A stretch of DNA of 44,009 nt, taken from the NCBI GenBank assembly GCA_903929765.1, contig CAIYVX010000032.1, positions 1 to 44,009 on the forward strand, read 5' to 3'. The DNA is from an uncultured Planctomycetia bacterium. Its GTDB lineage: Bacteria; Planctomycetota; Phycisphaerae; FEN-1346; JAACEH01. A program made the position numbers and the translations under genes. Below the pieces are notes generated by a model. The model worked only from the letters and a program-made list of their open reading frames with translations, was not told the DNA's origin and searched no databases. This document shows positions 1 through 44,009 of the stretch, piece after piece (position 1 is the stretch's first letter; each line of letters starts with the position of its first letter).

Positions 1-1
1 G

Positions 2-397
2 CTGCGGCTCGCTACGCTCGCCTCCGCTCCGCCGCCCCAGGAAGATCAATTTACAGAAAGGATTTTACACCCCCTGCGCAAAAAGACATGCAAGGGCCGT
101 GCTGTATCACAGATTCATAAGCACCGGACGATAAAAGACTGTTTAATACTAGCGGTTAGTTGCAAAAAAAGTGAAGCCAATGGCTCGCCGCTTGTTCAAA
201 TCCCAGTCGCGGATTTTGACCAACTCAGTGGAGACGAAACGCCGAACAGACAGTGGCTCCGTAGGGAAGGAGAACGTTATAGGGATTTCCTGCCTGTCCA
301 CGCCTTAATAGTCCCTTGGAAGTTACAGAAAGAGGATGATAACAATGAGGGTTGGAAGGAAATCAGACGCCTCCTCATGTTGGCAAGATGCCACTAA
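2..397 (+). other. Open reading frame running in from the window edge; possible gene 3' end or remnant
   Basis: One frame stays open from base 2 to a TAA at 395-397, about 131 codons, with no convincing start inside the window. The second half reads like a plausible protein end, with acidic and aromatic segments such as ADFDQLSGDE and WKEIRRLLML. The first 35 bases are a CGCTCGCC-rich stretch that looks like repeat DNA. Base composition is more AT-rich than in the genes to the right. I recognise no family. It may be the C-terminus of a gene beginning outside the window, a decayed gene, or chance. Confidence 0.22.
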
Positions 398-789
398 TTT
401 TTATGTTTCGTGGTCTGGCACAGACACGAAATGCCCGCCGTGCGAATGCCGGTTTGTCAGGCCCTTCTTCTACATCCATCGTCGCCCTTCAAGGCTCACC
501 GCATATCTTTTAGCATACTGAAAAATCTCCCCACCGCCGTCCAGCAATTTCCTCCAAGGAAATTGCGCTGCACCTTAATTTCCCATAAGGAAATTAACTG
601 CCTCCAAGCCCCTTCACCCCGACCGCCCCAAACCACCGCCATTTCGTTCCTAACTCCCGTCCCCGCCGAGTTTTATCGGCGCGCCAGCCCACCGATTCGC
701 CTCTCGGCCAGCGCCGAACCTCCCAAAAGCCAGAATCTATACAAAATCTCAAACGAGGATATCGCGAAATGAATCAAAAAAGGCAGTGG
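398..789. other. Gene-poor stretch with hairpins
   Basis: No convincing gene is seen here. Short open frames exist but have unnatural composition and no ribosome-binding site. The stretch holds a stem-loop at 406-431 (TTTCGT and GTCTG paired with CAGAC and ACGAAA) and two tandem hairpins at 545-597. Confidence 0.5.
545..597. repeat. Two tandem short hairpins
   Basis: CAATTTCC (545-552) pairs with GGAAATTG (558-565), and TTAATTTCC (575-583) pairs with GGAAATTAA (589-597). Both share the AATTTCC/GGAAATT core, with loops of 5 bases. No T-run follows, so a repeat element is more likely than a terminator. Confidence 0.6.
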
Positions 790-845
790 GTAGGTTGGGC
801 CCTGGCCCAACATCCATTTTGACGTTGGGCCAAGGCCCAACCTAC
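790..845. repeat. Nested inverted repeat overlapping the recN stop codon
   Basis: GTAGGTTGGGCC (790-801) is the exact reverse complement of GGCCCAACCTAC (834-845). Inside it GGCCCAAC (804-811) pairs with GTTGGGCC (824-831), so the DNA can form one long hairpin or two small ones. The CTA within the right arm (842-844) is the recN TAG stop read on the minus strand. No T-run follows, so it is better called a palindromic repeat than an intrinsic terminator. Confidence 0.75.
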
Positions 846-2560
846 CCCTTCTTGGCCAGGGCCAGGAGTTCGCGGGCCTGTTGGCGGGTGGTTTCGGTGA
901 CGTCTTTGCCGCCGATCATTTCGGCGAGTTCGGCGATGCGGCGGTCGCCGGTGACGGATTCGACGACGGTGAAAGAGCGGCCCTGGCGGGATTGTTTGCG
1001 GACGGTCAGTTGCGAGTCGGCGAAGCTGGCGATTTGCGGCAGGTGGGTGATGCAAAGCACCTGGTGATGGGCGGCCAGGTCAGCCAGCTTGCGGCCGATG
1101 ACGGAGCCGAGGCGGCCGCCGACGTTGGCGTCGATTTCGTCGAACACGAGGACCGAGATGCGGTCGGCCAGGGCCAGGACGCTTTTGAGGGCGAGCATGA
1201 CGCGGCTGAGTTCGCCGCCGGAGGCGATTTTGCGGACGGGTTTGGGCGGCTCGCCGGGGTTGGGAGCGATGAGGAATTCGACCTGGTCGAGGCCGGTGGG
1301 GGAGGGAACACCCTGCACGGTTCTGCAAGCAGAACCGTGGCACCCTTCAGGTTCACCGCAGGCGAGTTCGACGGCGATGGAGAAGCGGGCTTCTTTCATG
1401 GCGAGTTGGCGGAGTTCGGCTTCGATTTTCTTCTGGAGTCCGGCGGCAACCTTGAGGCGGCGGGCGTGAAGGTCTTGGCCCAGGCGGAGCATTTCGGCGT
1501 GGAGGCGGGCGAGGTCGGCGTCGATCTGGGAGGCGTCTTCGTCCTGGTTGCGGAGCGCGGCGATTTTTTCGGCGAGGGTTTCGCGGTAGGCGAGGACTTC
1601 GGATTCGGTGCCACCATATTTGGAGCAGAGTTTTTTCAGGAGGTGGAGGCGGTCGTCGACTTCGGCGAGGGCGGCGGGGTCGGATTCGACGCGCTGGGCG
1701 GCGCCGCGCAGGTCGAAGGCGAGGTTTTCGAGGGTGAAGGCGGATTCACGGGCGGCGGCGGCCGGGGTTTCGAGCGAGGCATCAAATGGGAGAAGGTTTT
1801 CGAGGGCGGCGGCCACGGCTTTGAGGCGGTCGACGACGGAGCCTTCGGCTTCGTAGAGGCTCTGGTTGACGGCGCTGAGGTCGGCGGCGAGGCGTTCGGC
1901 GTTGGCCAGGCGGCGACGGCGGGCTTCGAGGTCGTCGATTTCGCCGGGGCAAAGGGCGGCGCGGTCGAGTTCGTCGGCCTGGAATTCGTAGAGTTCGAGT
2001 TGCTGCCGGCGGAGGTCGCGGCCGGCTTCGAGGGCGGCTTTGCGGTCGAGGGCGGCGCGGTGCGAGTCGTAGACGGCGCGGTAGGCGGCGCGGGCGGGTT
2101 CGAGTTTTCCGTAAACGTCGAGGACGGCGAGTTGGTTGGCGGGCTGGAGGAGGTATTGCTGGTCGTACTGGCCGTGAATGTCGACGAGAATTTGGCCGAG
2201 GCGGCGGAGCATGGCGGCGGTGATGGCCTGGCCGTTGAGGCTGGCGCGGCTCGGGCCGGTGGCGGGGAGGCGGCGCTGGATGAGGAGTTGGCCGTCGTCG
2301 AGGGCGAGGTCGAGGGCCTGCTCGATTTCCTCTCGGACGGATGAATTAGAAATTTCAAAGAGGGCCGAGACGCGGGCTTCTTTGGCCCCGGTGCGGACCA
2401 TATCGGCGGAGGCGCGAAGGCCGAGGAGGAGTTCCAGCGCCCCGATGACGAGGCTCTTGCCGGCGCCGGTGGTTCCGGTGAAGACGTTCAGGCCGCGATC
2501 AAGATCGATTTGGGCGTCTTCGATGACGGCGAGGTTTTGGATGGATAGTGAGCGGAGCAT
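842..2560 (-). CDS. recN: DNA repair ATPase RecN
   Basis: RecN is an SMC-like ATPase acting early in double-strand break repair. The 572-residue product is about the family's usual length. An N-terminal P-loop reads GTTGAGKS (residues 29-36; many RecN have GETGAGKS). A long central region rich in Ala, Glu and Arg is the coiled coil. The C-terminal half has the ABC signature ASGGELSR and the Walker B segment VLVFDEIDANVGG. The ATG start gives the canonical MLRSLSIQNLAVIE beginning. Oddity: about 17 extra residues (segment CHGSACRTVQGVPS) lie just before the signature region. They are encoded by an in-frame palindrome at 1316-1339. The stop codon lies inside another repeat. Identification is secure; whether the insert affects function is unknown. 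Confidence 0.96.
   Translation of the reverse strand: MLRSLSIQNLAVIEDAQIDLDRGLNVFTGTTGAGKSLVIGALELLLGLRASADMVRTGAKEARVSALFEISNSSVREEIEQALDLALDDGQLLIQRRLPATGPSRASLNGQAITAAMLRRLGQILVDIHGQYDQQYLLQPANQLAVLDVYGKLEPARAAYRAVYDSHRAALDRKAALEAGRDLRRQQLELYEFQADELDRAALCPGEIDDLEARRRRLANAERLAADLSAVNQSLYEAEGSVVDRLKAVAAALENLLPFDASLETPAAAARESAFTLENLAFDLRGAAQRVESDPAALAEVDDRLHLLKKLCSKYGGTESEVLAYRETLAEKIAALRNQDEDASQIDADLARLHAEMLRLGQDLHARRLKVAAGLQKKIEAELRQLAMKEARFSIAVELACGEPEGCHGSACRTVQGVPSPTGLDQVEFLIAPNPGEPPKPVRKIASGGELSRVMLALKSVLALADRISVLVFDEIDANVGGRLGSVIGRKLADLAAHHQVLCITHLPQIASFADSQLTVRKQSRQGRSFTVVESVTGDRRIAELAEMIGGKDVTETTRQQARELLALAKKG
1316..1339. repeat. Palindromic repeat inside recN
   Basis: CACGGTTCTGC (1316-1326), two A bases, then GCAGAACCGTG (1329-1339) form a perfect 11-bp stem. 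The centre CTGCAAGCAG is the same as in the intergenic GTGGCTGCAAGCAGCCAC elements at 5633, 19712 and 21280, so this looks like a member of that family carried in frame by a gene. Confidence 0.75.
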
Positions 2561-2620
2561 GAAATAGTCTTCAGTCCTCAGACCTCAGTCTTCAGGCGCA
2601 GCAAAAACAAAAGAAGCAAC

Positions 2621-2660
2621 ACCCTCACCCTACCCTCTCCCGTCAAGGGAGAGGGGTGAA
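2621..2660. repeat. Repeat element, CCCTCACCC type (copy 1)
   Basis: The element reads CCCTCACCCTACCCTCTCCC, a short loop GTCAA, then GGGAGAGGGGTGAAA. CTCTCCC pairs with GGGAGAG. It lies between recN and the tRNA-binding protein gene and recurs near 21185, 23268 and 32299. Confidence 0.85.
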
Positions 2661-2674
2661 AAGGAAACAACGGT

Positions 2675-3016
2675 TCAGCGGACTTTGCTGCCGACGGGGA
2701 TGTCCTTTTCGGGCGTCAGGAAGACGACCTGGGTTTCGTTGGCGGCGGCCAGGAGCATGCCCTGGCTTTCGACGCCGCGCAGGACGGCGGGCTGGAGGTT
2801 GGCAATGACGATGACCTTGCGACCGACGAGGGTCGCGGGATCGTAATGGGCGCGGATGCCGGCGACGAGTTGACGCTGGCCCAGTTCCGGGCCGAGGTCG
2901 ATCTTGAGGACGAGCAGGCGGTCGGCGTTGGGGTGCGGGTCGGCGGAGAGAATCTGAGCGACGCGAAGGTCGATCTTGCCGAAGTCCTGGATGGAGATGA
3001 GTTCGGTTTCGGGCAT
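2675..3016 (-). CDS. tRNA-binding protein, MetG C-terminal / CsaA-like OB fold
   Basis: The 113-residue protein corresponds to the C-terminal tRNA-binding OB-fold of methionyl-tRNA synthetase found as a separate polypeptide (MetRS beta subunit, Trbp111/CsaA type). Such proteins dimerise and bind the outer corner of tRNA. Diagnostic stretches are FGKIDLRVAQI, HPNADRLLVLKIDLG, RQLVAGI and NLQPAVLRGVESQGM, ending with the usual IPVGSKVR. The ATG at 3016 was chosen because AAGGAA precedes it and because the in-frame extension upstream is low-complexity Phe/Leu-rich sequence encoded by AT-rich spacer. No metG is seen in the window. It could be a stand-alone partner of MetRS or a CsaA-like chaperone. 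Confidence 0.9.
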   Translation of the reverse strand: MPETELISIQDFGKIDLRVAQILSADPHPNADRLLVLKIDLGPELGQRQLVAGIRAHYDPATLVGRKVIVIANLQPAVLRGVESQGMLLAAANETQVVFLTPEKDIPVGSKVR

Positions 3017-3091
3017 GGGCTTATTCCTTATCAATTCAAAATTAAAAATGAAAAATGAAAAATTAGAAGAAAACAACAGCAACAGCAACGG

Positions 3092-3144
3092 CACCCTCAC
3101 CCGGCCGCTAAAGCGGCCACCCTCCCCCTTGGGGGAGGGGTGAA
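3092..3144. repeat. Repeat element, two-hairpin variant (copy A)
   Basis: CCCTCACCC is followed by GGCCGCT/AGCGGCC around AA, then CCCTCCCCC pairing with GGGGGAGGG. A second copy of this two-hairpin arrangement is at 32351-32400. It is preceded by a CAACAGCAACAG run, as at other members. Confidence 0.8.
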
Positions 3145-3148
3145 ACGA

Positions 3149-4474
3149 CTACAGCCGCTCGGAGGCCAGGCGGGCGAGGGTGCTGCGCTCGCTGGTTTCG
3201 AGGGTGACGTGGCCGACGAGCGACAGGCCGCGCATCTGTTCGACGGCGTAGGAAAGGCCGTTGGTGGACGAATCCAGGTACGGATTGTCGATCTGGGTGG
3301 CGTCGCCGGTGAAGACGAGTTTGGTGCCTTCACCGACGCGGGTGGCTATTGTTTTGACTTCGTGCGGCGTGAGGTTCTGAGCCTCGTCGACGATGAGGTA
3401 TTGCCGCGGAATGGAGCGGCCGCGAATGTAGGTCAGGGCCTCCAGTTCGAGCAGGCCACGGGCCTGGAGATCGGCGACCATTTTTTCGACCGTCTCGCCG
3501 CCGTGGCGGGCGGAGAGGGAAAAGATGAAGCTGAGGTTGTCGAAAATCGGTTGCATCCAACTGGCCAGCTTTTCCTCTTTGGTGCCGGGGAGGTAGCCGA
3601 TATCGCGGCCCAGGGGCATGATCGGGCGGGAGACGAGAAGCTTTTCGTAGGTGTGGGTGTTGAGAATCTGGTGGAGGCCGCAGGCGACGGCGAGGAGGGT
3701 TTTGCCGGTGCCGGCCTGGCCGAGCATGGTGACCATGCGGATATCGTTGTTCATCAGGAGTTCAAAGACCATCTGCTGCTGGATGTTGCGGGCCCTGACG
3801 CCCATGAAAGACATTTCGGTGAAACGGGTGGGGACGAGATGTTTGCGTTCGGCGTCGTAGCGGGCCAAGGTCGATGTAACGGTGCCTTCGGCGGTGGTCT
3901 TGAGGATGACGAACTCATTGGCCCCGAGCGGATCGTCGGGAAAATTCATTTCGAGTTTCTGATCGTGAATGAGGGCGTGAACGGCGTCGGGCGATACGTC
4001 GGCTTCGCGGTAGCCGCGGAAGAGCCGGTCGAAATCGACCTTCTGCTTCTCAAAGTCCATGGTGTGGATGCCGAGGACGTCGCTCTTGATGCGGGCGTTG
4101 ATGTCCTTGGAAATGAAGACGACTTCGTTGCCGGCACTTTTGAGGCGGAGGGCGGCGCTGAGGATGCGGTTGTCGGGCGTGTCGTCGCGCAGGGCGGGGT
4201 TTTCGACGAGGCTGTCGTCAACGTCGACGCGGAGCGTGCCGCCGGTGCCGTTGAGGGGGACGCCTTCGCTCAGGCCGCCCTTGGCGCGGAGCCGGTCAAG
4301 AAAGCGGATAGCGATGCGGACGTTCTGGCCCAGCTCGGTGGTGTCCTTCTTGAATTCGTCGAGTTCCTCGAGCACCTGGAACGGGATGACGACTTCATTG
4401 TCGGCAAAGGAGGTGAGGGCGGCGGGGTTGTGCATGATGACGTTGGTATCGAGGACGAAGGATTTTCGAGCCAC
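3149..4474 (-). CDS. PhoH-family ATPase with N-terminal PIN domain
   Basis: This 441-residue protein joins a PIN nuclease-like domain (about residues 4-140; early VLDTNVIMHNP carries the first acidic ligand, later DNRIL another) to a PhoH ATPase domain. The P-loop is GQAGTGKT (about 252-259) and Walker B reads LIVDEAQNLTPHE. PIN-PhoH proteins are thought to couple RNA unwinding and cleavage, though cellular roles are poorly settled. The GTG at 4474 is preferred because AGGAAGG sits just upstream and the alignment begins at ARKSFVLDTN; the longer open frame would run into the promoter. A TTGAAG-17-TATCAT promoter lies at 4523-4551. It is transcribed divergently from manA. Confidence 0.93.
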   Translation of the reverse strand: MARKSFVLDTNVIMHNPAALTSFADNEVVIPFQVLEELDEFKKDTTELGQNVRIAIRFLDRLRAKGGLSEGVPLNGTGGTLRVDVDDSLVENPALRDDTPDNRILSAALRLKSAGNEVVFISKDINARIKSDVLGIHTMDFEKQKVDFDRLFRGYREADVSPDAVHALIHDQKLEMNFPDDPLGANEFVILKTTAEGTVTSTLARYDAERKHLVPTRFTEMSFMGVRARNIQQQMVFELLMNNDIRMVTMLGQAGTGKTLLAVACGLHQILNTHTYEKLLVSRPIMPLGRDIGYLPGTKEEKLASWMQPIFDNLSFIFSLSARHGGETVEKMVADLQARGLLELEALTYIRGRSIPRQYLIVDEAQNLTPHEVKTIATRVGEGTKLVFTGDATQIDNPYLDSSTNGLSYAVEQMRGLSLVGHVTLETSERSTLARLASERL

Positions 4475-4522
4475 GCTGGTTTCCTTCCTGGTCGTTAGTG
4501 AGTGAAAATCGAGGCCGGAAGA

Positions 4523-4551
4523 ATGATAGCAGTGAGGGCGCGGGGCTTCAA
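4523..4551 (-). promoter_or_regulatory. Predicted sigma-70-type promoter of the PIN-phoH gene
   Basis: On the minus strand TTGAAG (4546-4551) and TATCAT (4523-4528) are separated by 17 bases and lie about 50 bases upstream of the GTG start. Confidence 0.55.
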
Positions 4552-4608
4552 GAAGAAAGACTCGGTCGGCGATAAACGATAAATAGAACGCAAACCGGGG
4601 CGATGCGT

Positions 4609-4614
4609 TATAAT
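4609..4614 (+). promoter_or_regulatory. Predicted -10 box of manA, leaderless arrangement
   Basis: A perfect TATAAT ends six bases before the ATG at 4621, so transcription would begin at or next to the start codon. No clear -35 box is seen at the right distance (TAGAAC at 4584-4589 is weak). Confidence 0.5.
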
Positions 4615-4620
4615 GGGGCG

Positions 4621-5622
4621 ATGCTCTACGCGATGGCAAAGGAAGGATTCTTGAAGGCGACCCCGTGGGGCGGGCGGAAGCTGAAGACGCTGCTGGGCAA
4701 GCGGCTGCCGGCGGGCCTGACTATTGGCGAAAGCTGGGAGGTGGCCGACCATCCGCACGGCGAGTCGCGCGTGGCCGAAGGGCCGCTGGCCGGGCGCGGG
4801 CTGCGGTGGGTGGTCGAAAATGCAGCGGAGGAACTGTACGGGCCGGGAGCGCCGGCGGGTTGGCTGAAACGGTTTCCGCTCATGGTGAAGATTATCGATG
4901 CGGCGGAGGATCTGAGCGTCCAGGTGCACCCGGATGATGCATATGCGGCGGCGCAGGGCGTGGGGGATTCGGGAAAGACGGAGTGCTGGGTGATTCTGGA
5001 GGCGGCGCCGGGGGCCGAGTTGATTAACGGAGTGCGGCCGGGCGTAGGGCGGGAGGAGTTTCGAGCGGCGGCCGAACTCGGAACGGTGGCGGAGTTGCTG
5101 GTGCGGCAACCGGTGTGGGCGGGCGACGTGATTTTTATTCCGGCGGGTCGGGTGCATGCCATCGGGCGCGGGATTGTTCTGGCGGAATTTCAGCAGCCGA
5201 GCGACGTGACGTACCGGGTGTTTGATTGGAATCGCAAGGATGCGTCGGGCCGGGGGCGGGAGTTGCACTTGGAACGGGCGCTGGAGTGCATTCGGTTTGA
5301 CGGGCGGTGGGCGGAAGCGGGCGGGAAGGGTGTGATACGACGCGATACGACGGTGACGGTGGAGAGCTTGGCGGAGTGCCCGCAGTTCTGGCTACAACGG
5401 GCGACGGTGGTGCGCGGCGAGACGGTGTTTTCGACGAGCGACGGATTTCGGTGTGTAATGGCGGTGGCGGGGCAGGGGAGTTTGGCGGCACCGCAGCTTT
5501 CGTCGGAGATTGTGGAGTTGCGACCGGGGCGGACGGTGATTGTCCCTGTGGCGGCCGGGGAGTTCCGGTTGCGGACGGAAGCGGGGTTGACGGTTTTGAT
5601 TAGCGGCGTGGCGAAAAAATAA
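4621..5622 (+). CDS. manA: Mannose-6-phosphate isomerase, class I
   Basis: The 333-residue enzyme interconverts mannose-6-phosphate and fructose-6-phosphate, feeding GDP-mannose and glycan synthesis. It is a zinc cupin of the shorter, Bacillus-like class. Expected metal-binding segments are visible: QVHPDD (about 101-106), KTECW with the Glu ligand (about 119-123) and RVHAIG (about 177-182). The end of the catalytic core reads FQQPSDVTYRVFDWNR. ATG 4621 is preferred because TATAAT at 4609-4614 leaves no room for an upstream ribosome-binding site; ATG 4633 (MAKEGF) is an alternative. The gene is followed by a palindromic repeat and then rluB on the same strand. Confidence 0.94.
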   Translation: MLYAMAKEGFLKATPWGGRKLKTLLGKRLPAGLTIGESWEVADHPHGESRVAEGPLAGRGLRWVVENAAEELYGPGAPAGWLKRFPLMVKIIDAAEDLSVQVHPDDAYAAAQGVGDSGKTECWVILEAAPGAELINGVRPGVGREEFRAAAELGTVAELLVRQPVWAGDVIFIPAGRVHAIGRGIVLAEFQQPSDVTYRVFDWNRKDASGRGRELHLERALECIRFDGRWAEAGGKGVIRRDTTVTVESLAECPQFWLQRATVVRGETVFSTSDGFRCVMAVAGQGSLAAPQLSSEIVELRPGRTVIVPVAAGEFRLRTEAGLTVLISGVAKK

Positions 5623-5632
5623 AAAAAACCGC

Positions 5633-5655
5633 GTGGCTGCAAGCAGCCACCCTAC
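5633..5655. repeat. GTGGCTGCAAGCAGCCAC palindrome (copy 1)
   Basis: GTGGCTGC and GCAGCCAC pair around AA, followed by CCTAC. It sits between manA and rluB just after an A-run. Identical copies lie at 19712 and 21280. Confidence 0.85.
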
Positions 5656-5673
5656 ATTAAGTAAGGACGGACG

Positions 5674-6597
5674 ATGCAGGAAAGAATTCATAAGCTTCTG
5701 GCCCATGCGGGATACGGCAGCCGGCGGGCGTGCGAGGAGTTGGTTCGCACTGCTCGGGTGACGGTGAACGGCAAGGCGGCCCAGGTGGGCGACAAGGCGA
5801 CGCTCGGCACGGACGACCTGCGCGTGGACGGACGGCGTGTGCGGGCGGAAAAGTTGGTTTATTTCCTGGTGAACAAGCCGCCGGGATTTTTGTGCACGAA
5901 CGCCGATCCGGAGGGGCGGCGGATGGTGGGCAATCTGCTGGTCGGCGTGCCGGAACGGGTTTATCCGGTCGGGCGGCTGGACGGGGATTCGCGCGGGCTG
6001 GTGCTGCTGACCAACGACGGCGACTTGGCGGCCAAGTTGACGCACCCGCGGAACGAGGTGCCGAAAACCTATGAGGCCGAGGTCGAGGGACGGGTCACGT
6101 CCGAGGACGTGAAGAAACTCCAGGGCGGCGTCTGGCTGAGCGAAGGCAAGACCGGGGCGACCGAGGTAAAGGTCTTGAAGGCCAACCTCAGCCACTCGAA
6201 GATCGAGATTACTTTGCGCGAGGGACGCAACCGCGAAGTGCGGCGAATGCTGGTCAAGCTGGGCCACGCGGTGCGGACATTGACGCGGATACGGATCGGT
6301 CCGCTGAGTCTGCGCGGGCTGGGCGTCGGGAAGTACCGTCAGTTGCACCAGGATGAGATTAAGGAGTTGGTCAAGGTGGTGGAGCGGCAGGTGCGAAGGG
6401 CGGGGCAAAAGACGACGGAGGCTGGGGCAGGGGGGGCGGCGGCAAATAAAGCGGCCGCGCGCAAGGCGAAATATGCTCCCGGCGGGCGGGCACCAGTTAC
6501 CAAACCAGGCTCGCGGCGAGGTTTGGCGGCAAGTCGAGGAAAGAGAGAGAAGGTGCCGGAGGGCGGCAAGCGGAAGGTTTACGATTTTACGCTGTGA
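5674..6597 (+). CDS. rluB: Pseudouridine synthase, RsuA/RluB family
   Basis: The 307-residue protein has an N-terminal S4 RNA-binding domain (about 1-60, ERIHKLLAHAGYGSRRACEELV) and an RsuA/RluB catalytic domain with the GRLDGDSRGL motif, the catalytic Asp being about residue 103. The later stretch LREGRNREVRRML is also typical. These enzymes isomerise uridine in large-subunit rRNA (RluB) or the 16S 516 region (RsuA); length and sequence favour RluB, but the exact target is inferred. A basic, Ala/Lys/Arg-rich tail follows the core (after about residue 235). It overlaps the first in-frame GTG of the thiC frame (GTGA) and lies only 14 bases before the chosen thiC start, so the two are probably co-transcribed. 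Confidence 0.92.
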   Translation: MQERIHKLLAHAGYGSRRACEELVRTARVTVNGKAAQVGDKATLGTDDLRVDGRRVRAEKLVYFLVNKPPGFLCTNADPEGRRMVGNLLVGVPERVYPVGRLDGDSRGLVLLTNDGDLAAKLTHPRNEVPKTYEAEVEGRVTSEDVKKLQGGVWLSEGKTGATEVKVLKANLSHSKIEITLREGRNREVRRMLVKLGHAVRTLTRIRIGPLSLRGLGVGKYRQLHQDEIKELVKVVERQVRRAGQKTTEAGAGGAAANKAAARKAKYAPGGRAPVTKPGSRRGLAASRGKREKVPEGGKRKVYDFTL

Positions 6598-6611
6598 AAG
6601 GAGAAGTACGA

Positions 6612-7907
6612 GTGAGCTTAACGCAGTTGGAAGCGGCGAGAAAAGGCGTTGTGACGGAAGCGGTGCGGCGCGTGGCGGCGGAAGAGTCGGTCGACGCGGA
6701 GGTGCTGCGCGGTCGCGTGGCGGACGGCAAGGTCGTGGTTCCGGCGAACGTGCGGCGGAAGGCGAGCCGGTATTGCGGCATCGGGCTGGGCCTGCGGACA
6801 AAGGTCAATGCGAACATCGGTACGAGCATGGACCAGGCGTCGGTGGAGAATGAGTTGGCGAAGCTCGACGCAGCCGTAGCGGCCGGGGCGGACGCGGTGA
6901 TGGACCTTTCGACGGGGGGCGACTTGCGGGCAGTGCGGCGCGAGATTATCGAGGCTTGCCCGGTGTCGGTGGGGAGCGTGCCGATTTACGAAGCGGCGGC
7001 GCGGGCCACGGCGAAGCACAAGAACATGGCGCAGATGACGGCGGAGGACATGCTCTGGGCGGTGCGGCGGCACTGCGAGGACGGGGTGGATTTTGTGACG
7101 GTCCATTGCGGGGTAACGCGGGCGGTGGTGGCGATGCTCGAAAAGCAACCGCGCATCTGCGACATCGTGAGTCGCGGCGGGACGTTTCTGGAAATGTGGA
7201 TGGAAAGCAATAATCAGGAAAATCCGCTGTACGAGCGGTTCGACGAGGTGGTGGACCTGTGCCGCGAGTTCGACGTGACGCTGAGCCTGGGCGACGGGCT
7301 GCGACCGGGGTGCCTGGCGGACGCGGGGGACGAGGCCCAGTTTGCGGAACTGCGAACTCTGGCGGAACTGGCCAAGCGGGCGATGGCCCGCGGCGTGCAG
7401 GTGATGCTGGAGGGTCCGGGGCATGTGCCGCTGGCGGACGTGGTGACGCAGATTAAGCTGGAGAAGGAATTGACGGGCGGGCTGCCGTTTTACGTGCTTG
7501 GGCCGATCGTGACGGACGTGGCCCCGGGCTACGATCACATCACCAGTGCGATCGGCGGCGCGGTGGCGGCGGCGGCGGGGGCGGATTTCCTCTGCTATGT
7601 GACGCCGGCGGAGCACCTGTCGCTGCCGACGGTCGAGGACGTGCGGACGGGTGTGATTGCGGCGCGGATCGCCGCTCATGCCGGGGACATCGCCAAGAGC
7701 GTGGCTGGGGCGGCGGAGTGGGACTGGAAGATGAGTACGGCCCGGGCGGCGCAGGATTGGGAAGGGCAGATTCGCCTCTCTGTCGATCCGCACCGGGCCA
7801 GGGCGGTGCGCGAGGCGGGAGCGCCGCACAACGCGGAAGTGTGCAGCATGTGCGGAGATTTTTGCGTGTATAAAGTAAGGAAGGATCGGGCAGGAAAGAC
7901 GAAATAG
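6612..7907 (+). CDS. thiC: Phosphomethylpyrimidine synthase ThiC
   Basis: ThiC is a radical-SAM enzyme that converts aminoimidazole ribotide to hydroxymethylpyrimidine phosphate in thiamine synthesis. The 431-residue length matches the compact anaerobe/archaeal form. Family landmarks are VNANIGTS, DLSTGGD, VTVHCGV, MWMESNNQENPLY, LGDGLRPG, MLEGPGHVP and YDHITSAIGG. The cluster motif CSMCGDFC lies near the C-terminus. The GTG at 6612 is preferred because AAAGGAG stands 8 bases upstream; an in-frame GTG at 6594 overlapping the rluB stop is an alternative. No TPP riboswitch could be recognised ahead of it, and no other thi gene is in the window. Confidence 0.97.
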   Translation: MSLTQLEAARKGVVTEAVRRVAAEESVDAEVLRGRVADGKVVVPANVRRKASRYCGIGLGLRTKVNANIGTSMDQASVENELAKLDAAVAAGADAVMDLSTGGDLRAVRREIIEACPVSVGSVPIYEAAARATAKHKNMAQMTAEDMLWAVRRHCEDGVDFVTVHCGVTRAVVAMLEKQPRICDIVSRGGTFLEMWMESNNQENPLYERFDEVVDLCREFDVTLSLGDGLRPGCLADAGDEAQFAELRTLAELAKRAMARGVQVMLEGPGHVPLADVVTQIKLEKELTGGLPFYVLGPIVTDVAPGYDHITSAIGGAVAAAAGADFLCYVTPAEHLSLPTVEDVRTGVIAARIAAHAGDIAKSVAGAAEWDWKMSTARAAQDWEGQIRLSVDPHRARAVREAGAPHNAEVCSMCGDFCVYKVRKDRAGKTK

Positions 7908-7961
7908 CGGTTTATATGGGGCGATTGAAGGCAGCACTCTCCTGGTAGATGAGGGTTAATT

Positions 7962-8651
7962 GTGATTTTCATTTTTGCAATGGTTCTGCCTGTGGTTCTT
8001 GTGGTTCTTGGCTATTGGTGGATCGCCTCGAAGTATCAGAAACCTCGGACTACAGAACTTGTCCTCATCATATGGTCTGTCCTTTGGTCAATTGCCCTAT
8101 CGCCTTTGCCTGACTATTTCATAGGTCGTCTTGGTCCTGATGTCCATTTATATGTAGCTTTGGTTCTGCTCTTGACAACGGGCGTAACTCTCCTGACGCC
8201 CGCTTTGATTTGCCTGCGCCCATGTTTCTGCAAGGCCAGAATCACTTCTGACAAATTCTTTCGGTTAGCCCTTCTCACCCTATGGTTTGTGTCCGTCTTC
8301 GGGGCTTTCGAGTTTAATCGATCTACTGACTGGTTTCTGCGTGGGTATGTCGAGTGGGCAGAAACGCACGTTGATATTGCTGCAATCAGTGCGTGGCAGG
8401 TTGAGACGTCTGGAAAATTTCCGACTGGTGCAGTTCTGCCTGAAGAGTTACCGAAATACATACGGGGGCTCAATTGCAATGTGATGGGGTGGTATAACGG
8501 AAGGGCGATTGAACTTGATTGGGGAGGTGTAGGCCGCCGCGGTGGCTGCGGTTTATGGCTTGATTCAACAGAAAGACTAGAGATACCGCATTTCGACAGG
8601 TCCGTACATATTGCTCCAGGGGTTTGGGCATGGGATAATTCGAATATGTAG
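7962..8651 (+). CDS. Unknown multi-span membrane protein
   Basis: I recognise no family. The 229-residue product has hydrophobic segments at about 1-20, 33-47, 63-85 and 102-120, then a soluble C-terminal half of about 105 residues rich in Trp and Gly (WQVETSGKFP, WYNGRAIELDWGG, VGRRGGCGLW, GVWAWDN). The start is a GTG at 7962 without a clear ribosome-binding site; ATG 7980 is an alternative. The gene and its flanks are visibly more AT-rich, with different codon use, than the genes on either side. That suggests recent acquisition or a fast-evolving orphan. It stands alone between thiC and the convergent methyltransferase gene. Confidence 0.7.
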   Translation: MIFIFAMVLPVVLVVLGYWWIASKYQKPRTTELVLIIWSVLWSIALSPLPDYFIGRLGPDVHLYVALVLLLTTGVTLLTPALICLRPCFCKARITSDKFFRLALLTLWFVSVFGAFEFNRSTDWFLRGYVEWAETHVDIAAISAWQVETSGKFPTGAVLPEELPKYIRGLNCNVMGWYNGRAIELDWGGVGRRGGCGLWLDSTERLEIPHFDRSVHIAPGVWAWDNSNM

Positions 8652-8707
8652 AGGTAGTGAACACCTCCTCTGTGGCACAACCGCTTCTCGTAAGGAATAA
8701 CAGCGGT

Positions 8708-9277
8708 TCAGGCGCGGGCGAGGAGGACGAGGACTTCGATGTTGCCGCCGGCGCCTTTGATGGGCGAGGTGGTTTCACTGAGGATTTTGACGCCGCAATC
8801 GCTAATGTGGAGGCGGACGCGGTCGAGGACGGCGGGCAGATGGTCGGGCAGGACGAGGCCGTTGTGGCGTTCGTGGCCCTCAGATTCGTATTGCGGCTTG
8901 ATGAGGGCGAGGATGCGGCCGTCGTCCTTGAGGAGGGCGAGGGCAGGGGGGAGAATGCGGCGCTGCGGCGTCCAGCCGACGTCGATGGTAACCAGATCGA
9001 CCTTTTCGGGCAGTTCGGCGTGCATGGCGTTGGTGCGTTCCATGACGACGACGCGGGCGTCCTTGCGGAGTTTCCAGGCCAGGATGCCGTAAGAAGTGTC
9101 AACGGAGTAGACTTTGGCGGCGCCGTGCTGGAGGAGACAGTCAACGAAGCCGCCGACGTGGCTACCGAGGTCGGCACAGGTCAGGCCGGCGGGATCGACC
9201 TGGAGTTCGCGCAGGGCGTGGGCGAGCTTCAGGCCGGCGCGGGTGACGTAAGGGTTCTCTTTCTCAAGGTCCAGCAT
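8708..9277 (-). CDS. TlyA-like rRNA methyltransferase lacking the S4 domain
   Basis: The 189-residue protein matches the FtsJ-fold catalytic part of TlyA/hemolysin-A-type 2'-O-ribose methyltransferases. Visible segments are YVTRAGLKLAHAL, the SAM-binding ADLGSHVGGFVDCLL, VYSVDTSYGILAWKLR, VDLVTIDVGWTPQRRILPPAL and LALIKPQYE. Full-length TlyA proteins (about 240-270 residues) begin with an S4 RNA-binding domain, absent here. The ATG at 9277 has AAAGG upstream and a TTTAGA-18-TATAAT promoter at 9319-9348, so the missing domain is not a start-choice artefact. The substrate is inferred to be rRNA. Convergent with the orphan membrane protein and divergent from the thioesterase gene. Confidence 0.85.
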   Translation of the reverse strand: MLDLEKENPYVTRAGLKLAHALRELQVDPAGLTCADLGSHVGGFVDCLLQHGAAKVYSVDTSYGILAWKLRKDARVVVMERTNAMHAELPEKVDLVTIDVGWTPQRRILPPALALLKDDGRILALIKPQYESEGHERHNGLVLPDHLPAVLDRVRLHISDCGVKILSETTSPIKGAGGNIEVLVLLARA

Positions 9278-9318
9278 ACCGTCTTACCTTTAATAAAGCG
9301 TCCCGCCCTCTCTCTACC

Positions 9319-9348
9319 ATTATAGCGGGGCGGCCAAGGGCGTCTAAA
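9319..9348 (-). promoter_or_regulatory. Predicted promoter of the TlyA-like gene
   Basis: On the minus strand TTTAGA (9343-9348) and a perfect TATAAT (9319-9324) are 18 bases apart, about 35 bases upstream of the likely transcript's start codon. Confidence 0.5.
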
Positions 9349-9373
9349 GAATAGCGTTAGAAGGAATCGAACC

Positions 9374-9781
9374 ATGACGAACAATTCGCACCGCTTGGAA
9401 ATCCGGGTGCGTTACGCCGAGGTGGACCGGCTGGGACAGGTGCACAGCAGCCGGTATCCGGTTTACCTGGAGATGGGCCGCACGGAAATGCTGCGGACGA
9501 CGGGAATGAATTATCGCGACCTGGAGGCGGCGGGGTGTTTCCTGGTAGTGGCGAAGCTGGGCATCACGTTTCACGAGCCGGCGAGGTACGACGATCTGCT
9601 GGTGTTGGAAACGACGGTGACGCGGGCGACGAGCGCCCGGATCGACCATAAATATAAGGTATGGCGCGGCGAGACGCTGTTGGCGGAGGCGGAGACGACG
9701 CTGGCCTCGGTGTCGCGAGAGGGCCAGGTGCAGCGGATGGCGGAGTCGTTGCTGAAAGTTTTGGGCGTGGCTTTCAGCTAA
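9374..9781 (+). CDS. Acyl-CoA thioesterase, YbgC/4HBT hot-dog fold
   Basis: The 135-residue protein belongs to the 4-hydroxybenzoyl-CoA thioesterase-like hot-dog superfamily. The start (LEIRVRYAEVDRLGQVHSSRYPVYLEMGRTEML) fits the YbgC subgroup. The usual catalytic Asp of the YxxxDxxGHxxN motif is present as the Asp of YAEVDRLGQV, but the following His-Xaa-Asn is changed to Gln-Val-His. The middle has the typical FHEPARYDDLLVLET. It probably hydrolyses short or medium acyl-CoA or acyl-ACP; no pathway can be assigned. GAAGGAA precedes the ATG. Its last 8 bases overlap the convergent hemW. Confidence 0.86.
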   Translation: MTNNSHRLEIRVRYAEVDRLGQVHSSRYPVYLEMGRTEMLRTTGMNYRDLEAAGCFLVVAKLGITFHEPARYDDLLVLETTVTRATSARIDHKYKVWRGETLLAEAETTLASVSREGQVQRMAESLLKVLGVAFS

Positions 9782-10916
9782 CGAAATCGACGAGGACCGT
9801 GTCGGCTATGGGCAGGGCCTGCGGGGTCAGGCGGACGGCGTCGGAGGTGACTTCGAGCAGGCCGGCGGCGCGGTGGGTGCGGATGGCCTGGTCGAAGAGA
9901 TGCAAGGCGTCAAAGCCGGTTTGATCGTGAAATTCCTGGAGAATTATGCCGTCGGCCATGCGGAGGTTGAGCATGGCCAGTTCGCGGGCGCGAGCTTCGG
10001 GGGAAAGTTCCTCGATTTCCTCGGCCGGCGGCTGGCCGCGAGAGAGGCGGGCGACGTACTGGTCGAGGTCGCGGACGTTGGTCCAGCGGCGGCCGGCGAC
10101 AAAGGAACTGGCTGCGGGGCCGAGGCCGAGATATGGACGGTTGCGCCAGTAGCCGACGTTGTGGCAGCAGCGGAATCCGGGGCGGGCGTAGTTGGAAATT
10201 TCGTAGTGGTCGTAGCCGGCGGCGATGAGACGGGCGCGGGCGGCGGAGAACATCTCGACGTAAAGCTCGTCGGCCGTGGGGAGCAATTTCCCCTGACGGA
10301 CGCGAAGTCCGAGCGGCGTCGCGGGTTCGATGGCCAGACCGTAGACGCTGAGGTGTTCCGGGGCGAGGCTGAGGGCGGCATCGAGATCGGCGTGCCAATC
10401 GGCCAGGGTCTGGCCGGGGACGGCGAAGATCAGGTCGAGGGAGAGATTGGTGAATCCGAGGCGGCGAAAGAGCCGGACGGCGTCATGGACTTCGTCGGGT
10501 CCGTGAATGCGGCCGAGGGCACCCAAGGTGGCGGGCTGGAAGGACTGAACGCCGAGGCTGATGCGGTTGACGCCGCAGGCGCGGAGGACGGCGGCGCGGG
10601 GCTCATCGATGGCGCCGGGATTGGCTTCGACGGAGAATTCGGCGACGGCGGACATATCGACTTTATCAGCTATGACCACAAGAAGGCGAGAGAGCAGGGG
10701 GGCGGGGAGAACCGTCGGCGTGCCGCCGCCGAGGAAGACGGTTTCGACGGTACCGGGGAGAGTGGCTTGGCGGAGTTCCTGTTCGACGCCGGAGAGATAG
10801 GCCCCCTGCACTGCTTCGCCCGAATCGGGCAGGGAATAGAAATCGCAGTAGGCGCATTTGCGGCGGCAGAATGGGACGTGAAGATAAAGGCCGGCGGGGC
10901 CTGGGTTGGCAGGCAT
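9774..10916 (-). CDS. hemW: Radical SAM heme chaperone HemW (HemN-like)
   Basis: The 380-residue protein has the radical-SAM motif CRRKCAYCDF (Cys 17, 21, 24) preceded by GLYLHVPFC, then VFLGGGTPTVLP, EANPGAIDEPR and RISLGVQSFQP. The fourth Cys seen in true HemN (CxxxCxxCxC) is replaced by Phe (CAYCDF), which is the HemW signature. HemW proteins carry heme to acceptors rather than oxidising coproporphyrinogen. A C-terminal HemN/HemW winged-helix region follows, with the LGLGPAASSFV segment. The ATG at 10916 has no ribosome-binding site but a perfect TATAAT eight bases upstream, so the mRNA may be leaderless. Confidence 0.93.
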   Translation of the reverse strand: MPANPGPAGLYLHVPFCRRKCAYCDFYSLPDSGEAVQGAYLSGVEQELRQATLPGTVETVFLGGGTPTVLPAPLLSRLLVVIADKVDMSAVAEFSVEANPGAIDEPRAAVLRACGVNRISLGVQSFQPATLGALGRIHGPDEVHDAVRLFRRLGFTNLSLDLIFAVPGQTLADWHADLDAALSLAPEHLSVYGLAIEPATPLGLRVRQGKLLPTADELYVEMFSAARARLIAAGYDHYEISNYARPGFRCCHNVGYWRNRPYLGLGPAASSFVAGRRWTNVRDLDQYVARLSRGQPPAEEIEELSPEARARELAMLNLRMADGIILQEFHDQTGFDALHLFDQAIRTHRAAGLLEVTSDAVRLTPQALPIADTVLVDFVS

Positions 10917-10924
10917 GGGCGGCC

Positions 10925-10930
10925 ATTATA
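10925..10930 (-). promoter_or_regulatory. Predicted -10 box of hemW, leaderless arrangement
   Basis: TATAAT on the minus strand ends eight bases before the hemW ATG. No convincing -35 box is seen. Confidence 0.45.
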
Positions 10931-10961
10931 CCCGAAGGCAACGGACGTAACTTAGGAATGA

Positions 10962-10983
10962 GGCAATAATTGGGGCAATAATT
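10962..10983 (+). promoter_or_regulatory. Direct repeat GGCAATAATT x2 between divergent genes
   Basis: GGCAATAATT occurs at 10962-10971 and 10974-10983, a 12-base period, in the short region between hemW (minus) and the FHA gene (plus). A TTGACC follows at 10987-10992. The spacing slightly exceeds one helical turn, so it could be a tandem protein-binding site; it may also be chance. Confidence 0.3.
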
Positions 10984-11096
10984 CTGTTGACCTGAACTTG
11001 ACCCTGTGATAACGTCAGGAAAGAATTTCGGGGTGGCGCCGACTTCGGCGTGAGCCGGCGGACTCCGAGGCAAATCCGAAATTACGAGAGGGATCT

Positions 11097-11486
11097 ATGG
11101 AACTGAAACTGGTGCTGGCCAAGGGCGAACCCAAGGGCAAAGTGATTGACATTGCCAAGAGTCCGGCGGTGATCGGTCGCGAGCCTGACTGCGACGTGGT
11201 CATCGCCTCGCCGAAGGTGAGCCGCAAGCATTGCCGGATCGAGATGGCGGGCAATGCGGTCTCGCTGTCGGACCTGGGCAGCGCCAACGGCACGTTCGTC
11301 AATGGAAAGAAGGTCCAGAAGGTGGAACTGCACGGCGGGGACAAGCTGGTGGTCGGCCCGCTGGGCTTTGTGGTCGAGATGGGCGGCAAGTCTGCGGCGA
11401 AGCCCGCCGCAAAGACGGCGGCTCCGCCACTGGATATCAACGATTTCCTGGCCGGTCTGGAAGATGACGGAGGCAGCAAGAAGTAA
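11097..11486 (+). CDS. Small FHA-domain protein
   Basis: The 129-residue protein is almost only an FHA domain (about 3-95), a module that binds phosphothreonine peptides. Core residues are present: IGREPDCDVV (Gly-Arg), SRKHCRI (Ser-Arg-x-His) and SANGTFVNG (Asn-Gly). A short Ala/Lys linker and an acidic tail (PPLDINDFLAGLEDDGG) follow. There is no membrane segment or enzyme domain, so it probably acts as a phospho-reader or adaptor. A Hanks-type kinase and two further FHA proteins are encoded in this window. GAGAGGG precedes the ATG, and a strong terminator follows. Confidence 0.93.
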   Translation: MELKLVLAKGEPKGKVIDIAKSPAVIGREPDCDVVIASPKVSRKHCRIEMAGNAVSLSDLGSANGTFVNGKKVQKVELHGGDKLVVGPLGFVVEMGGKSAAKPAAKTAAPPLDINDFLAGLEDDGGSKK

Positions 11487-11518
11487 GCTCAGCAATCCAC
11501 GGCAATTTGCGGCTCTTT

Positions 11519-11558
11519 AAGGCGTCCTGGCGAATTCAGCCACGACGCCTTCTTTTTT
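11519..11558 (+). terminator. Rho-independent terminator after the FHA gene
   Basis: AAGGCGTC (11519-11526) pairs with GACGCCTT (11544-11551), with an inner TGGC/GCCA stem, and a run of six T follows at 11553-11558. Confidence 0.88.
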
Positions 11559-11670
11559 ACCCACCCCGGCCCGCCTTTTCTGCAACGTCCGATAATATAT
11601 GTTATGTGGCGCTGGGGTGGGCGTGGGTTCGGGCCTCGATGTCGTCCATGTCTCCTCCTGCCTCCGAACC

Positions 11671-12075
11671 TTACTTCTTGAGGCGGCCTGCTTCCAGAAT
11701 CGGCAGTCCGGCCTCGGTCGGGATGTAAATGACCTGATGCTCTTTGCTGTTTTCGAGGTTCTGAATCCACAGGTAGCGCAGGTAGGCTTCGTTGTCCTTG
11801 AGGCTGTCGCCGATGATTTTGTTGGCCTTGGCCGCGCCTTCGGCCCGCAACACGTCGGCATCGGCCAGCATCTTCGCCGACTCCATCTTGGCCTTGGCTT
11901 CGGCCACGGCCACCTCCTTAGCCGCCTGGGCGTGTGCCAGCAGGGCCTCGCCTTGCATCCGCTGGGAGTAGACCCAGTATTGAGGACAGCCCCACATGCC
12001 CGTCGCCACCAGCAACCCAATCGTCAACAGACCGTAGACAACCAAGTTGCGGGGAATTGTGTTATGGATTCCCAT
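11671..12075 (-). CDS. Small membrane protein resembling the tail of a Band 7/SPFH protein
   Basis: The 134-residue product has one N-terminal membrane segment (about 11-28), then an Ala/Lys/Glu-rich helical stretch (AAKEVAVAEAKAKMESAKMLADADVLRAEGAA, about 51-82). It ends with LRYLWIQNLE and YIPTEAGLPILEAGR. Both parts resemble the C-terminal coiled coil and tail of prohibitin/stomatin-type proteins, but the SPFH domain itself is missing. Short proteins of this form are also found in phages and plasmids (recollection, not verified here). AAAGGAA precedes the ATG. It is downstream of accC on the same strand. Function unknown. Confidence 0.7.
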   Translation of the reverse strand: MGIHNTIPRNLVVYGLLTIGLLVATGMWGCPQYWVYSQRMQGEALLAHAQAAKEVAVAEAKAKMESAKMLADADVLRAEGAAKANKIIGDSLKDNEAYLRYLWIQNLENSKEHQVIYIPTEAGLPILEAGRLKK

Positions 12076-12122
12076 TTTCAGTTCCTTTCATTTTTAATGA
12101 CAATAGTTAAAAACTAGAACCA

Positions 12123-13460
12123 TCAGATCATGGTTTCGAGGAAGCCGGTGTGGACGGCGCCGCGAATGAAGTTGTGGTCGGCGAGGATGCGTTGGTGGAG
12201 CGGAATGGTGGTTTTGATGCCTTCGATACGGAATTCGGCGAGGGCGCGGCGCATGCAGGCGATGGCGGCCTCGCGAGTGGGCTGGTGGACGATCAGCTTG
12301 GCGGCCAGGGAGTCGTAGTTGGGCGGGATACGGTAGCCTTCATAGCAATGAGTGTCAACGCGGACACCGTAGCCGCCGGGCTGGCGGAAGCAGGTAATCA
12401 GGCCGGGGCTGGGGCGGAAACCGTTGTCGGGATCCTCGGCGTTAATGCGACACTCGATGGCGTGGCCGACGTGGTGGACATCTTTCTGGCGGAAGGCCAG
12501 CGGCTGGCCGGAGGCGATGAGAATTTGCTGCTTGACGATATCGATGCTGGTGACGACTTCGGTGATCGGGTGTTCGACCTGGACGCGGGCGTTGACTTCG
12601 AGGAAATGGAATTTCTGGTCGGCCGAGACGATGAATTCGACGGTGCCGGCGCCGACGTAGTTGGCGGCCTTGACGATGCGAACGGCGGCTTTGCAGAGTT
12701 CCTCGCGGACGGCGGGTTGGAGGCCGGGGGCGGAGGTTTCTTCGAGGACTTTCTGGTGACGGCGCTGGAGCGAGCAGTCGCGTTCAAAGAGGTGGAGGCA
12801 GTTGCCGTGGCTGTCGGCGAGAATCTGGACCTCGACGTGGCGCGGGCGTTCAATGTATTTTTCGATGTAGATGGTGCCGTCTTTGAAGGCGTTTTCGGCC
12901 TCGGTACGGGCCTGGCCGAGGGCGGACTGGAGGCTCATGTCGTTGTGGCTGACGCGCATGCCGCGTCCGCCGCCGCCGGCGGCGGCCTTGATGATGACGG
13001 GATAGCCGATTTTATGGGCGATGGCCAGGGCTTCGTTTTCTTCGGTCACGGGGCCGTCGCTGCCGGGAACGGTGAAGACCTTGGCGGACTTGGCCAGGTG
13101 TTTGGCCTGAATCTTGTCGCCCAGAGACTTCATGGCGGCGACGCTGGGGCCAATGAATTCGATGTTGCAGGAGCGGCAGATTTCGGCGAACTGGGCGTTT
13201 TCGGCCAGGAAGCCGTAGCCGGGATGGATGGCCTCGACGTCGGCGATTTCGGCGGCGGCGATGAGGCGAGGGATGTTAAGGTAGCTCTCCGCTGGGGAGG
13301 GTCCGCCGATGCAGATGGCCTGGTCGGCGAGCTGGAGGTAGCCGGCGTCGCGGTCGGCCGTGGAATAGACGGCGACGGTTTTGACGCCGAGTTCGTGACA
13401 GGCCCGGATGATACGGAGGGCGATTTCGCCGCGGTTGGCGATCAGAATTTTATTGAACAT
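12123..13460 (-). CDS. accC: Acetyl-CoA carboxylase biotin carboxylase subunit
   Basis: The 445-residue enzyme carboxylates biotin on AccB using ATP and bicarbonate, the first half of malonyl-CoA formation. The three-part ATP-grasp layout is visible: N-terminal [19 protein letters not shown], glycine loop [23 protein letters not shown], and the catalytic [14 protein letters not shown]. The C-terminal biotin-carboxylase domain begins around ECRINAEDP. The ATG at 13460 matches the family N-terminus; the longer open frame would run into accB. It lies 7 bases downstream of accB. The carboxyltransferase subunits (accA, accD) are not in the window. Confidence 0.97.
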
Positions 13461-13467
13461 ATATTTT

Positions 13468-13965
13468 TCAGGCCGGATCGACCAGGAAGAGCACCTGGCC
13501 GAACTCCACGTTATCCTCGTTTTTGCGGCAGACCTTGACGACTTTGCCGGCGACGCCGGCCTTGATTTCATTGAAGACCTTCATGGCTTCGATGATGCAG
13601 ACGACGGTTTCGGCGTCCACGGTTTTACCGACCGAGACGAACGGCGAGGCCTCGGGGCTGCCGGCGGCATAGAAGGTACCGACCATGGGCGAGACGATTT
13701 CGAGATACTTTTTATCATCGGCGGGTCGGGCGGCGGCGCCGGGATGCGGAGCGGCGGTGGGCAGGGCGACGGAAGCAGCCGCAACGGGCGGCGGTGCAGC
13801 GACGGCCGTGCCGCGCTTGCTGAGGCGAATAGAGAGGTCGCCAGCGGCGTATTCCAGTTCGAGCAGGTCGTTGTCGGACATAAGGTTGAGGAGTTCCTTG
13901 ACGGCGGCGATGTCAACCTTGACGCCGGAGCGGGAAACTTCGGACTGTTTGAACTTATCGTCCAT
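13468..13965 (-). CDS. accB: Acetyl-CoA carboxylase biotin carboxyl carrier protein
   Basis: The 165-residue carrier has an N-terminal region typical of AccB ([29 protein letters not shown]), an Ala/Pro-rich flexible linker (about 52-82) and a biotinyl domain. The biotinylation motif EAMKV places the modified Lys at about residue 129. [18 protein letters not shown] includes the protruding thumb typical of bacterial BCCP. GGAGG lies upstream of the ATG. Gene order accB-accC is the common one. The 121-base gap to the M24 peptidase gene upstream holds a degenerate repeat. Confidence 0.96.
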
Positions 13966-13989
13966 GTGTTACACCTCCAAAAACACGGA

Positions 13990-14070
13990 GAACGGCAAAA
14001 ACAACGGCAACGCCAAGCGGAAAACGGCATTTTACTATGGCGGCTGCAAACAACGCGTCCGCCCTACATA
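13990..14070. repeat. Degenerate copy of the CGGCATTTTA/GGCTGC repeat
   Basis: This spacer reads like a diverged version of 21230-21305: CAACGCCAAGCGGAAAACGG, CATTTTA, then GGCGGCTGCAAACAACGC and GTCCGCCCTACAT in place of the perfect GTGGCTGCAAGCAGCCACCC. It suggests an older member of the same family. Confidence 0.5.
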
Positions 14071-14086
14071 ACGGCCCCCTGCCCCT

Positions 14087-15196
14087 TTAAATTTTCAGCA
14101 GCACGTCATCGAGAGCTTTCGGCAAACTGGAGAGGACGCGGCGGCCGGAGTCGGTGATCAGGACGTCGTCCTCGATGCGTATGCCGAAACGGCCGGGAAG
14201 ATAGACGCCCGGCTCGATAGTGATCACCATGCCCGGCTCGAGGACCAGATCGGCGGCCTTCGGCGAAATGCTGGGCGGTTCGTGAACCTCGCGGCCGAAA
14301 CCATGGCCGGTACCGTGGCCGAAGGCCTGGCCATAGCCGTAGTGGGTCAGGACGTTTCGGGCGGCGGCATCGACGTCAACGGCCCGGACGCCCGGAGCGG
14401 CCACGGCAATGGCGGCCAGTTGGGCCTCCAGGACGGCCTGGTAGGCCCGTCGGACTTCAGGGCGGATTCTAGCCAGGAAGACCATGCGTGTCAAGTCGCA
14501 ACAATAGCCCCCGACCGTGGCCCCGAAATCGCACAGGAGGAGGGAATCGGCCCGGAGGCGGCGCGAGCCGGGGCGGGCGTGGGGGCGGGAGGCGCTGGGG
14601 CCGATGGCACAGATGGTGGGGTAGGCCGGGCCGTCGGCGCCGTGGCAGCGGAAAGCGTATTCGAGTTCGGCGGCGAGACGGGTTTCGGTCAAGCCGACGC
14701 GGAGGCGCTTGAGGAAATCGGCCCAGGCGGCCTGGGTGATGGCCAGGGCGCTGGTGATGGCGGCGACTTCGGTGGCGTCCTTGTGCATCCTGAGGCGAGT
14801 GACGACGCCGGGGAGTTCCATTACCCCCCCTGCCCCAAGTTGCTCGACGAGGCGTTTGCGGGTGGCACAGGTCAGGGTGTCGGAATTAAAGGCCAGGGGG
14901 CCGGCGAGGCGTTTGGCCAGGCGGACGACTTCGGCGACCAGGGACTCCTTGCGGAGGCAGAGGGCGATGTGTGGGGCGTCGGAAGCGGCATCCTCGGCGT
15001 AGCGGAAATCGGTGATTAAAGTCGGGCGGCCGCGGGCGGGAACGAAGAGGTAGGAATCGTGGCCGCCGAAGTTGGAGAGGTAGGAGACCTCGACGGCGTC
15101 GGTGGCGAGGTAAGCGGCGGCGCCAGCCTGGCGGAGTTCACCGCGCAAGGCGCTCAGTCGAGAGAGCGAAGCGTCACGGAGGCGGGCGCTGGTCAT
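14087..15196 (-). CDS. M24 metallopeptidase, Xaa-Pro aminopeptidase type
   Basis: The 369-residue protein has an N-terminal creatinase-like domain (about 1-130, AAYLATDAVEVSYLSNFGGHDSYLFV) and a C-terminal pita-bread M24 domain. Metal ligands are visible: LCDFGATVGGYCCDLTRM (two Asp), HGTGHGFGREVHEPP (His), TIEPGVYL (Glu) and RIEDDVLIT (Glu). It is predicted to remove an N-terminal residue before proline. It is often annotated PepP/PepQ; dipeptidase versus aminopeptidase cannot be told. GGAG precedes the ATG. It sits between accB and tadC on the same strand; beside efp in many bacteria, but efp is not seen here. Confidence 0.9.
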   Translation of the reverse strand: MTSARLRDASLSRLSALRGELRQAGAAAYLATDAVEVSYLSNFGGHDSYLFVPARGRPTLITDFRYAEDAASDAPHIALCLRKESLVAEVVRLAKRLAGPLAFNSDTLTCATRKRLVEQLGAGGVMELPGVVTRLRMHKDATEVAAITSALAITQAAWADFLKRLRVGLTETRLAAELEYAFRCHGADGPAYPTICAIGPSASRPHARPGSRRLRADSLLLCDFGATVGGYCCDLTRMVFLARIRPEVRRAYQAVLEAQLAAIAVAAPGVRAVDVDAAARNVLTHYGYGQAFGHGTGHGFGREVHEPPSISPKAADLVLEPGMVITIEPGVYLPGRFGIRIEDDVLITDSGRRVLSSLPKALDDVLLKI

Positions 15197-15242
15197 GGTT
15201 TGGTTCTCCGAAAAAGAGAGGAAAAGTCCGTGGCGCTGGCCA

Positions 15243-16145
15243 TCAGCGCAGAGTGAAGGAGTGGGTCAGGACACGGACGATGATGGGGCCGAAGATGACG
15301 AGGATGGCGGCCATGAAGATGAGGACGGAGGGGATCAGGAGTTTGACGGTGGCTTCGCCGAGGGCTTTTTCGGCGCGCATGGAGCGGTACATGCGGAGGA
15401 GGTTGGCCTGGAGGACGAGGACTTCGGCCAGGGGCGTGCCGAGCTGCTCGCCCTGGAGGACGGCGGCGATGATGCTGGAAAGGCTCTCGATGGGGATGCG
15501 CTGGGCAAAGTGGGTGAGAGCTTCCTGCCGGCTGCGGCCGAATTCGATTTCGCGAACGACGATGCCGAGTTCCTGGTCGAGCGGTTCGTCGGGATTTTCA
15601 TCGGCGACGGTCTTGGCGGCCTCGTAGAAGGTGGCGCCGGCCTGCATGGTCATGGCGATGAGGTCGAGACCATAAGGAAGTTGCTGGTTGATCTGCCGCA
15701 AGCGTTTGGCGGCCTTGGCGTCGAGGGAGAGATCGCAGACGGCGTAGGCGAAGATGAAGACGATGACGAGCAGGGCGGGATGGGCGCCGCGTCCGCCGAG
15801 GACCAACTCGAAGAAAACAAGAGCGGCCAGGGCGGCGCCGACGCCCCAAAGGATGCAGAGGGTGATGTATTCTTCTGGGGAATAGCCCTTGGGGTTGCCG
15901 GAGGCGAGGAGGTTGCGGAGGATGCGGCGACGATAGGACTGTCCGGCGATGCGGCGGCCGAACTGGAAGAAGGGCCAGATGAGGAAGTGGAGGCCGGGCA
16001 GGTCGAAAATAGTGTGGCGGTCGAGGTAGTCGACGTTGACCTTGAAGGCGGCTTCGTAATCGGCCTCGGCCGGCGGCCGGAAGAAGCCGACGACGAGCAG
16101 GCCGGCGCCGAGGGCAATGAAGAGCAAGGACAGAATCAGAACCAT
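15243..16145 (-). CDS. tadC: Tad pilus inner-membrane protein TadC
   Basis: The 300-residue protein carries a GspF/T2SSF domain (about 155-285; LPYGLDLIAMTMQAGATFYEA, REIEFGRSRQEALTHFAQR, LGTPLAEVL) and membrane segments at about 3-22, 90-112, 120-140 and 270-293. With TadB it forms the inner-membrane platform on which the CpaF ATPase acts. GGAG lies ahead of the ATG. TadB ends 18 bases upstream, so the two are one transcription unit. This is the downstream end of the Tad locus. Confidence 0.9.
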   Translation of the reverse strand: MVLILSLLFIALGAGLLVVGFFRPPAEADYEAAFKVNVDYLDRHTIFDLPGLHFLIWPFFQFGRRIAGQSYRRRILRNLLASGNPKGYSPEEYITLCILWGVGAALAALVFFELVLGGRGAHPALLVIVFIFAYAVCDLSLDAKAAKRLRQINQQLPYGLDLIAMTMQAGATFYEAAKTVADENPDEPLDQELGIVVREIEFGRSRQEALTHFAQRIPIESLSSIIAAVLQGEQLGTPLAEVLVLQANLLRMYRSMRAEKALGEATVKLLIPSVLIFMAAILVIFGPIIVRVLTHSFTLR

Positions 16146-16163
16146 AACGGCTCCAACAGAAGA

Positions 16164-17000
16164 TCAGATCTCGAACGAGACGATTTTTCGCATCCACATG
16201 AAACCGACAAAATCGAGCAGGATGACGACGCCCAGAACGGTCTGGCCCCAGCCATTGTTGAAGAGGAGCTTGAGACCGTTTGGGTCGATGATGCCGTAAA
16301 TGCCCATGACGACGAAAGGCATGAGGGCCATGAGGTAGGCCTGCATGCGTCCTTCGGCGGTGAGGGCCTTGACTTTCTCTTCGAGCCGGACAATTTCGCG
16401 GATCGATTCGCCGAGGCGGTCGAGGGTTTCGGGGATGTTTCCGCCGCGTTTGCGAGTGGTTTTGAGAGCGGCGAAGAGGAGGCGGAAATTGTGGATTTTG
16501 ATGCGGTGGCTGGCGCGGTCGAGGGCGACGTCGATGGCGGCGCCGTGTTCGATTTCTCGCAGGAGGAGGCCGAATTCCTGGGAGAGCGGGGCCTTGCCGT
16601 GGTCCTCGACGAGCTTGAAGGCCTGGCCGAGGTTGAGGCCGGCGCGGGTGCCGTTGGCCAGAGTGATGAGGCCGTCCATGAGCTGGACTTCTAGTTTCTG
16701 GCGGCGGCGCTTGGTCATCTGCCAGATCACAAGATAAGGAATGCCGAGGCCGATGACGAGTCCGACGAGGGCGGCGATCAGGCTCTTGAAGACCAGACCC
16801 AGAACGAGGAAACAAAAGGCCGACAGGGCGGCAACCAGGAAGGTGACGGTGCGCGGCTTGGTTTCGAGGATGAAGAGTTCGGAGAGGGTCTGCTCAACGC
16901 CGGCCTCGAAGCCGGCGATCTGCCGGGTGACGGCGAGGTAGACCGGCTGGGTAAGGAGGAAAATGGCGGCGGCGATGAAGAAGAGACAGAGGAAGATCAT
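16164..17000 (-). CDS. tadB: Tad pilus inner-membrane protein TadB
   Basis: The 278-residue protein starts with a membrane segment (about 1-22), has a second hydrophobic pair (about 52-92), a T2SSF domain (LEVQLMDGLITLANGTRAGLNLGQAF, EFGLLLREIEHGAAIDVALDR) and C-terminal membrane helices (about 222-272). The order and topology match TadB as the partner of TadC. Its ATG overlaps the cpaF stop by four bases (ATGA), indicating translational coupling. Confidence 0.9.
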   Translation of the reverse strand: MIFLCLFFIAAAIFLLTQPVYLAVTRQIAGFEAGVEQTLSELFILETKPRTVTFLVAALSAFCFLVLGLVFKSLIAALVGLVIGLGIPYLVIWQMTKRRRQKLEVQLMDGLITLANGTRAGLNLGQAFKLVEDHGKAPLSQEFGLLLREIEHGAAIDVALDRASHRIKIHNFRLLFAALKTTRKRGGNIPETLDRLGESIREIVRLEEKVKALTAEGRMQAYLMALMPFVVMGIYGIIDPNGLKLLFNNGWGQTVLGVVILLDFVGFMWMRKIVSFEI

Positions 17001-18880
17001 GCGAAACTCTCCGCGGTGAGGAGGCCCTTGGCGATCAGGTCGCGGGCGAAAGCAGGGATGTAGCCGGTGTGGACGAGGAGTCCATGTCGGCTTTCGCGGC
17101 CGGATTTGTTGAGGGTGAAGATGTCCTCGACGATGATGGAGCCGGTTTCGCGGTCGATGTCGCAGACTTCGGAGATGGTAACGACCTTGCGGGCGCCGTC
17201 GGCGAAGCGGGCGAGGTGAACGACCAGGTCGAGGGCGCTGGTGATCTGCTCGCGGATGGCCCGGACGGGCATATCGACGGCTTCGAGGACGAGTGTTTCG
17301 AGGCGTTTCATGGCGTCTTCAGGACCGTTGGCGTGAATGGTGGTCAGGGAGCCGTCGTGTCCGGTGTTCATGGCCTGGAGCATGTCGAGAGCTTCCGGTC
17401 CGCGGCACTCGCCGACGATGATGCGGTCGGGGCGCATGCGGAGGGAATTCTGGACCAGGTCGCGGATGCGGTAGGCGCCGCGGCCTTCGACGTTGGCGGG
17501 GCGCGTTTCCATGCGGACGACATGCTCCTGGTTCAACTGAAGTTCGGCGGAGTCCTCGATGGTGACGATGCGTTCGTCGGGGTTGATGAAGTTGGAGAGG
17601 ACATTGAGGAGCGTGGTCTTGCCGGAGGCGGTGCCGCCGGCGACGAGGATATTTTTGCGGCCGGTGACGCAGGCCTTGAGGAAGCGGCCGGTGAAGTCGG
17701 TCAGGGTGCCGAACTCGACGAGGTCGTCGATGGTGTAGGGGACTTCGGCGAAACGGCGGATGGTGAGGAGCGGCCCGCAGAGGCTCAGGGGCGGAATCGT
17801 GGCGTTGACGCGCGAACCGTCGGGGAGGCGGGCGTCGACGATGGGGGTGGACTGGTCGATGCGGCGTCCGATGGGGGTGACGATGCGTTCGATGACGGTC
17901 ATGACGACTTCGTCGCTGAGGAATTTGCGGCCGGTGTTGCGGATGATGCCGGCCTCTTCGACGTAGATCTGGCTGCGGCCGACGACCATGATTTCGGTCA
18001 GGTTAGGCATGTCGACGAGGTCCTGGAGCGGTCCGAGGCCGAGGACGGTGTCGAGGATTTCCTTGGTCAGGTACTGGCGGACGAGGTATTCCCAGAGGCC
18101 CTCGGTGACCTGGTCGGCCAGGCGGTCGAACTGGATGAGAAACTGGTCGTCAACGATTTTGAGTTCCTGCTTGAGACGTTTGCGGTCGCCGGTGATGCCC
18201 ATGGTGTTGCGGAGGATGCGGGAGATGCGGTTGACGGCCTCCTCGGAGCGGTGATCGGCGATTTCGTTGGCGTCGGAGAAGACGGACATCTGGCGGGGTT
18301 TCTGGCCCTCGGAGGTGCTGAGTTCGTCGCAGAGTCGGCGCTTGATGGAATCTTCGACGATGGTCCAGCCGATTTCGTCGGCGATGGTTTCCATTTCGAC
18401 GTCGAGAATGCTGCGGAGGTGGTCGCGGATGTGGGCGACGTAGCGCGGGTCGTCTTTGGCCGAGGCGTCGATGGCGCGGAGGTTGAGGCGATGGAGGAGT
18501 TCGGCATGAATGCGGCACTCGAGTTCGAGGACGCCGGAGAGGGGGTCGCGTTTGCGTTTGACCCGGGGGGCTTTCTTGTCCTTGGTTTCGTCGAGGAGAT
18601 AGATGGAGAATTCGCCGACGCGGAACTCTTCGCCAGGCTGGAGCAGGAGGCGGGCGCCGACGCCGATGGTTTCGCCGCGCAGGGTGATGCCGTTGAGGCC
18701 GACGTTTTCTAGAAAAAAGTTGCCGTCCTCGCGGGAGAGCTTGGCGTGATGGCGCGAGACAAAGGGGCTGGGCAGAGCGAGGGTGTTGTCATCGTCGCGG
18801 CCGACGGTGATGACGTCGAGCTTATCGACTTCGACGCTTTGGCGGGCGTCGGTAAACTGGCTGTAGGCGATCAGTTGCAA
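16997..18880 (-). CDS. cpaF: FHA-domain CpaF/TadA secretion ATPase
   Basis: This 627-residue protein fuses an N-terminal FHA domain (about 20-95; [26 protein letters not shown]) to a CpaF-type traffic ATPase. The ATPase has the N-terminal helical region (about 120-300), Walker [10 protein letters not shown] (415-423), an Asp-box (TIEDSAEL), Walker B-type [12 protein letters not shown] and His-box TTIHANG. CpaF powers pilus extension and retraction. The FHA domain should let it dock on threonine-phosphorylated partners. The start is TTG at 18880 with GGGAG upstream, giving MQLIAYSQF; no better ATG lies before the FHA domain. A second CpaF without FHA is encoded at 28298. Confidence 0.95.
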
Positions 18881-18899
18881 AGCGCGTCTCCCGGGCGAA

Positions 18900-19676
18900 T
18901 TACTTGAAGAAATCGGGTGGCAATTTGAGCTTGTCTTTGAGCAGAGTCATGGTGTCTGGCGGAATCTGGTCGCGGGCATCGGCCTTGATCGTGGTGGCGG
19001 GGAGAACTTCGACGTCAAAATCGCCGAGCTGGGAAAGTTTGAGTTTGGTCAGAAGCCGAGTGTTGGCCTCGCCGACAAAAATACCAACGGACCGGACGGC
19101 GCGGCGATCATTGGCCGTGGGGGCAAGCAGGCCATTAATGGCGACGACATAGACTTTGTCGAGAATGGTGAGGGTGTGGGGATCGGATTTGCGGTCAGCA
19201 CTGAAGTCGTAGTTTCCGGTCAGAGAGATTATCGAGCCGACGTTGAGCAACTGGCCGAAGTGGCTTTTCTGGTCGACGTCAACGGTAACGGTGACCATGC
19301 CGAACGGCGGCGGCTTGGTGCGATCGTCGCCGCCGCCGGTGGGAAATTCGGTGGTGAGGAGTGGTTCATCGGCCTCGATTTTGCGGCTGGGAAACTTGCC
19401 GCGGACGCGCCCGAAGGTACTTTCCAGGACAAATTTATTGTCGGTTTCATCGATGAAGCGTTCCGGGAGATCGGCCCAGCGAATGGAGGCTTCGAGGCAG
19501 GGTTCGTTGGTGGAAATATCCTTCTTGGCAAAAGCGACCTTGACGGGCTTGCCGGTGGCGTCGGCGACCCGACGATTGATGTAAACGAAGGCCAGGCCGG
19601 CGCCGATAATGGCGCAAATGAGGCCGGCAATCATCAGGTTGGTGTTGGTGAAGAATCCTTCGGGCTTGGCGGCCAT
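18900..19676 (-). CDS. cpaB: Flp pilus assembly protein CpaB/RcpC
   Basis: The 258-residue protein has an N-terminal membrane anchor (about 13-32, LMIAGLICAIIGAGLAFVYI), an SAF-type domain (VKVAFAKKDISTNEPCLEASIRWADLPERF) and the RcpC/CpaB core (about 120-235; VTVDVDQKSHFGQLLNVGSI, DKVYVVAINGL, LKLSQLGDFDVEVL). CpaB works in the periplasm, typically assisting the secretin channel. ATG 19676 was chosen because a perfect AAGGAGG is just upstream. It lies 19 bases ahead of the FHA-CpaF gene. No secretin gene accompanies it in the window. Confidence 0.88.
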   Translation of the reverse strand: MAAKPEGFFTNTNLMIAGLICAIIGAGLAFVYINRRVADATGKPVKVAFAKKDISTNEPCLEASIRWADLPERFIDETDNKFVLESTFGRVRGKFPSRKIEADEPLLTTEFPTGGGDDRTKPPPFGMVTVTVDVDQKSHFGQLLNVGSIISLTGNYDFSADRKSDPHTLTILDKVYVVAINGLLAPTANDRRAVRSVGIFVGEANTRLLTKLKLSQLGDFDVEVLPATTIKADARDQIPPDTMTLLKDKLKLPPDFFK

Positions 19677-19711
19677 GTGACCTCCTTGGGAAAACGGCTT
19701 GTTATAGCGGC

Positions 19712-19734
19712 GTGGCTGCAAGCAGCCACCCTAC
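19712..19734. repeat. GTGGCTGCAAGCAGCCAC palindrome (copy 2)
   Basis: Identical to the copy at 5633, including the trailing CCTAC, and located between cpaB and the upstream anchored protein gene. Confidence 0.85.
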
Positions 19735-19746
19735 AAACTGAAACCT

Positions 19747-20373
19747 TTACCGGGCGTCGATAATTCCGATCATCGATTCCAGGCGATCGGTCGCCTGGCG
19801 AATGACGATGACCCTGGCGCCATGGCCCCGGTCGATGGTCAGGGCGGCATCGCCGGAGGACATATTAGCGGAAGATTTAAGGATCGTCCACTGGTTGGCG
19901 TCGGCATTCTTGCGGAAAAATTCGAGGGCGGTGTCGCGCGAGACCGGGGCGCGGACCAGGATCAGTAGATCCTGGGAGCCGGGGGCCAGAGCCGGGGCGG
20001 TCAGGAGGACGGTGGCGCCGGGCGGCAGGACGAGGTCGGGCGGGAGTTCGGCCTGGGCGGGTTGGAGATTGGCCTGCCCCTGCCCTGTTGCGGCGAGCCA
20101 TTGGTTCAGGCGGGGGTTGTCTTTCAGGTCCAGGGCGGAGCCGGAATGGGAAACGAGGCCGAGGAGTCCGCCGAGGGTGTTGCGGAACTTGTCGCTGGCG
20201 GGCCGAGCGGAGATGGCGGAGCCGAACGTGGCGTGACCGGGGCGCTGGGCGGGATTAAAAATGGCGCTCGGGGCCGGGGCATGAAGGCGGCGCGCAGCGA
20301 TGGCGCTGGCGAAGACGAGAATCGCCGCGGCAATCAGGACGCTGAGAACGGCCACGAGGATTTGTCTGGTCAT
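19747..20373 (-). CDS. Unknown membrane-anchored protein in the Tad locus
   Basis: I recognise no family. The 208-residue product has one N-terminal hydrophobic anchor (about 5-25, ILVAVLSVLIAAAILVFASAI) and a predicted extracytoplasmic remainder. A Pro/Ala-rich region around 105-135 (LPPDLVLPPGATVLLTAPALAPG) leads into a possible small alpha/beta domain (LLILVRAPVSRDTALEFFRKN, ARVIVIRQATDRLES). GGAAGG precedes the ATG. It lies between tadE and cpaB, so it is probably an accessory Tad component. Confidence 0.75.
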   Translation of the reverse strand: MTRQILVAVLSVLIAAAILVFASAIAARRLHAPAPSAIFNPAQRPGHATFGSAISARPASDKFRNTLGGLLGLVSHSGSALDLKDNPRLNQWLAATGQGQANLQPAQAELPPDLVLPPGATVLLTAPALAPGSQDLLILVRAPVSRDTALEFFRKNADANQWTILKSSANMSSGDAALTIDRGHGARVIVIRQATDRLESMIGIIDAR

Positions 20374-20388
20374 AAAAGCCTTCCGAAC

Positions 20389-21159
20389 TTACGGAATCTT
20401 CGCGTTGGTATTGTTCCAACCCCACATATACGACTCGGTGAACCAGCCGTGGAGGACTTCCTGGCCCATCCGCTGAAAAGGTTGGGGCAAGTTGGAGCCG
20501 AAGGTCTGGGAGAAGATGGTGTTGATCTGTTGCATGGGTCCGTACTGGGCGAGGGCCCACAGGGGGAGTTGGCGGCTGTCACCGGGTTGAACCTGGAAAG
20601 TCTGAGAAGGGTCAAAAACATAATAAGCGTTCTGGCCGTGGACCCAGTCGGCGGTATCGAGTTGTAACTCGGCATAAATGTTGCCGTTGAGGTATTTGAA
20701 GGCCGGTGGGGCTTTCTCAAAATCGTCGTTTTTTATGGCATCGTTACGTCCGGGAAGGTTGTTCCAGACCCGGTTGAAGAGGTCCTGGGCGGAGTTATTG
20801 CTGATCGAGGATTCGGCTTGCTGGCCGGCATTGGCCAGGGCGTAGTTGAGGGCGTCGCCGGTGCCGCGCGGATGGTTCGGATCCTCATTGCTGGTTCCAG
20901 AACCGGCGGCGCCGGTGGCGTTGGGATCGAAGGAGGGCCAGGTTCCCGGGTCGTTGGTGTCGCCCTGAGAGTGGTTCCAGGCCAGGTAGCGGGTCTGAAC
21001 GACGAGATTTTCCTTGGCGGCCAGGCCCATAGCCAGATACATGCTGAGGCCGATGATCAGGATGATGATGGGCAGGAGGATGACGAATTCGACCATGGCG
21101 GCGCCGGGGCGGCGGCGGCCTTTATTAGTTGGCTTTCCAGTAACAAAACTGGTTCGCAT
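20389..21159 (-). CDS. TadE-like minor pilin
   Basis: The 256-residue protein begins with a basic leader and a TadE-type segment (RRRPGAAMVEFVILLPIIIL). A prepilin peptidase site fits after Gly 19, giving AAMVEF with Glu at +5. The following hydrophobic helix (about 22-48) would be the pilin stalk, and the rest is soluble and Asn/Gln/Pro-rich. TadE-like pseudopilins prime or cap Flp fibres. AGAGGAA precedes the ATG. It lies 15 bases upstream of the unknown anchored protein. Confidence 0.82.
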   Translation of the reverse strand: MRTSFVTGKPTNKGRRRPGAAMVEFVILLPIIILIIGLSMYLAMGLAAKENLVVQTRYLAWNHSQGDTNDPGTWPSFDPNATGAAGSGTSNEDPNHPRGTGDALNYALANAGQQAESSISNNSAQDLFNRVWNNLPGRNDAIKNDDFEKAPPAFKYLNGNIYAELQLDTADWVHGQNAYYVFDPSQTFQVQPGDSRQLPLWALAQYGPMQQINTIFSQTFGSNLPQPFQRMGQEVLHGWFTESYMWGWNNTNAKIP

Positions 21160-21184
21160 GGCTTCCTCTTTTCACAACAGCAAC

Positions 21185-21225
21185 ACCCTCACCCTACCCT
21201 CTCCCGTCAAGGGAGAGGGGCGAAA
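21185..21225. repeat. Repeat element, CCCTCACCC type (copy 2)
   Basis: Same element as at 2621: CCCTCACCCTACCCTCTCCC, then GTCAA, then GGGAGAGGGGCGAAA. It is preceded by CAACAGCAACA and lies just upstream of the tadE start. Confidence 0.85.
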
Positions 21226-21279
21226 AAGCAACGGCAACCACAACAGCAACACCAAGCTGAAAACGGCATTTTATACGGC

Positions 21280-21302
21280 GTGGCTGCAAGCAGCCACCCT
21301 AC
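21280..21302. repeat. GTGGCTGCAAGCAGCCAC palindrome (copy 3)
   Basis: Identical to the copies at 5633 and 19712. It closes a composite spacer (21175-21305) that starts with the CCCTCACCC element and contains CGGCATTTTA. Confidence 0.85.
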
Positions 21303-21314
21303 ATCAATTGCAAC

Positions 21315-23231
21315 TCAATGCGTGATGAGCTGGACGAAGCTGCCCGGATCGTCCGGGGTGGAACTGCCGGCGCTGCCGGCATCGTACATCTGGAGCATCT
21401 TGAGGACCGGGGCGGTGGAATCGGCGGTGACATAGTTGGCGGCGGGACCAGAGGGCGCATCGGCGATCTGGGCCATGGACCAGTTCCAGTGATCCAGCCG
21501 CACCAGACGTGTCCGCCAGTCCTGGGTGAAGGAGTTCCATGTGGGCGGACGGGAATTGCAACTGGGGTTATAGACAACCGTTTGGCCGTAGCAGATGAGC
21601 TTGTCGTTGGTGGGGACGGGGTTGGGAAAATATTTGGGCCAGATCTGGCTGTTGCCATTCTTGTAGGCGAAGCCGACGAAAGAGAACCAGTTGAAGACTT
21701 TGCTGTCATTCTGGGCGATGACACCGGGCTGCATCAGGAGGGGGGCCAGGCGGACCTGGACCCCGGCGGGCGGAAGATATTTCGAGCGCATCGAGGTCTG
21801 GCCGGGAATGAGGGCGCCGCAAAAGCGCCAAACATTAGTACTGTAATATATCTGTTCATCCGCCGCCGTGTACGGCGGGGCATGTTGCAGATAGATGCCG
21901 AGGTAGGGAAAAAACCGCGGTGGATTGCGGTTCCACGGAGTGGAAGGCGGCCAGGTAATTTCCCGAGACAGGTAAAAGGTATTTTCCCAGGCGTCAGCAC
22001 CATCGCTGCCATCGGGCATGCTTGATCGTGTCCAGCCAGCAGGAGCTAAAACGAAACCAGCGGCGAAGTTCACAGGTTCCCGTGGATAAGGGGGATAGCG
22101 CAGTGTGGAGTTGTCGTAAAAAGACGGATTCGGGAACTCGTATCGACTAAAGAATCCCGCTTGGGTCCAGTAGGTTGCGAGTGGCGGAGGGTTGCCGACA
22201 GGGTCTTTGAGGTAGGCGTTGAAATAGGCCAGATAGTCATCGTAGTTGGAAATCAGTTGGGGAACGTTGGCGTCGGGGCCGCCGAAGAGAATATCGAGTT
22301 TGGAGTCGCTGATGGCCGCGTAGAGGGTGGAAAAATCGCTCAACTCGAAAAGGCCCATTGGCTCCGGCTCAACGAAGGGTTGACGCATGTAATTAAACGG
22401 ACCTAGCGTGCCGCTTGGCATTAGTTTGCTCCCGCCGCGGCGGCTGCTGTAGCCCTGGAGATGGCCGTAGCCGGGAATGGAATCGCCGGTCGGAGTCTGG
22501 GCGATGGTCATGGGTTTGCGGAAATTTTCAAAAGCCGACTTGGAATTGCCGACGGGGACGGAGGGGATCGTCAGAGGCAATTGGGGCGTGAAAGGCAGAA
22601 AAAAGCCGACGTCGGCCTGGTCGGCAGTGGCGACCTTGGTGGCTTCGCGCTGGCACATTTCGGGGGTGAGGGCGGCCATCTGGTCGGCCAGATCATTGAG
22701 GACGTAGCAGCATTGCCAGAGGACGCCGCTGTCGTAGGTGCAGTACTCGTCCATCGGGACCTGTTTGATCATCTGGTTGAGGGTGCGGATCATCTGCTGT
22801 TCCTGTGCGGCGTTGCCGACGATGAGCCATTGCTGAAGATTGGTGGTGAACTGTGTCGGTCTGTTTCCTCCGGCTCCGTCCTGTTTGAGGGGCGACTGGG
22901 GGATCTTGCTGATATAGTCGTCGATGGCCTGCTGGGCGAGCGGGGCGGCGGTCTGCATCGAGTCGAGCAGGACGATGACGGAGAGGAACTGGGTCTGGGC
23001 GACGTTGCACATGGCGACGGTGTTGAGACCGCGGGCGTACCAGCCGGCGCCGGTGACGGCGGCGGAGTCGGCGGCGTCCTGCATGGCGATTTTGTTGTTG
23101 GCCTTGTCGCCGGAGTTGAAGACGAAAAAAATCAGGGCCGCCAGGAGGAGGAAATAGAAGACGCCGATGAAGATGGCCTGGCCGCGCTGGTCGCGGTGAA
23201 AGCGAAGAAGAAGGTTGGTTGGAAATTTCAT
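21315..23231 (-). CDS. TadG-like pilus assembly protein
   Basis: The 638-residue protein starts with a TadG/TadE-like segment (FHRDQRGQAIFIGVFYFLLLAALIFFVF, about 11-38), followed by NKIAMQDAADSAAVTGAGWYARGLNT, the hallmark of TadG-type N-termini. The long remainder is extracytoplasmic and Pro/Tyr/Asn-rich with no recognised enzyme motif; no von Willebrand A motif could be seen. The leader HRDQRG resembles the pilin leaders HRDEQG and HRDERG. ATG 23231 was chosen because AAGGGTGG stands ahead of it. Likely a surface or periplasmic pilus component. Confidence 0.82.
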   Translation of the reverse strand: MKFPTNLLLRFHRDQRGQAIFIGVFYFLLLAALIFFVFNSGDKANNKIAMQDAADSAAVTGAGWYARGLNTVAMCNVAQTQFLSVIVLLDSMQTAAPLAQQAIDDYISKIPQSPLKQDGAGGNRPTQFTTNLQQWLIVGNAAQEQQMIRTLNQMIKQVPMDEYCTYDSGVLWQCCYVLNDLADQMAALTPEMCQREATKVATADQADVGFFLPFTPQLPLTIPSVPVGNSKSAFENFRKPMTIAQTPTGDSIPGYGHLQGYSSRRGGSKLMPSGTLGPFNYMRQPFVEPEPMGLFELSDFSTLYAAISDSKLDILFGGPDANVPQLISNYDDYLAYFNAYLKDPVGNPPPLATYWTQAGFFSRYEFPNPSFYDNSTLRYPPYPREPVNFAAGFVLAPAGWTRSSMPDGSDGADAWENTFYLSREITWPPSTPWNRNPPRFFPYLGIYLQHAPPYTAADEQIYYSTNVWRFCGALIPGQTSMRSKYLPPAGVQVRLAPLLMQPGVIAQNDSKVFNWFSFVGFAYKNGNSQIWPKYFPNPVPTNDKLICYGQTVVYNPSCNSRPPTWNSFTQDWRTRLVRLDHWNWSMAQIADAPSGPAANYVTADSTAPVLKMLQMYDAGSAGSSTPDDPGSFVQLITH

Positions 23232-23267
23232 GAGTCGCCACCCTTTTCTCAATCACAGCAACAAAAA

Positions 23268-23305
23268 CACCCTCACCCTACCCGCTCCCAAGGGAGAGGG
23301 GTGAA
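23268..23305. repeat. Repeat element, CCCTCACCC type (copy 3)
   Basis: CCCTCACCCTACCCGCTCCC, then AA, then GGGAGAGGGGTGAAA; slightly diverged from the other copies (loop shortened, CTCTCCC changed to GCTCCC). It lies between the kinase gene and tadG. Confidence 0.82.
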
Positions 23306-23318
23306 AAAGCAGCCCAGC

Positions 23319-26012
<2,694 letters not shown>

Positions 26013-26083
26013 GCTGTCTCCTGTTGGGCCAGGTTGCCTCAAAACACGGCGAGACAAGACCCGCCGTGGCACAGCCATTCATT

Positions 26084-27223
26084 TTACAGTTGCGTCACCA
26101 CCGTCACCAGCAGCTTGTAGGAATTTTCGCCGGAGCCGGGGACAATGTAAGGCTCGCCCAGTCCGAGTTTGTTGAGCACCGCGTTGGCGTAGGGGATTTC
26201 CAGTGGAAAATAGTAGGTCAAGGTGACGGTCAACGGTTCGTTCCAGGCGTAGTCCAGGATCAGGGCGCTCGCCGTAAACTCGTAGTTATAATATGGACAC
26301 CAAGAAATTTGGTTATAATTATCTGTTGCTGAGTTCCAGGTTGTATTGTGCAATTGGTAATAAGGGCAACCGTTGTTGGGGTTGCCGATGGCGGTCGGAT
26401 CGGCATGATTCTGCCAATGATAGGGCGGGACCAGGGTAATGGTGCTGTTGGCCCAGGCATAGGAGTATTTTTTGGAGACGTGCAGAGGCCAGGGCTGGTT
26501 GGGATCGCTGGAGCCGGCGTTCTGGATGGCCGAAGTGATGCCGTTGGCGATAACATCAGGTAAGTCGCGGACGCCAGGAATGTCCCAGTCGTCGCACTCG
26601 CTGGTGGGGTATTCGTCGGAGATTGGGGTAAGGGCAATGGCGGCGGCGCGATGAATGCGGGTCATTTTGAGCGATAGCGGTAGAGGCGGCGAGACGTTTG
26701 GCTGCAGATTCGGCGGGTAGTTGTTGTTCACCATGTAGCCTGCTTCGCCGGAATAAGGGCCGGAACCGTCGGACTGATCGGGCGGGTCTGAGGGATCGGG
26801 GTTTGTCACGATAATATTCGATTCGACGGTGGTAATGGCGGTGCGGGTGGCGGCGAAACCGGCGTAGTGGATGACCATGTTGGCGTTCCAGAGCAGGGCG
26901 CATTCGAGAACGAGCAGGAGAATCATGAGGATGAAGGGCATGCCGAGGAGAAACTCGAAAGCGGCGGTGCCGCCCTCGTCGCTGAAAAACTTCTGGAGCG
27001 GCGCGTGCGGCCGGTCGGTGCAGCGCTTGAGGTAAAGGCAGAGCAGGCCGAGCACGAGCAGGCAGGCGATAATCAGCGACATGGAGGCCACGGCCAGCGG
27101 CGAGGTGACGGCGGCGCGGAAGGATTGCGGGTGGCGCAACAGCGGCAGGTAGATCAGGACCATAAGCAAAAGGACGGCCGCCAGGAAAACCAGGCCGACG
27201 ATCCATTTTGATTTGGTGCTCAT
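26084..27223 (-). CDS. TadE-like protein with extra N-terminal membrane helices
   Basis: The 379-residue protein has two N-terminal membrane helices (about 7-28 and 41-65), then a TadE-type segment, FFSDEGGTAAFEFLLGMPFILMILLLVLE (about 83-112). A class III prepilin site fits there (Gly before TAAFEF, Glu at +5). The remaining 260 residues are soluble, rich in Asn, Pro, Tyr and Trp, and probably exported. A pilin-like cleavage site preceded by two helices is unusual. The ATG at 27223 overlaps the prepilin peptidase stop (ATGA), which supports this start over a longer open frame. Confidence 0.8.
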   Translation of the reverse strand: MSTKSKWIVGLVFLAAVLLLMVLIYLPLLRHPQSFRAAVTSPLAVASMSLIIACLLVLGLLCLYLKRCTDRPHAPLQKFFSDEGGTAAFEFLLGMPFILMILLLVLECALLWNANMVIHYAGFAATRTAITTVESNIIVTNPDPSDPPDQSDGSGPYSGEAGYMVNNNYPPNLQPNVSPPLPLSLKMTRIHRAAAIALTPISDEYPTSECDDWDIPGVRDLPDVIANGITSAIQNAGSSDPNQPWPLHVSKKYSYAWANSTITLVPPYHWQNHADPTAIGNPNNGCPYYQLHNTTWNSATDNYNQISWCPYYNYEFTASALILDYAWNEPLTVTLTYYFPLEIPYANAVLNKLGLGEPYIVPGSGENSYKLLVTVVTQL

Positions 27224-27831
27224 GGCGTATACCCCCACAAACGGCCGACCAGGGAAGCCAGCGAAACGCCGGAATAGTTTTCGGAGAGGAGCCAGACTGT
27301 GCCGACGGCGGTGGCAAAACCGAAGGGCACGCGGATGCCGGGCTTCTCGAACTGGGCGTCCTGGAGCGTGTTTCCGGGCAAGGCCAGGACCCTCAAGGCC
27401 CACCAGGTGCGCAGGACGGTCTCCGGAAGAACGCGCCGCCAGAGGGCCACCAGGATTCCGAGCGTAGCCCCGACGGCGAAGGAGTAAAAGATGGCCCAGA
27501 CGATGAAAAAGCTCTGGCCGCCGTGGTCCAGACCGGTGAAGGCGCCGACGACGGTCATAAGCTTGACATCGCCGCCGCCCATGCCGCCCAGGGCGAAACA
27601 GAAGAACAGCACGACGAAGGCCAGTCCGGCGCCGTAGGCATGGTTCTTCAAGCCGGCCAGAGCGCCGGCCCAATGATCCGGTGAAGAGACGGCCCCGGCC
27701 AAAACGCCGAGGGCCAGGCCCACGGCCAGGGCCGGATAAAGGAGCCGGTTGTAGATGCGCCCCGTCCGGAGGTCCGTGACGGCAGCACAAATCAGCACGG
27801 CCACCAGAACGAGATCAGCGAGAAGCTCCAT
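27220..27831 (-). CDS. cpaA: Prepilin peptidase CpaA/TadV
   Basis: The 203-residue membrane protease has the two catalytic Asp motifs of type IV prepilin peptidases: AVTDLRTGRIYN (Asp 20) and GMGGGDVKLM (Asp 88). Several membrane helices surround them. It lacks the N-terminal methylase domain of PilD, as TadV/CpaA enzymes do. It should process the two Flp-like pilins immediately upstream and the TadE/G-like proteins. It is coupled to the TadE-like gene downstream by a four-base overlap. Confidence 0.93.
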   Translation of the reverse strand: MELLADLVLVAVLICAAVTDLRTGRIYNRLLYPALAVGLALGVLAGAVSSPDHWAGALAGLKNHAYGAGLAFVVLFFCFALGGMGGGDVKLMTVVGAFTGLDHGGQSFFIVWAIFYSFAVGATLGILVALWRRVLPETVLRTWWALRVLALPGNTLQDAQFEKPGIRVPFGFATAVGTVWLLSENYSGVSLASLVGRLWGYTP

Positions 27832-27861
27832 CGGTCCGCCCTGCTCCCTTGCGTGAGCGGA

Positions 27862-28068
27862 TTATTGGAGCGCGCCAGATCCCGAGTCCGCCTTGCCCTG
27901 AGCCGTTTCCCAGACCGACGAGATCCAGTCGGTCAGCTTGTCGCGGTAAATAATGATGATACCCAGCAGCGGCAGGGCCACGGCGGCGAGGATCAGCAGG
28001 TATTCGACCTTTTCGGCTCCCTGCTCATCGCGGTGCAGCCTGGCCAGCAAACTCACGAATCTTGACAT
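27862..28068 (-). CDS. Flp-type pilin
   Basis: The 68-residue prepilin has a basic leader ending HRDEQG and a mature part starting AEKVEYLLILAAVALPLLGIIIIY. Cleavage after Gly 17 leaves Glu-Tyr at +5/+6, the canonical G/XXXXEY class III site. The short length, hydrophobic helix and small soluble tail (ISSVWETAQGKADSGSGALQ) fit the major Flp pilin. AAAGGAGAG is a strong ribosome-binding site. Confidence 0.9.
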   Translation of the reverse strand: MSRFVSLLARLHRDEQGAEKVEYLLILAAVALPLLGIIIIYRDKLTDWISSVWETAQGKADSGSGALQ

Positions 28069-28097
28069 AACATCTCTCCTTCAAAAAAAATCGCCGG

Positions 28098-28301
28098 TTA
28101 CAGAAACGGCCAGCCTACATGAAAAGCCAGCATGGCGTAGTAATTGGTCAGGATTTTCATCATGGCGCCCGAGAGCACAATCAGCGGGATGCCGACCGCG
28201 GCCAGAACCAGCAGGTAGTCCATCATACCGCCGCGCTCATCGCGGTGCAACCGCAAGGCGGCGTCGCGACAACGGAGAATAAAGTTCCGGGCGGCGCTCA
28301 T
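28098..28301 (-). CDS. Second Flp-like pilin with altered cleavage site
   Basis: The 67-residue protein shares the leader module (RLHRDERG) and hydrophobic helix (YLLVLAAVGIPLIVLSGAMM) with the neighbouring pilin. The processing region, however, reads GGMMDYLLV: Asp-Tyr instead of Glu-Tyr and one residue closer to the Gly. The tail is short and hydrophobic (FHVGWPFL). It may be a minor pilin, a modulator, or a diverging copy. Its ATG overlaps the stop of the upstream CpaF gene (ATGA), with only a weak ribosome-binding site, so it is probably made by translational coupling. Confidence 0.8.
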   Translation of the reverse strand: MSAARNFILRCRDAALRLHRDERGGMMDYLLVLAAVGIPLIVLSGAMMKILTNYYAMLAFHVGWPFL

Positions 28302-29461
28302 GGTTGGCTCACACTCTTAGTATCGGCAAAAAAGGGTGCCAAACTCGGCAGATCCTGGGCGAGGACGCGGGCCTGGACTTCGTCCAGGAGGGCCGTGCGG
28401 GCGCCGGTCCAGGCCAGGACGCCCTCCTCAATCTTCCGGCCGCCCTCGGGGAGTTTCAGCGTGAAGATGTCTTTCATCTGGTAGCGGTACTCGGCATCGA
28501 CGGGCAGGACTTCGGTGATTTGGACGACGCGGCGCGAGGCGTCGTGGAAGCGCGACATGATGACGACGATGTCGATGGAGGAGGAAATCTGGGTGCGCAG
28601 GGCGTTGAGGGGAATGGCCACGTCGCTCATCAGGGCCATGGTTTCGAGGCGGTTGAGGGCGTCGGTGGGCGTGTCGGCGTGCATGGTGGACATGGAGCCG
28701 CCGTGGCCGCTGGTGAGGGCCTGAATCAGGTCGAGGGCTTCGCCGCCGCGCGTTTCGCCGACGATGATGCGGTCGGGCCTCATGCGGAGACTGTTGCGGA
28801 AGAGTTCGCGAATGTCGATGGCGCCTTTGCCGTAACGGTCGGGGCCGCGCGTTTCGAGCTGGATGACGTGGGGCTGGCGAAGCTGAAGTTCGCTCGATTC
28901 CTCGATGACGATGATGCGTTCCTGCGGCGGGATGAAGGTGGCCAGGGTGTTCAGGACGGAGGTCTTGCCGCTGGAGGTGCCGCCGGCGAAGAGGATGTTC
29001 TTTTCGGTCTCTATGGCCACGCGGAGATAATCGAGGGCCATCGTGGTCAAGGTGCCGCACTCGACCAGGTAATCGACGGAGAAGCCTTCCTTGGCGAACT
29101 TGCGGATGGTCATGCAAGGGCCGATGCGGCTGCACGGCGGCATGGCGACGTGAACGCGCGAGCCGTCGGGCAGGCGGGCGTCGATCATGGGATAGTCGGG
29201 GGCGAGGCGCTTGCCGACGAATTGGAGCAGGTTGCGAATGGCGGCGATGAGGGTCTCTTCGTTTTCGAAGCGGGCGTCGGTCTTGACCAGTTGGCCATGC
29301 TTCTCGATGAAAATCTCGTCGGGTCCGTTGATCATCACTTCGACGACCGAGGGGTCGGCGAGGTAGGCTTGAATGGGTCCGAGAAATTTGGCCAGAGTCC
29401 GCCGGAAGATCTCAGCCGGATCAATCATCTCCGCCGTCAGAGCTTCTTTCTGGTCCGCCAT
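28298..29461 (-). CDS. CpaF/TadA-type ATPase (second copy, no FHA)
   Basis: The 387-residue traffic ATPase has Walker A GGTSSGKTS (about 160-168), an Asp-box (VIEESSELQLRQ), the [17 protein letters not shown] Walker B region and STMHADTP His-box. It lacks the FHA domain and long linker of the copy at 16997 and the two differ clearly in sequence. GGAG lies upstream of the ATG at 29461. It heads the Tad locus and overlaps the second pilin gene. The two ATPases may drive assembly and retraction separately, or this one may serve a different export step. Confidence 0.94.
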   Translation of the reverse strand: MADQKEALTAEMIDPAEIFRRTLAKFLGPIQAYLADPSVVEVMINGPDEIFIEKHGQLVKTDARFENEETLIAAIRNLLQFVGKRLAPDYPMIDARLPDGSRVHVAMPPCSRIGPCMTIRKFAKEGFSVDYLVECGTLTTMALDYLRVAIETEKNILFAGGTSSGKTSVLNTLATFIPPQERIIVIEESSELQLRQPHVIQLETRGPDRYGKGAIDIRELFRNSLRMRPDRIIVGETRGGEALDLIQALTSGHGGSMSTMHADTPTDALNRLETMALMSDVAIPLNALRTQISSSIDIVVIMSRFHDASRRVVQITEVLPVDAEYRYQMKDIFTLKLPEGGRKIEEGVLAWTGARTALLDEVQARVLAQDLPSLAPFFADTKSVSQP

Positions 29462-29824
29462 AAAAATCTCCGCCCCAATTGACTTAAACGCCGAATCCGG
29501 GCCAAAATTTCGGGAAAAATCGGCTCAGAAGCAAAAGCTTGTGCGCACTTTCATCGCCCCTATGCTCTTGAGCCATGAGGTACACTGTAATTGTAGCCCA
29601 AGAAGGCAAGACAAACAACCGCATTTTTAATCGGTGAAGCCCGCAACACTGCTGGAGGATGCTGTTTCTTCTATCACTGTTGCTGCTTCTCACAGCCGCG
29701 TAGCGGCTAAAAGCCCAGCAGGAAAATGACGGACTGTTTGACTCCCGAAACCACAGATAAGTAAGGCGTCCCCGGAATTCCAAGCGGGCGCGGAGCGACC
29801 GGCGACGCCGATAAAATCACTATA
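29462..29824. other. Intergenic stretch upstream of the Tad locus
   Basis: No convincing gene is seen. A 20-codon frame at 29575-29637 (MRYTVIVAQEG) resembles the first residues of HicB-type antitoxins but stops at once. A short AGCCGC/GCGGCT hairpin lies near 29694-29708. The Tad operon promoter should be here, but I could not identify a convincing one. Composition is more AT-rich than the Tad genes. Confidence 0.4.
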
Positions 29825-30166
29825 CTAGGTACCGTCCTTTTTGGACACACGCCTCAGGACGTATGGCCCCTTCCCCCAGGCGATACCCATAGCGGACAGC
29901 CCTAAGACTCCCACCGCAACGATCGACACCAGTCCCAATACAGCTGGCACCGCGAATCGCCGGCAGATCTCGTCGGCGATACCAATCAAAAAAGCTGTGC
30001 CAACCCCCGTCACTGTGATCCATGTGTTGCACCGGAGTTCCGCACCGCACCCGCAGCATCTTCTTCCGAATGGCCAGATGCCAAGTCGATTGCGCCGCGT
30101 AGCACCGAACGCGTCCCATGGCCAGATGGCAAAGGGGAGCTTCTCGCCACATCCAGGACACTTCAT
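29825..30166 (-). CDS. Small zinc-ribbon membrane protein, unknown function
   Basis: The 113-residue product begins with a CxxC zinc-ribbon half (MKCPGCGEKLPF), followed by a second knuckle RRCCGCGAELRC. It then has two hydrophobic segments (about 46-60 and 66-92, the second LGLVSIVAVGVLGLSAMGIAW). AGGAGA stands ahead of the ATG at 30166. I recognise no specific family; such proteins are common orphans. A GGGACAGTCACC repeat lies immediately upstream of the ribosome-binding site and the gene sits in a rearranged zone, so it may have arrived recently. Confidence 0.65.
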   Translation of the reverse strand: MKCPGCGEKLPFAIWPWDAFGATRRNRLGIWPFGRRCCGCGAELRCNTWITVTGVGTAFLIGIADEICRRFAVPAVLGLVSIVAVGVLGLSAMGIAWGKGPYVLRRVSKKDGT

Positions 30167-30185
30167 GTCAGCTTCTCCTACTGGG

Positions 30186-30222
30186 AAACCAGGGACAGTC
30201 ACCTATTTCTAATTTACTGTCC
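30186..30222. repeat. GGGACAGTCACC repeat, copy 1
   Basis: AAACCAGGGACAGTCACC and TATT (30186-30207) are followed by ACTGTCC (30216-30222), which pairs with GGACAGT. The duplicated dnaK end begins at the next base. Confidence 0.7.
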
Positions 30223-30320
30223 TTTTATTCCACACTTTTCAGCGCCAGCCGCCGGGCTTCGTCGGTGACGGTCTGGGCGTCGAGGCCCCCGGAGCGGGCC
30301 ATTTCGGTGGTCATGGTCTG
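30223..30320 (-). pseudogene. Duplicated 3' end of dnaK
   Basis: This 98-base stretch matches 30578-30675, the true end of dnaK, with only three differences that I can count. On the minus strand it encodes the last 31 codons and the stop of DnaK, with no start. It is bounded on both sides by GGGACAGTCACC repeats. The near-identity means the duplication is recent. Confidence 0.9.
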
Positions 30321-30378
30321 AAACCCGGGACAGTCACCTATTACTGGGCCGCATGAGATTAAATGGTATACTGTCCCC
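30321..30378. repeat. GGGACAGTCACC repeat, copy 2
   Basis: AAACCCGGGACAGTCACC and TATT (30321-30342) are followed 28 bases on by ACTGTCCCC (30370-30378), which pairs with GGGACAGT. The full unit can fold as a hairpin. Confidence 0.72.
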
Positions 30379-30486
30379 GATTATCCGACCTGGTGCATCG
30401 GAATGACAGTTGCATAGCGATATGCATAAGCATATCCATAACGACGCGAGAATAGCGACTTTCTTGCATTCGTGTGTCATTAACAT
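30334..30486 (-). CDS. Short lipoprotein-like frame, possibly a truncated gene
   Basis: A 50-codon frame starts with MLMTHECKKVAILASLWICL, a basic n-region and hydrophobic stretch, then CISLCNCHSDAPGR, where a Cys follows Ser-Leu as in a lipobox. A strong GGAGGA lies eight bases before the ATG. The frame runs into repeat copy 2 and stops inside it. It could be a small lipoprotein or the 5' end of a gene cut off by repeat insertion. The start signals look genuine; the end does not. Confidence 0.35.
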   Translation of the reverse strand: MLMTHECKKVAILASLWICLCISLCNCHSDAPGRIIGDSIPFNLMRPSNR

Positions 30487-30511
30487 CGCACTGTCCTCCT
30501 CTGCCAAGTAG

Positions 30512-30533
30512 AAACCCGGGACAGCCACCTATT
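30512..30533. repeat. GGGACAGTCACC repeat, copy 3
   Basis: AAACCCGGGACAGCCACC and TATT, one base different from copies 1 and 2, located between the dnaK stop and the lipoprotein-like frame. No matching ACTGTCC arm is seen beside it. Confidence 0.65.
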
Positions 30534-30579
30534 AAATTCCTCTCCCCCGACCGCCCAAGCAAACCTTGTGGAATCTGTT

Positions 30580-32136
30580 TTATTCCACGCTTTTCAGCGA
30601 CAGCCGCCGGGCTTCGTCGGTGACGGTCTGGGCGTCGAGGCCGCCGGAGCGGGCCATTTCGGTGGTCATGGTCTGGCCGGTCTGGACGTCGAGGGCGGTG
30701 ATGTGGACGCGGCCCTTGGCGTCGTAGCTGAAGGTGACTTTGACGGGAGCGCCGGCGGGGCGGCCGGCCGGGAGGCCGGTGACGCGGAACTGGCCGAGCG
30801 TGATGCAGGCCTCCGGGTGCGGCGCGTCGCCCTGGACGATCTGCATGACGATGGACTGCTGGCCGTCGACGGCCGTTTGGTAATTTTTGGCGATGCTGGC
30901 CGGGAGGCGGGAATTTTTGCCGATGATCACGTCGTTGCGATATTCGAGGGTCTGGTGGTCCTTGATAATCAGGCCCAGGGCGTGGGCGGCCACGTCGCTG
31001 GTGTGAATGCGCCCGAGCTTGGCGGCGACTTCGGCGCTGTATTCGGTCAGGCGGTCCTGGCTGTGGAACTCGATGATGGCGGCATGAATGGCGGCGCCCA
31101 TGGCCACGGCGTCGTCGACCGGGACGGAGAGTTCGACCGGCCGGCCACTCATCTGTTCCAGGAGTTTCATCACGGCGGGCATGCGCGTCGAGCCGCCGGT
31201 CGGGACCACCCGCTGCACGCCGGACCAGGTGACGCCGGCTTCTTCGAGCACGAGGTCGGTGGTCAGTTGGGTCATGGCCAGGAGGTCGGCGGTGAGCGAT
31301 TCGAACTCCTCGCGGGTGACTTCGTAGTTGCCCCAGTGGCCCTTGTAGGAAACGGGCACGCGGGTGGACTGGCGGCGGCTGAGGGCTTTCTTGGCCTCCT
31401 CGGCGGTGAGGTTGAGGTAAGCCAATGCAGACCTGTCCTGGCGAGGATCGACCTTGAACTCCGCGCAAAAGCGCCGGGCCAGCTCGTTGACGAGCCGCTC
31501 GTCCCAATCCTTGCCGCCGAGCTGGACGTCGCCGTCGGTGGCCAGGGTGATGAGTTCGTGGCCGCGCTTTTCGATGACGGTCACGTCGAAAGTTCCGCCG
31601 CCGAGATCGTAGACGATGAAGACGCCGTCCTGCCCGCGGCCGCTGAACCCGTAGGCCAGGGCGGCGGCGGTCGGCTCGTTGATGATGTCGATGACCTGGA
31701 GACCGGCGATGGCTCCGGCGTCTTCGGTGGCTTTGCGGCGGGCGTCGTCGAAATAGGCGGGGACGGTGATGACGGCCCGTTCGATGGGGCCGACGTGGCG
31801 GGCGGCGTCCTGGGTGATCTTGCGGAGAATCAGGGCGCTGACCGATTCGGGCGTGTAATTTTCGCCGTCGACGGCGAAATGGAATTTGGAGTCGCCCATG
31901 GAGCGTTTGACGTTGAAGACGGCGCGTTCGGGGTTGACGAGGGCTTCGCGCAGGGCGTCCTGGCCGACGAGGACGTTTTCCGGTCCGAAAAAGACGATCG
32001 ACGGCGTACGCAGTTCGCCTTCGGCGTTGGGCAGCACGACCGGCTCGCCGGCTTCGTGAACCTGGGCGACGCTGGAGAGCGTGGTGCCCAGATCGATGCC
32101 GACGGCGCGGCTCATTTTTGAATCGCCCTCGCCCAT
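30580..32136 (-). CDS. dnaK: Hsp70 (DnaK-type) chaperone without lid domain
   Basis: The 518-residue product has a complete Hsp70 nucleotide-binding domain: VGIDLGTTLSSVA, VITVPAYFDDARRKAT, NEPTAAALAYG, YDLGGGTFDVTV and PTGGSTRMPAVMKLLEQ. A beta-type substrate-binding domain follows (to about residue 510). The alpha-helical lid of standard DnaK (about 640 residues) and the EEVD-like tail are missing. It is therefore a short Hsp70 paralogue, perhaps with specialised clients, rather than the housekeeping DnaK. The ATG at 32136 has AAAGGCGG upstream; an ATG at 32115 (MSRAVGI) is an alternative. A consensus promoter lies at 32192-32219. A J-like membrane protein is encoded nearby. Confidence 0.92.
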   Translation of the reverse strand: MGEGDSKMSRAVGIDLGTTLSSVAQVHEAGEPVVLPNAEGELRTPSIVFFGPENVLVGQDALREALVNPERAVFNVKRSMGDSKFHFAVDGENYTPESVSALILRKITQDAARHVGPIERAVITVPAYFDDARRKATEDAGAIAGLQVIDIINEPTAAALAYGFSGRGQDGVFIVYDLGGGTFDVTVIEKRGHELITLATDGDVQLGGKDWDERLVNELARRFCAEFKVDPRQDRSALAYLNLTAEEAKKALSRRQSTRVPVSYKGHWGNYEVTREEFESLTADLLAMTQLTTDLVLEEAGVTWSGVQRVVPTGGSTRMPAVMKLLEQMSGRPVELSVPVDDAVAMGAAIHAAIIEFHSQDRLTEYSAEVAAKLGRIHTSDVAAHALGLIIKDHQTLEYRNDVIIGKNSRLPASIAKNYQTAVDGQQSIVMQIVQGDAPHPEACITLGQFRVTGLPAGRPAGAPVKVTFSYDAKGRVHITALDVQTGQTMTTEMARSGGLDAQTVTDEARRLSLKSVE

Positions 32137-32191
32137 GAAACCGCCTTTCCTTATTACAGACCGCCTTGCCGGCACCCCGCCGGACCGCCCG

Positions 32192-32219
32192 ATTATAGGT
32201 TAAGAGCGCGAACTGTCAA
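32192..32219 (-). promoter_or_regulatory. Consensus promoter of the dnaK-like gene
   Basis: On the minus strand TTGACA (32214-32219) and TATAAT (32192-32197), both perfect, are 16 bases apart. A 10-base palindrome GTCAATTGAC (32215-32224) overlaps the -35 box and could be an operator. Confidence 0.78.
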
Positions 32220-32229
32220 TTGACGAAAC

Positions 32230-32258
32230 TTGACCGGGGTGTCGGCGCGGGCTAGAAT
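32230..32258 (+). promoter_or_regulatory. Promoter of the FHA membrane protein gene
   Basis: TTGACC (32230-32235) and TAGAAT (32253-32258) are 17 bases apart on the plus strand, back to back with the dnaK promoter. The resulting leader of about 150 bases contains two repeat elements. Confidence 0.65.
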
Positions 32259-32298
32259 GCGCGGCGGAGTGAAGAAGAAGCAGCAAAAGAAACAGCAC

Positions 32299-32338
32299 AC
32301 CCTCACCCTACCCTCTCCCCTCAAGGGAGAGGGGTGAA
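32299..32338. repeat. Repeat element, CCCTCACCC type (copy 4)
   Basis: CCCTCACCCTACCCTCTCCC, then CTCAA, then GGGAGAGGGGTGAAG. It lies in the leader of the FHA gene and is followed by a two-hairpin variant. Confidence 0.85.
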
Positions 32339-32350
32339 GAAGAAACAGCA

Positions 32351-32400
32351 ACCCTCACCCGGCGGCTGAAGCCGCCACCCTCCCCCAAGGGGGAGGAGTG
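32351..32400. repeat. Repeat element, two-hairpin variant (copy B)
   Basis: CCCTCACCC, then GGCGGCT/AGCCGCC, then CCCTCCCCC pairing with GGGGGAGG. It corresponds to 3092-3144 and ends 15 bases before the FHA gene start. Confidence 0.8.
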
Positions 32401-32415
32401 AGAAAGGAGACGGCG

Positions 32416-33528
32416 GTGTTACGCAAAAGACCGCGCGACGAAGATCAAAACAAGGACCTGGCTGTCCGCAAGGATGGTGCAGCGGCGGCGCAGCCATCGG
32501 CCCCGACCCCGGCCAAAGAGAAGTTGCGGCTCCAGGCCGAGTTGGAGGCGACGGCCGGGCCGAACAAGGGCCAGAGCTATCCGCTGACGCGGATCATTAC
32601 CATGATCGGCCGGCAGGAAGGTTGCGACATCGTTCTGGCCGACCAGACCGTCTCGCGGGAACACGGCCAGTTCGAGCAGCACCAGGACGAATGGGTGTAC
32701 ACGAACCTGAGCGAGAACGGCACCTGGGTCAACCGGCAGAAGGCGGATCGGATCGTACTCAGGAGCGGCGACGTGCTGGAGGTGGGGGCGGAGACGAAAC
32801 TGAAGTTTCTGCTGAAGGAGCCGGAGCAGGTGAGCGTCGGTCCGGTGATTCGACGGCGGGCCCGCCAGACGCAGGCGGAAAAGGAAGTGGAGGATGAGCC
32901 GGAGGCCCCGCCGCAGAGCGCCGGTCAGGTTCTCAGCGATACTTTGCGGAAGCGGCGCAAGTGGGTCATCGGGTTGGGCGTCTGGCTGCTGGTCTGCGTA
33001 ACCATAGCCATCCTGATCGGTGTTAAGACCAGCAAAAACGACACCAACCGGAGTGACCCGTCGCATCGGTACCTGACCGAGTCGGAGTTGCGGCAGTATT
33101 TCGACAAGGAGTACATGACGCCTCTGGCGAACAATCCGCCAGAGCGGAACCAGAACATCGGCGCCGAAAGGCTCAAAGATGCCTACATCAACTACCAACG
33201 CAAGGACGTGCCCGGGGCGGACCTGGCCCTGTACACGGCGGTCAAAAAGTTCGAGGAAGCGAAGGCCTATTACGGCGGGTTCCTGCCCACGGACGACGGC
33301 AACAAGGCCATGAAGACTCTGGAGGCCGCGAGACACGAACTTTTATACGATCCCCAGCACGGCATCCTGAAGCTCTATTCTGATGCGGCGCTGGCCGAGG
33401 TTCAGGGGGGCAAGAAACATCTGAAGGAGGCCAGGGATTTCCTGGATGCCATTGAACGGCGGATCGAACCGGGCAATAAGCAACTGTGGGCGATCATCGA
33501 GAAGCAGCGTGCCCAATGCGGGAAGTGA
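32416..33528 (+). CDS. FHA-domain membrane protein
   Basis: The 370-residue protein has a Lys/Ala/Pro-rich N-terminus, an FHA domain (about 38-135; IGRQEGCDIVL, SREHGQF, ENGTWVNRQ), an acidic linker (about 155-170), one membrane helix (about 183-203) and a mostly helical C-terminal domain of about 165 residues. FHA would face the cytoplasm and bind phosphothreonine; the C-terminal part is likely extracytoplasmic and unrecognised. GTG 32416 is chosen because AAAGGAG lies ahead of it; an earlier in-frame GTG at 32398 falls in the repeat. It ends 8 bases from the convergent J-like gene. Plausible partner of the Hanks kinase. Confidence 0.9.
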   Translation: MLRKRPRDEDQNKDLAVRKDGAAAAQPSAPTPAKEKLRLQAELEATAGPNKGQSYPLTRIITMIGRQEGCDIVLADQTVSREHGQFEQHQDEWVYTNLSENGTWVNRQKADRIVLRSGDVLEVGAETKLKFLLKEPEQVSVGPVIRRRARQTQAEKEVEDEPEAPPQSAGQVLSDTLRKRRKWVIGLGVWLLVCVTIAILIGVKTSKNDTNRSDPSHRYLTESELRQYFDKEYMTPLANNPPERNQNIGAERLKDAYINYQRKDVPGADLALYTAVKKFEEAKAYYGGFLPTDDGNKAMKTLEAARHELLYDPQHGILKLYSDAALAEVQGGKKHLKEARDFLDAIERRIEPGNKQLWAIIEKQRAQCGK

Positions 33529-33536
33529 AGCCAGGA

Positions 33537-34577
33537 TTAGAAGAAGGCCAGCAGCAGAACAATCAGCAGCATGATGCCCACGGCGGCAAGGATGACAAAA
33601 GATGACGTTGGGTACCTGGCCCACAGGTCGGCGGCAGAGTCGGTAAACCGCTCGGTCAGGCGAATTAAATCCAGCAGCACCCGCCCTGCCCCGGACGGCT
33701 CGGGAGGACGCAGGGTTCGCGGCCGGACCGGGTCGGCGACGGTCTGGCCGTTTTCGTTGACGAGACCCAGGAGTTGGGCCAGAGCCGTGTAGATTTTGGA
33801 ATCGGGCGTGAGATCGACGTGCCGCAGGGCCAGCCGGTCGAGCCATTGCTGCATCAATTCGCGCGGGCGCTCGGCGGCCAGGACCACCACATCACTTTCG
33901 GCGAAGGCCTGGGGCCGGCGACCGATGTCGAGGTTGATAATCCGCGAAAGCTGCTCGCTGATGCCGAAGAGTTGCTGGAGCCGCTTGACGGCAGCGACGC
34001 GCAGGTCGAGGGAGCGGCGCTCGACGCACTGGCCGACCACGGCCGTCTCGAAATAAATCCAGAGGCCCAGCGGCAGCGGGACGTTCCCAGGTCCGAGCGC
34101 GGGCCAGGCGGTCGGTTGTTCCAGGCACCAGCGCATCAGGTCGGGGAGCAGCATGAGCGTGGGCAGGCCGGCCTGTTCGGCTCGCGCGAGCCACTGGGCC
34201 AGGGCCTCCTCGGGCGGGCGACCGGGGACCGGCGGAGTAAAAGCGGCCTTCGCCGCCGCAGTCGCAAAGCGCAGCCGCTCCTGGTCGTAGGCGGTTTTCT
34301 TCTCCCGATTCAGCAGGACTTCAGCCGCCTCGCCGATTTCACGCAGGACGGCCAGGGCCTCCTTGCGGTATTTGCCAATCTGGTAGGCCCGAACCGTTTT
34401 GCGGGCCTGGCGCGCCGCCGCTGCGATGGCGGAGGGATCGTTTTCCAGTTCCCGCAAGCCCAGTAGCGCGTAGCATGACGGCGGCCGCTCGGCGGTCTTG
34501 ACCCCGAGCCACGCGAGATAGGGATCGATGGCGGCGTCGGAGGACGAGGGTGAGGCTGGTTTATTCTCTGCGGTCAA
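33537..34577 (-). CDS. J-like domain membrane protein
   Basis: The 346-residue protein starts with a region of J-domain pattern (about 18-102: DPYLAWLGV, RPPSCYALLGL, AYDQERLR) but lacks the HPD tripeptide needed to stimulate Hsp70. Similar degenerate J-like domains with the PPxxYxLLGL motif are, from memory, frequent in Planctomycetes. The middle (about 110-300) is unrecognised, and a C-terminal membrane helix (about 325-346) ends the protein, so it is tail-anchored. It is convergent with the FHA membrane protein and lies near the short Hsp70 gene; a physical link is only inference. Confidence 0.75.
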   Translation of the reverse strand: MTAENKPASPSSSDAAIDPYLAWLGVKTAERPPSCYALLGLRELENDPSAIAAAARQARKTVRAYQIGKYRKEALAVLREIGEAAEVLLNREKKTAYDQERLRFATAAAKAAFTPPVPGRPPEEALAQWLARAEQAGLPTLMLLPDLMRWCLEQPTAWPALGPGNVPLPLGLWIYFETAVVGQCVERRSLDLRVAAVKRLQQLFGISEQLSRIINLDIGRRPQAFAESDVVVLAAERPRELMQQWLDRLALRHVDLTPDSKIYTALAQLLGLVNENGQTVADPVRPRTLRPPEPSGAGRVLLDLIRLTERFTDSAADLWARYPTSSFVILAAVGIMLLIVLLLAFF

Positions 34578-34621
34578 GACCGGCCTTCCTGTTTCGGCAC
34601 GACGCGGAAGAAATAAAAGAG

Positions 34622-34695
34622 TGGGCGCTACAGGGCTCGAACCTGTGACCCCGTCCTTGTAAGGGACGTGCTCTAGCCAACTGAGCTAAGCGCCC
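34622..34695 (-). tRNA. tRNA-Val (anticodon UAC)
   Basis: The minus strand folds as a standard tRNA: acceptor GGGCGCT paired with AGCGCCC and discriminator A, D-arm TAGCTCAGTTGGCTAGAGC, anticodon loop CTTACAA (anticodon TAC) and T-arm loop GGTTCGAGCCC. CCA is not encoded (CTC follows). A promoter lies just upstream. Confidence 0.95.
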
Positions 34696-34704
34696 GAGAG
34701 AGTG

Positions 34705-34733
34705 ACGATAACGCAAGACGGCTGAGGAATCAA
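34705..34733 (-). promoter_or_regulatory. Predicted promoter of tRNA-Val
   Basis: On the minus strand TTGATT (34728-34733) and TATCGT (34705-34710) are 17 bases apart, ending 9 bases before the tRNA. Confidence 0.5.
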
Positions 34734-34740
34734 GGGGCGG

Positions 34741-35469
34741 CTACGGCAGGAGGCGGTAGGTGATGGCCCGACCGGCGGCCGGACAGATGCGGAAAGCCTC
34801 GGCGTAGCGGACGCCGCACTGTGAGCCGCGGGTGTGAGCCACGGCCTTAAATTCTTCGGCGAGGAAGTCCCGGGCGTTGGCTTTGGCCCGGGCGGCGATC
34901 CATTCCACCTGGCTCTTGTGGGCCATCATCATGCGGATTTTCGTGTCGATAAAATCGGTGATGTCGACGAACTCCGTCGGCGCGAAATTCACGCTCGAGA
35001 GCGTGTCGCAATAGTAGAGCACCGGCAGGTTTTCCAGGAAGGGCGAGGCGGTTTTGTAGAGCGGGCAGGTGGCCATGTAGGTGCAGTGGGCGGCCATTTC
35101 GCCGACGGCGCGGTGGTCGCCGTGATAATCGTTGGGATCGGTAGCAATCATCACGTCGGGGCGGGCCTGGCGGATGATCTCGGTGATGCGGCGCTCATGC
35201 TCGACATTGACGACGACCTCGCCGTCGGGCAGGTCGCAGGTCAGGCTGGTGGCGCCGACGACCTTGGCGGCTGCGATGGATTCCCGGCGGCGGATTTTGC
35301 CCAGTTCCTCGCTGGTGTAGCGGAACGAGCCTTTGTTGCCGTTCGAGACGTGGGCAATAACAACGGCGTGGCCTTCCTTGGCGAAACGGGCCAAAGTGCC
35401 GCCGCAGAACCATTCCGCATCGTCCGGATGAGCGCCGAGAACAAGAACACGGAGTTTACGTTTAACCAT
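34741..35469 (-). CDS. PIG-L/LmbE-family deacetylase
   Basis: The 242-residue protein has the zinc-binding AHPDDAEW motif (His 14, Asp 16, Asp 17) and the partner motif YHGDHRAVG (about 115-123). These enzymes remove N-acetyl groups from N-acetylglucosaminyl lipids or thiols (for example in bacillithiol, mycothiol and GPI pathways). The substrate here cannot be told. AAAGGAA precedes the ATG at 35469. It lies 13 bases downstream of metF, so it may belong to the C1 operon, although a functional link is unclear. Confidence 0.9.
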   Translation of the reverse strand: MVKRKLRVLVLGAHPDDAEWFCGGTLARFAKEGHAVVIAHVSNGNKGSFRYTSEELGKIRRRESIAAAKVVGATSLTCDLPDGEVVVNVEHERRITEIIRQARPDVMIATDPNDYHGDHRAVGEMAAHCTYMATCPLYKTASPFLENLPVLYYCDTLSSVNFAPTEFVDITDFIDTKIRMMMAHKSQVEWIAARAKANARDFLAEEFKAVAHTRGSQCGVRYAEAFRICPAAGRAITYRLLP

Positions 35470-35482
35470 AACGGGGTTCCTT

Positions 35483-36436
35483 TCAGGATTCGATCTTTGG
35501 CCGCGGCAGGAGGCCGGCGGCGGTGACGATTTCGGGAATCTTGTGTTCCCACTCGATGGCCATGAGGTGGACACCGCGCACGCCTTCAATTTCGCGAACT
35601 TGATTGATCAGTTCGGCCGTGACCTTTATGCCTTCGGCGGTGGCTTCGGGGCCTTTCTTGCCCTCGAAGCGTTTGATCAACGCCTCGGGCACCGTGACAC
35701 CGGCGACGGATTTATTCATATACTTCAACATGCCGGCAGTTTTGGGCACGATGATGCCGGCCAGGATGGCCGTCTGTTCGTGAATGCCGCGATTGCGAAC
35801 CTTCTTCATCTGTTCGGCGAATTGGGCCACGTCGAAGACGCCCTGAGTCTGAACGAAATCGGCTCCGGCCCTCGATTTCTTTCCGAGGCGGATGACACGG
35901 AACGGAATCGGTTCGGCCAGCGGGGTCCAGGCGGCGCCGATGAACATGCGGCAGGGCATCCCTTCTTCGATCGGGTCGCCGCCGAGAAAACGGTTTTCGT
36001 CGCGCATGGTCTTCAGGGTCATCAGAAGATGGAGCGAGTCGAGGTCGTAGACGTTCTTGGCCCCCGGGTGGCCCAGGAGCTTCCCGGCGCGGGAGAAGGA
36101 CTGGTGATCGCCGGCCAGACAGAGACAGTTTTTGATGCCCAGAGCCGAGGCGCCCAGCAGGTCGCTCTGAATGGCGATGCGGTTGCGGTCGCGGCAGGTC
36201 ATCTGCATCACCGGCTCCAGGCCGAGGCGGACCAGATGCGAGGCGACGCTGACGCTGGACATGCGGACCACGGCGGTCTGGTTGTCGGTGACGTTGATGG
36301 CGTCGACGTGGCCGCGCAGAAATTCGGCCTTCTTCTCGATGGCGGCCAGGCCGGCGCCCATGGGCGGCCCGAGTTCGCCGGTGACGACGAACTCGCCGCG
36401 AGCCAGAAGCTGTTCGAGGTTGCTTCCTGACTTCAT
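35483..36436 (-). CDS. metF: Methylenetetrahydrofolate reductase, MetF
   Basis: The 317-residue TIM-barrel flavoprotein reduces 5,10-methylene-tetrahydrofolate to 5-methyl-tetrahydrofolate. Family segments seen are FVVTGELGPPMGA, VDAINVTDNQTAVVRMS, EPVMQMTCRDRNRIAIQSDLLGA, LCLAGDH and GADFVQTQGVFD. Its ATG overlaps the metV stop by four bases (ATGA). In acetogens such as Moorella, MetF works with MetV and Hdr/Mvh proteins rather than directly with NADH; the neighbours here suggest the same. Confidence 0.96.
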   Translation of the reverse strand: MKSGSNLEQLLARGEFVVTGELGPPMGAGLAAIEKKAEFLRGHVDAINVTDNQTAVVRMSSVSVASHLVRLGLEPVMQMTCRDRNRIAIQSDLLGASALGIKNCLCLAGDHQSFSRAGKLLGHPGAKNVYDLDSLHLLMTLKTMRDENRFLGGDPIEEGMPCRMFIGAAWTPLAEPIPFRVIRLGKKSRAGADFVQTQGVFDVAQFAEQMKKVRNRGIHEQTAILAGIIVPKTAGMLKYMNKSVAGVTVPEALIKRFEGKKGPEATAEGIKVTAELINQVREIEGVRGVHLMAIEWEHKIPEIVTAAGLLPRPKIES

Positions 36437-37107
36437 AGTTTGAGATCCTCCCGTACGATCTTGCGCGGCCCGCCGTGACGCGTCTTCGACCAGTCGCGCG
36501 GGGGTTCGATTTTTTCCAACTCATCAAGGCGGCCGAGTTCGGTCATCCGTTCGATTATTTTCGCCCAGATGCAATCGATCTCCTGGCGGATTTCGCACTT
36601 GCCGCGATTGGAGCCACCGCAGGGACCGTTGGAAATGTTCTTGGCACAACGGGCCATCGGGCACAGGCCGCCGGTGAGATGCAGAATGCAATTGCCGCAC
36701 CCGACGCACTTCTCGGCCCAGACCCCCTGCTCTTCCGTGGCGCCATAGAAGGTGGTATTGACGGCGGGCAGGACAACGACGCGCCGCTCCTTGATCCGCT
36801 CGGTCACGAAGTTGCAGCCCACGCCGCAGGCCAGGGTCAGAATCGCATCGACCTGGTCGAGCGGCGTTTTGATTTCTTCCATGTACTCCGGATCGCACTG
36901 GCGGGTGAGCGTGCCCTCGAAAAAAGTTTTCGTCAGGCCGTGCGTGGCGCAGGCCAGGCGCAACTCCTCGGCCAGAAGGCCGGTTTCCTTCTCGCCGCCG
37001 GAGCAGCAGACCGTGACGCAGCCGCCGCAACCGAGGACGAGAATCCGGTCGTAGGGCCGGATCATTTCAAAGAGTTCGTCGAACGGTTTTCGTTCCGCAA
37101 TGATCAT
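36433..37107 (-). CDS. metV: MetV, zinc/iron-sulfur partner of MetF
   Basis: The 224-residue protein matches the MTHFR C-terminal-like MetV family. It is Cys-rich: LGCGGCVTVCCSGGEKE (about 26-41), ACGVGCNFVTERI, CVGCGNCILHLTGGLCPMARCAKN and PCGGSNRGKCE. Such proteins pass electrons to MetF in Wood-Ljungdahl organisms. It overlaps metF and the MvhD-like gene by four bases at each end, so all three are translationally coupled. Confidence 0.93.
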   Translation of the reverse strand: MIIAERKPFDELFEMIRPYDRILVLGCGGCVTVCCSGGEKETGLLAEELRLACATHGLTKTFFEGTLTRQCDPEYMEEIKTPLDQVDAILTLACGVGCNFVTERIKERRVVVLPAVNTTFYGATEEQGVWAEKCVGCGNCILHLTGGLCPMARCAKNISNGPCGGSNRGKCEIRQEIDCIWAKIIERMTELGRLDELEKIEPPRDWSKTRHGGPRKIVREDLKL

Positions 37108-37607
37108 GCTTTGGCTTCCTCTTTTTTCGGCTCAGTTTTAGGCGGCACTTTTTTCTCAGCCTCGGCGGGCGGCGCCGGGGGCTTGGGTTTGGCCGGCACG
37201 TGCGTGGCCACTTCACACGGTCCCAGGGATCGAATCCTCGCGGTCATTTCGGTGGCGATCTCGGCGAAGCGCGGGCCCTCGGCCGCCGAAAGGTTGAACA
37301 TTTCCAGGCGGTCCGGATTGATGCCCGCATCCTGGAGAAGAATCTTCGCATAGGCCACTCGTTTTTTGGCCCGGAGGTTGCCGCTGATGAAGTGGCAATC
37401 GCCTTCGTGGCAGCCGGCGACGTAAACACCGTCGGCCCCGTCGCCGAACGCTTTGAGGATGTGAATCACGTCGGCCTTGCCGGTACAGGGCAGGCGGACG
37501 ATGGTCACGTTGGTCGGATACTTAAGTCGCGTGCTGCCGGCCAGGTCGGCGGCGGTGTACGCACAATAGTTGCAGCACAGGGCGATAATTTTCGGTTCGA
37601 AGCTCAC
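37104..37607 (-). CDS. MvhD-like [2Fe-2S] subunit
   Basis: The 167-residue protein belongs to the MvhD family (methyl-viologen-reducing hydrogenase delta subunit), which links hydrogenases or other donors to HdrA. Conserved Cys are in ALCCNYCAYTAADLAG, RLPCTGK and VAGCHEGDCHF. A Pro/Lys/Glu-rich tail of about 30 residues (after ATHVPAKPKPP) is an unusual extension. The GTG at 37607 overlaps the hdrA stop (GTGA) and has GGAGG seven bases upstream. No hydrogenase genes are in the window. Confidence 0.93.
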   Translation of the reverse strand: MSFEPKIIALCCNYCAYTAADLAGSTRLKYPTNVTIVRLPCTGKADVIHILKAFGDGADGVYVAGCHEGDCHFISGNLRAKKRVAYAKILLQDAGINPDRLEMFNLSAAEGPRFAEIATEMTARIRSLGPCEVATHVPAKPKPPAPPAEAEKKVPPKTEPKKEEAKA

Positions 37608-40600
37608 TTCGACGCCTCCATGATGGCCTTTTCGGAACCCAGAACCTGGGCATCGGTGAAGCTGGCCAGTTCGATGGCTTTGGCCGGGCACTCGGCGGCG
37701 CAGATGCCGCAACCCTGGCAGGCCGCCGGCTCGATGTAGGCCACGCCATCGCGGATGCGCGGCACGTTGTACGGGCAATTTCGCACACAGGTCAGACAGG
37801 CGGCGCAGCGATCCTTATCGACCACGCTGATCGAGCCGCCGACGCTCATCATTTTCTGGCTGAGGATGGTGGCAGCGCGGCCGGCGGCGGCCTGGGCCTG
37901 GACAATCGATTCCTCGAAAAACTTCGGCCCGTGGGCCAGGCCGGCGACGAAGACGCCTTCGGTGGCGAAATCGACCGGACGGAGCTTGATGTGGGCTTCG
38001 AGGAAAAATCCTTCGGTCGTGAGCGGCACCTTCAGGAGCTTGGCGGTGGCGTCGTTGGTCTCGCCGTCGCGGATGCCGGTTGAGAGAACAACCAGACCGG
38101 CGTCGATGGAGAGATTCTCGCCCGAGCGCTCGTCACGGACCAGGACGCGGGCGCGGCCATTGGCCTCGACCTTGGGCGGATTCTCCTGCTCGAAGATGAG
38201 GAAGATCACGCCGAGCTTGCGGGCCTGAGCGTAGAGCAGTTCGCGGAAGCCGAAGGTCCGCATGTCGCGGTACAAAACATAGACGTTTGTGTTCGGCGAG
38301 GCTTCCTTGATGGCGATGGCGTTCTGCACGGCCGTGGTGCAACAGACGCGGGAACAGGACGGTCGCTCTTTATTCCGCGAACCGACGCACTGAATCATGA
38401 CCACCGAGCCGAGGGCGGACAGGTCGAGTTTTTTGTCGCGCAGGGCAACGGTCAGATTTTTCTGCGTTGTGACGCGCGGATGGCCCCAGCCGAATTCCCC
38501 GGCCGGCGGCTCATATTCCCTCGCCCCCGTGGCCACCACGATCACGCCGTGCTTCACCGTCGTCTCGCCCTCGCCGGCGGTGCTGGCCAGCGTCGAAGCG
38601 AAGTTGCCGACAAAGCCGGTCGTTTCCTTCAGAGCTGTATTAAGATGCAACGTGATGTTGGTGTGGCTGGTGACGGCCTTTTCCATCTCGGCCAGGCGCG
38701 CCGGCACGTCTTCGCCGGCGGAAGATTTCCAGAGGTGGCCGGCCTCGCCGCCCAGCTTGCCGGTGCGCTCGACCAGATCGACCGCGAAGCCCTGGTCGGC
38801 GATCTCCAGCGCCGCTGCCATCCCCGCCGCCCCGCCGCCCAGGACCAAGGCCCGGTGCTCCAGTTCCACATCCTGTTTGTGCAACGGTTTGAGGAGCCGG
38901 CTCTTGGCCACCGTCCCGGCCAAAATTCGCATGGCTTTCTTCGTCGCGGCTTCCGGCTCGTCGCTATGGACCCACGAGCACTGGTCGCGAATGTTGCCCA
39001 TCTCGAAGAGGAACGGATTGAGGCCCGCCTCGCGGCAGGCCTCCATGAAAATCGGCCCATGCGTCCGGGGTGTGCAGGAAGTCACTACGACGCGGTTCAA
39101 CTTCTCTTCCACAATGGCGCGTTTGAGTTCGTTCAGCCCGTCCGGCGAACAGGAATAGAGGAGCGTCGTCGCGTAGGCCACGCCGGGCAGAGTGCGGGCG
39201 TATTCTTCCAGCGTCTTGACGGCGACCACACCGGCGATGTTGTTGCCGCAATGACAGACGAAAACGCCGATGCGCGGCTCTTCGCCGGTCACGTCGCGCT
39301 CCGGCGGATATTCTTTTTTCGCCGTGGCCGTCCACCGCCCGTCGGGCAACAGGGCCGACATCCGAGCCGCGGCGGCGCTGGCGTCGGTCACGCTGTCGGG
39401 AATGTCCATCGGGCCGCGAGCAGCACCGCAGGCGAGTACGCCGCGCCGCGAAGTTTCAATCGGCGAAACGTCGCGCGTGGCGATGAAACCGTCCTGGCCG
39501 AGGGCAACGCCCGTGGCTTTGGCCAGTTCGCCCAGCTTGTCCGGCGGAACCAGGCCCACGGCCAGCACCACCAGATCGAACTCCTCCTGCTGCACCTGGC
39601 CGTTGGCCGTGTAGCGCACCGTGACGTTCCTGGTTCTCGGATCTTCCTTCAGCGAGGAGACCATCGACCGGACGTAGCGCACGCCGAGCACGTCCTTGGC
39701 CCGGAGGTAATAATTTTCGTAGCCCTTGCCGTGGGCCCGCACGTCGATGTAGAAAATCGAAGTGGACAGCCCCTTGGCGTGATCCATGGCCACCATGGCT
39801 TCTTTGGTGGCGTACATGCAGCAGACACCGGAACAATAGGGTTTGCCCTGCGGCGTCTCGTCGCGCGAGCCGACGCACTGGATGAAGGCCAACCGCTTCG
39901 GCTCGCGCCCGTCGCTGGGGCGAACCACGTGGCCGGTGGTCGGGCCGCTGGCGCTGAGGTACCGCTCGAATTCCATGCTGGTGATGACGTTGGCGGCGCG
40001 GCCGTAGGCGTACTCGCCCTTGCGGGCCGCATCGAAGACCTCGTAGCCCGGAGAAAGGATAATCCCGCCGACCTCCAGATCGCGATCCTCGGGCTTGGCG
40101 TCGAAGTTGATGGCATTGGCCTTGCAGGCCTTGACGCACGCATGGCAGTCGGAGCAGACCGCACATTCCAGACACCGCGCCGCCTCGGCCTTCGCCTCTT
40201 CTTCGGTGTAGCCGGAAGAGATTTCGGCAAAATCGCGGGCCCGCTCCCGGGCCGGGCGGATTTTGATGTGCCGCCGCGGGGCCGGCTCGACGTCCTCGTC
40301 GATGGGCTTGTCGGCCACGTCCTGATAATGCGCCGGATTCTCCAGCGGAATCTGGCCTTCGCCGAGAGGACGGTCGTGAAGCTGATTGTCGATGCTCAGG
40401 GCGGCGCGGTTGCCGGAAGCGACCGCCGTGATCACCGAGCCGAACAGGCCGGCCACGTCGCCGCCGGCGTAGAGACCGGGGACCGAAGTGGCCAGGGTCA
40501 ACTGGTCGGCCACGATGGTGCCATCGGAGGCAAAGGTCGTTGGGGCCAGCGCGCCCTGGAGCTTCTCCTCCGGCATCTGGCCGATGGCCAGAATGATCGT

Positions 40601-42190
40601 GTCGCAGGCGAATTCAAATTCCGAACCTTTGACCGGCACCGGCCGCCGCCGGCCCGACGCGTCCGGCTCGCCCAAGTCCATGCGCTGACATCTGACGGCC
40701 CGAATGCGGCCGCCCTCACCCGGCAAGAAAGCCACGGGGTTGGTGAGCAGCATAAACTCCACACCCTCTTCCTTTGCCTCGGCAATCTCGTCCTTCTGGG
40801 CGGGCATTTCTTCCAAGCTGCGTCGATAGGCAAGGATGACGTGTCCGGCACCGAGACGCAAGGCCGTCCGCGCCGCGTCCATGGCGACGTTGCCCCCGCC
40901 GAAGACAACAACGCGGCCTGTGAGTTTGCCGGCCGTGCCCTGGCTGGATACTTTCAGGAGCTTGAGAGCGTCGATGACGTTCGGCGCGTCCTCGCCCTGG
41001 AGGCCGAGGCCGCGCGACTTGTAAAGCCCCGTGGCGATGAACGTCGCCTCGAAACCGTCCTGGCGCAGCGATTCGAGCGTGAAATCTTTTCCGAGTTCCT
41101 GGCCGAGACGGAGTTCGACGCCGAGTCGCTTGATGGCCTCGATTTCCTGACTGATCACGTCGCGCGGCAGACGGAATTGCGGGATGCCGTGAACCATCAT
41201 GCCGCCGGGCGTTGACGACCGGTCGAAGACCAACGGAGCATAGCCCAGCGCCGCCAGCCGCGCCGCACACGACAAGCCCGCCGGCCCGGCGCCGACGATG
41301 GCCACGCGGCGGCCCTGGTTCGCCTTCCGCGAATCCTCGTCCGCCAGCCGCGCTGCAAACGGGCCAGCCGCCAGTGTTTCGTTGTCCAGTCCCCGGCCCT
41401 CTCGAGCCGCCCAGTCGGCGATAAACCGCTTGAGGTCGCGAATGGCCAGCGGGTCGTCCACCTTCGCCCGCCGGCAGACCGTTTCGCACGGATGGTCGCA
41501 AATCCGCCCGCAGATCGCCGGAAACGGATTGGTTTCGAGAATCAGATTGTATGCTTCGGCGTAGCGGCCTTCGCGCAGCAACGCCACATAGCCCTCGACG
41601 CTCGTCCCCGCTGGGCACCCGTCCTGACACGGCGGCAGACCTTTCCGCTCGATGACGGACACGTTCGGCACTGCCTGCGGATAGAGCCGGCTGATGGCTT
41701 TTCGCTGGTCGATGCCGCGATTGAACTCGTTCGGCCGACGAATCGGGCAGGCCTGGGCACAGTCGCTGCAGCCCTTGCACAAATCCTCACAGACGAAACT
41801 CGGATCGCGATGAACGCGGACGCGGAACGCCCCGGCCTCGCCCGCGACGGCGGTCACTTGCGAAAGAGTAAGTATTTCGATATTATCGCTGCGACCGATA
41901 TCGACCAACTTGGGGCTGATGGTACACATGGCACAGTCGTTGGTCGGGAAGGTTTTATCGAGCGCCGCCATGACGCCGCCGATGGCACTTTTCTTTTCGA
42001 CCAGGTAGACGTAATAGCCGGACTGCGACAGATCGAGCGCCGCCTGCATGCCGGCGATGCCACCGCCGACGACCAGGACGCGGCCCCGCGCGCCGCCGGG
42101 AGATGTCGTTGCGATTGTAGGGGCAGAGCTTGTCTCTGCCCTGTCCTGGCTTGAGCTGAAATCGAACAGTGGAAGTTGCGGCTCGATCAT
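37604..42190 (-). CDS. Giant HdrA fusion with inserted NfnB/GltD-type flavin module
   Basis: This 1528-residue protein combines three flavin modules. Residues about 36-180 are an HdrA-type start with VVGGGIAGMQAALDLS, FPTNDCAMC and a ferredoxin motif CKGCSDCAQACP. Residues about 187-640 are a GltD/NfnB-like insert with CGRICDHPCETVCR, VAIVGAGPAGLSCAARLA and VVVFGGGNVAMD. HdrA sequence resumes (CLECAVCSDCHACVKACK; VGGIILSPGYEVFD; VVRPSDGREPKRLAFIQCVGSRD) to about 945. A second, complete HdrA follows (IGVFVCHCGNNIAGVV at 974; VLGGGAAGMAAALEIA at 1116) with two C-terminal [4Fe-4S] motifs (CAACLTCVRNCP, CQGCGICAAECP). It is predicted to shuttle or bifurcate electrons for the MetF/MetV branch. Residues about 14-30 are encoded by an in-frame palindrome. 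Confidence 0.95.
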   Translation of the reverse strand: MIEPQLPLFDFSSSQDRAETSSAPTIATTSPGGARGRVLVVGGGIAGMQAALDLSQSGYYVYLVEKKSAIGGVMAALDKTFPTNDCAMCTISPKLVDIGRSDNIEILTLSQVTAVAGEAGAFRVRVHRDPSFVCEDLCKGCSDCAQACPIRRPNEFNRGIDQRKAISRLYPQAVPNVSVIERKGLPPCQDGCPAGTSVEGYVALLREGRYAEAYNLILETNPFPAICGRICDHPCETVCRRAKVDDPLAIRDLKRFIADWAAREGRGLDNETLAAGPFAARLADEDSRKANQGRRVAIVGAGPAGLSCAARLAALGYAPLVFDRSSTPGGMMVHGIPQFRLPRDVISQEIEAIKRLGVELRLGQELGKDFTLESLRQDGFEATFIATGLYKSRGLGLQGEDAPNVIDALKLLKVSSQGTAGKLTGRVVVFGGGNVAMDAARTALRLGAGHVILAYRRSLEEMPAQKDEIAEAKEEGVEFMLLTNPVAFLPGEGGRIRAVRCQRMDLGEPDASGRRRPVPVKGSEFEFACDTIILAIGQMPEEKLQGALAPTTFASDGTIVADQLTLATSVPGLYAGGDVAGLFGSVITAVASGNRAALSIDNQLHDRPLGEGQIPLENPAHYQDVADKPIDEDVEPAPRRHIKIRPARERARDFAEISSGYTEEEAKAEAARCLECAVCSDCHACVKACKANAINFDAKPEDRDLEVGGIILSPGYEVFDAARKGEYAYGRAANVITSMEFERYLSASGPTTGHVVRPSDGREPKRLAFIQCVGSRDETPQGKPYCSGVCCMYATKEAMVAMDHAKGLSTSIFYIDVRAHGKGYENYYLRAKDVLGVRYVRSMVSSLKEDPRTRNVTVRYTANGQVQQEEFDLVVLAVGLVPPDKLGELAKATGVALGQDGFIATRDVSPIETSRRGVLACGAARGPMDIPDSVTDASAAAARMSALLPDGRWTATAKKEYPPERDVTGEEPRIGVFVCHCGNNIAGVVAVKTLEEYARTLPGVAYATTLLYSCSPDGLNELKRAIVEEKLNRVVVTSCTPRTHGPIFMEACREAGLNPFLFEMGNIRDQCSWVHSDEPEAATKKAMRILAGTVAKSRLLKPLHKQDVELEHRALVLGGGAAGMAAALEIADQGFAVDLVERTGKLGGEAGHLWKSSAGEDVPARLAEMEKAVTSHTNITLHLNTALKETTGFVGNFASTLASTAGEGETTVKHGVIVVATGAREYEPPAGEFGWGHPRVTTQKNLTVALRDKKLDLSALGSVVMIQCVGSRNKERPSCSRVCCTTAVQNAIAIKEASPNTNVYVLYRDMRTFGFRELLYAQARKLGVIFLIFEQENPPKVEANGRARVLVRDERSGENLSIDAGLVVLSTGIRDGETNDATAKLLKVPLTTEGFFLEAHIKLRPVDFATEGVFVAGLAHGPKFFEESIVQAQAAAGRAATILSQKMMSVGGSISVVDKDRCAACLTCVRNCPYNVPRIRDGVAYIEPAACQGCGICAAECPAKAIELASFTDAQVLGSEKAIMEASK
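42117..42141. repeat. Palindromic repeat inside hdrA
   Basis: GTAG and GGGCAGAG (42121-42128), loop CTTGT, CTCTGCCC (42134-42141). It lies in frame in the first 25 codons of the HdrA gene, ahead of the flavin domain. Confidence 0.7.
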
Positions 42191-42220
42191 CAGATCGCTC
42201 TGCCCTTCAAAAGAATTTCA

Positions 42221-43123
42221 TCAAGCCTGCGCTTGCAACCGAGCGGCGGCCACCGTATTCCGCAGCAGAATCGCCGTCGTCACCTGGCCGACGCCGCCGG
42301 GCACCGGCGTGATCGCCCCGGCCACCTGGCAGGCCGCCTCGAACTCCACGTCGCCGACCGTTTTTTTCTTCGGCTTGCCTTTGTCGTCCAGCACCGGCTG
42401 GCCCGCCGCATCGAGTACGTTCACGCGATTGATGCCCACATCGATGACCGTCGCGCCGGGCTTGATCATATCAGCCTTAATCAGGCCCGCCTTGCCCACG
42501 GCCACGATCAGAATGTCGGCCAGTTTCGTGTGCGACTTCACGTCGCGCGTGGCAATGTGGCAGGTTGTCGTGGTGCCGAACGCGTCGAGCAGGAGCATGG
42601 TGGCCGGCTTGCCGACGATTTCGCTATGGCCGACCAAGCAAACCTCGGCCCCTTTAATCTCCGTCCCGGAAAACTTCACCAGCTCGAACACCGCCATGGC
42701 CGTGCAGGGCGCCAGCCGCGGCCGCCCATAGACGACGTAGCCCATGTTCGCCGGATTCATCCCCTCGACGTCCTTGAGCGGCGCGATCCGCCATTGCATC
42801 TCGCGGGCGTTGAGGCCCTGGGGCAGCGGCATCTGGAGGATGATCCCGGTCACTTTCGGATCGGCGTTGAGTTGCTCAATCCGGGCGGTCAGGGCCTCGG
42901 TCGTCGTCTCGGCCGGCAGTTCGAGCAGGGTATAGGAAACGCCCGCCTCCTGGCAACATTTTTCCTGATTGCGGACATAAACGCGGCTGGCGGCATTCTC
43001 GCCAACCTGCACGGCGACCAGGTGCGGCGCGCGGCCTGCGGCCTTTAACTCCAAAATTTGCGGCCCCAGCTCCTTAATAATTGTATTTGCCAGGGCCTGC
43101 CCGTCGATAATCTTTGCGGTCAT
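42221..43123 (-). CDS. folD: Methylenetetrahydrofolate dehydrogenase/cyclohydrolase FolD
   Basis: The 300-residue bifunctional enzyme interconverts methylene-, methenyl- and 10-formyl-tetrahydrofolate, using NAD(P). Landmarks are VGENAASRVYVRNQEKCCQEAG (catalytic Lys in NQEK), ILQMPLPQGLN, the Rossmann segment VCLVGHSEIVGKPATMLL and ITPVPGGVGQVTTAILLRNTV. AAAGGA precedes the ATG at 43123, and a TATAAT-type promoter is just upstream. It heads the operon and supplies the substrate for MetF. Confidence 0.97.
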   Translation of the reverse strand: MTAKIIDGQALANTIIKELGPQILELKAAGRAPHLVAVQVGENAASRVYVRNQEKCCQEAGVSYTLLELPAETTTEALTARIEQLNADPKVTGIILQMPLPQGLNAREMQWRIAPLKDVEGMNPANMGYVVYGRPRLAPCTAMAVFELVKFSGTEIKGAEVCLVGHSEIVGKPATMLLLDAFGTTTTCHIATRDVKSHTKLADILIVAVGKAGLIKADMIKPGATVIDVGINRVNVLDAAGQPVLDDKGKPKKKTVGDVEFEAACQVAGAITPVPGGVGQVTTAILLRNTVAAARLQAQA

Positions 43124-43175
43124 CGCGATCCTTTCCCGTCCGGCCCTAGGCAGCACGGCCTGGCACGCACGGTGA

Positions 43176-43203
43176 ATTATAGTGGTTTCTGTGGCGAGAA
43201 CAA
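43176..43203 (-). promoter_or_regulatory. Predicted promoter of the folD-hdrA-met operon
   Basis: On the minus strand TTGTTC (43198-43203) and a perfect TATAAT (43176-43181) are 16 bases apart, about 50 bases upstream of folD. Downstream genes are overlapping or 13-30 bases apart, consistent with one transcript. Confidence 0.6.
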
Positions 43204-43307
43204 GCTCGCCGACTGAAAAGAAAAGCGTATACGGGGCGGGGCGGTATTCAGGTGATGCTGGTCACACGGTCGTCCGGGTTCGCGCAGCGACATTCGGGCA
43301 ACGAAAC

Positions 43308-43335
43308 TTGACAGGCCGCTGCGGCGCGGTATATT
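43308..43335 (+). promoter_or_regulatory. Promoter of tRNA-Asn
   Basis: TTGACA (43308-43313) and TATATT (43330-43335) are 16 bases apart, about 60 bases upstream of the tRNA. Confidence 0.72.
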
Positions 43336-43396
43336 AGTGTTTCTGTGAGTTTGTCTTTGGTCCGGGGTACGGGCCGAAGGAAGATGGACAATTCGA

Positions 43397-43471
43397 TCCC
43401 CGGTAGCTCAATGGTGGAGCGTGCGGCTGTTAACCGCAAGGTTCTTGGTTCGAGTCCAAGCCGGGGAGCCA
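43397..43471 (+). tRNA. tRNA-Asn (anticodon GUU)
   Basis: Acceptor TCCCCGG pairs with CCGGGGA; D-arm TAGCTCAATGGTGGAGC, anticodon loop CTGTTAACC (GTT), T-arm GGTTCGAGTCC; discriminator G and an encoded CCA (43469-43471). Confidence 0.97.
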
Positions 43472-43480
43472 AAATAAAAT

Positions 43481-43501
43481 CCGCGAACTATTCGCGGTTT
43501 T
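43481..43501 (+). terminator. Terminator after tRNA-Asn (first hairpin)
   Basis: CCGCGAA and TTCGCGG pair around CTA, followed by TTTT. Confidence 0.7.
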
Positions 43502-43511
43502 CCAGTTAACA
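43502..43511 (+). repeat. CCAGTTAACA direct repeat, copy 1
   Basis: The decamer CCAGTTAACA lies between the two hairpins after tRNA-Asn. Two more copies occur in tandem at 43712-43731. Confidence 0.6.
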
Positions 43512-43543
43512 GAAAGCCCCGACCTGAGAAGGCCGGGGCTTTC
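43512..43543. terminator. Strong GC-rich hairpin after tRNA-Asn
   Basis: GAAAGCCCCG pairs with CGGGGCTTTC with an inner CCT/AGG stem, giving an A-run on one side and a T-run on the other. It can act as a terminator from either direction. Confidence 0.75.
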
Positions 43544-43880
43544 GTCGTAAATACGCCCCCGCAGAGTGTTGCGGCACACCCCGCCACTTTCGGCAGAGTT
43601 CTCCGCTCAGCCAAATCCGAGAATACTCGGCCGCCACAACCGGCGCTCTTTCCGCCCCCTCTCCACTCTTTTCGCCAAAAATTCTCTGATTCTCTCTTTG
43701 ACAATTTCTCGCCAGTTAACACCAGTTAACACAAAGGTTTATGACTTTCTCTGACGGAATTTTACGAGACATCGAACCCAAACGGGGTATGTAACTAATA
43801 GGGGGACCTCGTAATCCCGCCAGACAATGGGCCGGTCGCAAGGCGAAGGCCGTTGTGGGCACATCCGAAAGGAGCCCGCA
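43544..43880 (+). other. Intergenic region before the edge gene
   Basis: No recognised gene. It holds the tandem CCAGTTAACA repeats, a TTGACA at 43698-43703 without a good -10, a 17-codon frame (43741-43794), and a possible stem near 43826-43855 (CAATGGGCC with GGCCGTTG) just before the ribosome-binding site of the edge gene. Confidence 0.4.
43712..43731 (+). repeat. CCAGTTAACA tandem repeat, copies 2 and 3
   Basis: Two perfect head-to-tail copies of CCAGTTAACA. The GTTAAC core is also present in the tRNA-Asn anticodon loop. Confidence 0.65.
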
Positions 43881-44009
43881 ATGCGCCAGCCGTTCGAATC
43901 GCCCGAACTCACCCCACAGGAACGCCGCCAGGAAGTCGCCGCTATTCTCGCCGAAGGCGTGCTTCGCCTTCGCCAGTGCCGCCCCGCCCGGCCCCCCCCC
44001 AGTGACGCC
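43881..44009 (+). CDS. Start of a small protein gene cut by the window edge
   Basis: AAAGGAG stands seven bases before an ATG, and 43 codons remain open to the edge. The product begins MRQPFESPELTPQERRQEVA, then AILAEGVLRLRQC, a helical basic-acidic pattern. From memory, short proteins with a similar LTPEERRxEVAxILAxGVLRL start occur ahead of site-specific recombinases in Planctomycetes. That link is unverified, and the rest of the gene is outside the window. Confidence 0.6.
   Translation, partial: MRQPFESPELTPQERRQEVAAILAEGVLRLRQCRPARPPPSDA

What the first reader, a model, noticed from the sequence alone, without database searches (positions are those of the whole stretch)
30186..30533. Three GGGACAGTCACC repeats each directly ahead of a different cargo
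Read on the minus strand, AATAGGTGACTGTCCCGGG-type repeats stand immediately before the lipoprotein-like frame, the dnaK fragment and the zinc-ribbon gene. Two copies have a pairing ACTGTCC arm. The form resembles REP elements moved by IS200-like (RAYT) transposases, though no transposase is in the window. The repeated [repeat + cargo] pattern suggests successive insertions at one hotspot.
Basis: partly seen in the sequence, partly recalled or inferred. Interest (0 to 1): 0.55.

Follow-up and report, generated by a model that had tools for sequence, protein, structure and literature searches.

The report
Orphan transposase-end repeats beside dnaK
Three short repeats beside a chaperone gene in a planctomycete are most likely leftover copies of the end sequences of a small, known kind of transposase gene, and two of them enclose a stray copy of the chaperone gene's tail; this is mostly ordinary.

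Summary
In detail: AAACC(A/C)GGGACAG(T/C)CACCTATT occurs three times (30186, 30321, 30512), same strand, none expected by chance. It is a dispersed repeat, with 12 places within one mismatch of its 16-base core in the own genome. In the class, GGGACAGTCACC brackets IS200-like (Y1/HUH) transposase genes: 11 genes in 10 genomes on both sides and 2 more on one side, of 25 RAYT-like genes held. So the RAYT-type reading is right in kind. The closest published description is the TIR repeats of TIRtrons (Di Nocera 2013), not GTAG-tagged REPs.

The own genome's two RAYT-like genes carry other end repeats, types B and C. Both types also lie in the same 1.1-kb spacer, where three order-level relatives have about 100-250 bases. 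The site is a nest of RAYT-type repeats; the transposase matching the three copies was not found.

The 'cargoes' do not behave as mobile cassettes: one is a 98-base, 97% copy of the adjacent dnaK end, one a 50-codon frame, one an orphan small gene. How the dnaK tail was copied is open. A one-ended transposase event is possible but unproven, and local duplications are not clearly enriched at these repeats.

The parts
30186..30207 (+). type A repeat, copy 1 (AAACCAGGGACAGTCACCTATT), with an ACTGTCC arm to 30222
30321..30342 (+). type A repeat, copy 2 (AAACCCGGGACAGTCACCTATT)
30512..30533 (+). type A repeat, copy 3 (AAACCCGGGACAGCCACCTATT)
30223..30320 (-). 98-nt copy of the 3' end of dnaK, between copies 1 and 2; 95 of 98 identical, frame and stop codon kept
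30578..30675 (-). the corresponding stretch of the intact dnaK gene
30366..30378 (-). type B repeat (GGGGACAGTATAC), also found beside the own-genome RAYT-like gene at C84
29757..29772 (-). type C repeat (GGGACGCCTTACTTAT), the kind found on both sides of the own-genome RAYT-like gene at C82
29635..29685 (+). degenerate copy of a high-copy intergenic hairpin element (type H)
30334..30486 (-). 50-codon lipoprotein-like frame whose stop lies in repeat copy 2; no Pfam match, no second DNA copy found in the genome
30580..32175 (-). intact dnaK (Hsp70) gene, longest frame
28298..29461 (-). secretion-type ATPase gene (CpaF-like; name recalled, not scanned) that directly follows dnaK in three relatives

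Best explanation
The three repeats are orphan copies of the terminal repeat of a group of RAYT-like (Y1/HUH, IS200-related) transposases that recurs in this class of Planctomycetota. In intact units inward-facing copies (or inverted pairs) bracket the transposase gene; elsewhere single copies, inverted pairs and short tandem runs lie scattered, as expected of a non-autonomous repeat that the transposase cuts and rejoins on single-stranded DNA. Here copies have accumulated in the dnaK-ATPase spacer together with copies of two other RAYT end repeats. During that history 98 bases of the dnaK end were copied and left between copies 1 and 2. Shown: the repeat, its link to transposase genes in relatives, the nest of families, the longer spacer, the dnaK copy. 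Inferred: that a RAYT moved these very copies (acting in trans, or since lost), and whether the same process copied the dnaK tail.
For: Own genome: 7 exact 12-mers against 0 for the reversed control; 12 places within one mismatch of the 16-mer, the window's three included. Class: the exact 12-mer is in 163 of 397 genomes, up to 38 copies in one, while the reversed control never exceeds 3 in a genome. Of 25 RAYT-like proteins extracted from all loci held, 13 have the repeat (at most one mismatch) within 300 nt: both sides in G033, G099, G146, G215, G223, G234, G237, G267, G268 (two genes) and G381; one side in G069 and G276. In 9 of the 11 the nearest copies face inward, 52-92 nt before the start codon chosen and -30 to +110 nt from the stop; in G033 and G099 they are inverted pairs. 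The tree splits the 25 into two sides (100/99); all 13 lie on one, both own-genome RAYT-like genes on the other, with end repeats C (both sides, C82) and B (one side, C84, near a contig end). The three of these proteins that were scanned match Pfam Y1_Tnp above its cut-off and NCBIfam REP_Tyr_transpos below its cut-off (68-71 of 80 bits). Spacer: 1,118 nt here, about 100, 250 and 170 nt in G007, G003 and G004.
Against: No transposase of the type-A group was found in the own genome (96.18% complete); the best hits are the type B and C genes at 45-48% identity. No near-identical empty site is available: relatives are at 66-78% protein identity, and the ATPase gene was seen next to dnaK in only 3 of the 7 genomes with a close dnaK. 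The sample of transposases is biased: genomes were chosen for holding the repeat, and only part of their Y1 hits was fetched. 4 of the 17 proteins on the type-A side lack the repeat, and the label needs 3 changes on the tree. Copies 2 and 3 of the window fold little or no better than shuffles.
Confidence: 0.83

Rival explanations
1. On the dnaK copy. One-ended capture: a RAYT used one repeat as an end and a chance site about 100-200 bases inward as the other, so that repeat plus adjacent DNA was copied next to itself. The dnaK tail between copies 1 and 2 would be such a product.
For: Doubled blocks that have a type A repeat at an edge extend to the inner side of that repeat at C10 of the own genome (103 nt, 96%), in G217 (206 nt, 95%), in G099 (229 nt, 100%, with the transposase gene's own end) and in G063 (127 nt, 82%, transposase end between two repeats), as does the dnaK stretch from copy 1.
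Against: Post hoc. The G099, G063 and G069 cases can be plain, internally deleted transposase units. Two further duplications near a repeat, in G069 (L285) and G063 (L206), lie on its outer side and do not hold it. Local duplications are not clearly enriched at the repeats: 21 of 105 have an end within 60 nt of one, while 3.3% of bases do and each duplication has four ends. Copies 1 and 3 have different spacers before the dnaK stretch (15 and 44 nt), so the block is not a simple copy of the present flank. No excision product was seen.
Confidence: 0.2
2. On the dnaK copy. Ordinary duplication and recombination: a local duplication of the dnaK end, by slippage or recombination between short repeats, with repeat insertions before or after it.
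For: Needs no transposase; enrichment of duplications at this repeat was not clear. The break points share at most a base or two.
Against: The copied block is bounded exactly by repeat copy 2 on one side and lies 15 nt from copy 1 on the other.
Confidence: 0.6
3. Mobile gene cassettes: each repeat carries its own passenger gene into a hotspot.
For: Three different stretches follow three repeats; at C59 a 373-aa frame runs across one repeat and is followed by an inverted copy.
Against: No passenger other than the dnaK stretch had a second copy (40 of 42 candidates scored), that one is the tail of the neighbour gene, the zinc-ribbon-like frame is found in 1 of 298 genomes, the own one, and the repeats at C59 face outward, opposite to single-copy transposase units.
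Confidence: 0.05
4. The repeats are regulatory or transcript-end signals of the dnaK region, kept for that use.
For: They lie just past the dnaK stop, and copy 1 can fold.
Against: No terminator-like site found (0, against a mean of 1.6 in shuffles), no Rfam match, and the same repeat occurs beside other genes and once within an open frame.
Confidence: 0.07

Closest known systems
TIR repeats of TIRtrons with TIRYT (RAYT-like) transposases, Di Nocera et al. 2013 (PMC3733652, passages read)
   Same: Inverted repeats on both sides of a Y1/HUH gene, dispersed copies as singles, dimers and clusters; their shared motif GGGGWSAS is fitted by the GGGGACAG form seen beside several transposases here.
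   Different: Window copies read (A/C)GGGACAG, with three G; no cognate transposase found in this genome; a word-start search for GGGAC in that paper's text found none, but its figures, which hold the repeat sequences, are not held.
REP / BIME / REPIN elements with TnpAREP (RAYT)
   Same: Short dispersed repeats, inverted pairs, Y1 transposase between copies in relatives.
   Different: No GT[AG]G tag; two of three window copies fold poorly.
IS200/IS605 insertion sequences and derived miniature elements
   Same: Same transposase superfamily.
   Different: No element with two defined ends and a transposase gene in the window; the three transposases scanned match the REP-associated family model, though below its cut-off.

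Membership tests
TIR repeats of TIRtrons (Di Nocera 2013) | Y1/HUH transposase gene bracketed by inverted copies of the repeat | tested here: met
   Met in relatives: 11 genes in 10 genomes, both sides. Not met in the own genome, where no type-A transposase was found.
TIR repeats of TIRtrons (Di Nocera 2013) | motif fitting GGGGWSAS | tested here: inconclusive
   GGGGACAG in transposase-flanking copies of G069, G099, G223, G234 and G267; window copies have AGGGACAG or CGGGACAG.
TIR repeats of TIRtrons (Di Nocera 2013) | copies dispersed in the genome away from the transposase | tested here: met
   12 places within one mismatch in the own genome; 32 exact copies in G033, 4 of them at its transposase.
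REP sensu stricto (GTAG-tagged) | GT[AG]G tetranucleotide at the foot of the palindrome | tested here: not met
   GT[AG]G in the 20 nt before, or its complement in the 20 nt after, the core in 22 of 172 distinct copies from other genomes and 3 of 14 own copies; no such tag in either consensus.
REP sensu stricto (GTAG-tagged) | stable stem-loop | tested here: inconclusive
   The AAAATAGG..CCTATTTT form folds well (z -4.33); window copies z -2.18, -1.46, +1.32.
REP sensu stricto (GTAG-tagged) | cut and rejoined by the cognate TnpAREP | not testable with these tools
   Needs purified enzyme.
Cargo-carrying transposon or gene cassette | same passenger with the repeat at more than one place | tested here: not met
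   Only the dnaK stretch has a second copy in the own genome, and that is the neighbour gene (40 of 42 candidates scored).

The most novel reading that the evidence does not exclude
A RAYT-type terminal repeat can act alone as one end and pick up the adjacent 100-200 bases on its inner side, including ends of host genes such as dnaK, and lay the block down next to itself, so that RAYTs duplicate host gene tails rather than only their own repeats.
Probability: 0.17. Interest if true: 0.55.

Novelty: new member of a known kind. Interest (0 to 1): 0.3.

Why it matters
It ties a repeat found in 163 of 397 genomes of one class to a definite group of transposases, and shows a genome that keeps the repeats although no matching transposase was found in it. 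If the dnaK tail was copied by a RAYT, these proteins, usually seen as domesticated repeat-spreaders, would also reshape host gene ends.

Tried and rejected
Cargo cassettes: looked for second copies of the passengers in the own genome and for relatives of the zinc-ribbon-like frame in the class; none. One search scored only 40 of 135 candidates because of the high-copy hairpin element, so it was repeated without that stretch (40 of 42 scored). The lipoprotein-like frame was searched as DNA and against Pfam only.

GTAG-tagged REP: tested on aligned copies and rejected. RNA family or terminator: none.

General link between repeat and duplication: scanned 262 non-redundant loci (690,198 bases, 206 repeat hits within one mismatch); 105 local duplications, 21 near a repeat, 11 of these with at least 40 nt outside the repeat. 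Not convincing as enrichment.

One clade of type-A transposases: the tree needs 3 label changes; a single clade is not rejected (p-AU 0.13) but not shown.

A remnant transposase end at C62 was checked as a possible lost cognate; it ends in another repeat type (D), so it gives no support for that.

Literature: three searches; one search was swamped by unrelated ray-tracing papers, one search returned one paper.

Full report
Observation. The window (contig C32 of a 3.83-Mb, 116-contig assembly) holds three copies of AAACC(A/C)GGGACAG(T/C)CACCTATT at 30186-30207, 30321-30342 and 30512-30533, all on the same strand, with no other match at up to 3 mismatches and none in 100 shuffles. A 98-nt stretch between copies 1 and 2 (30223-30320) repeats the end of dnaK (30578-30675) with three differences; on the minus strand it keeps the reading frame and stop codon. 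The named relatives found by dnaK are four Planctomycetota MAGs at 67-69% identity.

A dispersed repeat. In the own genome the exact 12-mer occurs 7 times against 0 for the reversed control. The 16-mer occurs at 12 places within one mismatch; at up to three mismatches there are 23 places against 7 for the control, so the loosest matches are partly chance. Of 397 genomes of the class 163 have the exact 12-mer, up to 38 copies in one genome, and the reversed control never exceeds 3. In G033 there are 32 copies, 16 on each strand, most of them in inverted pairs.

Link to transposases. In G033 a Y1 transposase gene lies between two such pairs. I took flanks of part of the Y1 hits in relatives and extracted 25 RAYT-like proteins by a sequence pattern from all loci held, the own genome's two included. 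13 of the 25 have the repeat within 300 nt at one mismatch or less: 11 on both sides (10 genomes), 2 on one. Of the other 12, 9 have some other GGGACA or GGGGAC string in the same span, not all of which need be repeats, and 3 have none. In 9 of the 11 two-sided cases the nearest copies are single and face inward, with CACC towards the gene; in G033 and G099 they are inverted pairs. The sample is biased towards genomes that hold the repeat. On the tree all 13 lie on the side of 17, and both own-genome RAYT-like proteins on the other side of 8 (support 100/99). Three proteins were scanned (G033 and the two own): all match Y1_Tnp and, below its cut-off, NCBIfam's REP-associated tyrosine transposase.

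The own genome. It has 8 Y1_Tnp hits, none on the window's contig. The two RAYT-like ones carry other repeats: type C (GGGACACCTTACTTAT) on both sides at C82 and type B (GGGGACAGTATAC) on one side at C84, whose other side is close to the contig end. Scanning the whole window for types A, B, C, D and the hairpin element H gave six matches, all within 29640-30533: A three times, B, C and H once each. H is a hairpin element with 40 further places in the genome at the cut-off used (19 of them looked at). A search with a type-A transposase found only the two genes and weaker fragments. So the type A copies are orphans in the assembly, or their transposase lies in the missing few per cent.

The site. 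dnaK and the ATPase gene are 1,118 nt apart here. In three order-level relatives they are adjacent: counted from the alignment ends, allowing for the stop codon and the unaligned ATPase start, the gaps are about 100 (G007), 250 (G003) and 170 nt (G004). In the other four genomes with a close dnaK the ATPase gene was not in the stretch held. These are not near-identical empty sites, but they agree with DNA having been added in the window.

The cargoes. Apart from the dnaK copy and the repeats, no stretch of the spacer gave a second copy in the genome; other matches were weaker than E 0.2 (40 of 42 candidates scored). The zinc-ribbon-like frame has no match in the other 297 genomes searched and no Pfam match above cut-off. 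The lipoprotein-like frame is 50 codons long and stops inside repeat copy 2. In single-copy transposase units the CACC end of the repeat faces the gene.

The dnaK copy. Blocks of repeat plus inner flank are also doubled at C10 of the own genome, in G217 and, with transposase gene ends, in G099 and G063. In G069 a doubled start of the transposase gene ends at the repeat, and the second copy breaks off within it. That fits one-ended action of a RAYT, but ordinary duplication and internally deleted transposase units fit too. Two other duplications lie on the outer side of a repeat (L285, L206), and duplications are not clearly enriched at the repeats.

Known or new. Di Nocera et al. 2013 (PMC3733652; passages read) describe RAYT-like genes flanked by inverted repeats unrelated to GTAG REPs, with dispersed copies and a shared GGGGWSAS motif, and name them TIRtrons; they mention a plethora of such genes and flanking repeats in R. 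baltica, among others (a planctomycete, recalled). The 2018 survey of the superfamily (PMC6006769; passages and one section read) notes classes with atypical flanking structures. Cutting by TnpAREP at dinucleotides beside the stem-loop is shown in PMC8266576 (passages read). I file the window repeats as new members of this known kind. In three literature searches (open-access papers only, listings seen) no title was on copying of host gene ends by RAYTs; only aimed at that question, and narrowly.

Noticed in passing
window 29635-29685 and 40 further places in the own genome: High-copy intergenic hairpin element TGAAGCCCCCAGCACTGCTGGGGGATGCTGTTTCTTCTTC, often set in T/C-rich linkers.
   Followed up: partly
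L012 (G000:C106:35923-35938): A type A repeat lies within a 272-codon open stretch and would add residues such as IGDCPYFE without breaking the frame.
   Followed up: no
L017 (G000:C59:48310-49659): A 373-aa frame of unknown kind runs across one type A repeat and is followed by an inverted copy; both repeats face outward.
   Followed up: partly
L322 (G000:C62:40282-40455): The tail of a RAYT-like gene alone, followed by a fourth end repeat, GGGACGGAGCACTAATTA (type D), also seen in G063.
   Followed up: partly
L241 (G063:C64) and L239 (G099:C465): Small blocks made of the last codons of a RAYT-like gene with type A repeats: enclosed by two repeats in G063, tandemly doubled with 100% identity in G099.
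   Followed up: partly
L177 (G049:C1:4158350-4160800), L174 (G017), L251 (G381): Other RAYT-like genes are flanked by their own GGGGAC-type repeats (GGGGACATCACTCTTTTC, GGGGGACACCATAC, GGGGACATTCTACTTTTT), suggesting a superfamily with a fixed GGGGAC start and a variable rest.
   Followed up: no
L223, L224, L225, L247, L248, L259, L266, L292: In these eight two-sided type-A units the upstream repeat lies 52-59 nt before the start codon chosen; the downstream one overlaps or nearly touches the stop codon in seven of them (110 nt away in L225).
   Followed up: no
window 30568-30588: Inverted repeat GTGGAATAAAACAGATTCCAC spans the dnaK stop codon on the minus strand; its second arm is missing from the 98-nt copy.
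   Followed up: no
window 32290-32400: Intergenic block with CCCTCACCCTACCCTCTCCCCTCAAGGGAGAGGGG-type repeats that also occur beside the hairpin element elsewhere in the genome.
   Followed up: no
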